A stretch of DNA of 64,000 bases, taken from Halococcus agarilyticus. GTDB taxonomy: Archaea; Halobacteriota; Halobacteria; Halobacteriales; Halococcaceae. The translations under genes and the position numbers were made by a program. Below, piece by piece: positions 1 to 64,000 of this stretch. The notes under the pieces are model-generated. The model was not told the DNA's origin, did not search any database, and worked only from the letters and a program-made list of their open reading frames with translations. Each line of letters starts with the position of its first letter. Within the stretch, counting starts at the first letter, position 1. The stretch lies in assembly GCF_000334895.1 (NCBI RefSeq), contig NZ_BAFM01000009.1, positions 1-64,000 on the forward strand, in the 5' to 3' direction.

Positions 1-241
1 ATATTGCCAATAGACTAAGGATAATGTACGAGAGACCGCTCAACCGTCTTCCGAAGTTCGAACGGTTGTTTTTGACCATTGTTTTGTACCATGTTAATTA
101 CTGCTGCTGGACAAAATTCTTCCGGAGATAGAATCCACTATACCGTTTGGTTGAGGTTTGTTCGATGTACTATCCATCGTTATTGGGAGACTACCTCGAC
201 ACCGCCGGAATATCTATGATCGGGTGCTCTGAGCGTGGTGG
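1..241. other. AT-richer edge segment without a recognisable gene
   Basis: This stretch is visibly richer in A and T than the rest of the window. I see no reading frame with haloarchaeal codon use. It could be the flank of a mobile element or a long regulatory region of a gene beyond the left edge, but no terminal inverted repeat or transposase fragment is visible. Confidence 0.4.
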
Positions 242-745
242 TTAGTCTGTGGTGGTTCGGTGGTCGTCGCGATCGGTGAGCGACCGGGAGCGGCGAGCGA
301 GCACGTAAATTGAAGCACCTGCGAGGAGAGCGACAGTGAGGACAGCGAGGACAGCGGCGAGGAGAATGGTTGTGAGAAGGTGCGGAGCGCGAAGAGCGAG
401 AACGAGAAGGATGATGACCGAGGCGGCGAGAGCGCCGAGTGAGAGATAGAGAGCACGTGTAGTGAAGTGAGCACGGCGGCGGTCGGCAAGAGCGTGGTGT
501 CGGAGGTGTCGGTACTGTTTGGTCTGTATAGCGTCAATTCGGTTCGTGAGGCGATCGTCGGTGGTATCGATCCGGTGGTCAAGATCGTCGAGATCGTCGG
601 TGAGTTGGGCAGGTGAGCGGGTTCCGCGGCCGTCCCAGTGATCGAGAACATCGCGGAGTGTGTCGGCTTCGACGCAGCGCTCGATAGCCTTCGGCGGGCG
701 GGGGTAGCGATCATGCTCGGGCTGGTAATCGGGGACCTCGAGCAC
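242..745 (-). CDS. Small membrane protein with hydrophilic N-terminal half
   Basis: No family recognised. The 167-residue product starts at a GTG. It has a charged N-terminal half rich in Asp, Arg and His (about residues 1-95, possibly coiled coil around 45-75), then two hydrophobic segments at about 99-118 and 124-150, and a short charged tail. This suggests an inner-membrane protein with a cytoplasmic N-terminal domain. It is divergent from the uracil-DNA glycosylase gene, with 63 bp between the starts. Codon use looks like a real haloarchaeal gene, but the function is unknown. Confidence 0.7.
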   Translation of the reverse strand: MLEVPDYQPEHDRYPRPPKAIERCVEADTLRDVLDHWDGRGTRSPAQLTDDLDDLDHRIDTTDDRLTNRIDAIQTKQYRHLRHHALADRRRAHFTTRALYLSLGALAASVIILLVLALRAPHLLTTILLAAVLAVLTVALLAGASIYVLARRSRSLTDRDDHRTTTD

Positions 746-808
746 CGACCGCTGTGTCGAGCCGCCCCGAAGCCGGACGGTTAAGACGACCGCCAGCGAA
801 ACCGGCGT

Positions 809-1420
809 GTGAGCGACGACACGGGCCGAATGGAGGGACTGGAGGTGATCGAGTGCGAGCGCTGCCCCGAACTCTGTGAGTCACGCAGCCGGATCGTCAA
901 CGGGACGGGGCCCGACGACGCGGACCTGCTGTTCGTGGGCGAGGCACCGGGCGAACACGAGGACGACGGCGGCGAGCCGTTCGTCGGCCGGAGCGGAACC
1001 GTTCTCGACGAGGCGCTCCGCGAGCACGGCCTCGCACGCGACGCCGTCAGGATCACCAACTGCGTCCGGTGTCGCCCGCCGGACAACCGCGATCCTCACA
1101 AAGAGGAACTCACGAACTGTCGGGAGTACCTCGAACGTGAGATCGACACTGTGGACCCCGAGCTCGTGGTCACGCTCGGGAAGGTCCCCACCGAACACCT
1201 CCTCGAACGGGATGCCGCGGTCACGAAGGAGGCGGGCACCATCGAGGACGCGCGACTCGACGGCACCGCCCACCGCGTCCTGATCTGTGTCCACCCCGCG
1301 GCCACGCTGTACGATGGGAGCCAGCAGGAGACCTTCGAGACGGCGATCGCGACGGCCGCCGAGGTCGCCGGCGTGGCCGAGGGCGACGGGAGCGGCCAGT
1401 CGCGCCTCGACGGGTTCTGA
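809..1420 (+). CDS. Family 4 uracil-DNA glycosylase (Fe-S type)
   Basis: Removes uracil from DNA, starting base-excision repair of deaminated cytosine. The 203-residue protein carries the family-4 signature GEAPG (44-48) with downstream EPFVGRSG, and a C-terminal HP motif (162-163) in the position of the catalytic HPxx loop. Cysteines at 16, 19, 88 and 104 are spaced as the 4Fe-4S ligands of this family; C23 and C85 are extra. The GTG start is preferred over the ATG at 830 because a TATA-like element (GGTTAAGAC, about 778-786) lies 27 nt upstream, the usual distance for leaderless haloarchaeal genes. Confidence 0.9.
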   Translation: MSDDTGRMEGLEVIECERCPELCESRSRIVNGTGPDDADLLFVGEAPGEHEDDGGEPFVGRSGTVLDEALREHGLARDAVRITNCVRCRPPDNRDPHKEELTNCREYLEREIDTVDPELVVTLGKVPTEHLLERDAAVTKEAGTIEDARLDGTAHRVLICVHPAATLYDGSQQETFETAIATAAEVAGVAEGDGSGQSRLDGF

Positions 1421-1429
1421 TTCACCCTC

Positions 1430-2116
1430 TCATCGAGTCACGGGGAACACGTCCGCGGGAAGTCCGTCGCGAACCCCGCTGGCAACGTCCTCGGGAGTCG
1501 TGAGATCGAACGACGACAGCGTGTGGACCGGCACGTCGGTCATCCGTTCGAGTTCCGCTTGATTCGTCCGCTCGGCGACGGTCTCGCTCGTGTACTCGTT
1601 CAGAACGACGGCGTGCGTTTCGACGCCGTGCGCCGCGAGCCCCTCGACCGTGAGCGCGGTGTGATTCAGTGTGCCGAGCCCGGAGCGGGCGACCACCACC
1701 GCAGGGAGTTCGAGATCGGCGACGAGATCGATCACTTCCCGATCGCCGGCGAGCGGCACCCGAACCCCGCCGACGCCTTCGAGCACCCCGACTTCGCTCG
1801 CGGCGAGCGCCCGCTCGCATCCCTCACGGATCGTCACATACGAGAGCTCCGTCCCGACCCGCTCGGCGGCGACGCGCGGCGCGAGCGGCGGTTCGAGCCG
1901 TTCGATGCAGGTCGCAGCATCGCCGGCCCTACACGCTTCGGCAACGAACCCCGCATCGTCGTCCGGCGGATAGCCGGTCTGGACCGGCTTGACCGCACGA
2001 GCATCGATACCCTCCTCGCGGAGCCAGGCGACGAGCCCGGCGGTCACGACCGTCTTTCCGACGCTCGTATCGGTCCCGACGACCGCGAACGCGTCCCCGC
2101 CGTGTGTTTCACTCAT
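1430..2116 (-). CDS. bioD: ATP-dependent dethiobiotin synthetase
   Basis: Closes the ureido ring of dethiobiotin from 7,8-diaminopelargonate (or its carbamate), CO2 and ATP. The 228-residue protein has the P-loop GTDTSVGKT at 14-22, KPVQTG at 43-48 and a GVGGVRVP segment near 115-120, all typical of BioD. It is the last gene of the minus-strand biotin operon, and its ATG overlaps the end of bioF by 8 nt, implying coupled translation. The frame stays open well upstream inside bioF, but homology begins at this ATG. Because bioA is missing from the operon, the substrate could be the carbamate released by BioU; that part is inference. Confidence 0.93.
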   Translation of the reverse strand: MSETHGGDAFAVVGTDTSVGKTVVTAGLVAWLREEGIDARAVKPVQTGYPPDDDAGFVAEACRAGDAATCIERLEPPLAPRVAAERVGTELSYVTIREGCERALAASEVGVLEGVGGVRVPLAGDREVIDLVADLELPAVVVARSGLGTLNHTALTVEGLAAHGVETHAVVLNEYTSETVAERTNQAELERMTDVPVHTLSSFDLTTPEDVASGVRDGLPADVFPVTR

Positions 2117-3371
2117 CGAGCACTCCCACGGCACGCCCTGCTTCGTGGAACGCCGCCAGGCACCGATCGATCTCGGCGTCGGTGTGGGTCGCCATCGGCG
2201 CGACCCGGATCCGACTCGTTCCCTCGGGCACCGTCGGCGGCCGGATCGCGGGCGCGACGATCCCGCGGTCGGTGAGCGCTTCCCCAAGTGCCACCGCATC
2301 GGCACGATCGCCGACGAGCACCGGGAGGATCTGAGTCTCGCCGAGCACGCGATATCCCATCCCTTCGAGTCCCTCGCGAAGGCGCTCGACGACCGTCCAG
2401 AGTCGTTCGCGACGATCGCCCTCACGAGCAACGGCGAGTGCCTCGCGTGCCGCACCCGCCGCCGGCGGCGCGAGTCCGGTCGAGAACACGAACGAGCGCG
2501 CGGCGTTCGCGAGGTGTTCGACGAGCGCCTCGTTTCCGGCGACGTACCCGCCCTGACTCGCCAGCGCCTTCGAGAGCGTCCCCATCTGGACCTGCACTCG
2601 ATCTCCGAGTTCCTCGCGCCCGACGATTCCCGCGCCATCGGCGTAGAGTCCGGTAGCGTGAGCCTCGTCCGCCATCACCCACGCGCCGTGGCGCTCGGCG
2701 ACGTCGCAGATCGCCGCGAGCGGGGCGACATCACCGTCCATGCTGAACACCGAGTCGGTCACGACGAGCCACGATTCGCCCGCGTCCGCCTGCTCGCGCC
2801 GTTCCGCCATCGCCGCGGCGAGCGCTTCGGCGTCCGCGTGATCGTAGACCACCGTCTCCGCGCGTGCGAGCCGACAGCCGTCCACGATGCTCGCGTGGTT
2901 CAGCTCGTCGGAGAAGATCACGTCGGGGGCGAGCGCGGCGATCGTACCGACGTTGGCGGCGTAGCCCGACGAGAAGACCAACGCGCGCTCGGTATCCTTC
3001 GTCCGGGCGAGGTCGCGTTCGAGCGCGCGGTGGATCGGTGTATTGCCGGTGACGAGCCGGCTCGCGCCCGCGCCGGTGCCGACCTCCTCGGCCGCCGTCG
3101 CGGCCGCCCGCTGGACTCGCTCGTCGTCCGCCAATCCGAGGTAGTTGTTCGACGCCAGGATCACCTGGTCTTCGCCCTCGAAGTTCGGGATTCCATCATC
3201 TGGATCGGCGACCACGCGAGCCCGCGCCGCGACCCGCTCGATCGGCGCGAGATCGCGCCGCAGGCCCCGTTGTTCGCGTGCCTTGAGGCGCTCTCGGAGG
3301 GCGAAGCTGTGTCCCGAATCCTCGTGGCCGCCCTCGACGAGCTCCGTCCGGCTCGCGTCGCGTTCTGCCAT
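2109..3371 (-). CDS. bioF: 8-amino-7-oxononanoate synthase
   Basis: PLP enzyme that condenses pimeloyl thioester with L-alanine to give 8-amino-7-oxononanoate, the first step of biotin ring assembly. The 420-residue protein shows the alpha-oxoamine synthase features: SNNYLGLA near 74-81, DEAHATG at 235-241 (Asp to the PLP ring nitrogen) and the Schiff-base lysine in GTLSKALASQGG (K268). It carries about 40 extra hydrophilic residues at the N-terminus compared with Escherichia coli BioF. It starts one base into the stop region of the upstream dehydrogenase and overlaps bioD at its own end, so the three genes form a tight operon. Confidence 0.94.
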   Translation of the reverse strand: MAERDASRTELVEGGHEDSGHSFALRERLKAREQRGLRRDLAPIERVAARARVVADPDDGIPNFEGEDQVILASNNYLGLADDERVQRAAATAAEEVGTGAGASRLVTGNTPIHRALERDLARTKDTERALVFSSGYAANVGTIAALAPDVIFSDELNHASIVDGCRLARAETVVYDHADAEALAAAMAERREQADAGESWLVVTDSVFSMDGDVAPLAAICDVAERHGAWVMADEAHATGLYADGAGIVGREELGDRVQVQMGTLSKALASQGGYVAGNEALVEHLANAARSFVFSTGLAPPAAGAAREALAVAREGDRRERLWTVVERLREGLEGMGYRVLGETQILPVLVGDRADAVALGEALTDRGIVAPAIRPPTVPEGTSRIRVAPMATHTDAEIDRCLAAFHEAGRAVGVLDE

Positions 3372-4483
3372 CAGAAGCCTGGCATCAGGTCGGCGGGGCC
3401 GAACACGCCGTACTCGCCCGCACGATTGCGCCGCACGCCCGCCTTCAGGTAGCCGAGCGCGGGGCCGTTGACGTTCGCCGCCATACTGGTCTCGTCGCCC
3501 AATTCGAAGGTGTTGGTCGCGCGCTCGCCGTCGAACGTCCGGCCAGTCACGTCGACGGTCGTGGTCGTGGGTTTCTCGTCGTTGCGCACGTCGAGCACCC
3601 CACCGACGGTCACGTCTTCGGCATCACAGATGCCCGCCCGCTCCAGCAACACGTCGTCGGCGTGTTCCATGTCCTCGAACTCGATGACGCCGTCGTGCTC
3701 GTCCACGATCGCCTCGATTTCGTCGTCCGAGAGGTCGCGCGCGCTCTCGATGTCGAAGCCAGGCAGGTGCGCGATGTCCTCCCGAACGGTCCCGCGATTG
3801 TCCTCGTAGCCCGACTTCAGCCCGACGCCCCAGTGGATGTCGACTGCCTCGACCTCGACGAACGACTGTGCGGCGAGCGCCGCCGCACCGGTCAGGAAGC
3901 CTGGCGTCGCGCCCGCACCGCAGACGAACGTGATTCCCGACTCCTCGAAGACGTCGGCGCGCTCGTCCAACAGCCCGATCACCCGCGAGCGCTTCAGGAC
4001 ATCGACGAGCACGCCCTCGTAGTCCGCATCGGCGAACTCCGCTGCAACCTCGGGGATGAAGTCGTGTTCTAAGCTCGGCAGCGCGATCAGTACCGCATCC
4101 ACCGCGTCGCTCGCGGCGATGGTGTCCTCGATGGGCGTCTCTGTGGGTCGGGCTTGCGCCGACGCGACCACGCCCGCCTGCTCGCCGTGCTGTTTGACCG
4201 CCCCGCCGCCATCCGCCCGCGGCTCGCGGCTCCCGTCGGTCGCCGCTCGCCCGTCCGCGGCCTCCCGTCGGTCGGCCGCGCTCGCCACGTTCCCTTCCGT
4301 CGCGGCGAGGAGTTCGTCCACGTCGAGACCCTCGTGATCGACCGCGATGCCGTGGCGATCACACGCCGCCACGGGCGTCAGCCCCTGCTTGGCCTGCGAG
4401 ACTTCGAGTGCTCGCCGCCCGATCCCGCCCGTGCCGAGTACTGCGAAGCTGATGTCGTCCATAGTGGTGTCTCCGTCCGCCAT
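3371..4483 (-). CDS. bioU: NAD(P)-binding dehydrogenase of the biotin operon, probable BioU
   Basis: The 370-residue protein begins with a Rossmann motif (FAVLGTGGIGRRALE, about 13-27) and resembles homoserine/saccharopine-type dehydrogenases. It lies between bioB (2 nt gap) and bioF (1 nt overlap). No bioA aminotransferase is present. In cyanobacteria the missing BioA step is done by BioU, a single-turnover NAD(P)H dehydrogenase that donates its own lysine amino group (Lys124 in Synechocystis) to 8-amino-7-oxononanoate. K164 in VLVDVLKRSR is my candidate for that lysine: residues about 66-108 look like a low-complexity insertion, and removing it would place K164 near 124. The ATG at 4462 is an alternative start. 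The assignment rests on context, fold and this lysine, not on an alignment. Confidence 0.72.
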   Translation of the reverse strand: MADGDTTMDDISFAVLGTGGIGRRALEVSQAKQGLTPVAACDRHGIAVDHEGLDVDELLAATEGNVASAADRREAADGRAATDGSREPRADGGGAVKQHGEQAGVVASAQARPTETPIEDTIAASDAVDAVLIALPSLEHDFIPEVAAEFADADYEGVLVDVLKRSRVIGLLDERADVFEESGITFVCGAGATPGFLTGAAALAAQSFVEVEAVDIHWGVGLKSGYEDNRGTVREDIAHLPGFDIESARDLSDDEIEAIVDEHDGVIEFEDMEHADDVLLERAGICDAEDVTVGGVLDVRNDEKPTTTTVDVTGRTFDGERATNTFELGDETSMAANVNGPALGYLKAGVRRNRAGEYGVFGPADLMPGF

Positions 4484-4485
4484 CG

Positions 4486-5628
4486 TCAGTCGTCACTCGC
4501 GTTGCTCGTGGCCGTCCCCGCCGCCGTCTCGATCGGCGGGTCCGACGGGTCGTCCCGTCCGCGCGCTTTCACCGCTGCCGGATCGAACTCGTTCGTCTCC
4601 ATGTTCGGCTCCAGACCGGCGCGCTCGATCGTCTCGATGTCCGCACCGGGTGACTGGCCGGAAGTCGTGAGGTAATCGCCAGTGAGCACGCCGTCCGCAC
4701 CCGCCTCGAAGGGCAGGTGTTGCTCGTCGTCCCGGAGGTTGACCTCGCGTCCGCCGGTCAATCTGACTCGTGCCTCGGGGTGGAGCAACCGGTAGACCGC
4801 GATCGTCTCGATCAACTCCGCCGTCGAGATGGCGGCGTGGTCGGCGTCGCCGAGCGGCGTGCCTTCGACCGGGTTCAGGACGTTCACCGGTAGCGAGGAC
4901 ACCCCGATCTCCTGCAACTCGATCGCGGCCTCGACTCGATCCGCGGGCGTCTCGCCCATCCCGAGGATCACGCCGGCACAGAGGTCCATCCCGGCCTCCT
5001 TGGCGACCCGCAGGGTGTGCAGCCGGTCCTCGAAGTCGTGCGTGGAGACGATCTCGTCGAAGTATCGCCGGGAGGTCTCGATGTTGTGATTGTAGTGGTT
5101 CAGCCCCTCTTCGACGAGGATCGCGGCCTCCTCTTCGGTGAGGAGGCCGAGCGAGGCGTCGGCCTCGACATCGGTCTCGTCGCGCACGAGCCGAATGGCC
5201 TCGATGACCTCTGCCCACTCCTCGGGGCGGCGCTCCTTCGAGACACCCTTCTCCGCGACCACGATCCCGAAGCGCTGTGCGCCGTCGCGTTCGGCACGCT
5301 TCGCAGCCGCGAGGATCTCTTGGGGGTCGAGGAAGCCGTAGGTGTCGATTCCCGTGTCGAAGTGGACTGACTGCGCACAGAACCCACAGTCCTCGGCACA
5401 GTCGCCCGCCTTCGCGTTCACGATCGAGCACGCGTCGACCGTGCCGTCGCCGAACGCCGCTCGGACGAAATCGGCGGCCGTCGCGAGCTCCTCGACCGGC
5501 TGAGCGAGGAGCGCGAGGCCGTCCGTCCGGTCGAGGCGCTCGCCGTCGAGCACGCGCCCCACCGCGCCGTCGATCGTCGCGTTTCCAGTCTCGTAAACCA
5601 CAGAGAAGTCAACAGTTGACGGGATCAT
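4486..5628 (-). CDS. bioB: Biotin synthase (radical SAM)
   Basis: Inserts sulfur into dethiobiotin to make biotin. The 380-residue protein has the radical-SAM cluster motif CAEDCGFC (C77, C81, C84) and the BioB segments YNHNIETS and GLNHYNHN, followed by GVILGMGE and LPVNVLNPVEGTPL. The C-terminal ~50 residues are a haloarchaeal acidic extension. The ATG at 5628 (MIPSTVDFS) is chosen; the open frame continues to 5712 but that part is not BioB-like and runs into the hisH promoter. This is the first gene of bioB-bioU-bioF-bioD. It is divergent from hisH, with 82 bp between starts. I see no clear BirA-type operator. Confidence 0.93.
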   Translation of the reverse strand: MIPSTVDFSVVYETGNATIDGAVGRVLDGERLDRTDGLALLAQPVEELATAADFVRAAFGDGTVDACSIVNAKAGDCAEDCGFCAQSVHFDTGIDTYGFLDPQEILAAAKRAERDGAQRFGIVVAEKGVSKERRPEEWAEVIEAIRLVRDETDVEADASLGLLTEEEAAILVEEGLNHYNHNIETSRRYFDEIVSTHDFEDRLHTLRVAKEAGMDLCAGVILGMGETPADRVEAAIELQEIGVSSLPVNVLNPVEGTPLGDADHAAISTAELIETIAVYRLLHPEARVRLTGGREVNLRDDEQHLPFEAGADGVLTGDYLTTSGQSPGADIETIERAGLEPNMETNEFDPAAVKARGRDDPSDPPIETAAGTATSNASDD

Positions 5629-5710
5629 AGTCCTTGCGGGCGACGGCCGAATCCATGAGGCGACATCGCCGAGAGAAAGCGACTTAGCCCGTCCCGTGGT
5701 ACGAAACGAC

Positions 5711-6367
5711 ATGAGCGAAGCGCAGACCCAGCGTACCGCGGCGGCGTCAGTGGTCGTGGTCGACTACGGTCTCGGCAACCTCCGGAGTGCGACCCGCGGC
5801 CTCGAACGCGCGGGGGCCACAGTCGAGATCACCGACGACCCTGCCGCGTTCGACGCGGCGGACGGGATCGTGCTGCCTGGCGTCGGCGCGTTCCGCGAGG
5901 GCGTCGAGAACGCCGGCCCCTACCGCGAGGCGCTGCTCGACGCCGCCGACGCGGGGACGCCGGTGTTCGGCATCTGTCTCGGGATGCAGATGCTCCTCAC
6001 GACGAGCGAGGAGGCCGAACGCGCTGGCGAGGGCGACGTCGAGGGACTCGATCTGATCCCCGGCCGGAACGTCCGCTTTACCGGCGATCGGAAAGTCCCT
6101 CACATGGGCTGGAACGAGCTCACGGTCGAGCGCGATCACCCGCTCGTCGAGGGAGTAGATGGGGAGTACGCCTACTTCGTCCACTCCTACTACGCCGAGC
6201 CCGACGACGGAAACGCGGTCGTCGCCCGCACGGAGTACGGCGTCGACTTCCCGTCCGTCGTGGCCGACGACTCCGGGACCGTCTTCGGCACGCAGTTCCA
6301 CCCCGAGAAGAGCGGCGAGACCGGGCTGCGGATCCTGCGGAACTTCGTCGATCTCTGTGCCGACTGA
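5711..6367 (+). CDS. hisH: Imidazole glycerol phosphate synthase, glutaminase subunit
   Basis: Glutamine amidotransferase subunit that supplies ammonia to HisF for imidazole glycerol phosphate formation in histidine biosynthesis. The 218-residue protein has DYGLGNLRS at the start, PGVGAF, the nucleophile in GICLGMQ (C89) and the His-Glu dyad in TQFHPEKSG. The start at 5711 has a TATA-like element (GACTTAGCC, about 5682-5690) 25-27 nt upstream. hisF and the other his genes are not in this window, as is usual for haloarchaea, where his genes are scattered. The last ~100 bp recur as a remnant at 7484-7577. Confidence 0.94.
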   Translation: MSEAQTQRTAAASVVVVDYGLGNLRSATRGLERAGATVEITDDPAAFDAADGIVLPGVGAFREGVENAGPYREALLDAADAGTPVFGICLGMQMLLTTSEEAERAGEGDVEGLDLIPGRNVRFTGDRKVPHMGWNELTVERDHPLVEGVDGEYAYFVHSYYAEPDDGNAVVARTEYGVDFPSVVADDSGTVFGTQFHPEKSGETGLRILRNFVDLCAD

Positions 6368-7483
6368 GCGATCCACGCCATCGATCCGCGGCCGCTGCTC
6401 AGGGGTTCCGAACTCCCTCGCATGCAGAAGAACCTTTGCGAATGCGCATCGACGGGCGGAGTATGGCAGAGAGCAGATCCGTCGTGATGGCCGCCCTCAT
6501 CGCCAACGGCGCGATCGCCGTCATGAAGTTCATCGGGTTCCTCCTCACCGGGAGCGCGGCGATGCTATCCGAGACCTACCAGTCGGTTTCGGATACGGGC
6601 AATCAGATCTTTCTCCTCATCGGCATCCGCTACTCGAAACGGAGCGCCGACCGCACCCATCCCTTCGGCTACGGCAAGTCACAGTTCTTCTACAGCTTCC
6701 TCGTGTCGGTGCTGCTGTTCGGCGTCGCGGGGATCGCGAGCGTACGGAAGGGCTACGGAGCGATCACCGGCGAGAGCACCTTTCACGTCAGCAACGCCAC
6801 GCTCCCGGTGATCGGCGTGACGCTCTCGGGTGCGGTGATCAGCTACATCGTTCTGTCGCTCGCGATCGTCTTCGAACTGTGGGCGCTCAAGAAGGCCTAC
6901 GCCGGGATGCAGGCCCAGATCGACGAACACGACTGGAGCGGACTCCGCGAGGCGTTCCGGAAGACCAGCGACGTGACCACGCTGACGGCACTGATCGAGG
7001 ACTCGCTCGCGCTCGCGGCGGCGGCGATCGGAATGGCCGGTATCTACCTGACCGAGCAGACGGGCAACGTGCTCTACGACGGGATCGCCGCCTTCGTGAT
7101 CGGGCTGCTGCTGATGGGCTTTGCGGCTGCGCTCGCGTGGCAGAACAAGCGCCTGCTGCTCGGCGAGAGCCTCCCGGCCGACGAGGAGCGCCGCCTGCGC
7201 GACGTGATCGCCGACCACGACGGCGTGAGTGGAGTAGTCGACTTCCGGTCGGTCTACTTTGGCCCCGAGGAGATCATCGTGACTGCCGACGTCACCTTCG
7301 AATCCGGGTTCGACACCGGCGAGATCGACGACCGGATCACCGCCATCAAGAAGGCGATCAGGGAGGCCGAGCCCCAGGTGCGCAACACGTACATCGAACC
7401 CGAGGCGTAATCCCGTTTAGAACCACTTCCGTCGTGGGATACGACCCCCTTTCGACTGAACCCGCTCTAACACCAGCCACTAG
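6262..7483 (+). repeat. Tandem duplication, unit 1 (hisH 3' end + CDF + helicase 5' flank)
   Basis: This 1222-bp segment is repeated once directly downstream (7484-8703). It starts inside hisH at GGCCGACGA (6262-6270) and ends with a diverged copy of the DNA just upstream of the helicase start (GAACCCGCTC at 7458-7467, compared with the same word before 8702). Coding identity is clear by eye over the whole CDF gene. Confidence 0.9.
6463..7410 (+). CDS. Cation diffusion facilitator transporter, copy 1
   Basis: Membrane exporter of divalent metal ions (Zn, Mn, Co or Fe), probably in exchange for protons. The 315-residue protein has about six transmembrane segments, the SDTGNQIFLLIG motif of TM2, the HPFGYGK loop and a C-terminal cytoplasmic domain ending in VRNTYIEPEA. 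At the TM2 metal site the first ligand position is Gln (QSVSDTGN), whereas copy 2 has His (HSISDTGN). The ATG at 6463 is chosen because copy 2 shares it together with the same upstream block (ATGCAGAAGAACCTTTGCG, which contains the likely TATA region). Specificity cannot be read from the sequence. Confidence 0.9.
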   Translation: MAESRSVVMAALIANGAIAVMKFIGFLLTGSAAMLSETYQSVSDTGNQIFLLIGIRYSKRSADRTHPFGYGKSQFFYSFLVSVLLFGVAGIASVRKGYGAITGESTFHVSNATLPVIGVTLSGAVISYIVLSLAIVFELWALKKAYAGMQAQIDEHDWSGLREAFRKTSDVTTLTALIEDSLALAAAAIGMAGIYLTEQTGNVLYDGIAAFVIGLLLMGFAAALAWQNKRLLLGESLPADEERRLRDVIADHDGVSGVVDFRSVYFGPEEIIVTADVTFESGFDTGEIDDRITAIKKAIREAEPQVRNTYIEPEA

Positions 7484-7577
7484 GGCCGACGAGTTCGGGA
7501 TCGTCTTCGGCACGCAGCTCCGTCCCGAGAAAGGCGACGAGACCGAACCGTAGATTTTGCGGAACTCCGTCGACTGA
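7484..7577 (+). pseudogene. hisH: hisH 3'-terminal remnant
   Basis: About 94 bp matching the end of hisH (6262-6367). The encoded FGTQ-RPEK string corresponds to FGTQFHPEK, with the catalytic His changed to Arg, an in-frame TAG shortly after, and a 12-bp deletion before the old stop. It has no start and is clearly non-functional. It marks the junction of the tandem duplication. Confidence 0.9.
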
Positions 7578-7672
7578 GCGACTCACGCCGTCGATCGACC
7601 GATCGCCGTCTTGGACTTCGAGTCGCTTCGTATGCAGAAGAACCTTTGCGGGTTCGCTTCCACGGACGGAGT

Positions 7673-8617
7673 ATGGCTGGAAACAGGTCCGTCGTGATCG
7701 CCGCCCTGATCGCCAACGGCGCGATCGCGATTCTCAAGTTCGCTGGCTTTCTCCTCACCGGAAGCGCGGCGATGCTCTCGGAGACCTACCACTCGATCTC
7801 CGATACGGGCAATCAGATCTTCCTCCTCATCGGGATCCGGTACGGCGGCAAGGAGGCCAGCCGTGACCATCCCTTTGGCTACGGGAAGGCACAGTTCTTC
7901 TACAGCTTCCTCGTGAGCGTCCTCCTCTTCGGGATCGCGGGCTGGGAGAGCGCGAAACACGGCTACAACGCCATCGTGAACCCCCACGCCGCGGAGGTCG
8001 GCCAGGCGTCGCTCCCCGTAATCGGCTCCTTTCCCGGCGTTTGGGTCAACTACGTGGTGCTCGTCGGCGCGATCGTCTTCGAGAGCTACGCGCTCAAGAA
8101 GGCCAACGACGAAATGAGCCGCCAGATCGACGAACACGGCTGGAGCGGGTACCGCGAGGCCTTCCGGAAGACCAGCGACGTGACCACGCTGACCGCGCTG
8201 ACCGAGGACACGATCGCCATGGCGGGTGCGGGGATCGCGCTGTTCGGGGTGTTTCTCAGCCGATACACCGGCAACCCGCTCTACGACGCGGTGGCTGCAC
8301 TCCTGATCGGCCTCATGCTGATGGGGTTTGCGATCGCGCTCGCGTGGGAGAACAAGCGTCTGCTGCTCGGCGAGAGCCTGCCGGCCGACGAGGAACGCAA
8401 ACTCCGCGAGGTGGTCGCTGGCTGGGATGGCGTCGAAGAAATCGTCGACTTCCGGACCGTCTACTTCGGCCCCGAGCAGCTCCTCGTGACTGCCGATGTC
8501 GCGCTCGACGCGGGCCTCGAAACCGAGGACATCGACGACTACATCTCCGAGATCGAGAACGCGCTGATGGAAACGCAACCGCAGATCCGGAAGGTCTACA
8601 TCGAACCCGAGGTCTGA
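7673..8617 (+). CDS. Cation diffusion facilitator transporter, copy 2
   Basis: Paralogue of the preceding transporter: 314 residues, same topology, ending IRKVYIEPEV. It keeps the canonical HxxxD-type site in TM2 (HSISDTGN) and the HPFGYGK loop, so of the two copies it looks closer to a standard CDF zinc/manganese exporter. The TM5 region differs (LTALTEDTIAMAG here, LTALIEDSLALAA in copy 1), another place where metal ligands sit. The ATG at 7673 follows the same TTTGCG-containing block as copy 1. An upstream in-frame TTG (7646) is not conserved as coding and was ignored. Confidence 0.9.
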   Translation: MAGNRSVVIAALIANGAIAILKFAGFLLTGSAAMLSETYHSISDTGNQIFLLIGIRYGGKEASRDHPFGYGKAQFFYSFLVSVLLFGIAGWESAKHGYNAIVNPHAAEVGQASLPVIGSFPGVWVNYVVLVGAIVFESYALKKANDEMSRQIDEHGWSGYREAFRKTSDVTTLTALTEDTIAMAGAGIALFGVFLSRYTGNPLYDAVAALLIGLMLMGFAIALAWENKRLLLGESLPADEERKLREVVAGWDGVEEIVDFRTVYFGPEQLLVTADVALDAGLETEDIDDYISEIENALMETQPQIRKVYIEPEV

Positions 8618-8701
8618 TCGGGGATCGCGAACGCCGCCTTCGACCACTTCCGCCGCGCCACACGAACCCTTTTGACCGAACCCGCTCCAGTACTGGGTAC
8701 T

Positions 8702-10861
8702 GTGGCCGTCGATCCGTCTCCCTCGCTGCGTTTCTTTCCGTACGACGCTCCCTACGAGAATCAGGCCGCGGCGATCGAACGCATCCACGACGCGCTCGGC
8801 GACGAACGCGACGTCCTCTTCGAGGGAGCCTGCGGCACGGGCAAGACCCTCTCGGCGCTGGTGCCCGCCCTCGAATTCGCCCGCGAGAACGACAAGACGG
8901 TGGTCATCACCACGAACGTCCACCAGCAGATGCGCCAGTTCGTCGCGGACGCCCGCGCGATCAACGACCACGAACCACTCAAGGCGACGGTATTCAAGGG
9001 CAAGGCCGCGATGTGTCACATCGACGTTGACTACGAGGAGTGCCAGGTGCTCCGCGATAGTACGAAAGACCTCGTCGACGCCGAAGAGGACCTCGCGGAG
9101 CTCGAATCCCGTGAAGACGACCTCCTCACGGCGAGCCAGGCGGGCGACGGCGACGCCGCCGAGGCCCGAAGCGCGGTGATGGACGAACTGGAGAGCGTCG
9201 AGAGCGAGGTCGACGACCTCCGCGGGGAATCGATCTGCGAGCACTACTACAACAACCTCACCGCCGACACCGACGCCTTCTACGCGTGGCTCGCGAGCGA
9301 TGTCAGAACTCCCGAGGAGATCTACGAGTACGCCGAGCAGGAGTCGCTTTGCGGGTACGAACTCCTCAAGGAGGGGATGGAGGCGATGGATCTCGTGGTC
9401 TGCAACTATCACCACCTGCTCGACCCCACCATCCGCGAACAGTTCTTCCGGTGGCTCGGCCGCGATCCCGAGGACGTCATCGCCGTGTTCGACGAGGCCC
9501 ACAACGTCGAGAGCGCGGCGCGCGAGCACGCGACTCGCACACTGACCGAGACCACACTCGACAGCGCGCTCGCTGAGCTCGACGACGCGGGCGATCCACG
9601 AGCGGACCAGGCGAAAAACGTCGTCGAGGCGTTCCGGCGCGCGCTCGTCACGACCTACGACGAACAGTTGGAATTCGGCGAGCGCGAGCGGATCGGCGAG
9701 GACTGGGAGGACCTCGCGATCGCCAACCCCGAGGGTCGCGACGATCTCACGCTCGCCTTTCTCGACGTCTACACCGGTCAGGGGATCGACGCCGACGTGG
9801 AGACCGGCCTCGCGCTCGGGGCGGCGCTCGACCGGGAGTACGACCGGGCGTACCGCAACGGCGAGACCCAGGTTCGAAAGGAGTGCCAGACGCTTCAGAC
9901 GATGCGGTTCGTCGAGTCGTGGCTCGCCGATGGGAGTTCGGACGGTCGCCATCCCGTGGTTTCGGTGCGAGAGGGCCCGGAGGGCGTCTACGGTCGCGCG
10001 GAGTCGTTCGCGTCGATCCCGCGCGACGTGACCGAGCCGCTCTTTTCGAGCCTCCACGCGAGCGTGTTGATGAGCGCGACGCTCCGCCCGTTCGGCGTCC
10101 TCGAAGACGTGCTCGGCCTCGACGATCCGGGAACGATGGCGTACGGCCTGACCTTTCCCGAAGCGAACCGCCGAACGTTCGCTGTCGACACGCCAGCGCT
10201 GTTCGCGAGCGAGCGCGACGATCCCGCGGTCCAGGAGTCCGTCGCCAGCACGGTGGGCGACGCGATCCGCTTCACGCCAGGCAACAGCCTCCTCTTTTTC
10301 CCGAGTTACGCCGAGGCCGAGCGCTATCACGACCGAGTTGCTCCCGACACGGCGGCGACGACGTATCTCGACGAACCGGGCGAGTCGGTCGAGTCGCTGC
10401 GCGAGCGGTTCGCGGCGGACGGCAACGGCGCGCTGTTCACCTCGCTATGGGGCACGCTCACCGAGGGCGTGAGCTTCGACGGCGACGACGCCCACACCGT
10501 GCTCGTGGTCGGGGTGCCCTACCCCCACCTCGACGATCGGCTCGAAGCGGTCGAAGACGCCTATGACGCCGCGTTCGACGACGGGTGGCAGTACGCCGTC
10601 GAGATCCCCACGATCCGGAAGACGCGCCAGGCGCTCGGTCGGGTGCTGCGCTCGCCCGAGGAGATCGGCGTCCGCGCGCTGCTCGACGCCCGCTACACCC
10701 AGCGCGGCCACGAGGAAATGGGCAAGTACAGCGTCCGCGAGACCTTTCCCACCGAGGAACGCGCCGAACTCCTCGATGTCGCGCCGGAGAAGCTCAAATA
10801 CGCGATGTTGAACTTCTACACTGACCACGACGCCTACGACGGTGACCCGCCGACGCCCTGA
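8702..10861 (+). CDS. XPD/Rad3-like Fe-S DNA helicase
   Basis: Superfamily 2 5'-3' DNA helicase, likely in DNA repair. The 719-residue protein has Walker A GACGTGKT (42-49), a DEAH box (264-267), four Fe-S cysteines in the XPD positions (C105, C114, C179, C217), the SATL motif near 458 and a motif VI region QALGRVLRSPEE near 640. An acidic coiled-coil insertion (about 120-175) lies between the second and third cysteines. The GTG at 8702 is preferred because CCCTTTTGACC (about 8667-8677) sits ~28 nt upstream as the TATA region, leading straight into SLRFFPYDAPYENQ; an in-frame TTG lies inside that promoter. Its 5' flank was copied in the tandem duplication. Confidence 0.88.
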   Translation: MAVDPSPSLRFFPYDAPYENQAAAIERIHDALGDERDVLFEGACGTGKTLSALVPALEFARENDKTVVITTNVHQQMRQFVADARAINDHEPLKATVFKGKAAMCHIDVDYEECQVLRDSTKDLVDAEEDLAELESREDDLLTASQAGDGDAAEARSAVMDELESVESEVDDLRGESICEHYYNNLTADTDAFYAWLASDVRTPEEIYEYAEQESLCGYELLKEGMEAMDLVVCNYHHLLDPTIREQFFRWLGRDPEDVIAVFDEAHNVESAAREHATRTLTETTLDSALAELDDAGDPRADQAKNVVEAFRRALVTTYDEQLEFGERERIGEDWEDLAIANPEGRDDLTLAFLDVYTGQGIDADVETGLALGAALDREYDRAYRNGETQVRKECQTLQTMRFVESWLADGSSDGRHPVVSVREGPEGVYGRAESFASIPRDVTEPLFSSLHASVLMSATLRPFGVLEDVLGLDDPGTMAYGLTFPEANRRTFAVDTPALFASERDDPAVQESVASTVGDAIRFTPGNSLLFFPSYAEAERYHDRVAPDTAATTYLDEPGESVESLRERFAADGNGALFTSLWGTLTEGVSFDGDDAHTVLVVGVPYPHLDDRLEAVEDAYDAAFDDGWQYAVEIPTIRKTRQALGRVLRSPEEIGVRALLDARYTQRGHEEMGKYSVRETFPTEERAELLDVAPEKLKYAMLNFYTDHDAYDGDPPTP

Positions 10862-10937
10862 TCGATAGCGTCTCGATCGTCGCATAATCCTGCGCTCTCG
10901 GCCGCAAGCCATTCGATCCGTTCCGGTAGCACCGACA

Positions 10938-11003
10938 GTTTTAAGTATGCGTGTAAAAGATGCTTTACTGTAAAGCAAGCTTTACGGAACGTTTGCTTTA
11001 CAC
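10938..11003 (+). promoter_or_regulatory. Promoter with GTAAAGC/GCTTTAC operator repeats
   Basis: A TATA-like element (TTTTAAGTA, about 10939-10947) is followed by a run of repeated heptamers: TGCTTTAC, then the inverted repeat GTAAAGCAAGCTTTAC (10970-10985), then GTTTGCTTTAC (10991-11001). The perfect arms GTAAAGC/GCTTTAC with a 2-nt centre, plus additional half-sites, lie between the TATA element and the ATG at 11011. This is where a repressor encoded by the second gene of the operon would be expected to bind. Confidence 0.75.
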
Positions 11004-11010
11004 ACCAACC

Positions 11011-11430
11011 ATGACACGAACCGCGATATCGTCCGGGTCGAACCGACTCGCCAAACGAGACACGTATCGCCGTCTGCTGTGGGGATCCATCCTCGCCGGC
11101 GTCGTGGGGAGCCTCGCGCTCAGGTTCCTCGAGTATCCGCTCGTGGGCGAGGGTGTGTACTGGCTCGGGATCGTCGGGGCCGTCGCCGTTTGGCGCGGAA
11201 CGTCGACGACGTTGTTCGACGAACGTGACGCCGCTATCGAACGCCGGGCGAGCCAACTCGCACTGTACGCGTCGGCCTTCGTGTTGGTCGCCGGCGCGTC
11301 GCTCATGCGGGTGTTGCCGAGGGTCTCCGAGTACACGGTAGCGCCGGTGATCCAAGGTTTCCTGTACGGGTACATGGCAGTGTTCGCCACGTTCGCGGCC
11401 GCCTTTCTCTGGGTTCGGTACCGATCGTGA
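11011..11430 (+). CDS. DUF2178 family membrane protein
   Basis: The 139-residue protein has four hydrophobic segments (about 24-44, 49-66, 83-103, 112-136), and the FDERDAAIERRASQLA stretch between the second and third is characteristic of DUF2178. Biochemical role unknown. It is translationally coupled to an XRE-type regulator (GTGA overlap at 11427), a pairing I know to be common in archaea and Firmicutes. The ATG at 11011 is used because upstream in-frame codons fall inside the palindromic operator. Confidence 0.85.
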   Translation: MTRTAISSGSNRLAKRDTYRRLLWGSILAGVVGSLALRFLEYPLVGEGVYWLGIVGAVAVWRGTSTTLFDERDAAIERRASQLALYASAFVLVAGASLMRVLPRVSEYTVAPVIQGFLYGYMAVFATFAAAFLWVRYRS

Positions 11431-11648
11431 AGAACGATCTCCGGCAGCGGCGGGAGATCGACGGGTCGAGTCAGGCCGACCTCGCGGCGGCGGTCGACGT
11501 CACCCGTCAGACCATCAACGCCATCGAACGTGATCGCTACGACCCGTCGATCGAACTGGCATTCAAACTCGCCGCCCACTTCGACTGTCGCATCGAAGAT
11601 CTGTTCGAACCGGAACTGAACGGAACGGGGGCTGAACGCGATGGATGA
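11427..11648 (+). CDS. XRE/Cro-type helix-turn-helix regulator
   Basis: A 73-residue single-domain DNA-binding protein. The HTH covers about residues 5-60 (SQADLAAAVDVTRQTINAIERDRYDPS), close to the YozG/YdzF-like group in which a short regulator partners a small membrane protein. It starts at a GTG overlapping the stop of the DUF2178 gene by 4 nt. It probably autoregulates the operon through the GTAAAGC/GCTTTAC repeats upstream; this is inferred from position and operon structure. Confidence 0.88.
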   Translation: MKNDLRQRREIDGSSQADLAAAVDVTRQTINAIERDRYDPSIELAFKLAAHFDCRIEDLFEPELNGTGAERDG

Positions 11649-11757
11649 CCACTCGTGGATCCGTCGGTCGTGGTCCATCTGCCACAGCACAACGACGGAC
11701 CCCACCCGCACTGCGACGAACTGAACACTTTTGTCGCCGCCGCGCGACCGCGTGACT

Positions 11758-12180
11758 ATGGACTACCAAGCACTCGACGCCGGTCGCGAGTTCGTCGCCC
11801 GGCTCGATACCGGTGCGGACTGGCGAAGCGAGATCGAGGCGCTCGCTGCCGACGCCGGCGTGGACGCGGGCTTTTTCTTCGGGCTCGGTGCAGTACAGGA
11901 CGCCGAACTCTACTTCTACGACCAAGATGAGAAAGAGTACGACGCGATCGAATTCGACGAACCGCTCGAAGTCGCGGCCTGCGTCGGCAACGTCTCGTGG
12001 CTCGACGGCGAGCGCTTCGCCCATACTCATGCAGTCTGCTCGCGCGAGGACGGCTCGACGGTCGCGGGCCACCTGAACGCTGGAACGGTGTTCGCCGGCG
12101 AAATATACCTCCGCGAGTTCGACGCCCACCTCGAACGCGAGCACGATCCGACGACTGACCTCGATCTCTGGCCGTTTTGA
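11758..12180 (+). CDS. PPC (DUF296) domain protein
   Basis: The 140-residue protein is a single plants-and-prokaryotes-conserved domain: GREFVARLDTGADW at the start, GLGAVQDAELYFYD in the middle, and HTHAVCSREDGSTVAGHLNAG, whose histidines form a candidate metal site. Homologues form trimers and are often annotated as DNA-binding, though that function is unproven in archaea. The TATA-like ACACTTTTG (about 11725-11733) is ~28 nt before the ATG. Its TGA shares a base with the ATG of the DP2 gene, so the two are probably co-transcribed and translationally coupled. Confidence 0.85.
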   Translation: MDYQALDAGREFVARLDTGADWRSEIEALAADAGVDAGFFFGLGAVQDAELYFYDQDEKEYDAIEFDEPLEVAACVGNVSWLDGERFAHTHAVCSREDGSTVAGHLNAGTVFAGEIYLREFDAHLEREHDPTTDLDLWPF

Positions 12181-15100
12181 TGAACGCCGACGACGAACGC
12201 TACTTCGAGCGGCTCGAATCCCAGCTCGACGAGGCGTTCGCGGTCGCCGAGACCGCACGCGAGAAGGGCGGCGATCCCACCCCTGAAATCGAGATCCCGG
12301 TGGCGAAGGACATGGCCGACCGGGTGGAGAACATCCTCGGGATCGAGGGCGTCGCCGACCGCGTCCGCGAACTCGAAGGCGAGATGAGCCGGGAGGAGGC
12401 CGCCCTCGAACTCGCTGCGGACTTCGCCGAGGGTCGTGTCGGCGACTACGAGACCGATGCCGGGAAGATCGAGGGTGCGGTCCGGACCGCGGTCGCGCTC
12501 CTCACCGAGGGCGTGGTCGCCGCGCCGATCGAGGGGATCGACCGGGTCGAACTCGCCACAAATCCCGATGGCACCGAGTTCGTCCGGGTGTTCTACGCCG
12601 GACCGATCCGCTCGGCCGGTGGGACCGCTCAGGCACTCTCGGTGCTCGTCGCGGACTACACCCGCGCGCTGCTCGGTCTCGCCGAATACGAGGCCCGCGA
12701 GGAGGAGGTCGAGCGCTACGCTGAGGAGGTCGACCTCTACGACGCCGAAACTGGCCTCCAGTACTCTCCGAAGGACGCCGAGACGAAGTTCATCGCCCGA
12801 AACTCACCGGTGATGCTCGACGGCGAGGCCACCGGCCAAGAGGAAGTCTCGGGCTTTCGCGACCTCGAACGCGTGGGGACGAACAACCCTCGCGGCGGGA
12901 TGTGTCTCGTGCTCGCCGAGGGGATCGCCCAGAAAGCACCCAAGATCGAGCGCTACACCACCGACCTCGACGAGGTCGACTGGCCGTGGCTCGACGACCT
13001 GATCGCCGGCACCGTCGGGAAGACCGACGATGGCGACGACGCCGACGACTCGGATGCTGACGACGCCGAAAGCGAGACCGATGGAGCTGATGACAGCGAC
13101 GAAACCGGCGACGAACCGGAGTCGGCTGCCGACGAGGATTCAGAACCCGACGGCCCGCTCAGGCCCGAGCCCTCGACGAAGTTCCTTCGGGACCTGATCG
13201 CCGGCCGGCCGGTGTTCGGCCACCCGAGCGAGGCCGGTGGGTTCCGACTGCGGTACGGCCGCGCGCGCAACCACGGCTTCGCGACCGCGGGGGTCCATCC
13301 GGCGACGATGCATCTCGTCGACGACTTCCTCGCGACCGGCACGCAGTTGAAGACCGAGCGTCCGGGCAAGGCCGCCGGCGTCGTTCCTGTCGACTCGATC
13401 GAGGGGCCAACTGTGAGACTGGCGAACGGCGATGTCCGCCGGATCGACGACCCAGAGACGGCGCTCGAACTCAGAAACGGGGTCGAGGCGATCCTCGATC
13501 TCGGCGAGTACCTCGTCAACTACGGGGAGTTCGTCGAGAACAACCACCCGCTCGCGCCCGCCTCGTACACCCACGAGTGGTGGGTTCAGGAGTTCGACGC
13601 CACCGATGCGAACGTCCAGGCACTCGCGGACTCGACGCGGACCGACCTCGAACACCCCACTCCCGAGGAAGCGATCGAGTGGGCGATCGAATACGATGCG
13701 CCGCTCCATCCCGAGTACACCTACTGCTGGCACGATCTCTCGGTCGAGTCGTTCGAAACGCTCGCCGACGCGGTCGCGGCGGGCGAACTCGTCGAGGGCG
13801 AGCTGGCGCTCGAACCCGCTCCCGAGGTCCGTGACGCGCTCGAAGCGTTGCTCGTTCCGCACAACCAGGCCGCGGACGCGCTCCGAATCGCCGAATTCCG
13901 GGCGCTCGTCCGATCGCTCGGGTTCGACGAGAACTGCGATCGGACGTGGAGGTCTCTTTCGACGGACGCACGCGCGTGGCCGAACGCGATGAAGGCGGCC
14001 CGCGAGGTCGCGCCGTTCGCCCTCCGCGAGCGCGCTCCCACCCGGATCGGCGGCCGGATGGGGAGGCCGGAAAAATCCGAACAGCGCGAACTCTCGCCGG
14101 CGGTCCACACCCTGTTCCCGATCGGCGAGGCCGGCGGCAACCAGCGCGACGTGAGCGAGGCCGCCGAGCACGTCCACGACGACGTCGGGGAGCGCGGTGT
14201 CGTCCCGGTCCAGGTCGGCCGACGTGAGTGCACAGAGTGCGGCGAACGGAGCTACGAGACGCGGTGCCCAGACTGCGGCGGCGTCACCGAGCCACGCTAC
14301 GAGTGTCGTGACTGCGAGATCGCGGTCGAACCTGACGAGTCGGGGCGGGCCGAGTGCCCGCGCTGCGGCAGCGAGGCCACCCCGACCGAGTGGCGCACGA
14401 TCGACATCCGCGAGGAGTTCCACGACGCGCTCGACGCGGTCGGCGAGCGCGAGAGCGCCTTCGACATGGTGAAAGGCGTGAAGGGGTTGACCTCGAAGCT
14501 CAAGACGCCCGAACCGATGGAGAAAGGCGTCCTGCGCGCGAAACACGGCGTCTCGTCGTTCAAGGATGGCACGGTCAGGTACGACATGACCGATCTGCCC
14601 GTCACGAGCGTCCGTCCCGCCGAACTCGACGTCTCGGTCGATCAGTTCCGCGAGCTCGGCTACCACGAGGACATCGACGGCGAGCCGCTCCGCCACGCCG
14701 ATCAGTTGGTCGAGCTCCGGGTTCAGGACATCGTGCTCTCGAACGGTGCGGCCGAGCACCTCCTCCGGACGGCGGATTTCGTCGACGACCTCCTCGAACG
14801 GTACTACGGTCTCGATACCTTCTACGACTTCGACGACCGTGACGACCTCGTGGGCGAGCTCGTCTTCGGGATGGCTCCTCACACCTCGGCGGCGGTCGTT
14901 GGGCGGGTTGTGGGCTTCACGAGTGCCGCCGTCGGATACGCTCATCCGTACTTTCACGCCTCGAAACGCCGTAATTGTGATGGAGATGAAGACTGTGTGA
15001 TGCTTTTGATGGATGGGCTGTTGAACTTCTCGAAGGAGTACCTCCCGGACAAGCGGGGCGGGCGGATGGACGCTCCGCTGGTGATGTCCTCGCGGATCGA

Positions 15101-15722
15101 TCCCGCCGAGATCGACGACGAGGCCCACAACATGGACGTCGTCGAGTCCTACCCGAAGGAGTTCTACGAGGCGACCCTCGACATGGCCGATCCGGGGAGC
15201 GTGGACATCGAGATCGCCGAGGAAAGCGTCGGGACCGAGGACGAGTATTCCGGCTTCCGCCACACCCACGACACGTCAAATCTCGCGCTCGGCCCCTCCT
15301 TGTCGGCGTACAAAACGCTCGGCGCGATGACCGAGAAGATGGACGCTCAGCTCGAACTCGCCAGGAAGCTCCGCGCTGTGGACGAGACCGACGTGGCCGA
15401 ACGCATCATCGAGTACCACTTCCTCCCCGACCTCATCGGCAACCTCAGAGCCTTCTCGCGCCAGGAGACGCGATGTCTCGACTGCGGCACCAAGTACCGC
15501 CGGATGCCGCTCACGGGCGAGTGCCGCGAGTGTGGCGGCGGCGTGAACTTGACCGTGCACGAGGGCTCGGTGGAGAAGTACATCGACACCGCCACCCGGG
15601 TCGCCGAGGAGTACGGCACCCGCGACTACACCAAACAGCGCCTCGAAGTGCTCGATCGCACCCTCGAAAGCGTGTTCGAGAACGATAAAAACAAACAGTC
15701 AGGAATTGCCGATTTCATGTAA
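12180..15722 (+). CDS. polC: DNA polymerase D large subunit (DP2)
   Basis: Catalytic subunit of the archaeal replicative D-family polymerase; pairs with DP1, which is not in this window. The 1180-residue protein is collinear with euryarchaeal DP2: N-terminal domain with YAGPIRSAGGTAQA near 140, an acidic low-complexity insertion (about 280-322) typical of haloarchaea, zinc ribbons (CTECG...CPDCG...CRDC...CPRCG, about 682-727), the catalytic NCDGDEDC motif (932-939) and a C-terminal zinc finger (CLDCG...CRECG, about 1100-1120). No intein interrupts the NCDGDED site, but the codons there are atypical (see findings). The ATG at 12180 is used rather than a TTG one codon earlier. Confidence 0.95.
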   Translation: MNADDERYFERLESQLDEAFAVAETAREKGGDPTPEIEIPVAKDMADRVENILGIEGVADRVRELEGEMSREEAALELAADFAEGRVGDYETDAGKIEGAVRTAVALLTEGVVAAPIEGIDRVELATNPDGTEFVRVFYAGPIRSAGGTAQALSVLVADYTRALLGLAEYEAREEEVERYAEEVDLYDAETGLQYSPKDAETKFIARNSPVMLDGEATGQEEVSGFRDLERVGTNNPRGGMCLVLAEGIAQKAPKIERYTTDLDEVDWPWLDDLIAGTVGKTDDGDDADDSDADDAESETDGADDSDETGDEPESAADEDSEPDGPLRPEPSTKFLRDLIAGRPVFGHPSEAGGFRLRYGRARNHGFATAGVHPATMHLVDDFLATGTQLKTERPGKAAGVVPVDSIEGPTVRLANGDVRRIDDPETALELRNGVEAILDLGEYLVNYGEFVENNHPLAPASYTHEWWVQEFDATDANVQALADSTRTDLEHPTPEEAIEWAIEYDAPLHPEYTYCWHDLSVESFETLADAVAAGELVEGELALEPAPEVRDALEALLVPHNQAADALRIAEFRALVRSLGFDENCDRTWRSLSTDARAWPNAMKAAREVAPFALRERAPTRIGGRMGRPEKSEQRELSPAVHTLFPIGEAGGNQRDVSEAAEHVHDDVGERGVVPVQVGRRECTECGERSYETRCPDCGGVTEPRYECRDCEIAVEPDESGRAECPRCGSEATPTEWRTIDIREEFHDALDAVGERESAFDMVKGVKGLTSKLKTPEPMEKGVLRAKHGVSSFKDGTVRYDMTDLPVTSVRPAELDVSVDQFRELGYHEDIDGEPLRHADQLVELRVQDIVLSNGAAEHLLRTADFVDDLLERYYGLDTFYDFDDRDDLVGELVFGMAPHTSAAVVGRVVGFTSAAVGYAHPYFHASKRRNCDGDEDCVMLLMDGLLNFSKEYLPDKRGGRMDAPLVMSSRIDPAEIDDEAHNMDVVESYPKEFYEATLDMADPGSVDIEIAEESVGTEDEYSGFRHTHDTSNLALGPSLSAYKTLGAMTEKMDAQLELARKLRAVDETDVAERIIEYHFLPDLIGNLRAFSRQETRCLDCGTKYRRMPLTGECRECGGGVNLTVHEGSVEKYIDTATRVAEEYGTRDYTKQRLEVLDRTLESVFENDKNKQSGIADFM

Positions 15723-15843
15723 CAACTCCCGCCGGATTCGAGCCACACAGCATGGTTTTAGACATGGCCGTGTTGCAACTGCTCTGACCGACCGGCAGCA
15801 GACAGTATCTTGAAACCAAGCCGGTGTCTTATGATGATCTGAG
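15723..15843. other. Short intergenic region
   Basis: There are 121 bp between DP2 and the lipoprotein gene. AT content is higher than in the neighbours and continues into the next gene. A TATA-like stretch (AGTATCTTG) occurs near 15805-15813, about 30 nt before the ATG at 15844. Confidence 0.35.
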
Positions 15844-16272
15844 ATGGACCGTCGCCAGTATCTTAGAAGCGCAATAGCGCTCTCGGTCCCCCTGGCATCA
15901 GGTTGCACCTCCAACTTGCCGTTCAGTTCGTCTGGGAGAGCAAAACTCGGCGACATCAATGCCATTAATTACGACACCAAACCACACACTCTTCATGTCC
16001 TGGTTCAGGAGAACAACGAACCAACTCACTGGTCTTCACACCACCTAAAACCCGTAGAAAGGGAAGGTACGCTTGTATCTCTGAAGAACACATGGGGAGA
16101 CAACGATCGACAGGACACGCTATATGCCCGACGTGACATGAATGGTTATTGGAAGAAAACGACCCTCTCCAATCTCCCAGAAGGGGCCACCTTCGATTTC
16201 GATATTGGAATCCAGACGGACAAGGAGATCACATTCTCCATGTCGCCGGTTAATGAGACGAAAAAAGGTTAG
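15844..16272 (+). CDS. Tat-exported lipoprotein of unknown function, low GC
   Basis: The 142-residue protein has a twin-arginine signal (RRQYLR, 3-8), a short hydrophobic stretch and a lipobox ending in C21 (PLASGC), so it should be exported folded and lipid-anchored outside the cell. The mature part (about 120 residues) contains a predicted beta-rich stretch (TLHVLVQENN, then TFDFDIGIQTDKEITFSM) suggestive of an Ig-like or beta-sandwich domain. No family recognised. Its base and codon use (many A/T-ending codons such as AAA, ACA, TCT) stand out from both neighbours, which suggests recent acquisition. Confidence 0.75.
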   Translation: MDRRQYLRSAIALSVPLASGCTSNLPFSSSGRAKLGDINAINYDTKPHTLHVLVQENNEPTHWSSHHLKPVEREGTLVSLKNTWGDNDRQDTLYARRDMNGYWKKTTLSNLPEGATFDFDIGIQTDKEITFSMSPVNETKKG

Positions 16273-16402
16273 TGCCTACTCGATGACGAGCTGATGTATC
16301 CATACTTTCGTTCGTGTTTGACGAGCGCTGTCGACCATGGTTGGTCTCACTCTATATGGAACACTCGGTGGAACTTATATTCACGCGACGCGAACCACCG
16401 CC

Positions 16403-16696
16403 ATGAGCCAGGAACCTCCCGACGTCGCGGTCGGGGCGACCGTCTACACCGAAGAAGGGGAAGAACTCGGCACCGTCCGCGGGTTCGACACGGACGGCTT
16501 CTTCGTCACGACTCGCGAGGGCGTCGCGTCGCTCTCGGTCGAACACGAGCGCGCGGGCCACGCGCTCGGCGAGGCGGAGCTGATGTGGCGGTGTAGCGAC
16601 TGCGGCGAGATGGGCGAACTCGCCGACGACATCCCCGACGCCTGCCCGAACTGCGACGCGCCGAAGGAGTACCTCTACTACTGGACCGAGGACTAG
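16403..16696 (+). CDS. Small zinc-ribbon protein (rubredoxin-like C-terminus)
   Basis: The 97-residue protein has an N-terminal beta-barrel-like part (GATVYTEEGEELGTVRGFDTDGFFV, PRC-barrel-like) and a C-terminal zinc ribbon with CSDCGE and CPNCDAPKEYLYYW, which resembles the rubredoxin-like zinc ribbon of haloarchaeal DUF7130-type proteins. It could bind Zn or Fe; partner unknown. The ATG at 16403 is supported by a TATA-like ACTTATATT (about 16374-16382) 25 nt upstream. The longer frame from 16337 would place that box inside the coding region. Confidence 0.82.
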   Translation: MSQEPPDVAVGATVYTEEGEELGTVRGFDTDGFFVTTREGVASLSVEHERAGHALGEAELMWRCSDCGEMGELADDIPDACPNCDAPKEYLYYWTED

Positions 16697-16705
16697 CCCC
16701 ACCGA

Positions 16706-17584
16706 ATGGAGATCGTCGTCTTCGGTGCCGGGAGCCTCGGCAGTCTCGTCGGCGGCCTGTGCGCTCGCGAGCACCGCGTAACCCTCGTCGGGCGCGATCC
16801 CCACATCCAGACAGTCCGCGAGGCGGGCCTTCACGTCGGCGGTGCGTTCGATCTCGCCGTTCATCCGGCCGCACGAACCGATCCGCCTCCGTCTGCCGAC
16901 CTCGCGCTGGTGACTGTCAAGGCGTTCGATACGGCTGACGCCGGCCGCACGCTCGCCGACCGTGATCTCGACGCCGTCTGCTCGCTCCAGAACGGCCTCG
17001 GCAATGAGGAAGCTCTCGCCACGCACCTCGACGGGGTTCTCGCGGGCACCTGTACCTACGGCGCGCGGTTCGTCGAACCGGGTCACGTCGAGTGCACCGG
17101 GATCGGCGAGATCGCGCTCGGCGCACCCGACGGCGGCAACTCGGCCCGTGCCGAGCGGGTCGGCCGCGCGCTCCGAGTGGCGGGCATCGAGACGGTCGTC
17201 GCCGACGACATGCCTCGACGGCTCTGGAAGAAACTCGCGATCAACGCGGGCATCAACCCCACGACCGCGCTCGCCCGGGTCGAAAACGGTGCACTCCGCG
17301 ACGATACACTCTCCGGCATCGCTCGCGAAGCCGCCCGCGAGACCGCTCGCGTCGCGCGCGAGCAGGGGATCGATCTCGGAGATGACGAAGCCGTCGCGGC
17401 GCTCGAAGCTGTCGTCGAGACCACGGCCGAGAACACCTCCTCGATGCTGCAGGACGTGCGTGCGGGCCGGCGAACGGAGATCGACGCGATCAGCGGGGCC
17501 GTCGTCGACCGCGCCAGTGGTCCCGTTCCGGTGAACCGGACGCTTGCCGGCCTGGTCGGCGCGTGGGAAGCCGGCGATCGGTAA
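16706..17584 (+). CDS. panE: 2-dehydropantoate 2-reductase (ketopantoate reductase)
   Basis: NADPH-dependent reduction of ketopantoate to pantoate for coenzyme A synthesis. The 292-residue protein has the dinucleotide-binding motif FGAGSLGSLVG (6-16), the LVTVKAFDT segment with the first catalytic Lys, QNGLGNEE, and RRLWKKLAINAGINPTTAL with the second conserved Lys followed by the expected Asn. Length matches the ApbA/PanE family (about 300). It follows the zinc-ribbon gene by 9 nt. Other 2-keto acids are possible substrates, as the family is broad. Confidence 0.87.
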   Translation: MEIVVFGAGSLGSLVGGLCAREHRVTLVGRDPHIQTVREAGLHVGGAFDLAVHPAARTDPPPSADLALVTVKAFDTADAGRTLADRDLDAVCSLQNGLGNEEALATHLDGVLAGTCTYGARFVEPGHVECTGIGEIALGAPDGGNSARAERVGRALRVAGIETVVADDMPRRLWKKLAINAGINPTTALARVENGALRDDTLSGIAREAARETARVAREQGIDLGDDEAVAALEAVVETTAENTSSMLQDVRAGRRTEIDAISGAVVDRASGPVPVNRTLAGLVGAWEAGDR

Positions 17585-17605
17585 CTCCGCTCGCCTCTCT
17601 CCTGT

Positions 17606-19069
17606 TCACTCGATGTAACCGAGGTCTTCGAGGCGCTGTTTCGCGTCGTCGCCCATCCCCGAGAGCACCGCGTCGTCCTCGACGTCGGTCCACGCCTCGC
17701 GGTCGGTCTCGAACTCACGGAGGGCGGTTTCGAGCGCCTCGATCACGGGATCGTCGGCCCCGAGCACGTTCTCGGTCTCGCCGGGGTCCTCGTCGAGCCG
17801 GTAGGCCTCGTCGGTGATCCGCTCGTTGTGGATGTACTTGCCCGCGGGTCGGCGGGCCGCCCGCATGCGGGAGTAGTATCGTGAATCCTTCGGGAGGTCG
17901 ATCCCCGCATCGCTCGCCTTTCCTTCGAGCTGGTTGAGTTCGACTACCGGCCGGTAGTACTCCACGAACGCGTTCGGCTCGTCGCGGAACCCCTCACCGA
18001 GCAGCGACCGCTCGGGATCGAGTGGGACGCCCCGCCCGTCGACGCCGGCGTGATCGAGCACGGTGTGATAGCAGTCGACGAGTTCGACCTGCTCGTCGTA
18101 CCGGCCCGGGTCGAGATCGGGGTGTTTGACCATCAACGGGACGTTCACGATCGGGTCGTACACGCCGAACTCGTGGCCGTAGAGGTCGTGTTCGCCGTGA
18201 AGCTCGCCGTGGTCCGCACAGACGATCACGAGGGTGTCCTCCCACTCGCCGTTCGCCCGCATCCAGCGGAACAGCCGGCCGAGCTGGTCGTCGACGTGGT
18301 GAATCTCGGCATCGTACAGTCCCCGGATCGCCTCCCACTCGTCGTCGTCGATGTCGCGTGCGCCGGCGTTGTACTCCTTCGAGTTCTGGCACACAGCAGT
18401 CGAATCGACGCCGGGCGCGAACTCCTCGCGGTGTTCGTCTGGCGGGTGGTAGGGAAGGTGGGCGTCCATCAGATTGATGAACGAAAAGTACGGCTCGTCG
18501 GTCCCGTCGATGAACTCGATGGTGCGATCGATCACCGCGGGCGTCTTCGAGTCCGCGCCGCCGCCGCTCGCGAGGTGTTCGTGGATCGCGTTGCCGACGC
18601 CGACGAGCCAGTCCGCGACCTGCCGGAGGCGCTCGCTGTCGTTCATCGTCTTCCACGCCCGCGCGAGCGGTCCCGAGAGGAACTCGCCGGGCATCACCTC
18701 GAAGAAGTTGTCTTGACTACTGAACCCGTCGGTGAGGTGGGTGTAGGGGGTGATCCACGCGTTCGAGGAGTAACACGCGCTCGCGTGGGTCGGGGAGAGC
18801 GACTCGGCGAGCGTGGTGGCGTCCTCGAGATACGGGTTCTCCTGGGTCGCGCCGTGATCGCCCGGATACAGCCCCGTGAACATCGAGGCGTGGACGGGGA
18901 GGGTCCACGGCGCGGGCGCGACCGCCTCCTCGAAGACGGCGGCCTCCGCCGCGAACCGTTCGAGCCCGGGCGTCGTCTCGCGGTCGTAGCCATAGCAGGA
19001 GAGGTGGTCCTTTCGGACTGTGTCCATGACGACGAACAGGACGTTCCGGTTCGACGCGCGATCGCTCAT
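17606..19069 (-). CDS. Sulfatase-family hydrolase (alkaline phosphatase superfamily)
   Basis: The 487-residue protein has the metal-binding N-terminus MDTVRKDHLSCYGYDRETTP and the C-terminal metal motif CADHGELHGEHDLYGHE. It also has the sulfatase signature region APWTLPVHASMFTGLYPGDHG. The residue that is Cys or Ser (the formylglycine precursor) in classical sulfatases is Thr here (T-L-P-V-H), so formylglycine formation is not expected. A phosphodiesterase, phosphotransferase or glycan-modifying role is possible. There is no signal peptide, so it is probably cytoplasmic. It is convergent with panE (21 bp apart). Confidence 0.82.
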   Translation of the reverse strand: MSDRASNRNVLFVVMDTVRKDHLSCYGYDRETTPGLERFAAEAAVFEEAVAPAPWTLPVHASMFTGLYPGDHGATQENPYLEDATTLAESLSPTHASACYSSNAWITPYTHLTDGFSSQDNFFEVMPGEFLSGPLARAWKTMNDSERLRQVADWLVGVGNAIHEHLASGGGADSKTPAVIDRTIEFIDGTDEPYFSFINLMDAHLPYHPPDEHREEFAPGVDSTAVCQNSKEYNAGARDIDDDEWEAIRGLYDAEIHHVDDQLGRLFRWMRANGEWEDTLVIVCADHGELHGEHDLYGHEFGVYDPIVNVPLMVKHPDLDPGRYDEQVELVDCYHTVLDHAGVDGRGVPLDPERSLLGEGFRDEPNAFVEYYRPVVELNQLEGKASDAGIDLPKDSRYYSRMRAARRPAGKYIHNERITDEAYRLDEDPGETENVLGADDPVIEALETALREFETDREAWTDVEDDAVLSGMGDDAKQRLEDLGYIE

Positions 19070-19229
19070 ACATACCCGTCGCCGTCCCCGCGCATAAATA
19101 CACGCCGTTCGCGCGCCGTCATCGGATGAGCGCGAGCGGTGTCACCGTGTCAACTACCTGCCGATCCTCTCTCCCGAGGACGACGCGGCACCCGCAAACA
19201 CGGGGCTTAACACGCCCTGTTGAGTATCG

Positions 19230-20948
19230 ATGGGTATGTTGGCACAGACGGTCGCGGCGACCGAGATCGATCTGCTCGTGGTGTTCATGATCGCCGCGGG
19301 CGTCGGCATCTTCGTCGCGAAGGTCGGTCGGTTCCCCTATACGATCGCGCTGCTGATCGCCGGGTTCGGGATCTCCGTCATTCAGACCGTCATCGGGGTC
19401 GATCTGTTCCCCTTCGAGCTCTCACACGACCTCATTCTCCTGGTGCTCCTCCCGCCGCTACTGTTCGAGGGCGCGGCGACGACCGAGATCGACTCGTTCC
19501 GGGCGAACCTCGTTCCGATCCTCGCGATGGCCGTCCCCGGGCTCGTGATATCGGTGCTCGCGCTCGGGTTCGTCGGGCAGTTCGCGTTCGGGTTCTCGAT
19601 CCTGCTCTCGCTGTTGTTCGCCGCGATGATCCTCCCGACCGACCCGGTAAGCGTGCTCGCGCTGTTCAAGGAGCTCGGGGCGCCCGAACGCCTCGCGACG
19701 CTGGTCGAGGGCGAGAGCCTGCTGAACGACGGCGTCGGCGTCGTCGTCTTCACGGCTCTATTGGCGCTCGCCGAGGAGTCCCAGCAGTCCGGCACGCCCG
19801 CTGCAGAGCTGCTGACACCATCGCGAATCGGCTCGACGGCGATCGACATCGGGATTTCGAGCGTCGGCGGGATGGTCGTCGGTCTCGTCGCCGGATACGC
19901 CGTCTACCGGGTGATGGCGAACCTCGACGAACACATGACCGAGATCGTGCTCACCCTCATTCTCACCTACGGGAGCTTCCTGCTGGCCGAACACTACTTC
20001 CACGTCTCGGGTGTAATCGCGACGGTGGTGGCGGGGCTGTTCATCGGCAACCGTGGGGCGGAGTACGCGATGAGTCCCCAGACCAAGCTCTCGGTGTTCA
20101 ACACGCTCGAGACGGCTGCGTTCATCGTCAACACCTTCATCTTCGTCGCGATCGGTGCGACCACGCCCGTCCAGAGCCTCGTCACCTACGCCGGCCCGAT
20201 CCTGATCGCGATCCCGCTCGTCCTCCTCGCACGCGCCATCGCGGTCTACCCGCTCACCGCGATCGCCAATCGGTTCGTGACCCGTGAGGTCCCCCGCAAC
20301 TACCAGCACGTGATGCTCTGGGGCGGGCTCCACGGCTCGATCCCGATCGCGCTCGTGCTCGGTCTCCCGGCGGAGTTCGCCCAACGCGCTCAGCTCAACG
20401 CGATGGTGTTCGGGGTCGCCGCGTTCAGTCTCGTGGTCCAGGGGCTCTCGATGGCCCAGCTGCTCGATCGGCTCGACATCGTGACCCAGTCGGACGACAA
20501 GCGCCTCTACGAACTCCTCACCGGCCGGGAACGCGCCACCGGCGCCGCGCTCGAGGCCGCCGAAGAGCTCCGCCAGCATGGCGACATCCCGAGCAACGTC
20601 TACGAGGATTTCACCGCGGAGTACGAACGCGAGCAGGAGGACCTCCACGAGGCGATCTCCCGGCTCATGCAGGACAACCCCGAGCTCCGGCGCGAGGAGC
20701 TGCTGGTCGGCGAGCGCCGGCTGCTCCAGCGCGAGAAGGGGGCGATCCAGGACGCGATGCGCGACGGCGTCATCGCCGACGACGTCGGCGATCGGCTGCT
20801 CGAAGAGGTCGATCTCAAGCTCGATCGGGTCAACGACGGCGAGAGCACCGTCGACGAGGGTGAGGAGGAGTACGAGGAGTTCTGGCGCACCCAGGCGAAC
20901 GAGTTCGGGCTCGACACCGAACCACGACGCGAGGGCGCGGACGACTAA
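19230..20948 (+). CDS. Na+/H+ antiporter, NhaP/CPA1 type
   Basis: Extrudes Na+ (or K+) in exchange for H+, central to ion balance in a hypersaline cell. The 572-residue protein has 12-13 hydrophobic segments up to about residue 415, with the CPA1 signatures ILPTDPVSVLALFKELG and GESLLNDGVGVV (the ND pair of the ion site), and WGGLHGSIPIALVLGLP. The last ~155 residues are a hydrophilic acidic C-terminal domain, probably regulatory, with coiled-coil character. A second ATG at 19236 is equally possible. GGCTTAACAC (about 19204-19213) serves as TATA element for either. Confidence 0.9.
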   Translation: MGMLAQTVAATEIDLLVVFMIAAGVGIFVAKVGRFPYTIALLIAGFGISVIQTVIGVDLFPFELSHDLILLVLLPPLLFEGAATTEIDSFRANLVPILAMAVPGLVISVLALGFVGQFAFGFSILLSLLFAAMILPTDPVSVLALFKELGAPERLATLVEGESLLNDGVGVVVFTALLALAEESQQSGTPAAELLTPSRIGSTAIDIGISSVGGMVVGLVAGYAVYRVMANLDEHMTEIVLTLILTYGSFLLAEHYFHVSGVIATVVAGLFIGNRGAEYAMSPQTKLSVFNTLETAAFIVNTFIFVAIGATTPVQSLVTYAGPILIAIPLVLLARAIAVYPLTAIANRFVTREVPRNYQHVMLWGGLHGSIPIALVLGLPAEFAQRAQLNAMVFGVAAFSLVVQGLSMAQLLDRLDIVTQSDDKRLYELLTGRERATGAALEAAEELRQHGDIPSNVYEDFTAEYEREQEDLHEAISRLMQDNPELRREELLVGERRLLQREKGAIQDAMRDGVIADDVGDRLLEEVDLKLDRVNDGESTVDEGEEEYEEFWRTQANEFGLDTEPRREGADD

Positions 20949-21043
20949 TCGAACGGCGCGTTTCTGGCTGTGGATGGCTCTCGGGCGTCAGGAAAACGGG
21001 CGCAAAACCGCCACCACCGACCGTGAGACGCTGCTCGCGCCTT

Positions 21044-21412
21044 TCAGAACGGGGCCTGCGGCCCTTCGTCGTCGTCACCGCCGCCCTCGCCGGGGAAGGA
21101 GGGGCTCATCCCGCCGCCGCCGAAGCCGGCGTCGCCCGCGCCGCCGCCGTCCATCCCGGTGTTGGCGTGAACCTGTTCGATCTCGGGGATCTCCTTGACC
21201 ATCCGGCTCTTAATCGCCTGGATCGTCATCGGCGAGATGCCACAGCCCGAGCAGGCACCGCCGAGCTGGACGGTGACCTCGCCCGACTCGCGGTCGAGGT
21301 CCTGGATCGCGGCGCTCCCGCCGTGCATCTGGATCTGAGGGAAGTTCCGGCGCAGGAAGTTCGAGATCTCCTCGCGCAGGTCGTCGTCGCTCCCCTGGGT
21401 TTCCGTGCTCAT
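21044..21412 (-). CDS. NifU C-terminal domain (Nfu-type) Fe-S protein
   Basis: Delivers or scaffolds 4Fe-4S clusters. The 122-residue protein consists of one Nfu domain with the CxxC motif in GGACSGCGISPMTIQ, preceded by MHGGSAAIQDL, and ends in a Gly-rich acidic tail (about 88-122) unusual for the family but common in haloarchaea. It is downstream of the DUF5783 gene on the same strand (31-bp gap). The main Fe-S assembly genes sufS/sufU lie about 20 kb away in this window. Confidence 0.9.
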   Translation of the reverse strand: MSTETQGSDDDLREEISNFLRRNFPQIQMHGGSAAIQDLDRESGEVTVQLGGACSGCGISPMTIQAIKSRMVKEIPEIEQVHANTGMDGGGAGDAGFGGGGMSPSFPGEGGGDDDEGPQAPF

Positions 21413-21443
21413 GATCGTACTCGTCGGTAGGGCGTCCCTCTTC

Positions 21444-21812
21444 TTAGGCCTTTGGTCCGCCCTCGTCGAGCCCGAACACCGCCGCGAGTTCGGCTTCGAG
21501 CGTGTCGACGTACTCCGCGAGAACGCCCTCCAGTTTCTCGTCGTCGACCACCACGCCGGTGACGCGCTCGGCAGGATCGTCGGGGAGTTCGATCCTGAAC
21601 CCTTCCTCACTATGTCCGTCGTCTTCGCCGCTCTCGTCGGCTTCGTCGTAGAACGGTTCGCTCTCGTTCAGGATCTGCTGGTCGATGGCGTGGATCAGTT
21701 CGGAGTCGTAGCGCTCGCCCATCGCCTCGAAGGCGTTCCGGTAGGCCGTCTGGAGTTCGGGGAAGTAGTGCTCGTACTTGTCCTCGAACTTCGCGGGGCT
21801 GAACTCGGTCAT
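21444..21812 (-). CDS. DUF5783 family protein
   Basis: A 122-residue acidic soluble protein starting FSPAKFEDKYEHYFPELQTAYRNAF, a sequence I associate with a conserved haloarchaeal family of unknown function that usually precedes the NifU-domain gene. No catalytic motif or membrane segment is visible. It is probably co-transcribed with the Nfu gene downstream, which suggests a link to Fe-S metabolism, but that is inference only. Confidence 0.8.
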   Translation of the reverse strand: MTEFSPAKFEDKYEHYFPELQTAYRNAFEAMGERYDSELIHAIDQQILNESEPFYDEADESGEDDGHSEEGFRIELPDDPAERVTGVVVDDEKLEGVLAEYVDTLEAELAAVFGLDEGGPKA

Positions 21813-21940
21813 GATCGGCCCGTCGGGCGGGACGGACTAAAGCGGGACGATCGGTGCGCTGGGTCGGAAGCGCGTTCGACGACTCACGCCGACGCCTGCC
21901 GTTCCGCAATCGGTTTGTGGCCCGTGACTGAACGATCGGT

Positions 21941-23032
21941 ATGGATCCGCGCGTCAGCGACCACGCCGACGTCCTCGTCGAACACTGCTGTGATGTGACC
22001 GCCGACGACAACGTTCTCGTCCGTGCCCCGCCGGCCGCCGAGGACCTCGTGGTCGCGCTCTACGAACGCCTCGGCGAGCGCGGCGCGCGACCCGCCCTCC
22101 ACTGGGGCAGCGCACGGGCCGGGCGGGCGTACGCGAGGGCGATGGATCCCGAGGAGTACCGCACCGCCGATCACACGCTCGCCGAGATGAAAGCAACCGA
22201 TATCGTGTTCATGATCGGCGGGTCGCGAAACACCGCCGAGACCAGCGACGTCGCCCCCGAGATGAGCGCGGCGCGGGGCCGGGCCCGCGAGCCCATCCTG
22301 AAGGAGCGCCTCGACACCCAGTGGGTCATCACCCAGCACCCCACCGCGGGCAACGCCCAGAAGGCCGAGATGAGTACTGAAGGATACGAGGCGTTCGTCT
22401 ACCGTGCGGTGAACAAGGACTGGGACGAACAGCGCGAGCACCAGGCACAGCTCGTCGACCTCCTCGATCCCGCGAGCGAGGTCCGCATCGTGAGCGGCGA
22501 CACAACCGACGTCACGATGTCGGTCGACGGGATGGACGCCATCAACGACGATGGCGAGATGAACATGCCCGGTGGCGAGGTGTTCACCGCCCCCGTGCCC
22601 GACTCGGTCGATGGCGAGGTCCTCTTCGACAAGCCCCTCCTCCGGAGCGGCCGGGAGATCGAGGACGCCTTCCTCCGGTTCGAGGACGGCGAGGTGGTCG
22701 AGCACAGCGCCGAGCAAAACGAGGAACTGCTCACCGCGATCCTCGACACGGACGAGGGCGCGCGCCGGCTCGGCGAGCTCGGCATCGGGATGAACCGCGA
22801 CATCGACCGGTTCACGTACAACATGCTGTTCGACGAGAAGATGGGCGACACCGTTCACATGGCTGTCGGGGACGCCATCGGCGAGTGCGTCCCCGAGGAC
22901 GCCGAGAAAAACGAGAGCGCCCAGCACGTCGACATGATCGTGGACATGGCCGAAGACTCCCGGATCGAGATCGACGGCGAGGTGATCCAGCGCAACGGTA
23001 CGTTCCGCTTCGAGGACGGTTTCGAGACGTAG
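21941..23032 (+). CDS. M29-family aminopeptidase, copy 1
   Basis: Cytoplasmic metallo-aminopeptidase of the AmpS/AmpT/PepS type that trims N-terminal residues of peptides with two metal ions. The 363-residue protein has the expected ligands: E213 in GGEVFTAP, E279 in RRLGELGIG, H306 in MGDTVHMAVG, and the H329-x-D331 pair in QHVDMIVD. The spacing of 66 residues between the two Glu is the same as in thermophilic AmpT. It is the first of three tandem paralogues on the plus strand. Substrate preference cannot be inferred. Confidence 0.92.
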   Translation: MDPRVSDHADVLVEHCCDVTADDNVLVRAPPAAEDLVVALYERLGERGARPALHWGSARAGRAYARAMDPEEYRTADHTLAEMKATDIVFMIGGSRNTAETSDVAPEMSAARGRAREPILKERLDTQWVITQHPTAGNAQKAEMSTEGYEAFVYRAVNKDWDEQREHQAQLVDLLDPASEVRIVSGDTTDVTMSVDGMDAINDDGEMNMPGGEVFTAPVPDSVDGEVLFDKPLLRSGREIEDAFLRFEDGEVVEHSAEQNEELLTAILDTDEGARRLGELGIGMNRDIDRFTYNMLFDEKMGDTVHMAVGDAIGECVPEDAEKNESAQHVDMIVDMAEDSRIEIDGEVIQRNGTFRFEDGFET

Positions 23033-23131
23033 CGCCCGTCGTTTTTGGCGCAGATTTTTGCGAGGCCCGAGCGGAGCGAGGGCGAGCAAAAAGGTGCGAC
23101 TGGTACGTTCCGCTTCGAGGACGGTTTCGAG
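22997..23131 (+). repeat. 30-bp direct repeat left by aminopeptidase duplication
   Basis: The last coding stretch of copy 1 (22997-23026, encoding GTFRFEDGFE) recurs without mismatch at 23102-23131, 105 bp further on, in the spacer before copy 2. It is followed by noncoding sequence. The spacer therefore contains the tail of a lost or converted aminopeptidase copy. A short repeat-family-2-like stretch (TTTTTGCGAGG...GCAAAAAGG, about 23052-23094) lies between the two. Confidence 0.85.
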
Positions 23132-23220
23132 GATCCGGCGACCGACACCAAAATCGACAACCAAAAAACAGAAGCGATGTTCTGGAAATCGTTATCCGGC
23201 ACCCGATCGACGCACGGGGT

Positions 23221-24312
23221 ATGGACCCTCGCATCCACGACCACGCCGAGGTCATCGTCGAGCACTCCACGAGCATCGAGCCTGACGACGCCGTCTCGAT
23301 CACCGCCCCGCCGGCCGCGGAGGACCTCGTGATCGCGCTCTACGAGAAGCTCGGCGAGCGTGGCGCGAACCCCTCGACCACGATGAGCAGCAGCCGCGCC
23401 AGGCGGGCGTTCATGCGCGCGAGCGAGCCCGACGACTTCGAGCTTCCGGCCCAGTCGATGGCCGCGGTTGAGGCCGCGGACGTGTTCATCCAGATCCGAG
23501 CGGCGACGAACACCCACGAGACGGGCGACGTCGCACCCGAGAAGAACGCCGCCTACGGGGCCGCGATGAAACCCCTCAGCGACGAAGTGATGGACAAGCG
23601 CTGGTGTGGCACCCAGTTTCCCACACACGGCAACGCCCAGGACGCCGAGATGAGCTCCGAAGGATACGAGGCGTTCGTCTACGACGCGGTGCTCAAAGAC
23701 TGGGACGCCCAGCGCGAGCACCAAGAACAGCTAGTCGAGATCCTCGACCCCGCGAGCGAGGTCCACATCGTGAGCGGCGACACCACCGACCTCCGGCTGA
23801 GCGTCGACGGCATGGTCACCCAGAACGACTACGGCGAGAACAACCTGCCCGGCGGGGAGGTGTTCACCGCTCCCGTCCCCGACAGCGTGGAGGGCGAGGT
23901 GCTGTTCGACAAACCGGTGATGGCACAGGGCCGTGAGGTCAACGGCGTCTCGCTCCGATTCGAGGGCGGCGAGGTGGTCGAGCACAGCGCCGAAAGGAAC
24001 GAAGACGTGCTCACTGCGATCCTCGACACCGACGAGGGCGCACGCCGCCTCGGCGAGTTGGGGATCGGGATGAACCGCGACATCACGCAGTTCACGTACA
24101 ACATGCTGTTCGACGAGAAGATGGGGGACACCGTCCACCTCGCGGTCGGGCGAGCCTACGAAGAGACCGTTGGCGAGGACCGTGAGCGAAACGAGAGCGC
24201 GATGCACCAGGACATGATCGTGGACATGAGCGAGGACTCCCGGATCGAGGTCGACGGCGAGGTGATTCAGCGCGACGGAACCTTCCGGTTCGAGGACGGC
24301 TTCGAAGAGTAG
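23221..24312 (+). CDS. M29-family aminopeptidase, copy 2
   Basis: Second of three tandem paralogues, 363 residues. It keeps all metal ligands seen in copy 1: Glu in GGEVFTAP, Glu in RRLGELGIG, His in MGDTVHLAVG, and the H-x-D pair in MHQDMIVD. It differs mainly in the N-terminal substrate-binding half (SSSRARRAFMRASEPDDFELPAQ), which suggests different peptide preference. The ATG at 23221 is preceded by a TATA-like CGTTATCC (about 23189-23196). The frame is open further upstream, but that region includes the duplicated tail of copy 1 and is not part of the protein. Confidence 0.92.
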   Translation: MDPRIHDHAEVIVEHSTSIEPDDAVSITAPPAAEDLVIALYEKLGERGANPSTTMSSSRARRAFMRASEPDDFELPAQSMAAVEAADVFIQIRAATNTHETGDVAPEKNAAYGAAMKPLSDEVMDKRWCGTQFPTHGNAQDAEMSSEGYEAFVYDAVLKDWDAQREHQEQLVEILDPASEVHIVSGDTTDLRLSVDGMVTQNDYGENNLPGGEVFTAPVPDSVEGEVLFDKPVMAQGREVNGVSLRFEGGEVVEHSAERNEDVLTAILDTDEGARRLGELGIGMNRDITQFTYNMLFDEKMGDTVHLAVGRAYEETVGEDRERNESAMHQDMIVDMSEDSRIEVDGEVIQRDGTFRFEDGFEE

Positions 24313-24430
24313 CGTTTCGTCGGATTCCGTTGTAAGGGCCCGTAGCGGGATCAACGGGTCAGCCGATGGGATGTTTTTACGAATACCCTGCTTGGGACGC
24401 GCCGTACCGGAACCCGCCGCTCACGCGACT

Positions 24431-24540
24431 CAAATGAGGGCCGCAGGCCACTCCCTCCCCAACCGATTCGCTCGGTCACTTCGTTCCTTCGCTCATCCCT
24501 CGCACGAGTCGTGCGCACCGCGCACTCCCGCGCGCCAACC
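24431..24540 (+). repeat. Dispersed repeat family 1, copy A
   Basis: The core begins CAAATGAG, then GCAGGCCACTCCCTCCCC, a run of CGCT/TTCG-rich short palindromes, and ends CTCATCCCTCGCACGAGTCG...CTCCCGCGCGCCA. Related copies lie at 34092, 38091, 45103 (inverted) and 54831. The whole 350-bp gap 24313-24663 between aminopeptidase genes holds this element and the promoter of copy 3, and I see no gene in it. Confidence 0.8.
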
Positions 24541-24663
24541 CGCTTCCGCCGCAACCGCACCGACGCTGTTTGTCGCTCGGTTTCGACGACGGCTTTGTCC
24601 TGAGTCCCCGTGGCAAAAGTTGCGTTTCGAAACTGGTTTGGACGACCCAGCGGGTGAGTGAGT

Positions 24664-25764
24664 ATGGACCCCCGCATCCGCGAGCACGCCCATCTGATCG
24701 CCGAGGCCGTCGATCTCTCGGCGGGCGACGAGTTCGTCATCAAGTCCGAACCACCGGCCGACGACCTCGTGACTGCGCTGTACGAGATCGCCGGCGAGCG
24801 CGGCGCACACCCGCTCGCGGTGCGCACGAACCGAAGCGGCCGGGCGATCCGGGCGTACCTCCGGGCGGCCGACGAGGCCGACGTCGAGTTCGAGACGCCG
24901 GGCCACCAGCAGGCGTTGATCGAGGCAGCCGACTGCCACGCCATCATCCGCGCCCACCAGAACGTGACCGAGCTCGGCGACGTCGACAGCGAGACGAACG
25001 CCGCCTACGAGAGCGCCCACAGCCCGATCCTCGACGAGCGCCTCGGCGACCGCTGGACACTGACCCAACACCCCGCGCCCGCGAACGCCCAGCTCGCCGA
25101 GATGAGCACCGAGGCCTACGAGAACTTCGTCTACGACGCCGTTCTGAAGGACTGGGACGAGCAGGACGGGTTTCAGGCACAGATGGTCGAAATCCTCGAC
25201 CCCGCCGATGAGGTCCGGATCGTCTCGGGCGAGGGGACTGACGTGACGATGTCGGTCGCCGGCAACCACACCATCAACGACACGAACACCAACAACCTGC
25301 CTGGCGGCGAGGTGTTCACCGCCCCCCAGCCGGACAGCGTGGAGGGCGAGGTCCACTTCGACAAGCCGGTGTACCGCCGCGGTAGCGAGATCACCGATGT
25401 CCGACTGAGCTTCGAGGACGGCGAAGTGGTCGAACACAGCGCCGAAAAGAACGAGGACCTCCTGACGTCGATCCTCGACACCGACGAGGGCGCGCGCCGG
25501 CTCGGCGAGCTCGGCATCGGGATGAATCGCGACATCACCGAGTTCACGTACAACATGCTGTTCGACGAGAAGATGGGCGACACCGTCCACATGGCGGTCG
25601 GACGGGCCTACGAAGCGAACGTCGGCGAGGACAACGAACAGAACGGGAGCGCCCAGCACGTCGACATGATCGTGGACATGGGCGAGGATTCGCGGATCGA
25701 GGTCGACGGCGAGGTGGTCCAACGGAACGGCACCTTCCGGTTCGAGGACGACTTCGACGAATAG
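24664..25764 (+). CDS. M29-family aminopeptidase, copy 3
   Basis: Third tandem paralogue, 366 residues, with the same metal ligands (Glu in GGEVFTAP, Glu in RRLGELGIG, His in MGDTVHMAVG, H-x-D in QHVDMIVD). Its N-terminal half is the most divergent of the three (VRTNRSGRAIRAYLRAADEADVEFETPG). The ATG at 24664 aligns with the MDPR start of the other copies; a GTG two codons upstream is possible. It ends 4 bp before the convergent SDR gene. Confidence 0.92.
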   Translation: MDPRIREHAHLIAEAVDLSAGDEFVIKSEPPADDLVTALYEIAGERGAHPLAVRTNRSGRAIRAYLRAADEADVEFETPGHQQALIEAADCHAIIRAHQNVTELGDVDSETNAAYESAHSPILDERLGDRWTLTQHPAPANAQLAEMSTEAYENFVYDAVLKDWDEQDGFQAQMVEILDPADEVRIVSGEGTDVTMSVAGNHTINDTNTNNLPGGEVFTAPQPDSVEGEVHFDKPVYRRGSEITDVRLSFEDGEVVEHSAEKNEDLLTSILDTDEGARRLGELGIGMNRDITEFTYNMLFDEKMGDTVHMAVGRAYEANVGEDNEQNGSAQHVDMIVDMGEDSRIEVDGEVVQRNGTFRFEDDFDE

Positions 25765-25768
25765 CGGC

Positions 25769-26467
25769 CTAGAACCCCTCTGTGTGCGGCCGCAAGTCGA
25801 GTTCGAGTGTCCACGCGCTCCGATCCTGTTCGACGAGATGCCAGTAGCTTTCGGCGATGGCGTCGGGATCGAGGTACTCCTCCGGACTCCCGACCTCGCG
25901 TCCTGGTGGGCGGATGCCGCCGTCGATGACGACGTGGGCGACGTGGATCCCCTCGGGGCCGAGGTCGCGCGCCATCGACTCGGCCATTCCCCGGACCGCG
26001 AACTTCCCGGCCGAGAACGCGAGTGCGCCGTCGTTGCCTCGTACTGAGGAGGTCGCGCCGGTGAAGATCACCGTCCCGCCGTCGTTGTCGAGCATGTCCT
26101 CGACGGCCTCCTGCGAGCAAAGGAAGCCGCCGCGCGCGCCGACCGCGAGCGCCTCATCGAACTCCTCCGTCGAGAGGTCCCGTAGCCCCTTCCACGCACC
26201 GCCGCTGGCGTGGTTCACGAGTACGTCCACGGGGCCGAATGCCTCACGAACGGTCTCGAACCCCGCTGCGACCGCTTCCGGATCGGTGACGTCGGTCGGG
26301 ACTGCAAGCGCGTCGCCAGGCGCTTCGTCGAGTTCGTCCGCGAGATCCTCCACGAACTTGGCCGAGCGCGCGAACAGTCCCACGTCGCAGCCTTCCGCCG
26401 CGAACTTCCGGACGATCGACGCGCCGAGCCCTGGGCCGACGCCCGCGACGACGACTGTGCGTGTCAT
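25769..26467 (-). CDS. SDR-family protein lacking the catalytic tyrosine
   Basis: Short-chain dehydrogenase/reductase fold, 232 residues. The cofactor motif is GVGPGLGASIVRKFA (9-23), and the NHASG segment replaces the usual NNAG. The active-site Ser is present in TGATSS, but the YxxxK motif reads FSAGK (canonical Y changed to F), followed by FAVRGMAESMARDLGPEGIHVAHVVIDG. This subgroup with Phe is known to me from other bacteria and archaea; its reaction is not established. Dehydrogenase activity by the normal proton relay is doubtful. It is convergent with the aminopeptidase cluster. Confidence 0.85.
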   Translation of the reverse strand: MTRTVVVAGVGPGLGASIVRKFAAEGCDVGLFARSAKFVEDLADELDEAPGDALAVPTDVTDPEAVAAGFETVREAFGPVDVLVNHASGGAWKGLRDLSTEEFDEALAVGARGGFLCSQEAVEDMLDNDGGTVIFTGATSSVRGNDGALAFSAGKFAVRGMAESMARDLGPEGIHVAHVVIDGGIRPPGREVGSPEEYLDPDAIAESYWHLVEQDRSAWTLELDLRPHTEGF

Positions 26468-26671
26468 GGTCGACTCAGTGGACGAGCGACCAAAACCGTT
26501 CGGCGGCCGGCGGTGGCGGTTGCGGTTACGGTGGCGGTGCCTGGCGGATGAAGGGCGAGGGCGCGAGCGCAGCGAGCGGCCGAGGGCTTCAGCGGTGCGG
26601 TTGCGGTCGGGTGTGAGAGGTAGCGTCCGCGCGAGCGAAGCGAGCGCGGTTCGCCGCGAGTGTGCCGAAGG

Positions 26672-26756
26672 CGAACGAGCGGGTGTTTTTCATGAACGTT
26701 TTTGCGAGGAGTGGTTCGCGAGCGAAGCGAGCGCACCCGACGAAGCAAAAACGTTC
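26672..26756 (+). repeat. Dispersed repeat family 2, copy 1
   Basis: Contains GAACGAGCGGGTGTTTTTC, then ATGAACGTTTTTGCGAGGAG, a palindromic GCGAGCGAAGCGAGCGC block, and ends CCGACGAAGCAAAAACGTTC. Closely similar to 42639-42726, and to 54867-54965 on the opposite strand. Confidence 0.8.
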
Positions 26757-26783
26757 GGGCACGGTGGGATTCGAACCGGAACC
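26757..26783 (-). pseudogene. tRNA 3'-end fragment
   Basis: Read on the minus strand this gives GGTTCGAAT followed by CCCACCGTGCCC. The terminal CGTGCCC is identical to the 3' acceptor strand of the intact tRNA-Arg 100 bp away, and the TTCGAAT is a T-loop. No anticodon or D arm is present. It looks like a partial copy of that tRNA, as left by tRNA-targeted integration or by local duplication. Confidence 0.55.
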
Positions 26784-26820
26784 AGACGTGCTCGCTCGCT
26801 TCGCTCGCTGCGCGCGACTG

Positions 26821-26838
26821 GTAGGGTTCGAATCCCGC
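26821..26838 (+). other. T-arm-like fragment
   Basis: GGGTTCGAATCCC (26824-26836) forms a perfect T arm with a TTCGAAT loop on the plus strand, but it has no acceptor, D or anticodon arm around it. It lies between the tRNA 3' fragment and the intact tRNA-Arg. Confidence 0.4.
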
Positions 26839-26881
26839 GCGGTTCGCTCTCCGCTCCTCACGTCCGTTCGTCGCAGAAGAG

Positions 26882-26956
26882 CGGGCACGACGGGATTCGA
26901 ACCCGCGACCGTTTGGTTAGAAGCCAAACGCTCTCTCCGGACTGAGCTACGTGCCC
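26882..26956 (-). tRNA. tRNA-Arg (anticodon TCT)
   Basis: A full cloverleaf on the minus strand: acceptor GGGCACG pairing with CGTGCCC, D arm GCTC/GAGC, anticodon stem TTTGG/CCAAA with loop CTTCTAA (anticodon TCT, reading AGA), and T arm GCGGG-TTCGAAT-CCCGT. The discriminator is G. No intron is apparent and the CCA is not encoded. It is 83 bp upstream of, and divergent from, the UPF0200 gene. Confidence 0.95.
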
Positions 26957-27039
26957 TGCTCGGGAGTTCGCGCCGTCGGTGAAAAGCAGTCGGGTCTGGT
27001 GCGGAACGCTTACCCCCGTCTCCGGCCAATCGGCGCTCA

Positions 27040-27621
27040 ATGGGAGTCATCGGTATCGTCGGGCTGCCGGGCAGCGGCAAGAGCGAGGCCGCGGCCGTCG
27101 CCCGCGAGGCGGGGGTGCCCGTGGTGACGATGGGCGACGTCATCCGGCGCGAGTGTCGCGATCGCGACCTCGATCCCGCGACACACCACGGCGCGGTGGC
27201 GAGCGCGCTCCGCGAGGAGGGGGGGAAGGGAGCGATCGCCGAGCGCTCGCTGCCGATCGTCGAGGACGCGCTCGAATCGGCCGACACCGTGCTGGTCGAC
27301 GGCATCCGCTCGGACGTCGAGGCAACACGGTTCGAGACGGCGTTCGGCGAAGCGTTCACGCTCGTCGCTATCGAGGCCCCCTTCGAGACCCGGGCCGAGC
27401 GCGTCGATTCGCGCGGACGGGACACCCCGGCCGCGGCGGGCGGCGAGAGCCTCGAAGCGCGCGACGAGCGCGAACGCGGGTTCGGGATGGACGACGCGAT
27501 CGCCGACGCCGATCTCACGATCGCGAACACCGACTCGCTCGACGTGTTCCACGAGCGCGTCCGCGCGCTGCTCGACGGACGGACGGACGCGGTCGAGGTG
27601 GAGCGGGGTGGCGAGTCGTGA
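27040..27621 (+). CDS. UPF0200 family P-loop nucleotide kinase-like protein
   Basis: The 193-residue protein has the P-loop GLPGSGKSE (8-16) and the layout of nucleoside/dephospho-CoA kinase-like proteins of the archaeal UPF0200 family (TMGDVIRREC, VDGIRSDVE, and a lid region rich in Arg near 127-150). The substrate is unproven; archaeal members have been discussed as kinases related to adenylate or dephospho-CoA kinase. The ATG is 27-30 nt after a TATA-like CGCTTACC (about 27007-27014). It overlaps the UPF0201 gene by 4 nt, an arrangement conserved in euryarchaea as far as I know. Confidence 0.87.
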   Translation: MGVIGIVGLPGSGKSEAAAVAREAGVPVVTMGDVIRRECRDRDLDPATHHGAVASALREEGGKGAIAERSLPIVEDALESADTVLVDGIRSDVEATRFETAFGEAFTLVAIEAPFETRAERVDSRGRDTPAAAGGESLEARDERERGFGMDDAIADADLTIANTDSLDVFHERVRALLDGRTDAVEVERGGES

Positions 27622-28031
27622 TCTACCGGGTCGACGTCCAGATCACTGCGCCGGTGCGCGACACCGAGGTCACGGATCGCGTCGCCGACGCGGTGGCGAA
27701 CCTCTTCCCGGAGGCCAACGTCGAGCGCGAACCGGGAGAGATCCGCGCCGAGACCCACTCGCTCGATCACTTCTCGGAGCTCCTCCACCGCCAGTCGATC
27801 CTCGACTCCGCCCGGGGCGAGTTCTTCGACGGCCGTCAGGGCGAAACGCTCTCCTTCGACCTGAAAAAACAGGCCGCGTTCGAGGGCGTGGTCAACTTCG
27901 CGGTCGGCGAGCCGAGCGAACTCGGCGAGATCCACGTCCGGGTGCGCGTCCACGAGCCGTCGGTCGAGGAATACGTCGATCACGTCGCGCCGTCGACCGA
28001 GGATGGAACCCCGATCACCGACGATCCGTAG
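27618..28031 (+). CDS. UPF0201 family (RNA-binding-domain-like) protein
   Basis: The 137-residue protein starts at a GTG overlapping the stop of the UPF0200 gene. The sequence IYRVDVQITAPVRDTEVTDRVADAVANLFPEA with LDHFSELLHRQSILDSAR and FDLKKQAAFEGVVNF matches the archaeal UPF0201 family. Its fold resembles ribosomal-protein-type RNA-binding domains, but the function is unknown. Coupling to UPF0200 suggests they act together. The 3' end overlaps the convergent molybdopterin gene by 17 bp. Confidence 0.87.
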   Translation: MIYRVDVQITAPVRDTEVTDRVADAVANLFPEANVEREPGEIRAETHSLDHFSELLHRQSILDSARGEFFDGRQGETLSFDLKKQAAFEGVVNFAVGEPSELGEIHVRVRVHEPSVEEYVDHVAPSTEDGTPITDDP

Positions 28032-29106
28032 CACGGTCCGCGCTCGCCTCGTCGAATCCGCTGACGAAGATCGCCAGCCACTCGCTCGTGTCACGCTTTC
28101 GACGCACTTCGACTGTCTCGACCCACTTCACCCACTGGAACCCGCGCCGACCGGGCGCGACGAGCCGGAGAGGAAAGCCGTGGCCATGAGAGAGTCGCTC
28201 GCCGTCGACGTGGGTCGCGAGCAGCGCGTCGCGCGCTTCATCGAGAGGGAGGCTCCAGCGATAGCCCGTCACCGATCGAAAGGAGATCCACTCCGCCTCG
28301 TCGATCGGTTCGGCGCTATCGAGGAGGTCGCCGACCCGGACACCCCGCCAGGCGTGCTCCGAGTACCAGCCGCTGGTGCAGTCGAGCACGGCACGGCGTC
28401 CTTCGTCGGAGTCGATCGTTTCGCTGTCGAGTGAGAGTTCGCGCTCGACCCGGCCACCGATCCGGAGCTGCCAGTCGTCGGGATCGATCGGATCGGGATC
28501 GTCGGCGACCCAGCTCGTGACCGGGAACGCGTTTCCCTCGCCGCTGCCGTCCTCGCGCGACCCGGTGAACCGGTGATCCGCGCCCGCGAGCCCGAACAGC
28601 CGGTTGGCCTCGCGCTGGAGTCGCCACGTCAGCGCGCCAAAGCCCACGACGGCGAGGCCGCTCAGTGCAGTCCGTCGTCCGGCGAAATCGTCGGTGCTCG
28701 GGGCCCGGAACCGTCCGCGCAGGTGGACGAGCAAGAGGGGAACGACGAGCACGCCGAGCGCCATGTGGACGAACAGCCCCGTCCACGGACCGATCCCGAA
28801 ACGGCCACCGAACGTCCAGTAGGCCCCGGTGGCGAGCGCCGCGATGGCGACGATCCCCAGCAGAATCGAGAGCGGGGTGTATCGGTCCCACGCCACTCGG
28901 TCGGTCACTCGATGGCGCACCCGGCGGAGTTTCCAGAACAGCAGGAGGACGAGCGAGAGCCCGCCGATCCCGTGGGTCACGAACACCCACGCGTCGCCGG
29001 TGCGTCCCGAAACGAGCCCGAGCAGGCCGGTGGCGACCGCGAAGCACACGGCTCCGAGGATCGACCAGTCGACCAGCCGCGGCGGGAGTTCGAGACGCGA
29101 CCCCAT
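28015..29106 (-). CDS. Membrane haem-b / molybdopterin oxidoreductase fusion
   Basis: The 363-residue protein has two halves. Residues about 10-165 hold four hydrophobic segments with His at 45, 114 and 128, resembling a cytochrome b561-like haem anchor. Residues about 190-345 form a sulfite-oxidase/MsrP-type molybdopterin domain with the Mo-ligand Cys in AVLDCTSGWYSEHAWRGVRVGDLL (C243) and GYRWSLPLDEARDALLA. This is a natural fusion of the two subunits of an MsrPQ-like system. The likely role is reduction or oxidation of a small sulfur or N-oxide compound or of oxidised proteins at the membrane. There is no Tat signal, so the side on which the Mo domain sits is uncertain. Confidence 0.85.
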   Translation of the reverse strand: MGSRLELPPRLVDWSILGAVCFAVATGLLGLVSGRTGDAWVFVTHGIGGLSLVLLLFWKLRRVRHRVTDRVAWDRYTPLSILLGIVAIAALATGAYWTFGGRFGIGPWTGLFVHMALGVLVVPLLLVHLRGRFRAPSTDDFAGRRTALSGLAVVGFGALTWRLQREANRLFGLAGADHRFTGSREDGSGEGNAFPVTSWVADDPDPIDPDDWQLRIGGRVERELSLDSETIDSDEGRRAVLDCTSGWYSEHAWRGVRVGDLLDSAEPIDEAEWISFRSVTGYRWSLPLDEARDALLATHVDGERLSHGHGFPLRLVAPGRRGFQWVKWVETVEVRRKRDTSEWLAIFVSGFDEASADRATDRR

Positions 29107-29165
29107 CGTTTCGAGTACGGTTTCTAGGCGGTTGAGCCCTGCGCCCGCTCGGGACGATCGACCGC

Positions 29166-30149
29166 TCAGCCGTACGACCGCTCGGCGACCGTTTCTCCCA
29201 CCTCGTTCCGCACCGTCACGGTGTCGCCGTCGTTGTTCCAGACGGCTCCCGACGCTCCCCAGTACAGCTCGCTCGCGGTGTCCGATCCGGTCCCCGTGTG
29301 GAGCGTGACCCGCTCGCCTGGTCCGAGCGCGAATTCGCTCGGGAACGTGTATCGGTGATCGGCAGCGTCGCTCACGGTCCAGCCGCCGAGGTCGATGCGT
29401 GTCTCCCCCCGATTCTCGAACACGATTCGCTCCCCGTTGGGGTTCGCGTTGTCGTTGCCCGGTGCGTCCGGCTCGATATCGGTGATCACGAGTCCACCCG
29501 GTTCCGACCGTTCGCCGGTCGTCGCTCCCGATTCGGTGCTATCGGTCGCACACGTCCAGAGACCGAGTCTCTCCCGCTGGGCGCGTGCCTCGGCCCGATC
29601 GAACCGCTCGCGACCCGCGAACGAGGTGTCGTACACCCGGGCGTACCCCTCGGCGACGAGGCGATAGTTGACCGCAGTCCCGTCGTGCCGGACGAACGCC
29701 AGCAGCCGGCCGTAGCGGTCGCGGCGGTCGCCGCCGGCCACGAGGCGCACCTGCTCGTCCGCGAGGGCCCGTTCGACGAACGCGCTCGCGTTCCGGCCCG
29801 CGTCCCGGAGACAGGCGCTCCCTGCTTCGCTGTCGGGGACTCCCTCGAACTCCGGTGGATCGTTCGCGACGTGGACTTCCGGGGTGTCGACGCCGAGCAG
29901 CCGAACCGTATCGATCGTTCCGTTCGCGTATCGGACCTCGATGGTGTCGCCGTCGACGACCCTGGTAACGGTCGCTGCCCGCCCTCCCGGTCGGTCGACG
30001 GTCGTTCCGCTCGTGGCAGTCGCCGCCGGAGCCGTCGTGATGCTAGGTGTCTCGACCGTCGACGTCGTGGGCTCGGTCGTCCCCGGCGTCGTTCCCGCGC
30101 AGCCGGCGAGGACGACACAGGCCACGAGAACCCACGCGAGGCGGCGCAT
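29166..30149 (-). CDS. Secreted lipoprotein: thermonuclease domain plus lamin-tail domain
   Basis: The 327-residue protein starts with a lipoprotein signal (RRLAWVLVACVVLAGCAG) and a Thr-rich linker (to ~55). A staphylococcal-nuclease-like domain follows (VTRVVDGDTIEV, VRLLGVDTPEV, RDRYGRLLAFV, about 58-195) with the catalytic Arg/Glu-type motifs in place. The C-terminal ~105 residues are a lamin-tail domain (NPNGERIVFENRGETRIDLGGWTVSDAADHRYTFP). It probably degrades extracellular DNA or RNA for phosphate or carbon. The ATG at 30149 is chosen over a GTG two codons earlier because GGTTTAGAAGG (about 30170-30180) is ~26 nt upstream. Confidence 0.9.
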   Translation of the reverse strand: MRRLAWVLVACVVLAGCAGTTPGTTEPTTSTVETPSITTAPAATATSGTTVDRPGGRAATVTRVVDGDTIEVRYANGTIDTVRLLGVDTPEVHVANDPPEFEGVPDSEAGSACLRDAGRNASAFVERALADEQVRLVAGGDRRDRYGRLLAFVRHDGTAVNYRLVAEGYARVYDTSFAGRERFDRAEARAQRERLGLWTCATDSTESGATTGERSEPGGLVITDIEPDAPGNDNANPNGERIVFENRGETRIDLGGWTVSDAADHRYTFPSEFALGPGERVTLHTGTGSDTASELYWGASGAVWNNDGDTVTVRNEVGETVAERSYG

Positions 30150-30219
30150 ACCCACACGATCGCGTCATCCCTTCTAAACCTTCGGACGTGTCTCGGGTGT
30201 CCCGTTTCGGGTTCCGGGC

Positions 30220-30777
30220 TCAGATCACGATCTGGACGACCCCGAACAGCACGAGCACCCCGAGCACGTCACAGACGTTCGTCACGACCGGGATCACGAG
30301 GTCGTCGGGGTCGAGTCCGTACCGGTAGGCGGCGTAGGTCGCCACGATCGTGACGGCGACGGCGAGCACCGCGAGCACCGCGCCGCTCGCGGTCGCGACC
30401 AGCACCACCGTCGGGAGTGCGAGCCTCGAGCCGGCGGTGAGTGCGGTGAGCGCCCACGCGCCAGCACCGACGACCGGGAAGACGGTGAGCGCGAGCCCCA
30501 CGGTGGCGACGGCGTTGCCCGCGAGGGTGTCGTCGGTCGGGGAAAAGGAGAGCGTGCCGAGGTGGAAGGCGGTCGAGAGCCGCGCGGCGAGCACGCTGCC
30601 CAGATTACCCGCCGTGCCGATCGTGACCGGCACGAGCACGAGCAGCGCGGGGTAGCGGAGGAGGGTGGCCTCGAACGAGCCGAGCACGAACCCGCTCCCG
30701 AGTTCGACGAGCGTGAGCACGACGAGGACGGGCAACAGCGCCCGCGTGATCGCCCGGAACGTCCACTCGGTCGGCAC
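30220..30777 (-). CDS. MgtE-type divalent cation transporter half, second gene
   Basis: The 185-residue protein has five hydrophobic segments. GLDPDDLVIPVVTNVCDVLGVLVLFGVV at the end carries the MgtE/SLC41 membrane-domain motif (the TN...D region that binds Mg2+), and PVTIGTAGNLGSVLAARLSTAFHLG is the first repeat signature. It overlaps nothing but abuts the stop of the paralogous upstream gene. The two probably form a heterodimeric Mg2+ (or Co2+) channel/transporter. No cytoplasmic CBS domain is encoded. Confidence 0.88.
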   Translation of the reverse strand: MPTEWTFRAITRALLPVLVVLTLVELGSGFVLGSFEATLLRYPALLVLVPVTIGTAGNLGSVLAARLSTAFHLGTLSFSPTDDTLAGNAVATVGLALTVFPVVGAGAWALTALTAGSRLALPTVVLVATASGAVLAVLAVAVTIVATYAAYRYGLDPDDLVIPVVTNVCDVLGVLVLFGVVQIVI

Positions 30778-31356
30778 TCAGCCACCCCCGAGCGCGAGCA
30801 CGATCCGCACCGCGAGCAACAGGTAGGCGATCCCGAACACGTCGCCGGTGGTGGTGACGAGCGGCCCGACCAGCGTGTCGGGGTTGTACCCCCGCCGGTA
30901 GCCAGCGAACACCGCGAGTACGACCACCGTCGAGAGCGTCACGCCCGAGAGCAGCCCGGCGAGTACCGAGATCCCGACGAGCGTGGCGAGCGGCGCGGGC
31001 GACGCCGCAAGTGCCCACAGGACGACGTACGCCGCGGTCGCGGCGAACGCGCTCGCGAGCAATCCGTTCGCGATCGACGCCGCAACCGCCGACCGGAGCC
31101 GAGGGTCGCCGCCGCGCACGCGAGGTTCGACGAGGCCCTGGTGGAGCGCGGTGGCGATCCGCGCGCCGAGTGAGCTGTAGACGTTGCCCCGCGTCGCGAG
31201 CAGCGCGGGCACGAGCACGAGAAGTCCGGATACCGCTCGGAGTTCCTCACGCATCCCGCCGAGGACCACGCCCGCGAGAAGGCCACCGACGAGGCTCGCC
31301 GACAGCGCCGGCAGCGCCTCGCGGTAGGCCTCGCGCGCGACCTCGGCGACGGTCAT
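30778..31356 (-). CDS. MgtE-type divalent cation transporter half, first gene
   Basis: The 192-residue protein has five hydrophobic segments with LLATRGNVYSSLGARIATALHQG and GYNPDTLVGPLVTTTGDVFGIAYLLLAV, homologous to the neighbouring gene. The ATG at 31356 is chosen because CTTTTTGTC (about 31379-31387) lies ~27 nt upstream; a longer frame opens at 31416. The two genes are separated by one stop codon only and are clearly one operon. SLC41-type transporters normally need two such halves, here on separate polypeptides. Confidence 0.85.
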   Translation of the reverse strand: MTVAEVAREAYREALPALSASLVGGLLAGVVLGGMREELRAVSGLLVLVPALLATRGNVYSSLGARIATALHQGLVEPRVRGGDPRLRSAVAASIANGLLASAFAATAAYVVLWALAASPAPLATLVGISVLAGLLSGVTLSTVVVLAVFAGYRRGYNPDTLVGPLVTTTGDVFGIAYLLLAVRIVLALGGG

Positions 31357-31422
31357 CGGTTGGTCGAGACGCGCCGAGGACAAAAAGCCGGCCGCATCGA
31401 TCGTGGCTCCCGACACCCATCG

Positions 31423-31821
31423 TCATCGGTATTCGAGCACGTCGACGACGGCTCCGGTTTCGGGGTGCGTCAGGTCGTCGTCGGCGGAGACGACCGGCGC
31501 ATCCAGCTCCCGTCCGGTCGCAGCGATCAGCGCATCGCAGCCATCGAGATACGGTCCCTCCGGGCCGACCTCGTCCGCGATTTCGGCCGCGGTAACGGCG
31601 AGCTGCTCGTCGACTCCGTATACCTGCCCCCACGCGAGGGCCTCCACAGCACCGGCAACGTCCCCGTCGGGAAGATTCCCCTCGCCAGCGAGCACCTCCG
31701 CGTAGGCCGGCGTAGGCATGATCCACGCCTCCGCTCCGCCACCGTACTCCTCGTAGAAGTCCTTCGTCGCGGAGACGCCGCCGAGATAGTCGATGAGGAA
31801 GGTCGCATCGAGAACCTTCAT
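31423..31821 (-). CDS. vapC: PIN-domain toxin (VapC-type)
   Basis: Probable toxin ribonuclease of a type II toxin-antitoxin pair. The 132-residue PIN domain begins KVLDATFLIDYL with the first catalytic Asp (D5), has the second acidic residue in AYAEVLAGE, and DGCDALIAATG with the third and fourth acidic positions, ending with SADDDL. Target RNA cannot be predicted. It is preceded by its antitoxin with a 7-bp gap. Confidence 0.88.
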   Translation of the reverse strand: MKVLDATFLIDYLGGVSATKDFYEEYGGGAEAWIMPTPAYAEVLAGEGNLPDGDVAGAVEALAWGQVYGVDEQLAVTAAEIADEVGPEGPYLDGCDALIAATGRELDAPVVSADDDLTHPETGAVVDVLEYR

Positions 31822-31828
31822 CGGGAGC

Positions 31829-32065
31829 TCAGCGCTCGCGCCTCATCCGACGCTTTCGCTTCTCCCGTGTCTGCCGGCGTCCTTCGCGGACGCGTGCTGC
31901 CTCCTCGTCGGACCAGCGACCGAACCCGTCCTCGAAACTCGCCGCAGGCTGTTCGGCGAGCATCCGTTCCAGCACTTCGTTGTACGACTCGCCGGCGCGT
32001 TTTTGCCGTTCGAGTTCACGCTTCACCCCGCTGCTGACGCGGATCTGCTCGTCGGCGATCCCCAT
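31829..32065 (-). CDS. VapB-type antitoxin
   Basis: A 78-residue protein beginning ADEQIRVSSGVKRELERQKRAGESYNEVLERML, a ribbon-helix-helix-like DNA-binding N-terminus of the kind paired with haloarchaeal PIN toxins, and a very basic/acidic C-terminus that would wrap the toxin. It is the first gene of the pair and starts with ATG. It probably represses its own promoter. Confidence 0.85.
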   Translation of the reverse strand: MGIADEQIRVSSGVKRELERQKRAGESYNEVLERMLAEQPAASFEDGFGRWSDEEAARVREGRRQTREKRKRRMRRER

Positions 32066-32178
32066 GCGTTGACGGTGGCGTTGACAACGAATAACTGTTC
32101 GGCCGACGCTTCGTCGACAGTACTGATCGACCCGACTGTCGGAATATTTTTACTTCGACATATCGTCGCCGGACCCGA

Positions 32179-32556
32179 ATGTGGAGTTCCCGTGAACGAG
32201 CCGTGTTGTATTTGCTGCTCGTCTTCGGTGGCGGGGCTGTTCTGATCGTCGATACCGTGTTCGATCTCACGGTTTCGACGGACAGCTACACCGTTCCGTT
32301 CGGTCTAATGACCGGCTTTGCGTTTCTTGTTGGTGGCGTGTTCCAGCTCATCGAAATCGCTAATCGGCGACGCACACGAGCCATCGGTTGGGTCGGCCTG
32401 GCCATCGGTCTCGCCCTCGCCTTCGTCGTCGATGGGTTCGTGGCGCAAGGCCCGTTCGTCTACTACGCCGGCATCGCGGCGCTGGTCGGTACTGGTATCG
32501 CTCTCTTCTCCATGTTCTCTGGCTCCAACCCCGAGGACCGCGCGAACGCTTCGTAG
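32179..32556 (+). CDS. Small four-helix membrane protein
   Basis: The 125-residue protein has four hydrophobic segments (about 8-26, 38-58, 69-88, 92-113) and a short hydrophilic tail. No family recognised. The ATG is preceded by a good TATA-like AATATTTTTACT (about 32142-32153). It ends 2 bp before the convergent SRP54 gene. Confidence 0.75.
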   Translation: MWSSRERAVLYLLLVFGGGAVLIVDTVFDLTVSTDSYTVPFGLMTGFAFLVGGVFQLIEIANRRRTRAIGWVGLAIGLALAFVVDGFVAQGPFVYYAGIAALVGTGIALFSMFSGSNPEDRANAS

Positions 32557-32558
32557 CC

Positions 32559-33962
32559 TTACCCGAACGGTCCGCCACCACCCCCCATCCCACCCATTCC
32601 GCCCATGCCGCCGCCGCCCTCGCCCTCCATCCGCTTCATCATCCGCTGCATGTCGGCGTCGCCCATCCCCTGGAACTGTTTCAACGTTCGTTCCATCATG
32701 CGGTGCTGCTCTAAGAGTTCCTGGACCCGCTCTTCGGGCTGGCCGCTGCCGCGCGCGATCCGGCGAGTCTGGCTCGCGCCCACGGATCGGGGGTTTTCGA
32801 GCTCGTCTTCGGTCATCGAGTCCATCACGATGTCGAAGCTCCGCATCCGATCCTGGGTGACGTCCATCGCGTCGTCGGGGAGCTGGTCCTTGATCCCGCC
32901 GCCCAATCCGGGGATCATGTCGAGCACCTGATCGAGCGGCCCCATCTTGTTCATCGCGTCCATCTGGTGGCGCATGTCCTTCAGGGTGAACTGGCCATCC
33001 AGGATGTCCTCGGGATCCCAGTCCTCCTCGTCGGTGTCGGTGTCGGCCATCGCGCGCTCGACCCGCTCGGCGAGCTGCTTGAGGTCGCCCATCCCCAGCA
33101 GTCGGGAGATGAACCCGTTGGGCTCGAAGCGCTCGACGTCCTGTACCGTCTCACCCGTCCCGAGAAACGCGATCGAGGAGTCGGTCTCGTTGACCGCCGT
33201 GAGTGCGCCCCCACCCTTCGCGGTCCCATCGAGCTTGGTGATCGCGACGCCGTCGATCCCGATGGCCTCCTCGAAGCGCTGGGCCTGGTCCTTCGCTCCC
33301 TGGCCCAACGCCGCGTCCATCACGAGCAGGCTTCGATCGGGTTCGACGACCTCATCGATTTCCTGGATCTCGTCGATCAGCCCCTCCTCTAAGGCGTGGC
33401 GACCCGCGGTGTCGACGATGTGGATGTCGGCCTCCTCGGTCGCCGCCAGCCCGTCGCGGGCGATCTGGACGGGGTCGTCGGCGTCGGGGTCGCCGTAGAA
33501 GGTGACTTCCGCGCGTTCGGCCATCTCCTTCGCCTGATCGTACGCGCCTGGTCGGAAGGTGTCGGTCTGGATCACCGCTGGCCGGAGCCCCTTCTTCGAG
33601 AACCACCACGCCATCTTCGCCGCGGTCGTGGTCTTCCCCGACCCCTGGAGCCCCGCGAGCAGGATGGTCTGGGGTTCGAGAGGCAGATCGGTCGACTCGC
33701 CGACGAGGTCGACCATCTCCTCGTAGACGATCCGGAGGACGAAGTCCCGAGCCGTGGTGCCGCCGGGGGGCTCCTCTTCGAGCGCGCGCTGCTCGATGCT
33801 CTCGGAGAGCTCCATCACGAGGCCGATCTCGACGTCGGCCTGGATCAGCGAGCGCTGGATTTCTCTCACTACTTCCTCGACGTCTTCCTCGTCGAGCCTG
33901 GTCTTTCCCTGAAGTCGGTCGAGGGTTCCCCGAAGGGAACTCCCGAGATCGTCGAGTACCAT
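32559..33962 (-). CDS. srp54: Signal recognition particle GTPase SRP54
   Basis: Binds signal sequences and, with 7S RNA and FtsY, targets nascent membrane proteins. The 467-residue protein has the N domain, the G domain with P-loop [13 protein letters not shown] (about 106-118), DTAGRH and [10 protein letters not shown], and the Met-rich M domain ([12 protein letters not shown]...[24 protein letters not shown]), ending in a Gly-Met-rich tail. TATA-like CCTTTACC (about 33988-33995) lies ~28 nt upstream of the ATG. Confidence 0.95.
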
Positions 33963-34091
33963 TTGCGGGAGCTACGTCGTGTGGCTGGTAAAGGCTTGTC
34001 CGTCGAACTGTGTGGCTGAGGGCCGTTCTGGTTACGAGGCTGTAGCGTCGAAACGAGTGGAACCGATAGTGAAACGCCCACTTGCCCGAGA

Positions 34092-34266
34092 CAAATGAGT
34101 ACCGCAAGCCACACCCTCCCCAGCCGATTCGCTCCGCTCGCGTTGCTCACGGGTCGCCTTCGCTCCCCGTTCGCTTGGCGGCCCTCACTACGTTCGCGCC
34201 GCCCACTGCTCGCTTCGCTCATCCCTCGCGCGAGTCGTGCGCTTCGCGCACTCCCGCGCGCCATCC
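34092..34266 (+). repeat. Dispersed repeat family 1, copy B
   Basis: Starts CAAATGAGTACCGCAAGCCA and contains CCTCCCCAGCCGATTCGCTC, a central block CCCGTTCGCTTGGCGGCCCT that copy C also has, then CTCATCCCTCGCGCGAGTCG and CTCCCGCGCGCCA. It fills the gap between the srp54 5' flank and the end of the DUF457 gene. The remaining 33963-34091 is the srp54 promoter flank with nothing else recognised. Confidence 0.8.
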
Positions 34267-34270
34267 GCCG

Positions 34271-34762
34271 TTACCCGATCAATCCCGTGACCCACAGCAC
34301 CGCGGCCGTCGCGCCGACGCCGAGCACGAACAGAAACCCGTTCGCGAGCGTGCTCGATGCGCGAGCGAACCCGAGCGAGAACCGACGGGCCGACAGCGGC
34401 CAGAACGGCGCGATCCCCATCGGCGTCAGCCAGTCGGCGATCAGATGGGCGACGACCGCCAGCGCACCGAGTCCGAACCCGAACGAGGCAAGCAGCCGTG
34501 GCTCGAACATAACTAGCTCAGATCCGAGAAACCAGCCGACTGCACCGCATACGAGCCCAACGATCACCGCGAACCCGAGCGTGTGGGTCGGGCCTCGATG
34601 AGTGACATACGGAAGCCGCATATCGATGTCTGGCAGCATGGCGAGCCAGATCATCACCGCGAACCCGGCAACAGCGAGCGCGACCCGCCCGGTCGAAAGC
34701 ATCGCATAGCCAGCTGGGGCGTAGCAAAGCAGCCCGACGCCGATGTGGCCCTGGCGGTACAC
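34271..34762 (-). CDS. DUF457/YdjM-like metal-dependent membrane hydrolase
   Basis: The 163-residue membrane protein has four hydrophobic segments and the conserved His/Asp positions of the LexA-binding/YdjM family: GHIGVGLL (5-12), MLPDIDMRLPYVTHRGPTHTL and HLIADWLTPMG. Members are predicted metal-dependent (phospho)hydrolases of the membrane. The GTG at 34762 gives a start directly before YRQGHIG and lies 20 bp after the ftsY stop, so it is probably in the ftsY operon. Confidence 0.82.
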   Translation of the reverse strand: MYRQGHIGVGLLCYAPAGYAMLSTGRVALAVAGFAVMIWLAMLPDIDMRLPYVTHRGPTHTLGFAVIVGLVCGAVGWFLGSELVMFEPRLLASFGFGLGALAVVAHLIADWLTPMGIAPFWPLSARRFSLGFARASSTLANGFLFVLGVGATAAVLWVTGLIG

Positions 34763-34781
34763 ACCTGTTCTTCTCCCCGAC

Positions 34782-36086
34782 CTACTCCTCGCCGCCGAGC
34801 AGCCGGTCGACGAGCACGTCGGGATCGAACCGCTCGATGTCGTCGTAGCCTTGGCCAGTGCCCAAAAAGAGGATCGGCTTGCCGGTGACGTGGGCGATCG
34901 AGATCGCCGCCCCGCCCTGGGAGTCGGCGTCTGCCTTCGCCAGAATTGCGCCGTTGATCGCCGCGGCGTCGTCGAACTCCTCGGCACGATTGGTGGCGTC
35001 CTGGCCCGCGACCGCCTCGTCCACGAACAGCGTCATGTCGGGATCGACCACCCGATCGATCTTTGCCAACTGGGCCATCAGGTCGTTCGAGGTGTGGAGC
35101 CGACCCGCCGTATCCCCCAACACCACGTCGATATCGTTCGCCTCGGCGTACTCGACGGCGTCGTAGAGCACGGCGGCGGGATCCGAGCCCTGGTCGTGGG
35201 CGATCAGCTTCTTTCCCAACCGGTCTGCGTGCTCGCCCAACTGCTCGTTCGCGCCCGCCCGATAGGTGTCGCCGTTCGCGAGCACGGTCGAAAGGCCGCG
35301 CTCCTCGAAGTAGCGTGCGAGCTTCGCGATCGTCGTCGTCTTCCCGACACCGTTGATTCCCGTGAAGACGATCGTCACGGGTTTGTCGGCTGCGGCGATT
35401 CGCTCGTCGAAGTCGAACTGACCGACGCTGATGACCTCTCGAAGTGCCTCGGCGAGCGCCTCCTCGACCACCGTGCCGGTGGTCTTGACCTGGGCGCGGG
35501 TCGCGCCAGTGAGTTCCTCGCGGAGTCGGTCAAGGATCGCCTCGGCGACGCTCATCTCGACGTCGCTTTCGAGCAGCGCCATCTCGAGATCGAATAGGGG
35601 ATCGTCGAGCTCGCCCGCCTCGATCAGTGACTGCCCCGTGGCGAACAGCTTCGCGCGCGTCCCGAGACCGAGATCGCTTCCCTCCTCATCGTCACTCTCC
35701 GCCTCGTCCGCTTCTCGATCGTCGTCCGTCCTCGATGTCGACCATCCTCGACGTGCCGCGTCGGCGGCGGTCTCCGTGGACCGCTCCGCCGCCGGCTCCG
35801 TTGGCTCGTCTGCCGTCGCCGATGCGGGTTCACCGTCGGGGCCTTCCGTTTCGGGGCCCGCGTCGCTTTCGACTCCCGCTGACGCCGCCGTCGTGGTCCC
35901 CGGCTCCGTCTCGGCTCCGGCTTCTGCCTCGACGTCGCCCTCATCGTCGGGAGCGTCGGGTTCGGCCTTCTCGCTCTCGATTTCACTCTCGGCTTCGGGG
36001 TCTGCGGCCTCACTGGCCGCCTCGTCGAGTTCCTCCTCGGCGTCGCGCTGGAAGGAGGAGAGCTTGTCCTTGAGTCCGTCGAACAT
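34782..36086 (-). CDS. ftsY: SRP receptor GTPase FtsY
   Basis: Docks the SRP54-ribosome complex at the membrane. The 434-residue protein has a long acidic, low-complexity A domain (about 15-145; strings of Glu, Asp and Ala), the N domain, and the G domain with FTGINGVGKTTTIAKLARYF, DTAGRLHTSNDLM and LAKADADSQGGAAISI. The acidic extension is much longer than in bacteria, which is normal for haloarchaea. It follows the prefoldin gene on the same strand with 9 bp between. Confidence 0.95.
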   Translation of the reverse strand: MFDGLKDKLSSFQRDAEEELDEAASEAADPEAESEIESEKAEPDAPDDEGDVEAEAGAETEPGTTTAASAGVESDAGPETEGPDGEPASATADEPTEPAAERSTETAADAARRGWSTSRTDDDREADEAESDDEEGSDLGLGTRAKLFATGQSLIEAGELDDPLFDLEMALLESDVEMSVAEAILDRLREELTGATRAQVKTTGTVVEEALAEALREVISVGQFDFDERIAAADKPVTIVFTGINGVGKTTTIAKLARYFEERGLSTVLANGDTYRAGANEQLGEHADRLGKKLIAHDQGSDPAAVLYDAVEYAEANDIDVVLGDTAGRLHTSNDLMAQLAKIDRVVDPDMTLFVDEAVAGQDATNRAEEFDDAAAINGAILAKADADSQGGAAISIAHVTGKPILFLGTGQGYDDIERFDPDVLVDRLLGGEE

Positions 36087-36095
36087 CGTCCGGCC

Positions 36096-36572
36096 TTACT
36101 CGTCGTCGTCCGCTTCCTCGCCCATGCCGCCCATCTGGCCCTGGAGCTGCTGCATCTGCTGTTGTTGCATCTGCTGGGCCTGCTGTTCGAGCTCGTTGCG
36201 TTCGCCCTCGACCTCGGTGATCTCCTCGCGGACCTCCTCGATCCGGTCGTCGAGCGCGTCGCGTTTGGTTTCGAGGGTGTCGATCGCGCCCTCCTTGTCG
36301 CGCTCGGCGGCGTACCCGCCACCGAGGCTCACCACTGCCTCGTCGATATCCTGGATCTCGGCCCGGACGTACGCGTCGCCGCCGAGCGGGACCTGAACTG
36401 TGGAGCCGCTTTCGAGCGCGTCGAGCGCCTCGGTCGCCTCGTCGATCTCGCGCTGCTCCTCCTGGAACTCCTCGATCTCCTGTTCGAGCGCCTGCTCGTG
36501 GCGTTCGAGGTTCTCGATCTCCTCGGAAAGCTGTTCGAGCTGGCCGCCACCGCCGCCACCACCGAGGCTCAT
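36096..36572 (-). CDS. pfdA: Prefoldin alpha subunit
   Basis: Holdase chaperone subunit that captures unfolded proteins for the thermosome. The 158-residue protein has two long coiled-coil segments (about 10-48 and 100-145) bracketing the beta-hairpin region VQVPLGGDAYVRAEIQDIDEAVVSLGGGYAAERD, then a Gln/Met-rich tail. The ATG at 36572 is preceded directly by a Gly-run MSLGGGGGGG; the open frame extends upstream but is not coding-like. It overlaps a 22-codon mini-ORF by an ATGA junction. Confidence 0.93.
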   Translation of the reverse strand: MSLGGGGGGGQLEQLSEEIENLERHEQALEQEIEEFQEEQREIDEATEALDALESGSTVQVPLGGDAYVRAEIQDIDEAVVSLGGGYAAERDKEGAIDTLETKRDALDDRIEEVREEITEVEGERNELEQQAQQMQQQQMQQLQGQMGGMGEEADDDE

Positions 36573-36637
36573 CGGCTGTCCCCCTGCACGGCAGTCGCTT
36601 TCGATCGATGCGTTTCGGGTGTCACGAACTCGTCCAT
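36569..36637 (-). CDS. 22-residue mini-ORF overlapping pfdA
   Basis: ATG at 36637 reads MDEFVTPETHRSKATAVQGD and two more residues, then TGA overlapping the pfdA ATG (ATGA). A CATACTTCC element lies ~27 nt upstream of this ATG, so it could be a leaderless leader peptide for pfdA. It has no homologue known to me. It is equally possible that it is chance and that this is simply the pfdA leader. The ribosomal protein L18Ae gene that often sits here in archaea is absent. Confidence 0.35.
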   Translation of the reverse strand: MDEFVTPETHRSKATAVQGDSR

Positions 36638-36681
36638 ACCCCGGTTGGGCGGGCGCGCCGGAAGTATGTTGTCTTACCTGC

Positions 36682-37347
36682 TCACTCGATGTAGCCGAGC
36701 GCGTCCTCGATCCGACCGAGCTCTGGCCCGGTCGTCTCCTCGCCCGCGACGTACCCGTGAGAGTTGGCGAGCAGTCCCGACCCCACCACCGGCGCACCGT
36801 AGTTGATGGTCCCGATGTCCGCCGGAACGCCGAGCAGCTCCTCGACGTGATCCAGCTCCTCGTCGGTGCTTTTCGGATGGCAGAGCACGCCCCGATTGGT
36901 GGCGACCGCCGCCGTGCCGACAGTTCGAACGCCAGCGAGTGCACCCCGATCGGCCGGCACGTCGAGATGTTCCTCGACGGTCGATACTGCCTCGTCGGGG
37001 AGATCCGGGTGGAGGTACGCCCCGTGGTCGTTCGCGAGCACGACGTTGCCGGCGGCGTTGATCCGGCCGGGCAGCTCCGCCACGGGCACGTCGAGCGCGT
37101 CGTCGAGCCGGTCGCGCTCGACGTCGGTGAGACGGCTGCTCGTCACCAACCCGTTGGAGTTGCCCGCGACGAGCGCGCCCACGGTGCCGGAGCCGGCGAC
37201 CGTGGTTCGCACCGCGGAGACGCCGAGCTCGTCGGTCAGCGCCGCGAGAAGGTCGTCGTCGACGTCGGGTCGAACGAGCACGCAGTCGTCGGTGGCTCGG
37301 GCGAAGACGCCGACGTACGCCGAACCGGAAAAGGCCGCGCGGAGCAC
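36682..37347 (-). CDS. eif6: Translation initiation factor aIF6
   Basis: Binds the large ribosomal subunit and prevents premature joining of subunits. The 221-residue protein has five pseudo-repeats of the IF6 pentein fold, with typical segments [45 protein letters not shown] and [25 protein letters not shown]. Full length for the family (~220). It follows rpl31e with a 1-bp gap on the minus strand in the conserved L39e-L31e-aIF6 order. Confidence 0.95.
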
Positions 37348-37348
37348 G

Positions 37349-37627
37349 CTACTCCGCGTGCTCGGCTTCGACCACGCGCTCGCCTTCCTCCTCGAACCGG
37401 GCCGCCCGCACGCGGAGCTTGCTCGGGGGGTTGCCCCGGCCGCGCGCCCAGACCGCCTCGTTGATGGAGGGGTCGAGCCGCACCGCGTCGTGATCGGTCT
37501 TGAAGTGCTGTGCGAGGTGATCCCGGATGATCTTCATCGCCCGGTCCGCACCCTCGTGGTTCGCGCCCGCCTTCACGTCCCGGAGCGGGACCGTCACGAC
37601 CCGCTCCTCGAAGTCCTCGGCGCTCAT
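37349..37627 (-). CDS. rpl31e: 50S ribosomal protein L31e
   Basis: Large-subunit ribosomal protein near the peptide exit tunnel. The 92-residue sequence has [34 protein letters not shown] and [25 protein letters not shown], diagnostic for archaeal L31e, with an acidic haloarchaeal C-terminus. Its ATG overlaps the end of rpl39e by 4 nt. Confidence 0.96.
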
Positions 37628-37776
37628 TCGTCCGTGTCACTCCGCCGCCAGTTGCGCCGTTTCGGGTTGCGCATCGTGTCGCGGTCGGTCTTCATGATGA
37701 CCCACGCCGGCACTCGGGAGTTCTGGCGTTCGAGCTTCCCCAGCCGCTTCTTCTTGGCTTTCGAGTTCTTGCCCAT
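37624..37776 (-). CDS. rpl39e: 50S ribosomal protein L39e
   Basis: A small basic ribosomal protein lining the exit tunnel, 50 residues: [18 protein letters not shown]..., then [11 protein letters not shown] and [14 protein letters not shown], a complete L39e. It is the first gene of the L39e-L31e-aIF6 operon. GATTTAAGCC (about 37799-37808) lies 27 nt upstream of the ATG, a strong leaderless promoter. Confidence 0.96.
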
Positions 37777-37827
37777 GATGGACGCATTCGGCCGGCGTGG
37801 CTTAAATCGTTGTTCCTTCACACCCAC

Positions 37828-38312
37828 CTTTTGCTACGGTCGCTCACTCCGGTCGCTCTCTGCTCGCGGGCCGAAGGCCCGCTCGCACGGTACGAGGGAC
37901 GCGAAGCGTCCCTCGCTACTCCAAAATGTGGATCAAAAGCCACCGACAGAGCTTCGCTCTGCCGAGCCTGCGTTCGCTTCGCTCACGCAGACTCCGGCAC
38001 TCCACTCGCTTCGCTCGGGGGTTCCTCGGCCCGCTCACTCGCCCGCGGCTCGTTCGCGGTGCAATCACTGACGTTCCGCCACCGGACCGCGACGACCACA
38101 CCCTCCCCAGCCGATTCGCTCCGCTCGTTTCGCTCACGGGTCGCTTTGCTCCCCGTTCGCTTGGCGGCCCTCGCTGCGCTCACGCCGCCCACCCCTCGCG
38201 TCGCTCATCCCTCGCGCGAGTCACGCGCTTCGCGCGCTCCCGCGCGCCACCGCTACGTCCAGCAACAAATCACCTCCAGCAACAAACGTCCCTCAGAAAA
38301 CAGGATACGCCC
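37828..38312. other. Repeat-rich intergenic region
   Basis: About 485 bp without a gene. The left half holds short perfect palindromes (GGGCCGAAGGCCC, GGGACGCGAAGCGTCCC, AGAGCTTCGCTCT and similar), which look like small hairpins. The right half is repeat family 1 copy C. The promoter of the L39e operon lies at its left edge. Confidence 0.7.
38091..38252 (+). repeat. Dispersed repeat family 1, copy C
   Basis: Starts near CACACCCTCCCCAGCCGATT and shares with copy B the block CCCGTTCGCTTGGCGGCCCT. It ends CTCATCCCTCGCGCGAGTC with GCTCCCGCGCGCCACCGC. The leading CAAATGAG word of other copies is missing. Confidence 0.75.
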
Positions 38313-38864
38313 TCACAACTCGAAGCGCTCGACGGTCGTGTACTCCGGGCCGTCGTCGGCGAGCACGCTCTCGGTCAGTCGGACCTCGTCCACGTTGAGC
38401 GCCCCGACGGTGGGATCGCTCTCGCGGAGCGCGCGCTGGACCCGATCCTTGCCGCCGGCGTGATCCATCCGGGCGATCGTCGCGTGCGGCGTGAACTCGT
38501 GATCGGCGGGATCGAACCCCATCTCGGTGGTTCGATTCTCGATCGCTCCGTGGAGCCTGGCAAGCTCGTCGCCACCCTCGCGGACGCCGACCCAGATCAC
38601 GCGGATGTACTCCTCGCTCGGGAACGCGCCGAGCCCGCCGAAGACGGCCGCGAACGGCTCGACACCCGCCTCGTCGATCGCGTCGGCCAGATTCGCCGCG
38701 AGATCCGACACCCGCTCTTCCTCGACCTCGCCGAGGAACTTCAGCGTCACGTGGACGTTCTCGGGATCGGTGCGTCGCACCCCGCTCGCGTCGCCGACCC
38801 GCTCCTGAACGCTCCTGATCTCCGCGGCGAACCCGTCGAGATCGACGCTCACGAACAGTCGCAT
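38313..38864 (-). CDS. thpR: RNA 2',3'-cyclic phosphodiesterase
   Basis: Opens 2',3'-cyclic phosphate ends of RNA to 2'-phosphate (LigT/ThpR family of the 2H phosphoesterase superfamily). The 183-residue protein has both signature motifs: HVTLKFLG (H38-V-T40) and HATIARM (about 126-132). Acts in the cytoplasm on tRNA halves or related ends. Divergent from the TPR gene with a 53-bp gap whose single TATA-like element could serve both. Confidence 0.92.
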   Translation of the reverse strand: MRLFVSVDLDGFAAEIRSVQERVGDASGVRRTDPENVHVTLKFLGEVEEERVSDLAANLADAIDEAGVEPFAAVFGGLGAFPSEEYIRVIWVGVREGGDELARLHGAIENRTTEMGFDPADHEFTPHATIARMDHAGGKDRVQRALRESDPTVGALNVDEVRLTESVLADDGPEYTTVERFEL

Positions 38865-38917
38865 ACCGAGCGTACGCGGTCGTAGCCCTTAATCACGGTC
38901 GTCGTCTATGGATACCC
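38865..38917. promoter_or_regulatory. Shared divergent promoter of thpR and TPR gene
   Basis: The 53-bp intergenic gap holds one TATA-like word, CCTTAATC (38887-38894). Its centre is 27 nt from both start codons (38864 on minus, 38918 on plus), the normal spacing for leaderless haloarchaeal genes on either side. Read on the minus strand it is GATTAAGG. Confidence 0.65.
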
Positions 38918-39763
38918 ATGACCGACGACGAGTCCGAACGCGCCCCCGACGCCGAACGGAATCGCGATGCCGCCGACGACCACGATCCTCGCCCCGCAGC
39001 CGACGAGCCCGTCCCCGATCCCGCCGACGACGCCGCGGACGACCACCAGTTCTCCGCGGGTCAGGGGTTCGGCGAGCCCGAGGGGTTCGATCTCGACCCG
39101 CCCGAGCTCTCGGTCGACCCGAGCGAGGTCGATCCCGTCGACTCGCGCGCGGTGGCCGACCTGCTCGACGAGCGCCAGCTCGGTGCCGGTGACGTGGATG
39201 CCGAAGAACTCGTCGACGTGGGGCTGAACTACCTCCGGATCAACCGCTACGAGCAGGCGACTGAAACGCTGGAACGCGCCGCCCGCTTCGCCGACGACGA
39301 GTCGACCGAACAGGAGGCGTGGGTCAACAAGGGCGCGGCCCACGCCGAACTCGAAGAGTACGACGAGGCGATCGGCGCGCACCAGGAGGCGCTCCGGATC
39401 GACGATCGGAGCGAACACGCCGCGAGCGCCGAGACCAACCTCGCCTCGGCGCTCTGGGAGGCCGGCCGGTCCGAGCAGGCGCTGGAACACGCCGAACGCG
39501 CCGTCGAGATCGACGCACGCTTCCCACAGGCGTGGTTCAATCGCGGCTTTTTCCTGCTCGAACGCGGGCTCGCGAGCGAGGCGCTCGACGCGTTCGACAA
39601 CGCGATCCGGCTGGGATTCCGAAACGCCGAGGTCATCGAGGAGAAAGCGCGCGCGCTGGAGGAAACCGGCGAGGACGAGAAAGCCGAGGAGCTCGCCGCG
39701 GAGGCGCGCGAACTCCGCGAGGAGGCCGAAGAGGAGCTCGTCCGTGATCGTCAACGAGCGTGA
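38918..39763 (+). CDS. TPR-repeat protein
   Basis: The 281-residue protein has an acidic disordered N-terminus (about 1-75), then roughly four tetratricopeptide repeats (about 100-250; for example AWVNKGAAHAELEEYDEAIGAHQEALRID and AWFNRGFFLLERGLASEALDAFDNAIRLG) and a charged C-terminal helix. Likely a protein-protein scaffold in the cytoplasm. It overlaps the DUF424 gene by 20 bp. Confidence 0.88.
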   Translation: MTDDESERAPDAERNRDAADDHDPRPAADEPVPDPADDAADDHQFSAGQGFGEPEGFDLDPPELSVDPSEVDPVDSRAVADLLDERQLGAGDVDAEELVDVGLNYLRINRYEQATETLERAARFADDESTEQEAWVNKGAAHAELEEYDEAIGAHQEALRIDDRSEHAASAETNLASALWEAGRSEQALEHAERAVEIDARFPQAWFNRGFFLLERGLASEALDAFDNAIRLGFRNAEVIEEKARALEETGEDEKAEELAAEARELREEAEEELVRDRQRA

Positions 39764-40037
39764 GACGCCCGAGGGCCGCCTGGTCTCGGTCTGCGACTCC
39801 GATGTGCTCGGCGAGACCTTCGCAAACGGCGAGATCGACTTCGAGGTGAACGAGGAGTTCTACGACGGCGAGCCCGCCGACGAGGAAGAGGTGGTGGCGA
39901 GTCTCGCGGGTGCGCGGGTGGCGAACATCGTCGGGACCGACGCCGTGGCGCTCGCGGTCGAGCACGGGTTCGTCGACGAGGAGAGCGTGCTCGATCTCGG
40001 CGAGACCCGCCACGCTCAGCTGTTGCGTCTGGAGTGA
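39744..40037 (+). CDS. DUF424 family protein
   Basis: The 97-residue protein starting at a GTG (MIVNERETPEGRLVSVCDSDVLGETF) and containing GARVANIVGTDAVALAVEHGFV matches archaeal DUF424, often linked to translation genes and predicted to be RNA-binding. It overlaps the end of the TPR gene, so the two are co-translated. It is convergent with the GYD-domain gene (6-bp gap). Confidence 0.85.
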   Translation: MIVNERETPEGRLVSVCDSDVLGETFANGEIDFEVNEEFYDGEPADEEEVVASLAGARVANIVGTDAVALAVEHGFVDEESVLDLGETRHAQLLRLE

Positions 40038-40043
40038 GTCGTC

Positions 40044-40328
40044 TTACTCGTCGACCATGCCGCCGAACGCCTCGATCGGGACGCCCTCCATCGAGTCCAT
40101 GTCGAGGCCGTGGCGCTCGGCGGCCAGCGAGACCTCGAACACCGACTCGCGGTCGGGGGCCTCGAACACCACGAGGAAGTCGTACCGCCCGAGCAGCGCG
40201 TAGGTCTCCTGGAGTTCGGCCTCGACCTCCTCCAGTTCGATGTTGATGTCGCCCCAGAGCGAGGCGAGCTCCTGGAGGTCCTGAAACTCGGCATCGACGA
40301 CTTCGACGAGCGCAACCCAGGTCTGCAT
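40044..40328 (-). CDS. GYD-domain protein
   Basis: A 94-residue alpha/beta-barrel-type dimeric domain. MQTWVALVEVVDAEFQDLQELASLWGDINIELEE, then YALLGRYDFLVVFEAPDRESVFEVSLAAERHGLDMDSMEGVPIEAF, carries the motif (here GRYD) that names the family. Function unknown. The ATG at 40328 is supported by GGTTTTAGTTG on the minus strand (about 40350-40360). Confidence 0.85.
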   Translation of the reverse strand: MQTWVALVEVVDAEFQDLQELASLWGDINIELEEVEAELQETYALLGRYDFLVVFEAPDRESVFEVSLAAERHGLDMDSMEGVPIEAFGGMVDE

Positions 40329-40507
40329 GGCCGGCGTTCCGACCGCGGCAACTAAAACCGTTCCGGCCGACCCGTCGCCGGCACCGACGTTTCGTCGTTC
40401 TGATCGCGAACAGTCGGTATCCACTCAGCACTCGTCGCTCCCACGAACGGGTGTCGGCTTGCAACTGCCGACGGGGAGCTTTACCCGTTCGCGTCCGGCG
40501 TAGTTCC

Positions 40508-40654
40508 ATGAGCCACTCCACGACCGTCGGTTGGTCGCTGTTCACCTCCGGTATCGTCACGCTGCTGTTGGTCTGGGTGCCCGGCGATTCGCTGTACTGG
40601 GGGCTCGCGCTGCTCGTGCTCGGACTGCTGGTGATGTCGCGCCGCGTCGTCTGA
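40508..40654 (+). CDS. 48-residue small membrane protein
   Basis: MSHSTTVGWSLFTSGIVTL, then WVPGDSLYWGLALLVLGLLVMSRRVV: two hydrophobic segments (about 9-26 and 31-45) and an Arg-Arg tail. AGCTTTACCC (about 40479-40488) lies 25-28 nt upstream of the ATG, giving it a credible leaderless promoter. Function unknown. Confidence 0.65.
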   Translation: MSHSTTVGWSLFTSGIVTLLLVWVPGDSLYWGLALLVLGLLVMSRRVV

Positions 40655-40713
40655 GCGCCACGAGCGCGTGCTGACCGAAGGAATGTTCCCCTTGCGGACC
40701 CTACGAACCGCCA

Positions 40714-41961
40714 ATGAGCAGTCAGACCGCCGAACCGCTCGATGTGGAACGAGTGCGAGGCGAGTTCCCGATCCTCGAACGCGAGGTGGGCGACGGCCAG
40801 CGCCTCGCGTATCTCGACAACGCCGCCACGAGCCAGACGCCCGATCGCGTGGTCGACGCGATGAGCGACTACTACCGGGGCACCAACGCGAACGTCCACC
40901 GGGGGATCCACCACCTGAGCCAGGAGGCCTCGATCGCCTACGAGGAGGCCCACGACCGCCTCGCGGAGTTCGTCGGGGCGTCGGGCGGTCGCGAGGAGAT
41001 GATCTTCACGAAGAACACTACTGAAGGGCTGAATCTCGTGGCGTACGCGTGGGGACTCAACGAGCTCGGTGAGGGCGACGAGGTCGTCCTGTCCGAGATG
41101 GAACACCACTCCTCGCTGGTGACGTGGCAGCAGATCGCCAAACGCACCGGTGCGGACGTGCAGTATATCGAAATCGACGACGAGGGCCGTCTCGACATGG
41201 ACCACGCCCGCGAGGTGATCGGTCCCGACACCGAGATGGTCTCGGTCACCCACGTCTCGAACACGCTCGGCACGATCAACCCGATCGGCGACCTCGCCGA
41301 TCTCGCTCACGAACACGACAGCTACATTTTCGCCGACGGTGCCCAGGCTGTCCCCCACCAGCCCGTCGACGTCGAGGCGCTCGACGTGGATTTCTACGCC
41401 TTCTCGGGCCACAAGATGTGCGGACCGACGGGGATCGGCGGGCTCTACGGCAAGAAAGCGATCCTCGAAGCGATGGAGCCGTTCATGTACGGCGGCGGGA
41501 TGGTCCGGAAGGTCGAGTTCGAGGGGACGACGTGGGCCGACCTGCCGTGGAAGTACGAGGCCGGCACGCCGCTGATCGCGGAGGGGATCGCGCTCGCCGA
41601 GGCCGCCGATTATCTCGACGAGATCGGTCTCGATCGGATCGATCGCCACGAGCGCGACCTCGCCGACTACGCAGTGGAACGGTTGGAAGAGTTCGACGAC
41701 GTCGAGATCTACGGCCCACCGGCGGGCGAGCGCGCGGGCCTCGTCTCGTTCAACCTCGACAGCGTCCACGCCCACGATCTCGCGAGCATCATGAACGACC
41801 ACGGCGTGGCGATCCGGCCCGGCGACCACTGCACCCAGCCGCTCCACGACGTGCTCGGCACGGCGGCCTCCGCCCGTGCCTCGTTCTATCTCTACAACAC
41901 GAGAGCCGAGGTCGACACTCTCGTGGACGCGATCGACGACGCCAGGCAGCTGTTCGCGTAG
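40714..41961 (+). CDS. sufS: Cysteine desulfurase SufS
   Basis: PLP enzyme that takes sulfur from cysteine for Fe-S cluster assembly. The 415-residue protein has the Schiff-base lysine in FSGHKMCGPTG (K234), EHHSNL-type motif EMEHHSSLVTWQ, FADGAQAVPHQPVD, and the persulfide Cys in RPGDHCTQP (about 374). TATA-like context is weak. It is followed 56 bp later by sufU; the pair is likely a functional unit that supplies Fe-S clusters. Confidence 0.94.
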   Translation: MSSQTAEPLDVERVRGEFPILEREVGDGQRLAYLDNAATSQTPDRVVDAMSDYYRGTNANVHRGIHHLSQEASIAYEEAHDRLAEFVGASGGREEMIFTKNTTEGLNLVAYAWGLNELGEGDEVVLSEMEHHSSLVTWQQIAKRTGADVQYIEIDDEGRLDMDHAREVIGPDTEMVSVTHVSNTLGTINPIGDLADLAHEHDSYIFADGAQAVPHQPVDVEALDVDFYAFSGHKMCGPTGIGGLYGKKAILEAMEPFMYGGGMVRKVEFEGTTWADLPWKYEAGTPLIAEGIALAEAADYLDEIGLDRIDRHERDLADYAVERLEEFDDVEIYGPPAGERAGLVSFNLDSVHAHDLASIMNDHGVAIRPGDHCTQPLHDVLGTAASARASFYLYNTRAEVDTLVDAIDDARQLFA

Positions 41962-42017
41962 GCTGTCGGATCCTGCCCGGAATCCTTTTGCGTCGCACGC
42001 CCGTACCCCGATTCACT

Positions 42018-42437
42018 ATGAGCATGGGTTCGGACATGTATCGCCAGCAGATCCTCGATCACTACAAGAACCCGCGCAACTACGGCGATCTCGACGATCC
42101 CACCTTCAGCCACGTCGGCGAGAACCCGATGTGCGGTGACGAGATCAAAGTCGACGTCAACCTCGCCGACGACGGCGAGACTATCGAGTACGCCGCCTTT
42201 TCGGGCGAGGGTTGTGCGATCAGTCAGGCGAGCGCAAGCATGTTGACCGACGAACTCCAGGGGATGACGCTCGACGAACTCGACGAGCTCGACCGCGACG
42301 ACGTCATCGACCTCCTCGGGGTGGACATCAGCCCGATGCGAGTGAAGTGTGCGGTGCTCGTCGAGATGGTGGCCCAGGACGGCGCGGCGATCCATCGGGG
42401 CGAGGAGACCTCGATCGAGAAGACCACGACTGAATAG
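42018..42437 (+). CDS. sufU: Fe-S assembly protein SufU
   Basis: Zinc-dependent sulfurtransferase/scaffold that accepts sulfur from SufS. The 139-residue IscU-like protein has C39 with D41 (NPMCGDEIKV), C66 (GEGCAISQAS) and C111 (RVKCAVL), and the SufU-type 18-residue insertion after the second Cys region. ATCCTTTTGCG (about 41979-41989) is a TATA element 28 nt before the ATG, so it can also be transcribed alone. Confidence 0.92.
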   Translation: MSMGSDMYRQQILDHYKNPRNYGDLDDPTFSHVGENPMCGDEIKVDVNLADDGETIEYAAFSGEGCAISQASASMLTDELQGMTLDELDELDRDDVIDLLGVDISPMRVKCAVLVEMVAQDGAAIHRGEETSIEKTTTE

Positions 42438-42730
42438 CGGTTTTTGCTGCGGTTGCGGTGCGGGGGTAGTGCGGTTGCGGTGCCTGGCGTCCTGCGTTCG
42501 CAGTGCGAACGCAGTGGCTCGGGAGAGCGAAGCTCTCCTGGCGGATGAAGGGCGAGCGAACGTAGTGAGCGAGGGCTTCGGCGGTGCTGTGCGGTTCGCG
42601 GAAGGCTAGCAGCTCTACCGTGAGCGAGGCCGCAGGCCGAGCGAGCGGGTGTTTTTCATGAACGTTTTTGCGAGGGGTTGAGCGAACGAGCGGAGCGAGT
42701 GAGCGATCCCCCGAAGTAAAAAGGTTCGTG
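42438..42730. repeat. Intergenic repeats between sufU and radA, including family 2 copy 2
   Basis: No gene. It begins with GCGGTTGCGGT repeats and a GGCGGATGAAGGGCGAG block like that near 26546-26562. Short hairpins follow (CCTGCGTTCGCAGTGCGAACGCAG and GAGAGCGAAGCTCTC). The family-2 core at 42639-42726 reads GAGCGGGTGTTTTTCATG, AACGTTTTTGCGAGG, a palindromic block, then CCCGAAGTAAAAAGGTTC. The region separates two convergent genes. Confidence 0.75.
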
Positions 42731-43765
42731 CTATTCGGGCTTCAGTCCCTCCTCCTCGACGCGCATCACGGCCTCGCCGTCAGCGAGGTTTGGCGCGTCG
42801 ACGAGGCGGACGATCCGTTTGGTGCCCTTCGACTTTCTGAGGTACATCCGGAACGTCGACTTGTGGCCGAGGATGTTCCCGCCGATGGGCTGTGTCGGGT
42901 CGCCGAAATAGGAGTCGGGGTTCGAGGCGACCTGGTTCGTGACGACGGTGGCGGCGTTGTAGAGGTTGCCGACCTTGTCGATGTCGTGGAGGTGCTTGTT
43001 GAGCTTCTGCTGGCGCGAGGCGAGTTCTCCACGGCCGACGTACTCCGCACGGAAGTGGGCGGTGAGCGAGTCGATGCAGACTAGGCGAACGGGCCACTCC
43101 GAATCCTCGTGCTCGCTCGCGATGTCCTGGGCCTTCTGCGCGAGGAGGATCTGGTGGTTGGAGTTGAACGCCTTCGCGACGTGGATGTTGTCGAGGATGC
43201 CATCGATGAACTCGTCCATCGCTTCCTCGCTGTCGGGACCGCCCTCGATCTCGCGGACCTCCATCGCGGCGGCGATCGCCTCGTCGGGGAGCCCACGGAC
43301 CATCTGTGCGATCCGCTCGGGGCGGAAGGTGTCCTCGCTGTCGATGAAGATCGCGCTGCCCTCCAGCCCGCCGTACTCCTTGGGGAGCTGGACGTTGACC
43401 GAGAGCTGGTGGGTGACCTGGGATTTGCCCGCACCGAACTCGCCGTACACCTCGGTGATCGACTGGGTTTCGACTCCTCCTCCAAGGAGGTCGTCGACCT
43501 CGTCGACCTGCCAGCTGAGCTTGCCGATCTCGTTGCGGCGCTCCAGTACGTTGGCACCGGTCTCGAACCCGCCGATGTCGGCGGCGTCGCGTGCGGCGTT
43601 GATGATGTCCGCCGCCGTGCTCTCGCCGATGTCGGCGGTGTTCGAGAGCTCGCCGGGGCTCGCGACCGCGATGCCCTGATACGAGTCGAAGCCGGATTCG
43701 GTGAGCTTGTCCGCGGTCGCCGGTCCGACGCCGGGCAGGCTCTCTAGGTCCTCGGTTGTTGCCAT
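42731..43765 (-). CDS. radA: DNA repair and recombination protein RadA
   Basis: Archaeal RecA/Rad51 recombinase. The 344-residue protein has an N-terminal HhH domain ([19 protein letters not shown], about 10-28), Walker A GEFGAGKS (108-115), [19 protein letters not shown], Walker B with VRLVCIDSL, and a C-terminal [11 protein letters not shown]. No intein interrupts it. The ATG at 43765 (MATTEDLE) is chosen over an upstream in-frame ATG at 43792. It is convergent with sufU across the repeat region. Confidence 0.96.
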
Positions 43766-43915
43766 ACCTCCGGGTTGTGCGGCTCCCTTCATAAAGCCTC
43801 GTCAACAGCTCGGTGGAAGTGTAGTTGGAGGGGCGGGGTCGGGTCCGTCGGACGGAATCGGGACGGCCGAGTGACTGTGGCGAACCGGGGTCGGTAGTGG
43901 GTGCCGTGGGCCCGC

Positions 43916-44365
43916 TCAGAGTCGGCCGCTGCCGATATAAGCGAGGCCGAACGCACCGGCCAGCACCAGGCCACTCAGTGCGGCGTCGGAGAGCTCCAAG
44001 ACTCCCTCGCCGAACCAGCCGGTGACGAGGAGCGCGAGTGCGACCGCCGAGGCGAAGGGATGGGTAGCGAGCGACCCGGCGAACGTCCGGAGCGACCAGT
44101 ACGCGTTCTCGCTCAGCGACGCAAGCGCGACACCCACCGAACGGTTGCCGTCGGGGTTCTCGGCCGGTTCGAACCCCGAGCGGGCGTCGTTCGGGACGGT
44201 GACGATCTCGCCCGTGTGGACTCGTCTGCCGTCGGCGTCGCCCACCCGGAGGAGCGTGACGTCGTCCTCGCTCGTGCCGACGACGCGATAGATACCCGGT
44301 TGATGGCTTCCGTCGGCGTCCGTCGGTCGGAGATGGTCGTAGACGGCGAGCGTGTCGGCGGGCAT
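43916..44365 (-). CDS. Membrane protein of unknown function, pspAB neighbour
   Basis: The 149-residue protein has a cytoplasmic N-terminal domain (about 1-85; YRVVGTSEDDVTLLRVGDADGRRVHTGEIVTV looks like a small beta-barrel) and two hydrophobic segments at the end (about 98-117 and 125-146). No family recognised. It follows pspAB with no gap, so it is probably part of the same operon and of the same membrane-stress response. The 43793-43915 spacer holds nothing recognised beyond the radA promoter. Confidence 0.75.
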   Translation of the reverse strand: MPADTLAVYDHLRPTDADGSHQPGIYRVVGTSEDDVTLLRVGDADGRRVHTGEIVTVPNDARSGFEPAENPDGNRSVGVALASLSENAYWSLRTFAGSLATHPFASAVALALLVTGWFGEGVLELSDAALSGLVLAGAFGLAYIGSGRL

Positions 44366-44968
44366 CTACTCCCAGGGATGTCGCCCGCTGTCGGGCCAGA
44401 GCGCGTACCAGTAATCCTTGTCGGGTTCGATTTCGAGCTCGCCGTCGAGCACCGATTCGAGTTTGAACTCCACGGTCGAGTCGCGCTCGCTGCTCGACCG
44501 CGGTGCGAAAGGGTAGTACGCGCCCCGTCGGAAGGAGTACACCCAGTAGATCGGGGTGCCCTCGTTCTCGAAGCCGAACAGCGCGGCGAGCAGCCGCGAG
44601 CCGTACCCCCGCTCGATCAGCGTGTCGGCGGCAAAGTGAACGCTCGTCACGAGATCCTCGAAATCCCGGTCCGCGAGCACGACCCACTCGTACCCATGAG
44701 AGTCGTCGACGAAGCGGGCCTCGGTCCCGGTCTCGACCTCGCCCGCGTCGAGGATCGCCTCGACCTCTTCCACCGCGTCCGCGAAGTCCGTACTGTCGAC
44801 GCCCGAAAAGCAGAGCGCGGCCACCCCGGCGGGTGGGAAGCCCAGGTCGGCCTCCATCGTGAGGTAGGCGGTGCTCATCCCGAAGAGGTCCTCGGGATCG
44901 GCCTCGCGGGTCGCGTCCGCCTCCGCGCTCATCCCGAGCGCCGATCGGAGTCCGTCGAAGATGCCCAT
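44366..44968 (-). CDS. pspAB: PspA-associated protein PspAB
   Basis: The 200-residue protein beginning FDGLRSALGMSAEADATREADPEDLFGMSTAY and ending WYALWPDSGRHPWE matches the haloarchaeal PspAB family, named for its link to the PspA membrane-stress protein. Characteristic internal strings include ALCFSGVDSTDFADAVEEVEAILDAGE and FRRGAYYPFAPR. In other haloarchaea I recall it directly beside htpX; here 558 bp of repeats separate the two. Exact role unknown; probably envelope-stress handling. Confidence 0.85.
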   Translation of the reverse strand: MGIFDGLRSALGMSAEADATREADPEDLFGMSTAYLTMEADLGFPPAGVAALCFSGVDSTDFADAVEEVEAILDAGEVETGTEARFVDDSHGYEWVVLADRDFEDLVTSVHFAADTLIERGYGSRLLAALFGFENEGTPIYWVYSFRRGAYYPFAPRSSSERDSTVEFKLESVLDGELEIEPDKDYWYALWPDSGRHPWE

Positions 44969-45526
44969 GTCGGGGGTTACAGCGCTGGGAATAAAAACCC
45001 GAACCGATCCGACCCGAACTTCTCACCACCTCCTGTGGAAGCGCGCGTAGCGAACGGATTGCGCGGTTGCGGTGCGGTTGGCAGTTAGAGCAGTTGGCGG
45101 TTGGCGCGCGGCTGCGCGCCGCTTGTCGGCGCGCAACTCCCGTGCGAGGGATGACTGAGGGAGCGAACGGAGTGAGCGACCGAAGGAGTCGGTTGGGGAG
45201 GCGTGTGGCCTGCGGTTCTCATTTGAGTCGGCATCAGTGCGGTCTCGATAGCGGTAGCACCGCCGACCACAACCGTTTCGAAAGCCCCCGGCGGCTCGGC
45301 GTCTTCGTGAGCGAACGGAATGAGCGAGCGAAGGCACGGAAGAAGAGTGAAGCGAGTCTTCCGACGAACCCGGACGAAGTAAGCACCGCAGCCGAGCAAA
45401 CGAAGTGAGCGAGGCGCGGAGCGCAGCGAGGCCCGGGAGTCGAGCCGCCGGCCCCTTTCAGTCCCATCCGTGGCGGATGCTCGGCGGGTCGCCGATCGGT
45501 GTAACTCGCAAAAATCCAGTGTGCGA
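44969..45526. other. Repeat-rich spacer between pspAB and htpX
   Basis: No convincing gene in 558 bp. It contains repeat family 1 copy D (45103-45232, inverted) and further GAGCGAACG-type short repeats at about 45310-45420. Near the htpX end there is a unique-looking stretch (GGGACTGAAAGGGGCC on the minus strand, about 45449-45464) followed by GCTCGACTCCCGGG, which I could not identify. Both flanking genes are on the minus strand, so an operon may have been split here. Confidence 0.65.
45103..45232 (-). repeat. Dispersed repeat family 1, copy D (inverted)
   Basis: On the minus strand it reads CAAATGAGAACCGCAGGCCAC, CCTCCCCAACCGACTCC, a run of short TCGCTC-type repeats, then CAGTCATCCCTCGCACGGG and a GCGCGCC-rich end. 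Closest to copy E among the five. Confidence 0.8.
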
Positions 45527-46402
45527 TCAGGCCGTTTCGAGTTCGCTCTGCATGTCCTTCAGCCGCTCGACGCGCTGCTCGGTCGAGGGGTGCGTCGAGA
45601 GCAGCTTCCCGATCGCGCCGCTCTTGATCGGGATGATGAAGAAGGCGTTCATGTCGGCCTGCTCGCGGAGGTCGTCGTCGGGAACGCGATCCATCCGGCC
45701 GTCGATCTTCACGAGCGCGCTCGCGAGCGCGGACGGCCGGCCGGTGATGATCGCCCCGCCACGGTCGGCGGCGTACTCCCGGTAACGCGAGAGCACGCGC
45801 ACCAGGAGGAAGGACACCACGCCGACCACCAGCGAGACGAGGATCGCGACGAGTACGGGTGCGCCGCCGCCCTCGCGGTCGCCGCCGCCGAACAGCCAGC
45901 CCCACCGCACGATCATGAACGCGAGCGTCGAGAGGAACGTGGCGATCGTCATCACCATGACGTCGCGATTTTTGACGTGGGTGAGTTCGTGCGCCATCAC
46001 GCCCTCCAGCTCCTCTTGGTTCAAGGTATCCATGATCCCTCGCGTGACGCAGACGGTCGCGCTCGACTGCGAGCGGCCGGTCGCGAAGGCGTTCGGCTGT
46101 CGGCTGTCCGCGACCGCCACCGTGGGCTTCGGGAGGTCGGCCTGCTGGGCGAGTCGCCCCACCATCGCGTGGAGTTCGGGGTACTCCTCCTCGCTCACCT
46201 CGCGGGCACCCATGCTCCGGAGCGCGAGCTTGTCGCTGAAAAAGAGCTGTCCGACCATGAACAGTCCCATCACGAGGGTGATCCAGAACAGCCCAACCCC
46301 GTAGATTGACAGCGCGCCGATGAAGACGACGTAGAGCGCGAGCAGCAACAGCATCGTCAGGCCCATCCTCGCCTGGAGGCCCCAGTCGGTCTTCCATTCC
46401 AT
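45527..46402 (-). CDS. htpX: Membrane metalloprotease HtpX
   Basis: Zinc-dependent endoprotease for quality control of damaged membrane proteins. The 291-residue protein has two N-terminal TM segments (about 13-55), zinc motif HELTH (138-142), two further TM segments (about 150-200), the third zinc ligand in EYAADRGGA, and the C-terminal STHPSTEQRVERL. GATTTATGACC on the minus strand (about 46424-46434) is the promoter, ~27 nt from the ATG. Confidence 0.94.
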   Translation of the reverse strand: MEWKTDWGLQARMGLTMLLLLALYVVFIGALSIYGVGLFWITLVMGLFMVGQLFFSDKLALRSMGAREVSEEEYPELHAMVGRLAQQADLPKPTVAVADSRQPNAFATGRSQSSATVCVTRGIMDTLNQEELEGVMAHELTHVKNRDVMVMTIATFLSTLAFMIVRWGWLFGGGDREGGGAPVLVAILVSLVVGVVSFLLVRVLSRYREYAADRGGAIITGRPSALASALVKIDGRMDRVPDDDLREQADMNAFFIIPIKSGAIGKLLSTHPSTEQRVERLKDMQSELETA

Positions 46403-46538
46403 ATGGGCCTTACTAAGCGTTCAGGTCATAAATCTTCGTCGTTCCGTGCCACGGATTCCCGAATTCCGCCATGCCGATCCCGGGCTCGTCACCGGACGAG
46501 TCACGCTGTTTAACCCGCTAAGGACCCTCCCTTGTCCA

Positions 46539-47651
46539 ATGAGCGAGTCGCGGCAGTTCTGTCCGCGGTGTGGCGACCCCGTCGAGTCGGGGGCGAGGAT
46601 CGCCGCGGCCGACGGACGCGCACCGATCTGTGAGGACTGTTTCTTCGAGGAGTTCTCCCTCGTCGACGCGCCCGATCGGATCGAGGTCCTCGTGTGTGCG
46701 ACCTGCGGGGCGGTCCGGCGCGGCAAGCGCTGGGTCGACGTCGAGGCGCGCGATTACACCGACGTCGCGATCGACGAGGTGGCCGAGGCGCTCACGATCC
46801 ACGTCGACGCCGAGGCGTTCGAGTGGCGGGTCGAGCCCGAACAGGTCGACGAGACCACCGTCAGAATGCACTGTCTCCTCTCGGCGGTCGTCCACGACCG
46901 GCCGATCGAGACCCGTATTACAGTGCCGGTGAAGATCGGGCGCGGGACCTGCACCCGGTGTGGCCGGATCGCGGGCGAGTACTACGCGAGCACGGTCCAG
47001 GTTCGCGCCCACGGACGCACGCCAAACGACCACGAGACCGAGCGCTCGATCGCCATCATCACCGAGTACGTCGAGGGGCGCGAGGCCGACGGCGACCGCG
47101 ATGCGTTCGTGACCGAACTCGACGAGACTGCCGATGGTGTGGACGCCAAGCTCTCGACCACTCAGATCGGCCGGGCGGTCGCCGACCGGATCGTCCGCCA
47201 GCTCGGCGGCACGGTGGACGAATCCGCGACGCTCGTGACCGAGGACGAGGACGGTGACGAGGTGTACCGCGTGACCTACGCCGTCCACCTCCCCGAGTTC
47301 ACGCCGGGCGACGTCATCGACCCCGACGACGACGATCCGCTGCTCGTCCGGAGCGTCCAGGGGAACCTGAAGGGCGTCCACGTCACCACCGGCGAGCCCT
47401 ACGAAGCGGCGTTCGAGGACGGCGAGGCTCCCGACGCCAGGCGGCTCGGGGACCGCGGAGACGCCGTGGAGACGACCCTGGTCGCCGTCGAGGATTCGCA
47501 TGCCGTCCAGGTGCTCGATCCCGAGACCTACGCAGCGAAGACGATCCCGCGGCCCGACTACCTCGATCCCGACGCCGACACAGTACCGGTGCTCAAGAGC
47601 CGCGCCGGGCTTCACGTCCTGCCGGCCGACGAGGCGGCCGAAACCGACTAA
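46539..47651 (+). CDS. nmd3: NMD3-family ribosome-associated protein
   Basis: The archaeal homologue of the eukaryotic 60S export adaptor NMD3; probably acts on late 50S assembly. The 370-residue protein has the N-terminal zinc cysteines CPRCGDPVESG...CEDCF, CATCGAVRRGKRW, CTRCGRIAGEYYASTVQVRA, and a C-terminal SH3/OB-like region ending VLKSRAGLHVLPADEAAETD. The ATG at 46539 follows a TATA-like TGTTTAACC (about 46507-46515) by ~28 nt; the frame is open 93 nt further upstream without coding-like content. Confidence 0.9.
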   Translation: MSESRQFCPRCGDPVESGARIAAADGRAPICEDCFFEEFSLVDAPDRIEVLVCATCGAVRRGKRWVDVEARDYTDVAIDEVAEALTIHVDAEAFEWRVEPEQVDETTVRMHCLLSAVVHDRPIETRITVPVKIGRGTCTRCGRIAGEYYASTVQVRAHGRTPNDHETERSIAIITEYVEGREADGDRDAFVTELDETADGVDAKLSTTQIGRAVADRIVRQLGGTVDESATLVTEDEDGDEVYRVTYAVHLPEFTPGDVIDPDDDDPLLVRSVQGNLKGVHVTTGEPYEAAFEDGEAPDARRLGDRGDAVETTLVAVEDSHAVQVLDPETYAAKTIPRPDYLDPDADTVPVLKSRAGLHVLPADEAAETD

Positions 47652-47675
47652 TCCCCCGGTTCGCAACGGTTCCCC

Positions 47676-47762
47676 ATGGATCGACAGCAATGGCTCGCCC
47701 TGATCCTCGTGATACTCATGCTCGGCTCCTCGTTCGCGTACGCCGTGGGAAGCGTTCTCTGA
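47676..47762 (+). CDS. 28-residue hydrophobic microprotein
   Basis: MDRQQWLALILVILMLGSS, then FAYAVGSVL and a stop. It is almost entirely one hydrophobic segment after a short polar start. It begins 25 bp after the NMD3 stop on the same strand. I recall similar tiny open frames behind nmd3 in other haloarchaea, but cannot check this here. Function unknown. Confidence 0.55.
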   Translation: MDRQQWLALILVILMLGSSFAYAVGSVL

Positions 47763-47934
47763 GCACCACTCCGTCCCCGGTAGCCGATCGGCGTCGCCTG
47801 CTCACGTGCTTTCACGATCCATCGGCGCAAACCGACGTACGACGACCGGCTATCCGTGACCGATTTTCCGAGGTTTCCTCGCGCTGGATGTTTCTTTCAT
47901 CGGCCTTTTATCCCGTCCTCCGGTCGTGAGTGGC

Positions 47935-49608
47935 ATGCCGCTCGAAAGTATTGCCGCGGGTCCGTGGTCGTTGCTGCCGGCGCTCCTCGCCATCGCGCTC
48001 GCGTGGTACACCCGCGACGCGCTCATCGGCCTGTTCGTCGGCATCGCCGGCGGGGCCGTCGTCTACGGAGCCTTCCGCCCCGGGGTGGTCGGGGTTCCGG
48101 ACGGTCTCGTCGGCCAACCCGCCGGCACCGTTCTCGGGGGACTGCTCGGCCCGACGGTGATCCCCGAACTCATCGCCACGTCGGCGCTGTTCGCCGACCC
48201 GTGGTACGTCAAGAACGTCCTGCTCGCGCTCTTTGCGATCGGCGGGCTGATGGGGCTGATGATCCGTGCCGGCGCGATCCGCGGCGTGCTGGAGGCGCTC
48301 GCCAGCCGGGTCGACTCGCCAGCCGACGCCGAGAAAGCCTCGTTTCTCGCGGGCGTCATCATCCACATCGACGACTACTTCAACTGTTTGGTGGTCGGCT
48401 CGATGATGCGCCCGCTGACCGACGAGTACGACGTCTCGCGCGCGAAACTCGCGTACTACGTCGACAGTGCGGGCAGCCCGGCCGCCCGGCTGGCCTTCTA
48501 CTCGACGTGGGGCGTCGCGCTGGTGGGGTTCATCGGAGCCGGAATCACCGCCGCGGCCCAGCAGAACGTCCTCCCGTCGGGGATGTCGAACTACGTCACT
48601 CAGTCGGGCGACGGCCTCCAGGCCGCCACCGACGCGGTCTGGCCGCTGTTCTTCAACAGCATCGGCTTCGCCTTCTACTCGTGGACCGCGCTCATCGTCG
48701 CCGCCCTCGTCGCGTGGCAGGTCATCCCCAACATCTTCGGGATGGGGGTGGAAGAAGAGCGCGCCCGCAACGGCGGTGGCGTGGTGGGTCCCGACGACGA
48801 CCCGCTGGTCTCCGACGAGATGGCGAACTACGAGATGTACGAGGGCGCGACGCCCGACTGGCGTAACTTCGCGATCCCGGTCGCGGTGATCGTCGGCGTC
48901 GGCCTGATGGCGATGTTCTGGCGCGCTTCCCCCGTCGTGAACGCGCCGGGGATGTCGACGGTGTTTGCGGCGCTCGGCTACGAGTTGATCGTCCCCGCTG
49001 GCGGGCCGTGGTCGTTCAACATCGGCGGGATCCGGCTCGGTCTCGCCGCGCTCACCGGTTTAGTCGTCGGCTTCCTGCTCTTTCGGGCGCGTGGCGACAT
49101 CCCCTCGAACGCCGACGCGACCGACGCGATGGTCAACGGGTTCAAGGGCATCTTCCTCGCAGCCGCGATCCTTACGCTCGCGATCACGATCCAGAACACC
49201 GTCACGACCCTCGGGATCTCCGATTTCGTCACCGACTGGTTCCGCGGCGTGCCGGTCGGGCTCATCCCGGTGCTGGTCTTTCTCACGACGGGGTTCGTCA
49301 GCTTCTCCGACGGCAGTTCGTGGGCGACCTACGGGATCATGTTCCCGATCGCGATCCCGGTGGCGTTTTCGACCGGCGCGAACCTCCCGCTGGTGCTCGG
49401 TGCGGTGCTCTCGGGGGGTATCTTCGGCGATCACTGCTCGCCGATCTCCGACACCACGGTGCTCTCTTCGTCGACCAGCGGTGCGGACCACATGGTCCAC
49501 GTCCGGACCCAGATCCCCTACGCGCTCGTGTGTGCGGCGGTCGCCGGCACGCTCTTTCTCGTGCTCGGCTTCGTGGTGCCGGGGGAGTTCTCGCTCATCC
49601 CGTACTGA
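47935..49608 (+). CDS. nhaC: Na+/H+ antiporter NhaC family
   Basis: Membrane antiporter with 11-13 hydrophobic segments over 557 residues. Signature regions include HIDDYFNCLVVGSMMRPLTDEYDVSRAKLAYYVDS, typical of the NhaC ion-transporter superfamily, and GGIFGDHCSPISDTTVLSSS near the C-terminus. Role in Na+ extrusion is likely; related proteins can exchange malate or other acids. The ATG at 47935 is preferred over the GTG at 47926 because CCTTTTATCC (47904-47913) is then 27 nt upstream. Confidence 0.88.
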   Translation: MPLESIAAGPWSLLPALLAIALAWYTRDALIGLFVGIAGGAVVYGAFRPGVVGVPDGLVGQPAGTVLGGLLGPTVIPELIATSALFADPWYVKNVLLALFAIGGLMGLMIRAGAIRGVLEALASRVDSPADAEKASFLAGVIIHIDDYFNCLVVGSMMRPLTDEYDVSRAKLAYYVDSAGSPAARLAFYSTWGVALVGFIGAGITAAAQQNVLPSGMSNYVTQSGDGLQAATDAVWPLFFNSIGFAFYSWTALIVAALVAWQVIPNIFGMGVEEERARNGGGVVGPDDDPLVSDEMANYEMYEGATPDWRNFAIPVAVIVGVGLMAMFWRASPVVNAPGMSTVFAALGYELIVPAGGPWSFNIGGIRLGLAALTGLVVGFLLFRARGDIPSNADATDAMVNGFKGIFLAAAILTLAITIQNTVTTLGISDFVTDWFRGVPVGLIPVLVFLTTGFVSFSDGSSWATYGIMFPIAIPVAFSTGANLPLVLGAVLSGGIFGDHCSPISDTTVLSSSTSGADHMVHVRTQIPYALVCAAVAGTLFLVLGFVVPGEFSLIPY

Positions 49609-49636
49609 CCGCTCCGCCGCGCTCGGCCGTGTTCGC

Positions 49637-50944
49637 TCAGTCGTCCTGTGGTGTGGTCGCGGGCTCGCCACTCCCGGACCACACGCTCGCGGTTCGGTCG
49701 ATGCCGTCGTAGACGTGTGCGACGAGCGCCGTCACGGCCAGATCGCCGGTGACGTTGTTCATCGTCCGGAGCCGATCGAGCAGCGGATCGACGCCCGCGA
49801 CCATCCCGACCACTTCGAGCGGGAGTCCCAGTTGAGTGAGCACGAGCGTCAACATGATGAGACCGCTGCCCGGCACGCCCGCCGTCCCGATGCTCGCGAG
49901 CAGCGCGGTGACGACGACGGTGAACTGCTCGCCGAGCGTGAGCGCCTCGCCGACGAGGTTCGCCGCGAAGATCGCGGCCACGCCCTGGTACATCGCGGTC
50001 CCGTCCATGTTGATCGTCGCTCCCAGCGGGAGCGAGAAGCTGTAGATCTCCTCGCTGATCCCGAAGTTCTCGTCGGCGTCGCTCATCGTCACTGGTAGTG
50101 TTCCGCTCGACGAGCGGATGCTGAGCGCAGTCACCATCGCCTCGCGCGCCCCGCGGAGGAACGCGATCGGCGATTCTCGAAGGAGGCCCCACTGGATCAC
50201 GAGGAGATACGTGAGCGTGATGTGGATGCCGACGGCGAGGCCGAGCGCCCCGATGAGCTTCGCGTACGGCACGATGGCGTCGACACCGGCGGTCCCGAAC
50301 GTTGCGGCCATCAGCGCGAACACGCCGACGATCCCGAACTCCATCACGCCCCAGACGATCTTGAACATCGCTTCCGCGCCCGCCTCGACGACGTCGAAGA
50401 TCGTCTCGACGCCGCGATGGACGGCGCTGTCGGCTGCGAACTCCTCCTGGAGGAGGGTGAGCGCGATCCCGAACACGAGCGTGAAGAAGATGATCGGCAG
50501 GATGTCGCCCTCGGCCATCGCACCGAGCGGATTGGTTGGGACGATCCCCAGAAGCACCTCGCCGAGGTTCGGGGCCTGTTTCGTCTGGACGTCCGTGCTG
50601 ACGACCTCCAGTCCCACGCCGGGGTCGACGAGGTTCCCGACGCCGAGCCCGATCACGATCGCGATCGCGGTCGTCACGACGTAGCAGAGCACCGTGACGC
50701 CGCCGATCTGACCGAGCGTCGACGGCGTGAGCCGCCGTGCGCCCATCAGCAGCGTGAAGAAGACGATCGGGACGATGATCATCTCGAGGAGCCGGACGAA
50801 CAGATCGCCGATCGGCTGCAACGCCGTCAGCGGCTGGCCGCCGACCAGTCCGGCTATCGAACCGAGGACGAACGCCACTCCGATCCGGTAGACGATCGGT
50901 ACCGAGCGATACGCTCCCCAGAGATCCGTGAACGAAGACGACAC
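49637..50944 (-). CDS. Dicarboxylate/amino acid:cation symporter (DAACS)
   Basis: Couples uptake of glutamate, aspartate or C4-dicarboxylates to Na+ or H+. The 435-residue protein has eight TM segments and two hairpins, with the serine-rich re-entrant loop ALSIRSSSGTLPVTM, the ion-binding motif NMDGTAMYQGVAAIFAAN, hairpin 2 ASIGTAGVPGSGLIML and the substrate-binding LDRLRTMNNVTGDL, all canonical for the GltPh family. It is convergent with nhaC. The 50945-51093 gap holds only its promoter region. Confidence 0.92.
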   Translation of the reverse strand: MSSSFTDLWGAYRSVPIVYRIGVAFVLGSIAGLVGGQPLTALQPIGDLFVRLLEMIIVPIVFFTLLMGARRLTPSTLGQIGGVTVLCYVVTTAIAIVIGLGVGNLVDPGVGLEVVSTDVQTKQAPNLGEVLLGIVPTNPLGAMAEGDILPIIFFTLVFGIALTLLQEEFAADSAVHRGVETIFDVVEAGAEAMFKIVWGVMEFGIVGVFALMAATFGTAGVDAIVPYAKLIGALGLAVGIHITLTYLLVIQWGLLRESPIAFLRGAREAMVTALSIRSSSGTLPVTMSDADENFGISEEIYSFSLPLGATINMDGTAMYQGVAAIFAANLVGEALTLGEQFTVVVTALLASIGTAGVPGSGLIMLTLVLTQLGLPLEVVGMVAGVDPLLDRLRTMNNVTGDLAVTALVAHVYDGIDRTASVWSGSGEPATTPQDD

Positions 50945-51093
50945 GGAACGTCATTTCACTTCGTGGCGGAATGAACCCTCCGAACATTTGCCGGAGTTGC
51001 ACCACGATACCACACGTCCCGTCACCGGCTCCCGCTCGATCGTTCGGTTCCCGCCGACTCACCGTGTTCCGGATCGACGTCGACCGTCGTGTC

Positions 51094-52875
51094 TCAGTCC
51101 GATCCCCAGACGTCCGCGAGCGGGTGGTCGTCGGGATCGGACCGCGATCGTCGCGTCCGCCGGCTCGCTGTTGTGGTACCGTTCGTGCCACCGTCGCCGC
51201 CGGCAGCGCCGGGATCGAACGCCGGCAGCTCCGGACGGCTCATCCGATCGACCTGAGCGGCGAACCACTCCGGCATCGCGCCGCGCGATCGGTCGAACAG
51301 GTCGAGCAGGCTCGCGTCAGCGAGGTAGGTCGCCCCGCGATCGTCGGGCGCGCGCACCACCCGACCGCACGCCTGGATCACGGTCTTGAGCGCGGTCCGG
51401 TAGTACCAGCCCCACTGGCCCTCCTCCAGCCGCCGGGCGACCCGCGAGTCGCGGGTGTTCGGATAGGGTGCCTTGCAGAGCACCTGCCACCGGGCGAGAT
51501 CGCCCTCCAGATCGAGCGCCTCCTCCATCTTCACCGCAACGAACAGTTCGGGATCGTCCGTCGCGAGCCACGTCTCCAGCGCCGCGTCGCGGTTCTCGCG
51601 GTCGTGCGTGCGGACCCGTCCATCGACCCCGAACTCGCGCAGTCGGTCCACGAGGCGCTCGGCGATGGCGTAGGAGTGTGCGTGGACGATCCCCTTCTCG
51701 TCGGCGTGGTGGGCCATGAGCCGGACGATCAGGCGCGCGATCTCCGGGAGCGTCTCGTCGCGGTGCTCGTAGGTCATCTTCCCCTGCGTGACGTCGTACA
51801 GCGGCCGATTTTCGACCGGAAAGGTATGGGAGACGTCGATCAGCGCCGCGTCGTCGGGATCGAGTCCGACGCCACGACAGAACCCCTCCTTGTCGAGGAT
51901 GGTCGCCGACAGTAGCGCGAAGTTGTTGGCGCGGTCCCAGACCGTATGCTGGAGGTAGCGTTCGGGGTTCAGGGGTTTGATCGTTACTGAACTACTCTCA
52001 CCGCCCGGCTGGTCGACGATCCACGTGCTCGCACTCCCCGGGTCCCGATAGTCCGAGACGAACCAATCGAGGTTCGAGATCAGCTCTTGGAGCCGGTCAC
52101 GCTCGGTGACCTCCGCGATGGTGAGTTCGTCGGCTCCGACGAGCGTGTCCTTCCGGCGACCGCAGACCCCCGAGAGCCGATCGGCGAAACGGGCCGCGGC
52201 CTCAGCGCCGTCGATGTCGGGGATCGAAAGCTCGTCCCACACTGGCACCGTGTCGGGTCGGAGATCGATGGTGGCGTACATCTCGGCCCACTCGGCGAGT
52301 CCGTGGGCCTCGTCGATCACGGCGACGTCGCGCTGGCCGAAGGCATCCGAGCCCGCGGTCTGCATGAAGTACGCGAGCGTCATCGCCGCAACCGAGCGGT
52401 TCGAGGCGATCGTGCGATCCGAAAAATAGGGACAGCGATGCTTGATCGAGCAGTCGAAGCCCGTCTCGCGCGCACACGGCGCACGATCAACGGGAGTGTC
52501 GGTTTCGCCGGCGACCAGACACGTGTAGTTGCGCTTGCCCCGGATGACCTGGAGATCGGAGAGCAGGGGATCGGCCGCCACGTCGTCGAGCTGGGAGACC
52601 TGCGGGGTGGTGTAGTACGCGCCGACCGGCTCGGCGGGGGTGGCCTCGTCGGCCCGCACCGCACACCCCGCGATCGCCCGTGCGAGCAGCGACTTCCCCG
52701 AACCCGTGGGCGCGCGCACCAACACCACGTCGTTGCCCGCCGCGAACGCCTCGCGGATCTCGCCGAGGGCTGCCTGCTGATTCCCCCGGTAGGATGGCGC
52801 GGGAAACTCCTCTTCGATCCGGGCGGGGTTCACGTTCGGGGAATCGCCGCCCGGAAGGTAAATCCTCCGAGCCAT
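51094..52875 (-). CDS. Second Rad3/XPD-like Fe-S helicase
   Basis: A 593-residue superfamily 2 DNA helicase. Walker A is in APTGSGKS (about 52-59), four cysteines lie in the Fe-S positions (YTCLVAG...APCARETGFDCSIKHRCPYF), the DEAH box is in VAVIDEAHGLAEW, and SATIL and motif VI QACGRVVRAPDDRGATY are present. Shorter than the XPD-like protein at 8.7 kb and only distantly related to it. The C-terminus is a charged tail (about 560-593). The ATG at 52875 (MARRIYLP) has a TATA element on the shared divergent promoter 26 nt upstream. Confidence 0.88.
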   Translation of the reverse strand: MARRIYLPGGDSPNVNPARIEEEFPAPSYRGNQQAALGEIREAFAAGNDVVLVRAPTGSGKSLLARAIAGCAVRADEATPAEPVGAYYTTPQVSQLDDVAADPLLSDLQVIRGKRNYTCLVAGETDTPVDRAPCARETGFDCSIKHRCPYFSDRTIASNRSVAAMTLAYFMQTAGSDAFGQRDVAVIDEAHGLAEWAEMYATIDLRPDTVPVWDELSIPDIDGAEAAARFADRLSGVCGRRKDTLVGADELTIAEVTERDRLQELISNLDWFVSDYRDPGSASTWIVDQPGGESSSVTIKPLNPERYLQHTVWDRANNFALLSATILDKEGFCRGVGLDPDDAALIDVSHTFPVENRPLYDVTQGKMTYEHRDETLPEIARLIVRLMAHHADEKGIVHAHSYAIAERLVDRLREFGVDGRVRTHDRENRDAALETWLATDDPELFVAVKMEEALDLEGDLARWQVLCKAPYPNTRDSRVARRLEEGQWGWYYRTALKTVIQACGRVVRAPDDRGATYLADASLLDLFDRSRGAMPEWFAAQVDRMSRPELPAFDPGAAGGDGGTNGTTTASRRTRRSRSDPDDHPLADVWGSD

Positions 52876-52927
52876 CGTTCCGAGCGCCGGCAGAAAACTT
52901 ATGCAAGATGTCGTGTCACTTTTCAAC
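52876..52927. promoter_or_regulatory. Shared divergent promoter of helicase and membrane-protein genes
   Basis: The 52-bp gap holds a single AT-rich word, AAAACTTATGCA (about 52895-52906). Its centre is 26-27 nt from the ATG on each side (52875 minus, 52928 plus). Either strand offers a TATA-like box (ACTTATG on plus, CATAAGT on minus). Confidence 0.6.
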
Positions 52928-53722
52928 ATGGACGACGGAACCGGCCGCGAGATCGGTTTTGCCGTCGCTGGCGCACTCGCGGCGCTGGCGCTCGTCACCG
53001 GGACCGCGCTCTTGATCGGATACAGCCTCACGCAAGCCCTCGGAGGGAACAATATGCTGGGGCGGATTCACTATCTTCTCGTGGTCAGCGCCCTCGGCGC
53101 GGGACTGGTGATCGCGTGGCAATGGGCCGCGCGTGTTACGGCCATCGGTGGCACAATTGCTCTCGTGGGCGTTCTCGTGACCAACACGCCTGACTTCTCC
53201 ACATCACTCACGAGCCTGAACGTCTCGCTGACGGTTCTCGCGGTGTTGTTCGTCCACGCAGCCAGTATCGAGTACGGACTTCGACACCCGGCGGCCGTTC
53301 GGCGTATCGTCACACGTCGAGCGATGAGGACGGGAATCGCCGTCGGCGTTCTTCATGCTGGATTCGTCCTTGCTGTCCACGTGTGGCTCGGATTGTCGAC
53401 TGCGTTCTTCTACACGCTGGGGAACACCGCGGTATGGTGTTGGACGCTCGGTGGCGCATTTCTCGTGGGTGCAGCAGTCGGTATCACCTTCGCTCGCTAC
53501 CGTCTCTGGACGCCCGCCCTCACCGTTGCAGGATTGTTTTCGTGGGTTACATACGGGACCTACGGGTGGATCCTCCACGAAAACGGGGGTGGAACCGGCA
53601 CGCTGTTCACACTGTACGAATGGGGGTGGTACGTCGTCCTTCTCTTGGCCCTCGGAGCAGGACTCGTCGAATTCGTGCTCCGATCGCGAGTTGGACGGCT
53701 CCTGACGAGCAGTACGGGTTGA
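52928..53722 (+). CDS. Multi-spanning membrane protein of unknown function
   Basis: The 264-residue protein has seven or eight hydrophobic segments from residue 9 to about 252. A small charged region (HPAAVRRIVTRRAMRT) follows the fourth. No motif recognised; it could be a sensory or transport protein. The ATG at 52928 is used because the shared TATA element sits 27 nt upstream, although the frame is open from 52901. Confidence 0.72.
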   Translation: MDDGTGREIGFAVAGALAALALVTGTALLIGYSLTQALGGNNMLGRIHYLLVVSALGAGLVIAWQWAARVTAIGGTIALVGVLVTNTPDFSTSLTSLNVSLTVLAVLFVHAASIEYGLRHPAAVRRIVTRRAMRTGIAVGVLHAGFVLAVHVWLGLSTAFFYTLGNTAVWCWTLGGAFLVGAAVGITFARYRLWTPALTVAGLFSWVTYGTYGWILHENGGGTGTLFTLYEWGWYVVLLLALGAGLVEFVLRSRVGRLLTSSTG

Positions 53723-53821
53723 GACACGGCGTAGAGCAAGCCGGTACATTGTGAGCGGGCTCCGATAAACTGCACCAATACGAAAACTGCTTAGTAGTAT
53801 CGGCCCGTAATACGAATCAGT

Positions 53822-54049
53822 ATGACGAAGACCGTCTCGGCGAAGATCCCCGAGGAACTGAAGGAAGAGCTGGAGCAGGAGGGGATCAACGTCAGCGACG
53901 TCATCCGCGAAGCACTCGCCGACGAACTCGCCGCACGCCGGCGCGAGGCGTTCCGCCGCGACGCCACCGCCCTCCGCGAGCAGGTGGGCGGCGGCGTCAA
54001 GACGGACGCGATCGTCGACGTGGTTCGCGAGACGCGCGAGGAGCACTGA
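53822..54049 (+). CDS. VapB-type antitoxin
   Basis: A 75-residue protein beginning TKTVSAKIPEELKEELEQEGINVSDVIREALADELAARRR, an RHH/AbrB-like antitoxin N-terminus of the CopG kind, with a C-terminal helix to bind toxin. TGCTTAGTAGTATC (about 53788-53801) is the TATA region ~28 nt upstream. The next gene is its PIN toxin, 2 bp on. Confidence 0.87.
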   Translation: MTKTVSAKIPEELKEELEQEGINVSDVIREALADELAARRREAFRRDATALREQVGGGVKTDAIVDVVRETREEH

Positions 54050-54051
54050 CC

Positions 54052-54474
54052 GTGGCCGACGCCAGGCTGTTCGACGCGAGCTCGATCGTCGAACTGCTGA
54101 TCGGCAAGTCCGGCGACGGAGTGCCGGCCGACGTCCTGTTCGACGAGCACACGCTCGACCTGACGTTCTACGAAGCGGGCAACGCACTCTGGAAGCTGGC
54201 GGTCGCGCGGGACGACCTCTCCGATGCAAGCCTCCAGGACGCGATGGCACTCCTCGCATCGTTGCGCCGGGAGGCAGTCGTCGAGACCGTCATCGGTCCC
54301 GGGTTCGTCGACGTGTCACAGACCGCCCGGGAGGAGGGGTTGACCTTCTACGATGCCGCCTACCTCCACATCGCACGGCGGAACTCTCTCGAACTCATCA
54401 CGGAGGACTCAGCGCTGCGAGACGCAGCAGGACAGTACGTTTCTGTCGGTCGAGTGGCGGCTCTCGGCGACTGA
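54052..54474 (+). CDS. vapC: PIN-domain toxin (VapC-type), second pair
   Basis: The 140-residue PIN domain has acidic residues in RLFDASSIVELL, FYEAGNAL, YDAAYLHIARR and ITEDSALRDAA at the four catalytic positions. The start is a GTG directly after the antitoxin stop. Not closely related to the PIN toxin at 31.4 kb, so the two pairs were acquired separately. Confidence 0.87.
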   Translation: MADARLFDASSIVELLIGKSGDGVPADVLFDEHTLDLTFYEAGNALWKLAVARDDLSDASLQDAMALLASLRREAVVETVIGPGFVDVSQTAREEGLTFYDAAYLHIARRNSLELITEDSALRDAAGQYVSVGRVAALGD

Positions 54475-54527
54475 GTACCGCTCTGGAGTGCGACGCTTCA
54501 CACCGACACATCGTCGTCGATCCGACG

Positions 54528-54734
54528 TCACTCGCCGCAGAGTGCCGCGACGTCCTCCGCCCGAGCGTCTTCGGGGAGTCGCTCGATACAGTCGTAACAG
54601 AGGAGATACTCGGAGCCGTCCTCGAATTCGAGGGCCAGACCCTCGCTCGCGTCGCCGCCGAACGTCCAGAGGTTCGCGATGCCGCCCGCGATCCCCACTG
54701 CACGCCCGCAGCCGTCACACGGCTCGCTGGTCAT
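54528..54734 (-). CDS. Small zinc-finger-like protein (DUF7561-type)
   Basis: The 68-residue protein has CDGCGRAVGIAGG and a second Cys pair CYDCIERLPEDAR, spaced as a single zinc ribbon. Similar small haloarchaeal proteins are annotated as DUF7561. Start at 54734 is supported by GGGCTTTCTCC on the minus strand (about 54757-54767). Confidence 0.75.
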   Translation of the reverse strand: MTSEPCDGCGRAVGIAGGIANLWTFGGDASEGLALEFEDGSEYLLCYDCIERLPEDARAEDVAALCGE

Positions 54735-54830
54735 GGATGGACGGTGGGTGCGCCCGGAGAAAGCCCTTTCTCCGGTTCTCGGTAGTGGCCGGGGTGACGA
54801 CTGTCGATTCGTGCGAACCCGATGCCGACA

Positions 54831-55118
54831 CAAATGAGAACCGCAGGCCACATGCCTCCCGCACCCACTTTTTTACTTCGTCGGGTGCGCTCGCTTCGCT
54901 CGCGCACCACTCCTCGCAAAAACCTGGACTAAAAACACCCGCTCACTCGCGTTGCTCGTTCGCGGTTCGATTACCGACACCACCACCTCAGCACCGCGCC
55001 GCAACAGCCACATACCTCCCCAACCGACTCCCTCAGTCGCTCACTTCGTTCGCTCCCTCAGTCATCCCTCGCGCGAGTCGCGCGTCTACCGACGCGCTCC
55101 CGCGCGCCACCGCACCAA
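54831..55118 (+). repeat. Dispersed repeat family 1, copy E, split by family 2
   Basis: The left part (CAAATGAGAACCGCAGGCCAC, CTCCCGCACC) breaks off at about 54866 and the matching right part (CACATACCTCCCCAACCGACTCC ... CAGTCATCCCTCGCGCGAG ... GCTCCCGCGCGCCACCGC) resumes at about 55007. The CCAC/CCTCCC portion is present on both sides, as if it had been duplicated on insertion. Confidence 0.65.
54867..54965 (-). repeat. Dispersed repeat family 2, copy 3 (inverted)
   Basis: On the minus strand it reads GAACGAGCAACGCGAGTGAG, CGGGTGTTTTTAG, AGGTTTTTGCGAGGAGTGG, GCGCGAGCGAAGCGAGCGC, then ACCCGACGAAGTAAAAAAGT. It matches the element at 26672-26756 over its full length, including the palindromic core. 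Confidence 0.75.
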
Positions 55119-55209
55119 CACCGCACCGATGTCTGACTGCGTTCCAACCGACAGCGCCCGAATCTACCGCCGAGCGTGGACTTATCCCCCGCCGGTCCCT
55201 GCCTCGCGT

Positions 55210-56145
55210 ATGCGCGTGCTGGTGACCGGCGCGACGGGGTTCGTCGGCAGCCGTCTCGTCCCGGCGCTGATCGAGGCGGGCCACGACGTCAGGGTGCTCA
55301 CCCGCGACGCCGACGGGTACGACGGGCCGGCCGGCGAGGTCTGCGAGGGCGACATCCTCGACGCCGGCACGTTCGAACACGCTCTGGAGGGGATCGACGC
55401 CGCGTACTACCTCATCCACTCGATGGAGTCCGGCACGGACTTCGCGGCGCGGGACCGCCGGGCGGCCCACAACTTCCAGCGCGCGGCGAGCGAGGCGGGG
55501 ATCGACCGCGTGCTCTATCTCGGCGGACTGGGCGAGACCCGCCAGGGCCTCTCCGAGCACCTGATGTCCCGGCGCGAGGTCGAGACAATCCTCGCCGAGG
55601 GAGCGTACGATCTCACCACGCTCCGGGCTGCGATCATCGTGGGCGAGGGCTCGTCGAGCTTTGCGATGGTCGAACAGCTCGTTCACCGACTCCCCGTCAT
55701 GATCACCCCGAAGTGGGTCCGCACCGAGTGCCAGCCCATCGCGATCGCGGACGTGATCGCGTACCTCGTTGGCTGTCTCGACGTGCCCGAAACCGCGGGC
55801 GACACCTTCGAGATCGGTGGTCCCGAGGTGCTGACCTACCGGGAACTCCTCGAACACACCGCCGCGATCGCGGATCGCTCGCTGTTCGTCCTCCCCGTGC
55901 CGGTGCTCTCGCCGAAGCTCTCGGCGTACTGGGTCGATCTCGTCACCGACATCCCGAAGGCGGTCGCGCATCCGCTGATCCTCGGGCTCAAAAACACCGT
56001 CGTGGTCGACGACACGCGGATCGAGGAGCTGGTGCCGATCGAGCGCACCGACTTCACGACCGCTGTCGAGCGGGCGCTCGGCCGGCAGGCAGAACCCGCG
56101 GCGACCGAACGCGCCGAGCGGGCACGGGTCGAACCCGAGCGATGA
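55210..56145 (+). CDS. NDUFA9-like NAD(P)-binding (atypical SDR) protein
   Basis: The 311-residue protein has an N-terminal Rossmann motif VTGATGFVGSRLVPALIEAGHDVRVLTRD (4-32), YYLIHSMESG and VLYLGGLGE segments typical of the atypical SDR group that includes NDUFA9 of complex I and the NmrA-like regulators. No classical YxxxK is visible. Archaeal members are often annotated as NADH dehydrogenase-like or epimerase; the substrate is unknown. The ATG at 55210 follows GACTTATCC by ~28 nt. The stop overlaps the next ATG (ATGA). Confidence 0.88.
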   Translation: MRVLVTGATGFVGSRLVPALIEAGHDVRVLTRDADGYDGPAGEVCEGDILDAGTFEHALEGIDAAYYLIHSMESGTDFAARDRRAAHNFQRAASEAGIDRVLYLGGLGETRQGLSEHLMSRREVETILAEGAYDLTTLRAAIIVGEGSSSFAMVEQLVHRLPVMITPKWVRTECQPIAIADVIAYLVGCLDVPETAGDTFEIGGPEVLTYRELLEHTAAIADRSLFVLPVPVLSPKLSAYWVDLVTDIPKAVAHPLILGLKNTVVVDDTRIEELVPIERTDFTTAVERALGRQAEPAATERAERARVEPER

Positions 56146-56870
56146 GCCGGCCCCCCGACTTCGGCGAGACGTGGACCTACGAGAGCATCATCGGCGCGCT
56201 GCCCGGCATCACGATATCGACCACGTTCGCGCTCGCGATCCAGCTCGGCGTGTTCGAGGCGGGCGTGATCGTGCTCGCGTGGTACTACGACCTCTGGAAC
56301 GTCGCACTCGCGGGCAGCGCCGCGGTGTTCGTCGCCGGCATCGGCTCCATCGAGATGGTGCGGGTCGCGCGGCGCATTCGTACTGTGGAACTCCCCGACG
56401 CCTACCGCCGCCTGGTGTTCGGCTCGAACATGGACGTCCTGCTCGCGGTGCTCGCGTTCTGTGCGATGTTGACCTACCTGTTCGTGCCGAACCCCGCGAC
56501 CGGCCGCGCCCCGTTTCTCGACCGACTTCTGGGTCCCGATCCGCCCGTGCTCGTGGTCTACTTCCTCCTCCTCGTGCTCTGGGACGTCTGTTATCGGATC
56601 GGGACGGGCTGGTGGGCGACCGTCACGGCGCTCTGGCGCTCGTATCGCTATCGGTTCGACGCCGACACCGCGCGCACGTTCTTCTGGGCCGACGTCGAGA
56701 CGATCGCGTTCGGCGTCATCCAGCTCCTCCTCGTCCCGTTCGTCACTGAGTATCCCGTGCTCCTCGCGGTGCTCCTCGCACACGTCTCGGCGGTGCTCGT
56801 GGTCACGAGCGCGTCGCTCTGGTTGCTGTACGCGAAACGGGGATCGGTGAAGGACGCTACCGCGACTTGA
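56142..56870 (+). CDS. Multi-spanning membrane protein (DUF7530-type)
   Basis: The 242-residue protein has six hydrophobic segments (about 17-38, 45-66, 89-108, 127-150, 178-205, 208-232). It is translationally coupled to the NDUFA9-like gene by a 4-nt overlap, a pairing I believe is conserved in haloarchaea. No functional motif is visible. It is convergent with the DUF5786 gene and overlaps it by 14 bp. Confidence 0.78.
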   Translation: MSRPPDFGETWTYESIIGALPGITISTTFALAIQLGVFEAGVIVLAWYYDLWNVALAGSAAVFVAGIGSIEMVRVARRIRTVELPDAYRRLVFGSNMDVLLAVLAFCAMLTYLFVPNPATGRAPFLDRLLGPDPPVLVVYFLLLVLWDVCYRIGTGWWATVTALWRSYRYRFDADTARTFFWADVETIAFGVIQLLLVPFVTEYPVLLAVLLAHVSAVLVVTSASLWLLYAKRGSVKDATAT

Positions 56871-57039
56871 TCTCGCGGAACTGCGCGAGCAGCTCGTCCG
56901 CATCCGCGTCGCCGACGTCGTACTCGACGTCGCCTTCGTACTGGGTCCGCTCGTCGTCGTCGGCGGCGTTCGCGCCCACTTCGCTCGTCTTCTCCTCGCG
57001 GCGTTGATGCTCTGCCGCGTCATAGGCACCCATTGACAT
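56857..57039 (-). CDS. DUF5786 small acidic protein
   Basis: A 60-residue protein starting MSMGAYDAAEHQRREEKTS, with DVEYDVGDADADELLAQFREIKSR at the end. A conserved haloarchaeal family of unknown function; likely soluble. The AT-rich stretch around 57064-57098 provides its promoter. Confidence 0.8.
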   Translation of the reverse strand: MSMGAYDAAEHQRREEKTSEVGANAADDDERTQYEGDVEYDVGDADADELLAQFREIKSR

Positions 57040-57156
57040 GGTAAGTACACTCGTCGTTGTGGCTACCCAGTTATCAATGTATTGGTTATATTTCCGAGGG
57101 TATCGCGCCCCGAGGGAGACCGACACCGCTAACGGTTCGGCGCGCAAATCCGATTC

Positions 57157-58152
57157 ATGGCTGGTCCCCTCCGATTCCGGCGGTCGCACGAGGAGTGGGA
57201 CGCTTCCCGCGTGCGGCGCGACCTCCACACGCCGCTCGACCGAACCTTCGGCGCGACGCTCTCCTCGGCGTGGTACAAGCCCCCTCGCGGCCACCGTGCT
57301 CGCCGCCTCGAAATGGACAACGGCGACCGCGCACTGTTCGTCTGGGGCGAGGACGCCTACTGGCTCGGCAACACCCGAACACCAGAGTCGCTCTGGCGCA
57401 CGGAGAAGTACACCTTCGAGGAGGTGCCCTACTCCATCGCACGGTGGGCCCAGCGCGAACTCCTCGCCGAGCTCGAAATGACGGATCCGTGGCTCGCGGC
57501 GTACGAACACGTCGCGTGGTTCTTCCTGCCGATCCTCTTCTCGAAAGACGGCCGGGCGAGTTCGCGAGCCTTCTTCGCCGACCACGCCGCGGGGTTTCCG
57601 GATGCCAACGCCGACGACGCGCTCGGATTCTACGAGCGACTCCTCTCGACTGGCGTGTTCGACGATCACCGCTACACCATGGCGGCGAAGCTCGGCACCA
57701 GCGAGCACGTCGATCGGACGAGAATGAGCGCGACGATGGGCGAGTTCAACGCCGCAAAGCTCCTCACCGACGCCGGCTACGCTCCTACTCCGGAGATCGA
57801 ACTCGACTCGGGCTACGCGCTGGACTTCCGTGTGACGACCGATCGCGGCCCCGTTCTGGTCGAGGTCACGCGCCCCGGACGGCCCGCCGGGCGATCCGCG
57901 GGCACGCCGGCGGCCGCGATCCGCCAGACCGGCGCGGCGAAGACGGACGACCAGCTCGCCGCCCATCCCGACGCCGTGCTGTTCGTCGACTGCTCGTCGT
58001 TTCACGGCGACGAGTGGGTCGCGCTCATGGGCGAACGCCCCGGTGTGGCTCACCGGCCGGCGGTCGTCTTCCGCGCGCGGCCCGACGGCTCGGTCGCGGG
58101 CTACGAGAAGGGATCGGTGCCGCTCGAACTCGACGCCGCTCTCGGCGAGTAG
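57157..58152 (+). CDS. DUF5784 family protein, possible nuclease-like fold
   Basis: A 331-residue soluble haloarchaeal protein. The N-terminal half (about 1-190) is unlike anything I recognise (GATLSSAWYKPPRGHRARR, FVWGEDAYWLGNTRTPESLW). The C-terminal half has the spacing of a PD-(D/E)xK nuclease: E196 in GEFNAAKLL, D223 in GYALDFRV, E236 in VLVEVTRP (T where Lys is usual), and a later Gln/Lys region (IRQTGAAKTDDQL). Whether it is active is uncertain. No neighbouring gene gives a context clue. Confidence 0.82.
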   Translation: MAGPLRFRRSHEEWDASRVRRDLHTPLDRTFGATLSSAWYKPPRGHRARRLEMDNGDRALFVWGEDAYWLGNTRTPESLWRTEKYTFEEVPYSIARWAQRELLAELEMTDPWLAAYEHVAWFFLPILFSKDGRASSRAFFADHAAGFPDANADDALGFYERLLSTGVFDDHRYTMAAKLGTSEHVDRTRMSATMGEFNAAKLLTDAGYAPTPEIELDSGYALDFRVTTDRGPVLVEVTRPGRPAGRSAGTPAAAIRQTGAAKTDDQLAAHPDAVLFVDCSSFHGDEWVALMGERPGVAHRPAVVFRARPDGSVAGYEKGSVPLELDAALGE

Positions 58153-58173
58153 CGCGAAATTCGTCCTCAATCG

Positions 58174-58461
58174 TTAGAGCGACACTTGGTCGTGGCCGGT
58201 CTCGCCGGGCGCGGTCGGATCGCGGTCGGAGTACCCCTTCCGCCCGATCGCCGCGTCGCCGACCGCGCTGTAGGCCATAAGCCGCGCGGCTTCCGACGAT
58301 TCGACGGTGTCGGAACCGATCCGCCCCAGCGCGTCGCCGAACGTCTCGGTCCCGTTCGGGAGTGCGAGTTCGATACCGCCGTAGGCGTCGATCAGTTCGT
58401 CGGTCGTCGCGGGATAGCTGTGGGCGTCGAGCCGGTCTTCCACTTCGATCATGCACTGCAT
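58174..58461 (-). CDS. DUF5789 family protein
   Basis: The 95-residue protein with VEDRLDAHSYPATTDELIDAYGGIELALPNGTETFGDALGRIG and a conserved GRKGYSDRDPTAPGE tail matches a small family seen across haloarchaea. Function unknown. The ATG at 58461 is favoured by GTTTATGATG on the minus strand (about 58482-58491), although another ATG follows at 58452. Confidence 0.82.
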   Translation of the reverse strand: MQCMIEVEDRLDAHSYPATTDELIDAYGGIELALPNGTETFGDALGRIGSDTVESSEAARLMAYSAVGDAAIGRKGYSDRDPTAPGETGHDQVSL

Positions 58462-58584
58462 GCTCGTTGCTGGCCGCGTGAACATCATAAACGTTCTCTA
58501 CAATCTCTTGGGTCGGATATTCATTCATTAAGGATGTTGCACTCGCCCGGAAGAGGCTTGTCGCCGGCGGTGCAGATCCCCGGC

Positions 58585-59367
58585 ATGCCGCCCGTCGCCG
58601 ACCTCCACGTCCACACGACGAACTCCGACGGGACGATGAGTCTCCACGAGGTCCCCCACGCGGCCCGCGCGGCCGGCGTCGAGATCGTCGCCATCACCGA
58701 TCACGAGCGCCTCCACGACGATCTCGACACCCCGTCCGACGACCTCGATGGCGTGCCCGTGATCCACGGGATCGAGCTCCGGGTCGAGACCGACGCGGGC
58801 CAGGTCGATCTACTGGGATACGGCGTCGAGCCGACGCCCGAACTCGCCCGGGAGATCGACCGACTCCAGACCGACCGGGTCGAACGCGGCCACGCGATCG
58901 TCGACTGCGCCGAGGACCGTCTCGATACTGAGCTCCCGCTCGAACCCGCCGCGGGGATCGGCCGGCCCGACATCGCGCGCGCGATCGCCGACGCTACCGA
59001 ATACGACTATCAGGGAGCCTTCGAGGAGGTGATCGGCCGGGGCTGTCCGTGTTTCGTCGCCCGGAACCTCCCCGACTTCGAGCGCGGGGCCAGCCTCCTT
59101 GCCGAGACCTGTGGCCTCGTCTCGCTCGCCCATCCGCTCCGCTACGGCGACCCCACAGCCGCGCTCGAACTCACGGGCTCGGCGTACGTCGACGGCGTCG
59201 AACGCCACTACGAGTACGGCCGGTCGGTCGACGTCTCACCTGTTGAGCGTGCGATCGACCGCCACGATCTCGTTCCGACTGGCGGGAGCGACGCCCACGA
59301 CGACGTGCTCGGGCGTGCGGGGCTCGACCGTGAGGGGTTCGATCGCGTCGCGGAACGTCTCCCCTAA
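58585..59367 (+). CDS. PHP-domain metal-dependent phosphoesterase
   Basis: The 260-residue PHP-type hydrolase has DLHVHTTNSDGTM (6-18), ITDHERLHDDL, a His in LAHPLRYGD, and GGSDAHDD near the C-terminus, which supply the metal ligands. Family members include 3',5'-nucleotide phosphatase and polymerase-associated phosphoesterases. The ATG at 58585 lies next to the PHP motif; an alternative start at 58534 would add a 17-residue tail that looks non-coding. Confidence 0.87.
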   Translation: MPPVADLHVHTTNSDGTMSLHEVPHAARAAGVEIVAITDHERLHDDLDTPSDDLDGVPVIHGIELRVETDAGQVDLLGYGVEPTPELAREIDRLQTDRVERGHAIVDCAEDRLDTELPLEPAAGIGRPDIARAIADATEYDYQGAFEEVIGRGCPCFVARNLPDFERGASLLAETCGLVSLAHPLRYGDPTAALELTGSAYVDGVERHYEYGRSVDVSPVERAIDRHDLVPTGGSDAHDDVLGRAGLDREGFDRVAERLP

Positions 59368-59405
59368 CGGAGGATTGAACCTTCGTCGGCTCCGAGGGAC
59401 GGGTG

Positions 59406-59567
59406 ATGCAGTGTCACTACTGCGAGACCGAAGCCGCCGTCGCCGTCGAGAAGAACGCTCTGAAGGTCGGTCTCTGCCGAACACACCTCCGCGAGCGCCT
59501 CCAGGAGCTCGCCGACGACGACGCGCTCGCCGGGATCGAGGACGAACTCGACATCGATCGATCCTGA
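59406..59567 (+). CDS. DUF6757-type small zinc-binding protein
   Basis: A 53-residue protein: QCHYCETEAAVAVEKNALKVGLCRTHLRERLQE with a CxxC pair, a distant Cys and a His likely forming a zinc site, followed by an acidic tail. The family is haloarchaeal, of unknown function. It lies 38 bp after the PHP gene on the same strand and may be co-transcribed with it. Confidence 0.75.
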   Translation: MQCHYCETEAAVAVEKNALKVGLCRTHLRERLQELADDDALAGIEDELDIDRS

Positions 59568-59673
59568 CGTCGCCCGCTGCCGCTATCTGCACCCCGCGAT
59601 CGACAACACGGGGCGCACCATCGGTCTTCGTCCGCCCGAGCATCTATCCCCCCGTGGCCACTCGTGTCGAGCG

Positions 59674-60228
59674 ATGCCCGTCGACGAATCCGACCTCGAC
59701 TGGAGCCCGATCGGCCCCGACGACACCGGCTTCCGGCGCAAACAGCTCGGCGACGCCGACGGTGGCGACCAGTTGGGCTGTAGTCTCTACGAACTCCCCG
59801 CCGGCGAGCGCTCGTGGCCGTACCACTACCACACGAAAAACGAGGAAGCGATGTACGTTCTCGCCGGCTCCGGCCTCCTGCACCTCGACGACGAGGAGCA
59901 CTCCCTTTCCGCCGGCACGTACGTCGCGCTCCCGACCGGCGAGGAACACGCCCACCGCATCGTCAACGACGGCGACGAGACGCTCCGCTACCTCGTGATC
60001 TCGACGATGGACGAGCCCGACGTGGTGGGGTATCCCGACGCGGGCGCGGTCGGGGTGTACGCCGGCTCGCCGCCCGGCGGCGACGAGGACGACCGCGAAC
60101 TCTCTGGATTTTTCGACCCCGAGGACCGACTCGACTTCTGGACCGACGTGGCCGATGCGGGAGCGGACGGCTCGGGCGAGCCGGACGGGTCGGATGGGTC
60201 ATCGGCGTCGGAAGGATCGACGGAGTGA
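59674..60228 (+). CDS. Cupin-domain protein
   Basis: The 184-residue protein has the cupin motifs 1 (PYHYHTKNEEAMYVLAGSG, with three His/Glu ligands) and 2 (GEEHAHRIVNDGDE). The C-terminal ~50 residues are acidic and disordered. Metal-dependent binding or an isomerase/dioxygenase-type role is possible; neighbours give no clue to the ligand. Confidence 0.88.
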   Translation: MPVDESDLDWSPIGPDDTGFRRKQLGDADGGDQLGCSLYELPAGERSWPYHYHTKNEEAMYVLAGSGLLHLDDEEHSLSAGTYVALPTGEEHAHRIVNDGDETLRYLVISTMDEPDVVGYPDAGAVGVYAGSPPGGDEDDRELSGFFDPEDRLDFWTDVADAGADGSGEPDGSDGSSASEGSTE

Positions 60229-60282
60229 CTCGCGTGGCTTGCACCTGACGGCAGTAGCTATAGCCCGTCGCCGCTCTTCGAG

Positions 60283-60534
60283 ATGGATGTCATGCTGGGG
60301 GACACTTCGGAGATCGACTCGGGGATGGACGTACTGGACAGCAACGGCGACGAGGTCGGAACGGTCGCCACCGTCGACGACGACACGGCCTACGTCGACC
60401 TCGATCCGGGCCTGACCGACGAGGTGAAATCGAGCCTCGGGTTCGGCGACACCGACGACGACACCTACGCGCTCCGTGACGAGATGGTCGACACCGTCGA
60501 CGACGACGGCATCCACCTCCACGGCGACCACTGA
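60283..60534 (+). CDS. Small acidic PRC-barrel-like protein
   Basis: An 83-residue protein with a beta-strand-rich stretch (MDVLDSNGDEVGTVATVDDDTAYVDLDPG) that resembles a PRC barrel, then a charged tail ending in HLHGDH. The start ATG at 60283 and one at 60292 are both possible. Its role is not known. Confidence 0.7.
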   Translation: MDVMLGDTSEIDSGMDVLDSNGDEVGTVATVDDDTAYVDLDPGLTDEVKSSLGFGDTDDDTYALRDEMVDTVDDDGIHLHGDH

Positions 60535-60633
60535 CCGACGACCACCGCGAATCCACGCTCTCGTTGCCGAAAGCCGCCCGCGGACCGCCGCAACGACCGA
60601 TGTCGTTTTTCGTGGCCCGCCCGTGCTCGTGAT

Positions 60634-61026
60634 ATGAGCAGCGCCGACCGATCCGCGCGGCCGCGGCTGGTTTACGACGACGACTGTGGGTTCTGCACGT
60701 GGTGGGCCGAGTGGGCCGTGCTGAACGGCGAGTTCGAGCCGCGGGGCTTCTCGGAACTCACCGACGCCGAGCGCGACCGCCTCCCCGACGACTGGGAGGA
60801 GTGTGTCCACCTCCTCGCCGACGGCACCGTGTACTCCTGCGGAGCGGCCACCGAGGAGGTCCTGGCGCGCATCGGTACGGTCCCCCCCGCAATCCTCGGC
60901 TTCTTGAACGGGTTTTCCGACTACGAGGGGCTCCGCGAGAGGCTCTACCGAGCGGCGGCCGACCGGCGGGACCTGTTGGGGAAGGTCGTCAGCGCCGAAC
61001 CGCCGGTCGAACGCAGACGCGAGTAG
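60634..61026 (+). CDS. DCC-family thiol-disulfide oxidoreductase-like protein
   Basis: A 130-residue protein with the thioredoxin-fold active-site motif DDDCGFC (C18, C21) and GFLNGFSDYEGLRERLYRAAADRRDLLG, diagnostic for the DCC (DUF393/YuxK) family. Probably a cytoplasmic redox protein. It is convergent with the acyl-CoA dehydrogenase gene (29-bp gap). Confidence 0.86.
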   Translation: MSSADRSARPRLVYDDDCGFCTWWAEWAVLNGEFEPRGFSELTDAERDRLPDDWEECVHLLADGTVYSCGAATEEVLARIGTVPPAILGFLNGFSDYEGLRERLYRAAADRRDLLGKVVSAEPPVERRRE

Positions 61027-61055
61027 TTCCAGTCCGTTGTCGGCTCGTGTCGGTG

Positions 61056-62219
61056 CTATTCGAACGCCGGGATCCCGGTCAGGTCGTGGCCGAGGATCAG
61101 CGAGTGGATGTCGTGGGTCCCCTCGTAGGTGTAGACCGTCTCCATGTTGGCGAGGTGGCGCATCGGCGAGTAGTCGAGCGTGATCCCGTTGCCGCCGAGC
61201 ATCTCGCGGGCCACTCGCGCCTGGTCGCGCGCCATGCTGACGTTGTTGTACTTCGCCATCGAGACCTGCTGGGGCCGGAGATCGCCGCGCTCTTTCAGCT
61301 CCGCGAGGCGGTGTGAGAGGAGCTGAGCGGTCGTGATCTGGGTGGCCATCTCGGCGAGTTTTCCCTGCTGGAGCTGGAACCCGCCGATGGGCTTGCCGAA
61401 CTGCTCGCGGTCGGTGGCGTAGTCGCGCGCGGTCTCGAAGCAGTCCCGGGCCGCGCCGATCGCGCCCCATGTGATGCCGTAGCGGGCCTGGGTCAGACAC
61501 GACAGCGGTCCCTTCATCCCCGAAACACCGGGCAGCACCGCCGACTCGGGCACCCGGACGTTCGAGAGTCCGATCTCGCCGGTGACGGAGGCGCGCATCG
61601 AGAGTTTCTCGTCGATCTTGTTGGTGCTCACGCCGTCCCGATCGGTCTCGACGAGGAACCCTCGAACGGGAGAGTCCTCGGCCGACGTATCGCGCGCCCA
61701 GACCACTGCGACGTCGGCGATCGGCGAGTTCGTGATCCAGGTCTTCGAGCCCGAGAGCACGTACTCGTCGCCGTCCTTCTCCGCGCGGGTCTCCATCGCC
61801 GACGGGTTCGAGCCGTGTTCGGGTTCGGTGAGCCCGAAACAGCCGACTTTCTCACCGGTCCCGAGATCCGCGAGCCACCGCTCCTTCTGCTCGTCGGAGC
61901 CGTAGGCGTGGATCGGGTACATCACGAGCGCGCCCTGAACGCTTGCCATCGAGCGGACTCCCGAATCGCCCGCCTCCAACTCCTGCATCAACAGTCCATA
62001 CGCCGTCTCGGAGACGTCGGGCAGGCCGTACCCCTCCAGGTTCGGGGCGTAAAATCCCAGATCGCCCATCTCGGTGATGAGCTCCTCGGGGAAGGTTCCG
62101 TTCTCGAAGTGCTCGCCGATGTCGGGGTTGACCTGCTCCTCGACGAACTCCCGCGCGGTGTCGCGGATCAGTCGCTCCTCCTCGTCGAGGTCCGCCTCCA
62201 GCCCCACGTAGTCGAGCAT
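61056..62219 (-). CDS. Acyl-CoA dehydrogenase, glutaryl-CoA dehydrogenase-like
   Basis: FAD-dependent dehydrogenase that acts on an acyl-CoA. The 387-residue protein has SGVRSMASVQGALVMYPIHAYGS, GCFGLTEPEHGSNPSAMET, VLSGSKTWITNSPIAD, and the catalytic base in YEGTHDIHSLILG (E366). These match glutaryl-CoA dehydrogenase more closely than the short-chain acyl-CoA dehydrogenases. GCDH oxidises and decarboxylates glutaryl-CoA in lysine/tryptophan catabolism. Other catabolic genes are not nearby, so the substrate is not certain. Confidence 0.87.
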   Translation of the reverse strand: MLDYVGLEADLDEEERLIRDTAREFVEEQVNPDIGEHFENGTFPEELITEMGDLGFYAPNLEGYGLPDVSETAYGLLMQELEAGDSGVRSMASVQGALVMYPIHAYGSDEQKERWLADLGTGEKVGCFGLTEPEHGSNPSAMETRAEKDGDEYVLSGSKTWITNSPIADVAVVWARDTSAEDSPVRGFLVETDRDGVSTNKIDEKLSMRASVTGEIGLSNVRVPESAVLPGVSGMKGPLSCLTQARYGITWGAIGAARDCFETARDYATDREQFGKPIGGFQLQQGKLAEMATQITTAQLLSHRLAELKERGDLRPQQVSMAKYNNVSMARDQARVAREMLGGNGITLDYSPMRHLANMETVYTYEGTHDIHSLILGHDLTGIPAFE

Positions 62220-62258
62220 ACCGACGACTCGCGGCGCGCGGCAAAAAACCCTCGTCCC

Positions 62259-62972
62259 TCAGTCGTCGGCCGCTTCGCCAGGCCGCGCCGCCGTCCCCCC
62301 GCCGTCGCGCACCTCGCGGACCGACTCGGTGAAGTTCGCGAACAGCGTCTTGGCCTCGCACGCCGCCGCGTAGTTCGTCTCGGTGATCCCATCGAGCACC
62401 CGATCGATGCGCTCGTCGGGAAGGTCCTTCCCGCTGGCGACCTCCCGCGCGGTCGCCGGGTCGTACTCGGGATGGAACTGCACGCCGACCGCGTTCCCGA
62501 CCCGGAACCCGTGGACGCCGTAGTCGTTTTCGGCGATCTGTTCGGCCTCGGACGGGAGTTCGGTTACGGTGTCGGAGTGGGTGGTGAACACGGTGGCGGG
62601 GCTCTCGACCCCCGCGAACAGCGGATCGTCGTCCACCTCGACGTCGCGATAGCCGATCTCGTAGCTCCCCATGTCCTCGACGGTGCCGCCGAGCGCGGCC
62701 GCGAGCACTTGGTGACCGAAACACACCCCAAGGACGGGTATATCGCGCTCGACGGCCGTCCCGACCCACTCGACGAGGGGATCGATCCACGGCTCGTCCC
62801 AGTACACCGACGCGCGCGATCCGGGGACGACCGCGCCGTCGAACGCGAACGTGTCGGGCACGCCGTCGCGGGCCGCGAACTCCGCGAGGTCGGCGTCGAG
62901 CTCCCGGCGGAAGTTGCGCCTGGTGTCCGAGTTCGTCGAGGGGTCGAGCAGGGCGATGCGTGGCCGCGTCAT
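62259..62972 (-). CDS. Class I glutamine amidotransferase-like protein
   Basis: A 237-residue stand-alone GATase 1 domain, close to the GMP-synthase-like group. Nucleophile Cys in LGVCFGHQ (C84), His-Glu in VGVQFHPEYD, and an N-terminal PRIALLDPSTNSDTRRNF typical of the archaeal branch. It lacks a synthetase domain. It may act on gamma-glutamyl compounds or as an amidotransferase subunit. It is upstream of the acyl-CoA dehydrogenase gene with a 39-bp gap. Confidence 0.87.
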   Translation of the reverse strand: MTRPRIALLDPSTNSDTRRNFRRELDADLAEFAARDGVPDTFAFDGAVVPGSRASVYWDEPWIDPLVEWVGTAVERDIPVLGVCFGHQVLAAALGGTVEDMGSYEIGYRDVEVDDDPLFAGVESPATVFTTHSDTVTELPSEAEQIAENDYGVHGFRVGNAVGVQFHPEYDPATAREVASGKDLPDERIDRVLDGITETNYAAACEAKTLFANFTESVREVRDGGGTAARPGEAADD

Positions 62973-63076
62973 CAGTTCGGAATGACTGCTCGTGCCTGTT
63001 GTAGGTTGTGTTCCTGTACGTGGCCGACACGACGCCCGACGATGACTCTCGCACCGCTCGCCACCCGACCCCCGGT

Positions 63077-63120
63077 TTTAGGAGTGCCTAAAGACCGGAA
63101 GGCTTAGTACGCTTTAGGCA
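63077..63120 (+). promoter_or_regulatory. Palindromic DtxR/Idr-type operator and promoter
   Basis: TTTAGGAGTGCCTAAA (63077-63092) is a palindrome with 6-bp arms around a 4-bp centre. TGCCTAAAG (63085-63093) also pairs with CTTTAGGCA (63112-63120). GGCTTAGTAC (63101-63110) between them is a TATA-like box ~27 nt before the ATG. The pattern resembles metal-dependent DtxR-family repressor sites, which would make the next gene iron- or manganese-responsive. Confidence 0.65.
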
Positions 63121-63132
63121 GGCCGAAAGCGT

Positions 63133-64000
63133 ATGCACCGACGACGATTCCTGACGGGTGCGGCGACGGCGAGCGCACTACTTGCGGGCTGTACCTCCAG
63201 CGGAAGCGGTGGCGACGGGAACGCATCCGTCGCGGGCGAGAACGAGTCGACGAGCGTGGCGAGCGAGACGAGCACCGCACCGGTCACGACGACTGGATCG
63301 GCCGCGTCCGGTACTGCGACCGACGCCGGGGCCGAGAACGGGACCGAAACGGGCACCCAGAGCGGAACCGAGGCCGGGAGTTCCTACAGCGTCTCGATCG
63401 CGCCGATGGGTGAGGTCACGTTCGACGGCGTCCCGGAGACGTGGGTCGCGAACAACGGGAGCTGGGCGGACATGGGGGTCGCACTCGGCATCGAACCCCC
63501 CAAGGCGGTATGGCTGCCCGAGCGCTATCACACCCAGCACTACGACGAGGTTCCGGGGATTTCGGTCGACAAGAGCGGGATGCAGGCGCTCTACAGCGAC
63601 GGCGTGAGCAAGGAGGTGTTCTACGAGCTCGACGGCGACGTCCACGTCATCGACCCCAACTTCCTGCTCAACCGATACAAGGGGTGGGAGCAGGCGGATG
63701 TCGACGAGCTCCGCACGAACGTCGGTCCCTTCTTCGGCAACAGCATCTTCTCACGGGGCTACCCGTGGCACGAGGACTACCAGTACTACACGCTCTACGA
63801 GGCGTTCGGCAAGCTCGCGAAACTGTTCCAGCGCGAGGACCGCTACGAACAGTTCGTGACGCTCCACGACGAGATGCAGTCGAACCTCTCGGACGTCGTC
63901 CCGTCGAAGGAACGCGAGCGTCCGAGCGTGGCGATCCTGTGGGCGTCGGGCAACGAGCCCGAGACGTTCAGCCCGTATCTCATCGGCGAGGGGACCAGCT
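63133..64000 (+). CDS. ABC transporter substrate-binding lipoprotein (partial, runs off the window)
   Basis: At least 289 residues are visible and the frame continues past the right edge. It starts with a Tat-type signal (RRRFLT, 3-8), hydrophobic core and lipobox ending C20 (LLAGC), then a Ser/Thr/Gly-rich linker (about 22-80). The rest (VSIAPMGEVTFDGVPETWVA, AVWLPERYHTQHYDEVPG) resembles iron/siderophore or vitamin B12 binding proteins of ABC importers. With the DtxR-type palindrome upstream, iron uptake is the best guess. Permease and ATPase genes would lie beyond the window. Confidence 0.8.
   Translation, partial: MHRRRFLTGAATASALLAGCTSSGSGGDGNASVAGENESTSVASETSTAPVTTTGSAASGTATDAGAENGTETGTQSGTEAGSSYSVSIAPMGEVTFDGVPETWVANNGSWADMGVALGIEPPKAVWLPERYHTQHYDEVPGISVDKSGMQALYSDGVSKEVFYELDGDVHVIDPNFLLNRYKGWEQADVDELRTNVGPFFGNSIFSRGYPWHEDYQYYTLYEAFGKLAKLFQREDRYEQFVTLHDEMQSNLSDVVPSKERERPSVAILWASGNEPETFSPYLIGEGTS

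Follow-up and report, generated by a model that had tools for sequence, protein, structure and literature searches.

The window, a stretch of 64,000 nt of the Halococcus agarilyticus genome, carries a compact group of biotin-synthesis genes, whose features are as follows.

4486..5628, minus strand: bioB, biotin synthase (TIGR00433, 338 bits against a cut-off of 225; Radical_SAM and BATS domains).
3371..4483, minus strand: bioU homologue, 370 aa, identified by phmmer against the PDB, fold match and alignment to Slr0355, and predicted to convert 8-amino-7-oxononanoate to 7,8-diaminononanoate (as its carbamate) in place of BioA.
4181..4294, minus strand: codons 64-101 of the bioU homologue, a disordered haloarchaeal insertion (pLDDT < 50).
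3992..3994, minus strand: K164 codon of the bioU homologue, the equivalent by alignment of the sacrificial Lys124 of Synechocystis BioU.
3662..3664, minus strand: H274 codon of the bioU homologue, in a DMEHADD motif, the equivalent of His233 of Synechocystis BioU.
2109..3371, minus strand: bioF, 8-amino-7-oxononanoate synthase (TIGR00858 is the best match, 414 bits against a cut-off of 426).
1430..2116, minus strand: bioD, dethiobiotin synthase, 228 aa (TIGR00347, 113 bits against a cut-off of 83).

The junctions are tight: a gap of 2 nt separates bioB from the bioU homologue (+2, TGA CG ATG), the bioU homologue and bioF overlap by a single nucleotide (-1, TGATG), and bioF and bioD overlap by 8 nt (-8). 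The bioB reading frame stays open upstream to 5712, with the likely ATG at 5628. Both bioB and bioD score above their curated NCBIfam equivalog cut-offs, and bioF falls about 12-13 bits under its own. No class-III aminotransferase gene is present inside the operon, which is flanked upstream by a divergent hisH-like amidotransferase gene and downstream by a uracil-DNA glycosylase gene. The preliminary description of this DNA had already reported four closely packed genes lacking an aminotransferase, and the junctions bear this out; the coordinates that it gave, 3371-5628, hold bioB and the bioU homologue, with bioF and bioD lying outside them at 1430-3371.

The second gene of the operon is labelled 'transcriptional regulator' in RefSeq. 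When the 370-residue protein was compared with the PDB by phmmer, the sole sequence matches were to Synechocystis BioU (Slr0355; E 3e-87, residues 9-67 and 95-370), with 46% identity to Slr0355 in the sequence alignment. An AlphaFold model (pLDDT 80, pTM 0.80) led to the same enzyme. The five best PDB folds were the BioU structures 6itd, 6k38, 6k37, 6k36 and 6ir4, at TM 0.90-0.91 (normalised by target) and 41-42% identity, and the agreement spans nearly the whole length of the protein; the next-best folds, amino-acid dehydrogenases, reached a TM of about 0.5. Pfam returned a sub-threshold dehydrogenase match only and no DNA-binding domain which, together with the BioU fold, argues against the RefSeq label.

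The only NCBIfam match was NF047886 (BioU), with 345 bits and E 3e-103. This score misses the equivalog cut-off of 600 bits, which is a naming threshold and not a feature of the enzyme, and which appears to be set for close cyanobacterial relatives. We therefore assign the protein to the BioU family as its haloarchaeal branch, which the narrow NCBI equivalog does not cover. A single characterized BioU, Slr0355, was available for comparison.

The alignments place K164 at the position of the sacrificial lysine. When aligned with the PDB sequences, the query GVLVDVLKRSR lies over GVLVDALKRTS in wild-type 6ir4 and over GVLVDALARTS in 6itd, a K124A mutant, while H274 aligns to the histidine that is replaced by alanine in 6k38 (H233A mutant). 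Neither residue varies among 113 distinct haloarchaeal homologues, nor among the 82 named or plasmid loci, a set that partly overlaps the first; a search of these sequences for BioU members without the lysine found none. Further blocks common to the haloarchaeal proteins and Slr0355 are a GxGGxG turn, GATPG, REDIAH, DMEHAD and TSMAANV/GPA. The equivalence of K164 and Lys124, which the preliminary description had put forward, is thus upheld by the alignment to Slr0355 and by the invariance among the 113 homologues. We also considered whether a Haloferax BioU might have alanine in place of the lysine and use free lysine. No support for this was found in the literature searched; a homologue is present in 3 of 15 Haloferax genomes, and all three keep the lysine.

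The N-terminal Rossmann domain contains an insertion, which the preliminary description had placed at about residues 66-108. The insertion is real: residues 64-101 are modelled with low confidence, and the stretch matching residues 58-116 varies from 23 to 99 aa among haloarchaeal homologues, compared with 22 in Slr0355. Despite its variable length, the insertion keeps a nearly invariant Asp-Gly-Gly (D-G-G). We take residues 64-101 to be a flexible haloarchaeal loop.

A bioA gene elsewhere in the genome had been named in advance as a possible refutation, as had an alignment that fails to conserve the Lys124 equivalent, and neither came to light. The genome-wide search found no bioA. Six class-III aminotransferases are encoded, and the best of them scores 223 bits against the TIGR00508 (bioA) cut-off of 405. 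All six score better in other families: one each is acetylornithine/LysJ-like, diaminobutyrate, PRK06062-like and acetylornithine-like, and two are glutamate-1-semialdehyde aminomutases. Among 391 Halobacteria genomes, too, not one holds a bioA above the curated cut-off, which all six controls exceed, including E. coli, B. subtilis and an archaeon, M. jannaschii. Alignment to Synechocystis BioU and structural modelling, the two comparisons called for at the outset, both match BioU; with the PDB matches, the fold (TM 0.91), the aligned Lys124 and His233 equivalents, the operon and the missing bioA, they support the original proposal that the dehydrogenase is BioU.

Taken together, these observations lead us to propose that the gene product is a haloarchaeal BioU: a Rossmann-fold dehydrogenase that probably stands in for the missing BioA by way of K164, a reading to which we give a probability of roughly 0.86. 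We infer the substrate, the chemistry and the single turnover from homology with Synechocystis BioU, and the sequence of reactions is the one described for BioU (PMC12915131). BioF would make 8-amino-7-oxononanoate, and the epsilon-amino group of K164 would condense with the ketone of this compound. Reduction of the imine by NAD(P)H would give a covalent enzyme-diaminononanoate conjugate, to which CO2 would be added as a carbamate. Oxidation of the lysine-side C-N bond by NAD(P)+ would then release the diaminononanoate carbamate, leaving residue 164 as allysine and the enzyme dead. Ring closure by BioD would follow, and then the introduction of sulphur by BioB. All that the sequence can show is consistent with this route through K164.

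A homologue of BioU might also make diaminononanoate without suicide, either because the allysine at K164 is re-aminated or because free lysine or ammonia serves as the amino donor. Such a protein would be a suicide fold turned catalytic in one domain of life. The points in its favour are indirect: suicide costs one 370-aa protein for each biotin, and allysine is a conceivable substrate of the lysine/ornithine-type aminotransferases of the genome. Against it, K164 is kept in every homologue examined, as the suicide mechanism requires, and the operon contains no conserved repair gene. When a conserved extra neighbour (a repair enzyme or a gene for pimelate supply) was sought beside the operon across loci, only lineage-limited genes were found: rfcL, sucCD, an alpha/beta-hydrolase, and an ADP-forming acyl-CoA synthetase accompanied by a BioD-like DRTGG protein. 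Codon choice points mildly the same way. Over 86 loci, the fraction of C-ending NNY codons was 0.909 for bioU, 0.863 for bioB, 0.868 for bioF and 0.819 for bioD; the bioU value, by this crude index, is near those of sucC and sucD and would fit strong expression. However, rfcL is as high as bioU, and the bioU homologue of the window is not above its own bioB, so that we give the codon signal little weight. On balance we consider a non-suicidal BioU unlikely.

The distribution of the family supports the BioU reading. A strong BioU match was present in 150 of 391 Halobacteria genomes, compared with 178 for bioB and 167 for bioF. All 150 BioU genomes carry both bioB and bioF, and only six genomes have bioB and bioF but lack a strong match to BioU (Fisher p about 4e-102 over the 391 genomes, uncorrected for relatedness). 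Of 100 homologous loci, 88 have their genes in the order bioB-bioU-bioF-bioD, as do 74 of the 82 named or plasmid loci, far beyond what chance would give. Haloferax larsenii and Haladaptatus carry the operon on large plasmids, so that it occupies more than one kind of replicon. When Slr0355 was used as the query in a search for BioU on bacterial plasmids, only the same seven haloarchaeal plasmids were returned. Within a sample of 295 genomes from the phylum, all 14 BioU matches (E <= 1e-15) belonged to the order of Halococcus agarilyticus itself, and the best 80 loci in the scan of named genomes were all haloarchaeal. The case for BioU, which had been made for a single archaeon, is widened by these counts to the class Halobacteria.

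Relics of BioU were detected in three of the six exceptional genomes with bioB and bioF (G181, G214 and G312), and also in G100, which lacks bioF. A bioD above the cut-off was found in none of 10 checked genomes without an intact BioU, whereas all six checked BioU genomes had one; BioU loss accompanies bioD loss. A point against the proposal is that in five genomes (G033, G181, G214, G241 and G312) a close bioF survives even though bioU is decayed or gone and bioD is not detected above the cut-off; since bioF persists there without either partner, it may have another use in these genomes. In G264, BioU lies in frame-shifted pieces, with bioB, bioF and bioD present; the gene may have decayed recently, or the sequence may contain an error. 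In most of the remaining genomes that lack BioU but have bioB, bioB stands alone, consistent with salvage of dethiobiotin.

These lineages raise the question of whether the Halococcus agarilyticus operon is itself a decayed or non-functional remnant in an organism that salvages biotin. Other haloarchaea have indeed lost bioU and kept a lone bioB, and a search of the genome for BioW, as a source of the pimeloyl thioester, found none. Nevertheless, the operon has four intact reading frames with tight junctions and conserved key residues, and in cyanobacteria, too, the first stage of the pathway is unidentified, while all or nearly all of them have a complete second stage (PMC12903740). We therefore regard a remnant as very unlikely. 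It is most improbable of all that a divergent BioA elsewhere supplies the diaminononanoate and that the Rossmann protein has some other role, such as regulation: the six class-III aminotransferases and the public label would allow it, but each of these enzymes is nearer another family and none exceeds 223 bits for bioA (cut-off 405), and the Rossmann protein lacks a Pfam DNA-binding domain and has the BioU fold over nearly its whole length.

A survey of archaeal genomes published in 2018 recorded, among 31 Halobacteria genomes, bioF in 18, bioD in 14 and bioB in 19, with bioA and bioW in none, and regarded the archaeal biotin pathway as fragmentary (PMC6138646). A haloarchaeal BioU would close the gap recorded there between bioF, bioD and bioB. 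If BioU fills the bioA step, the pathway from 8-amino-7-oxononanoate to biotin can be attributed to approximately 40% of the haloarchaea sampled. BioU has been described in cyanobacteria (PMC12915131, PMC12903740), and in the literature searched we found nothing that links the sacrificial-lysine BioU to haloarchaea, although the original description of BioU may mention such homologues. The haloarchaeal protein adds an archaeal branch to a kind of enzyme already known and does not represent a new kind. Its interest is that a single-use metabolic enzyme, so far described for cyanobacteria, would be placed in another domain of life. The public label 'transcriptional regulator' can be corrected, a clean genetic test becomes possible in tractable haloarchaea, and two questions become concrete: the expense of using up a protein for each vitamin molecule, and the origin of the pimeloyl thioester.

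Several known systems invite comparison. BioA and BioK, class-III aminotransferases that act as 7,8-diaminononanoate synthases, occupy the same step of the pathway as BioU. They are PLP-dependent and catalytic, and are unrelated to BioU in fold and chemistry. The rickettsial 'BioU' of Ehrlichia shares only the name, being a methyl esterase with a Ser-Asp-His triad that acts before BioF; the shared name is a trap for name-based annotation. Enzymes of the meso-diaminopimelate dehydrogenase type provide the next most similar folds (TM about 0.5, 11-17% identity), and they are not known to have a sacrificial lysine. The closest system is the BioU of Synechocystis sp. PCC 6803, which has in common with the Halococcus protein the fold, the Lys124 and His233 positions and the GATPG, REDIAH, DMEHAD and TSMAANV motifs. 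The Halococcus protein differs from it in being archaeal, in its disordered insertion of variable length at residues 64-101, in its place in a bioB-bioU-bioF-bioD operon and in scoring below the NCBI cut-off.

Relics of BioU, the predicted BioA replacement, were found in haloarchaeal genomes G181 (locus L150), G312 (L151), G100 (L149) and G214 (L046), where they are flanked by or lie beside intact bio genes. No bioD scoring above the curated TIGR00347 cut-off (83 bits) was detected in these relic-bearing genomes, a picture of a biotin pathway undergoing dismantling. The bioF gene is retained in G181, G312 and G214, where it perhaps serves some other role. Loci L182 (genome G033) and L184 (G241) each consist of a bioB-bioF pair without bioU, and neither genome encodes a bioD above the same cut-off.

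Genes neighbouring the biotin operon include possible suppliers of the pimeloyl moiety. About 20 loci have genes for an ADP-forming acyl-CoA synthetase and a BioD-like DRTGG protein close to the operon, and 12-20 loci have sucCD there. Examples of either neighbour are:

L059, 10285-12387
L131, 8870-10015
L094, 1507-2739
L109, 8393-9262

It is possible that these CoA ligases are sources of pimeloyl-CoA; their proximity may reflect lineage synteny. Likewise, the alpha/beta-hydrolase gene close to the operon at L072 (7396-8313) and 16 further loci is a possible BioH-like candidate, and its position may represent synteny inside a single lineage.

The window also contains two adjacent cation-efflux (CDF) transporter genes:

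6436-7410, + strand, first gene
7646-8617, + strand, second gene

The two genes share 66% identity, and the pair is likely to be a tandem duplication.

Genome G229 carries two copies each of BioU and bioB on separate contigs (L098 and L099), corresponding to L237 and L218 of Halorientalis salina. The entire biotin operon is also encoded on large plasmids of Haloferax larsenii and Haladaptatus (L202, L203; PLSDB hits H1-H7), in which RefSeq labels BioU a 'transcriptional regulator'.
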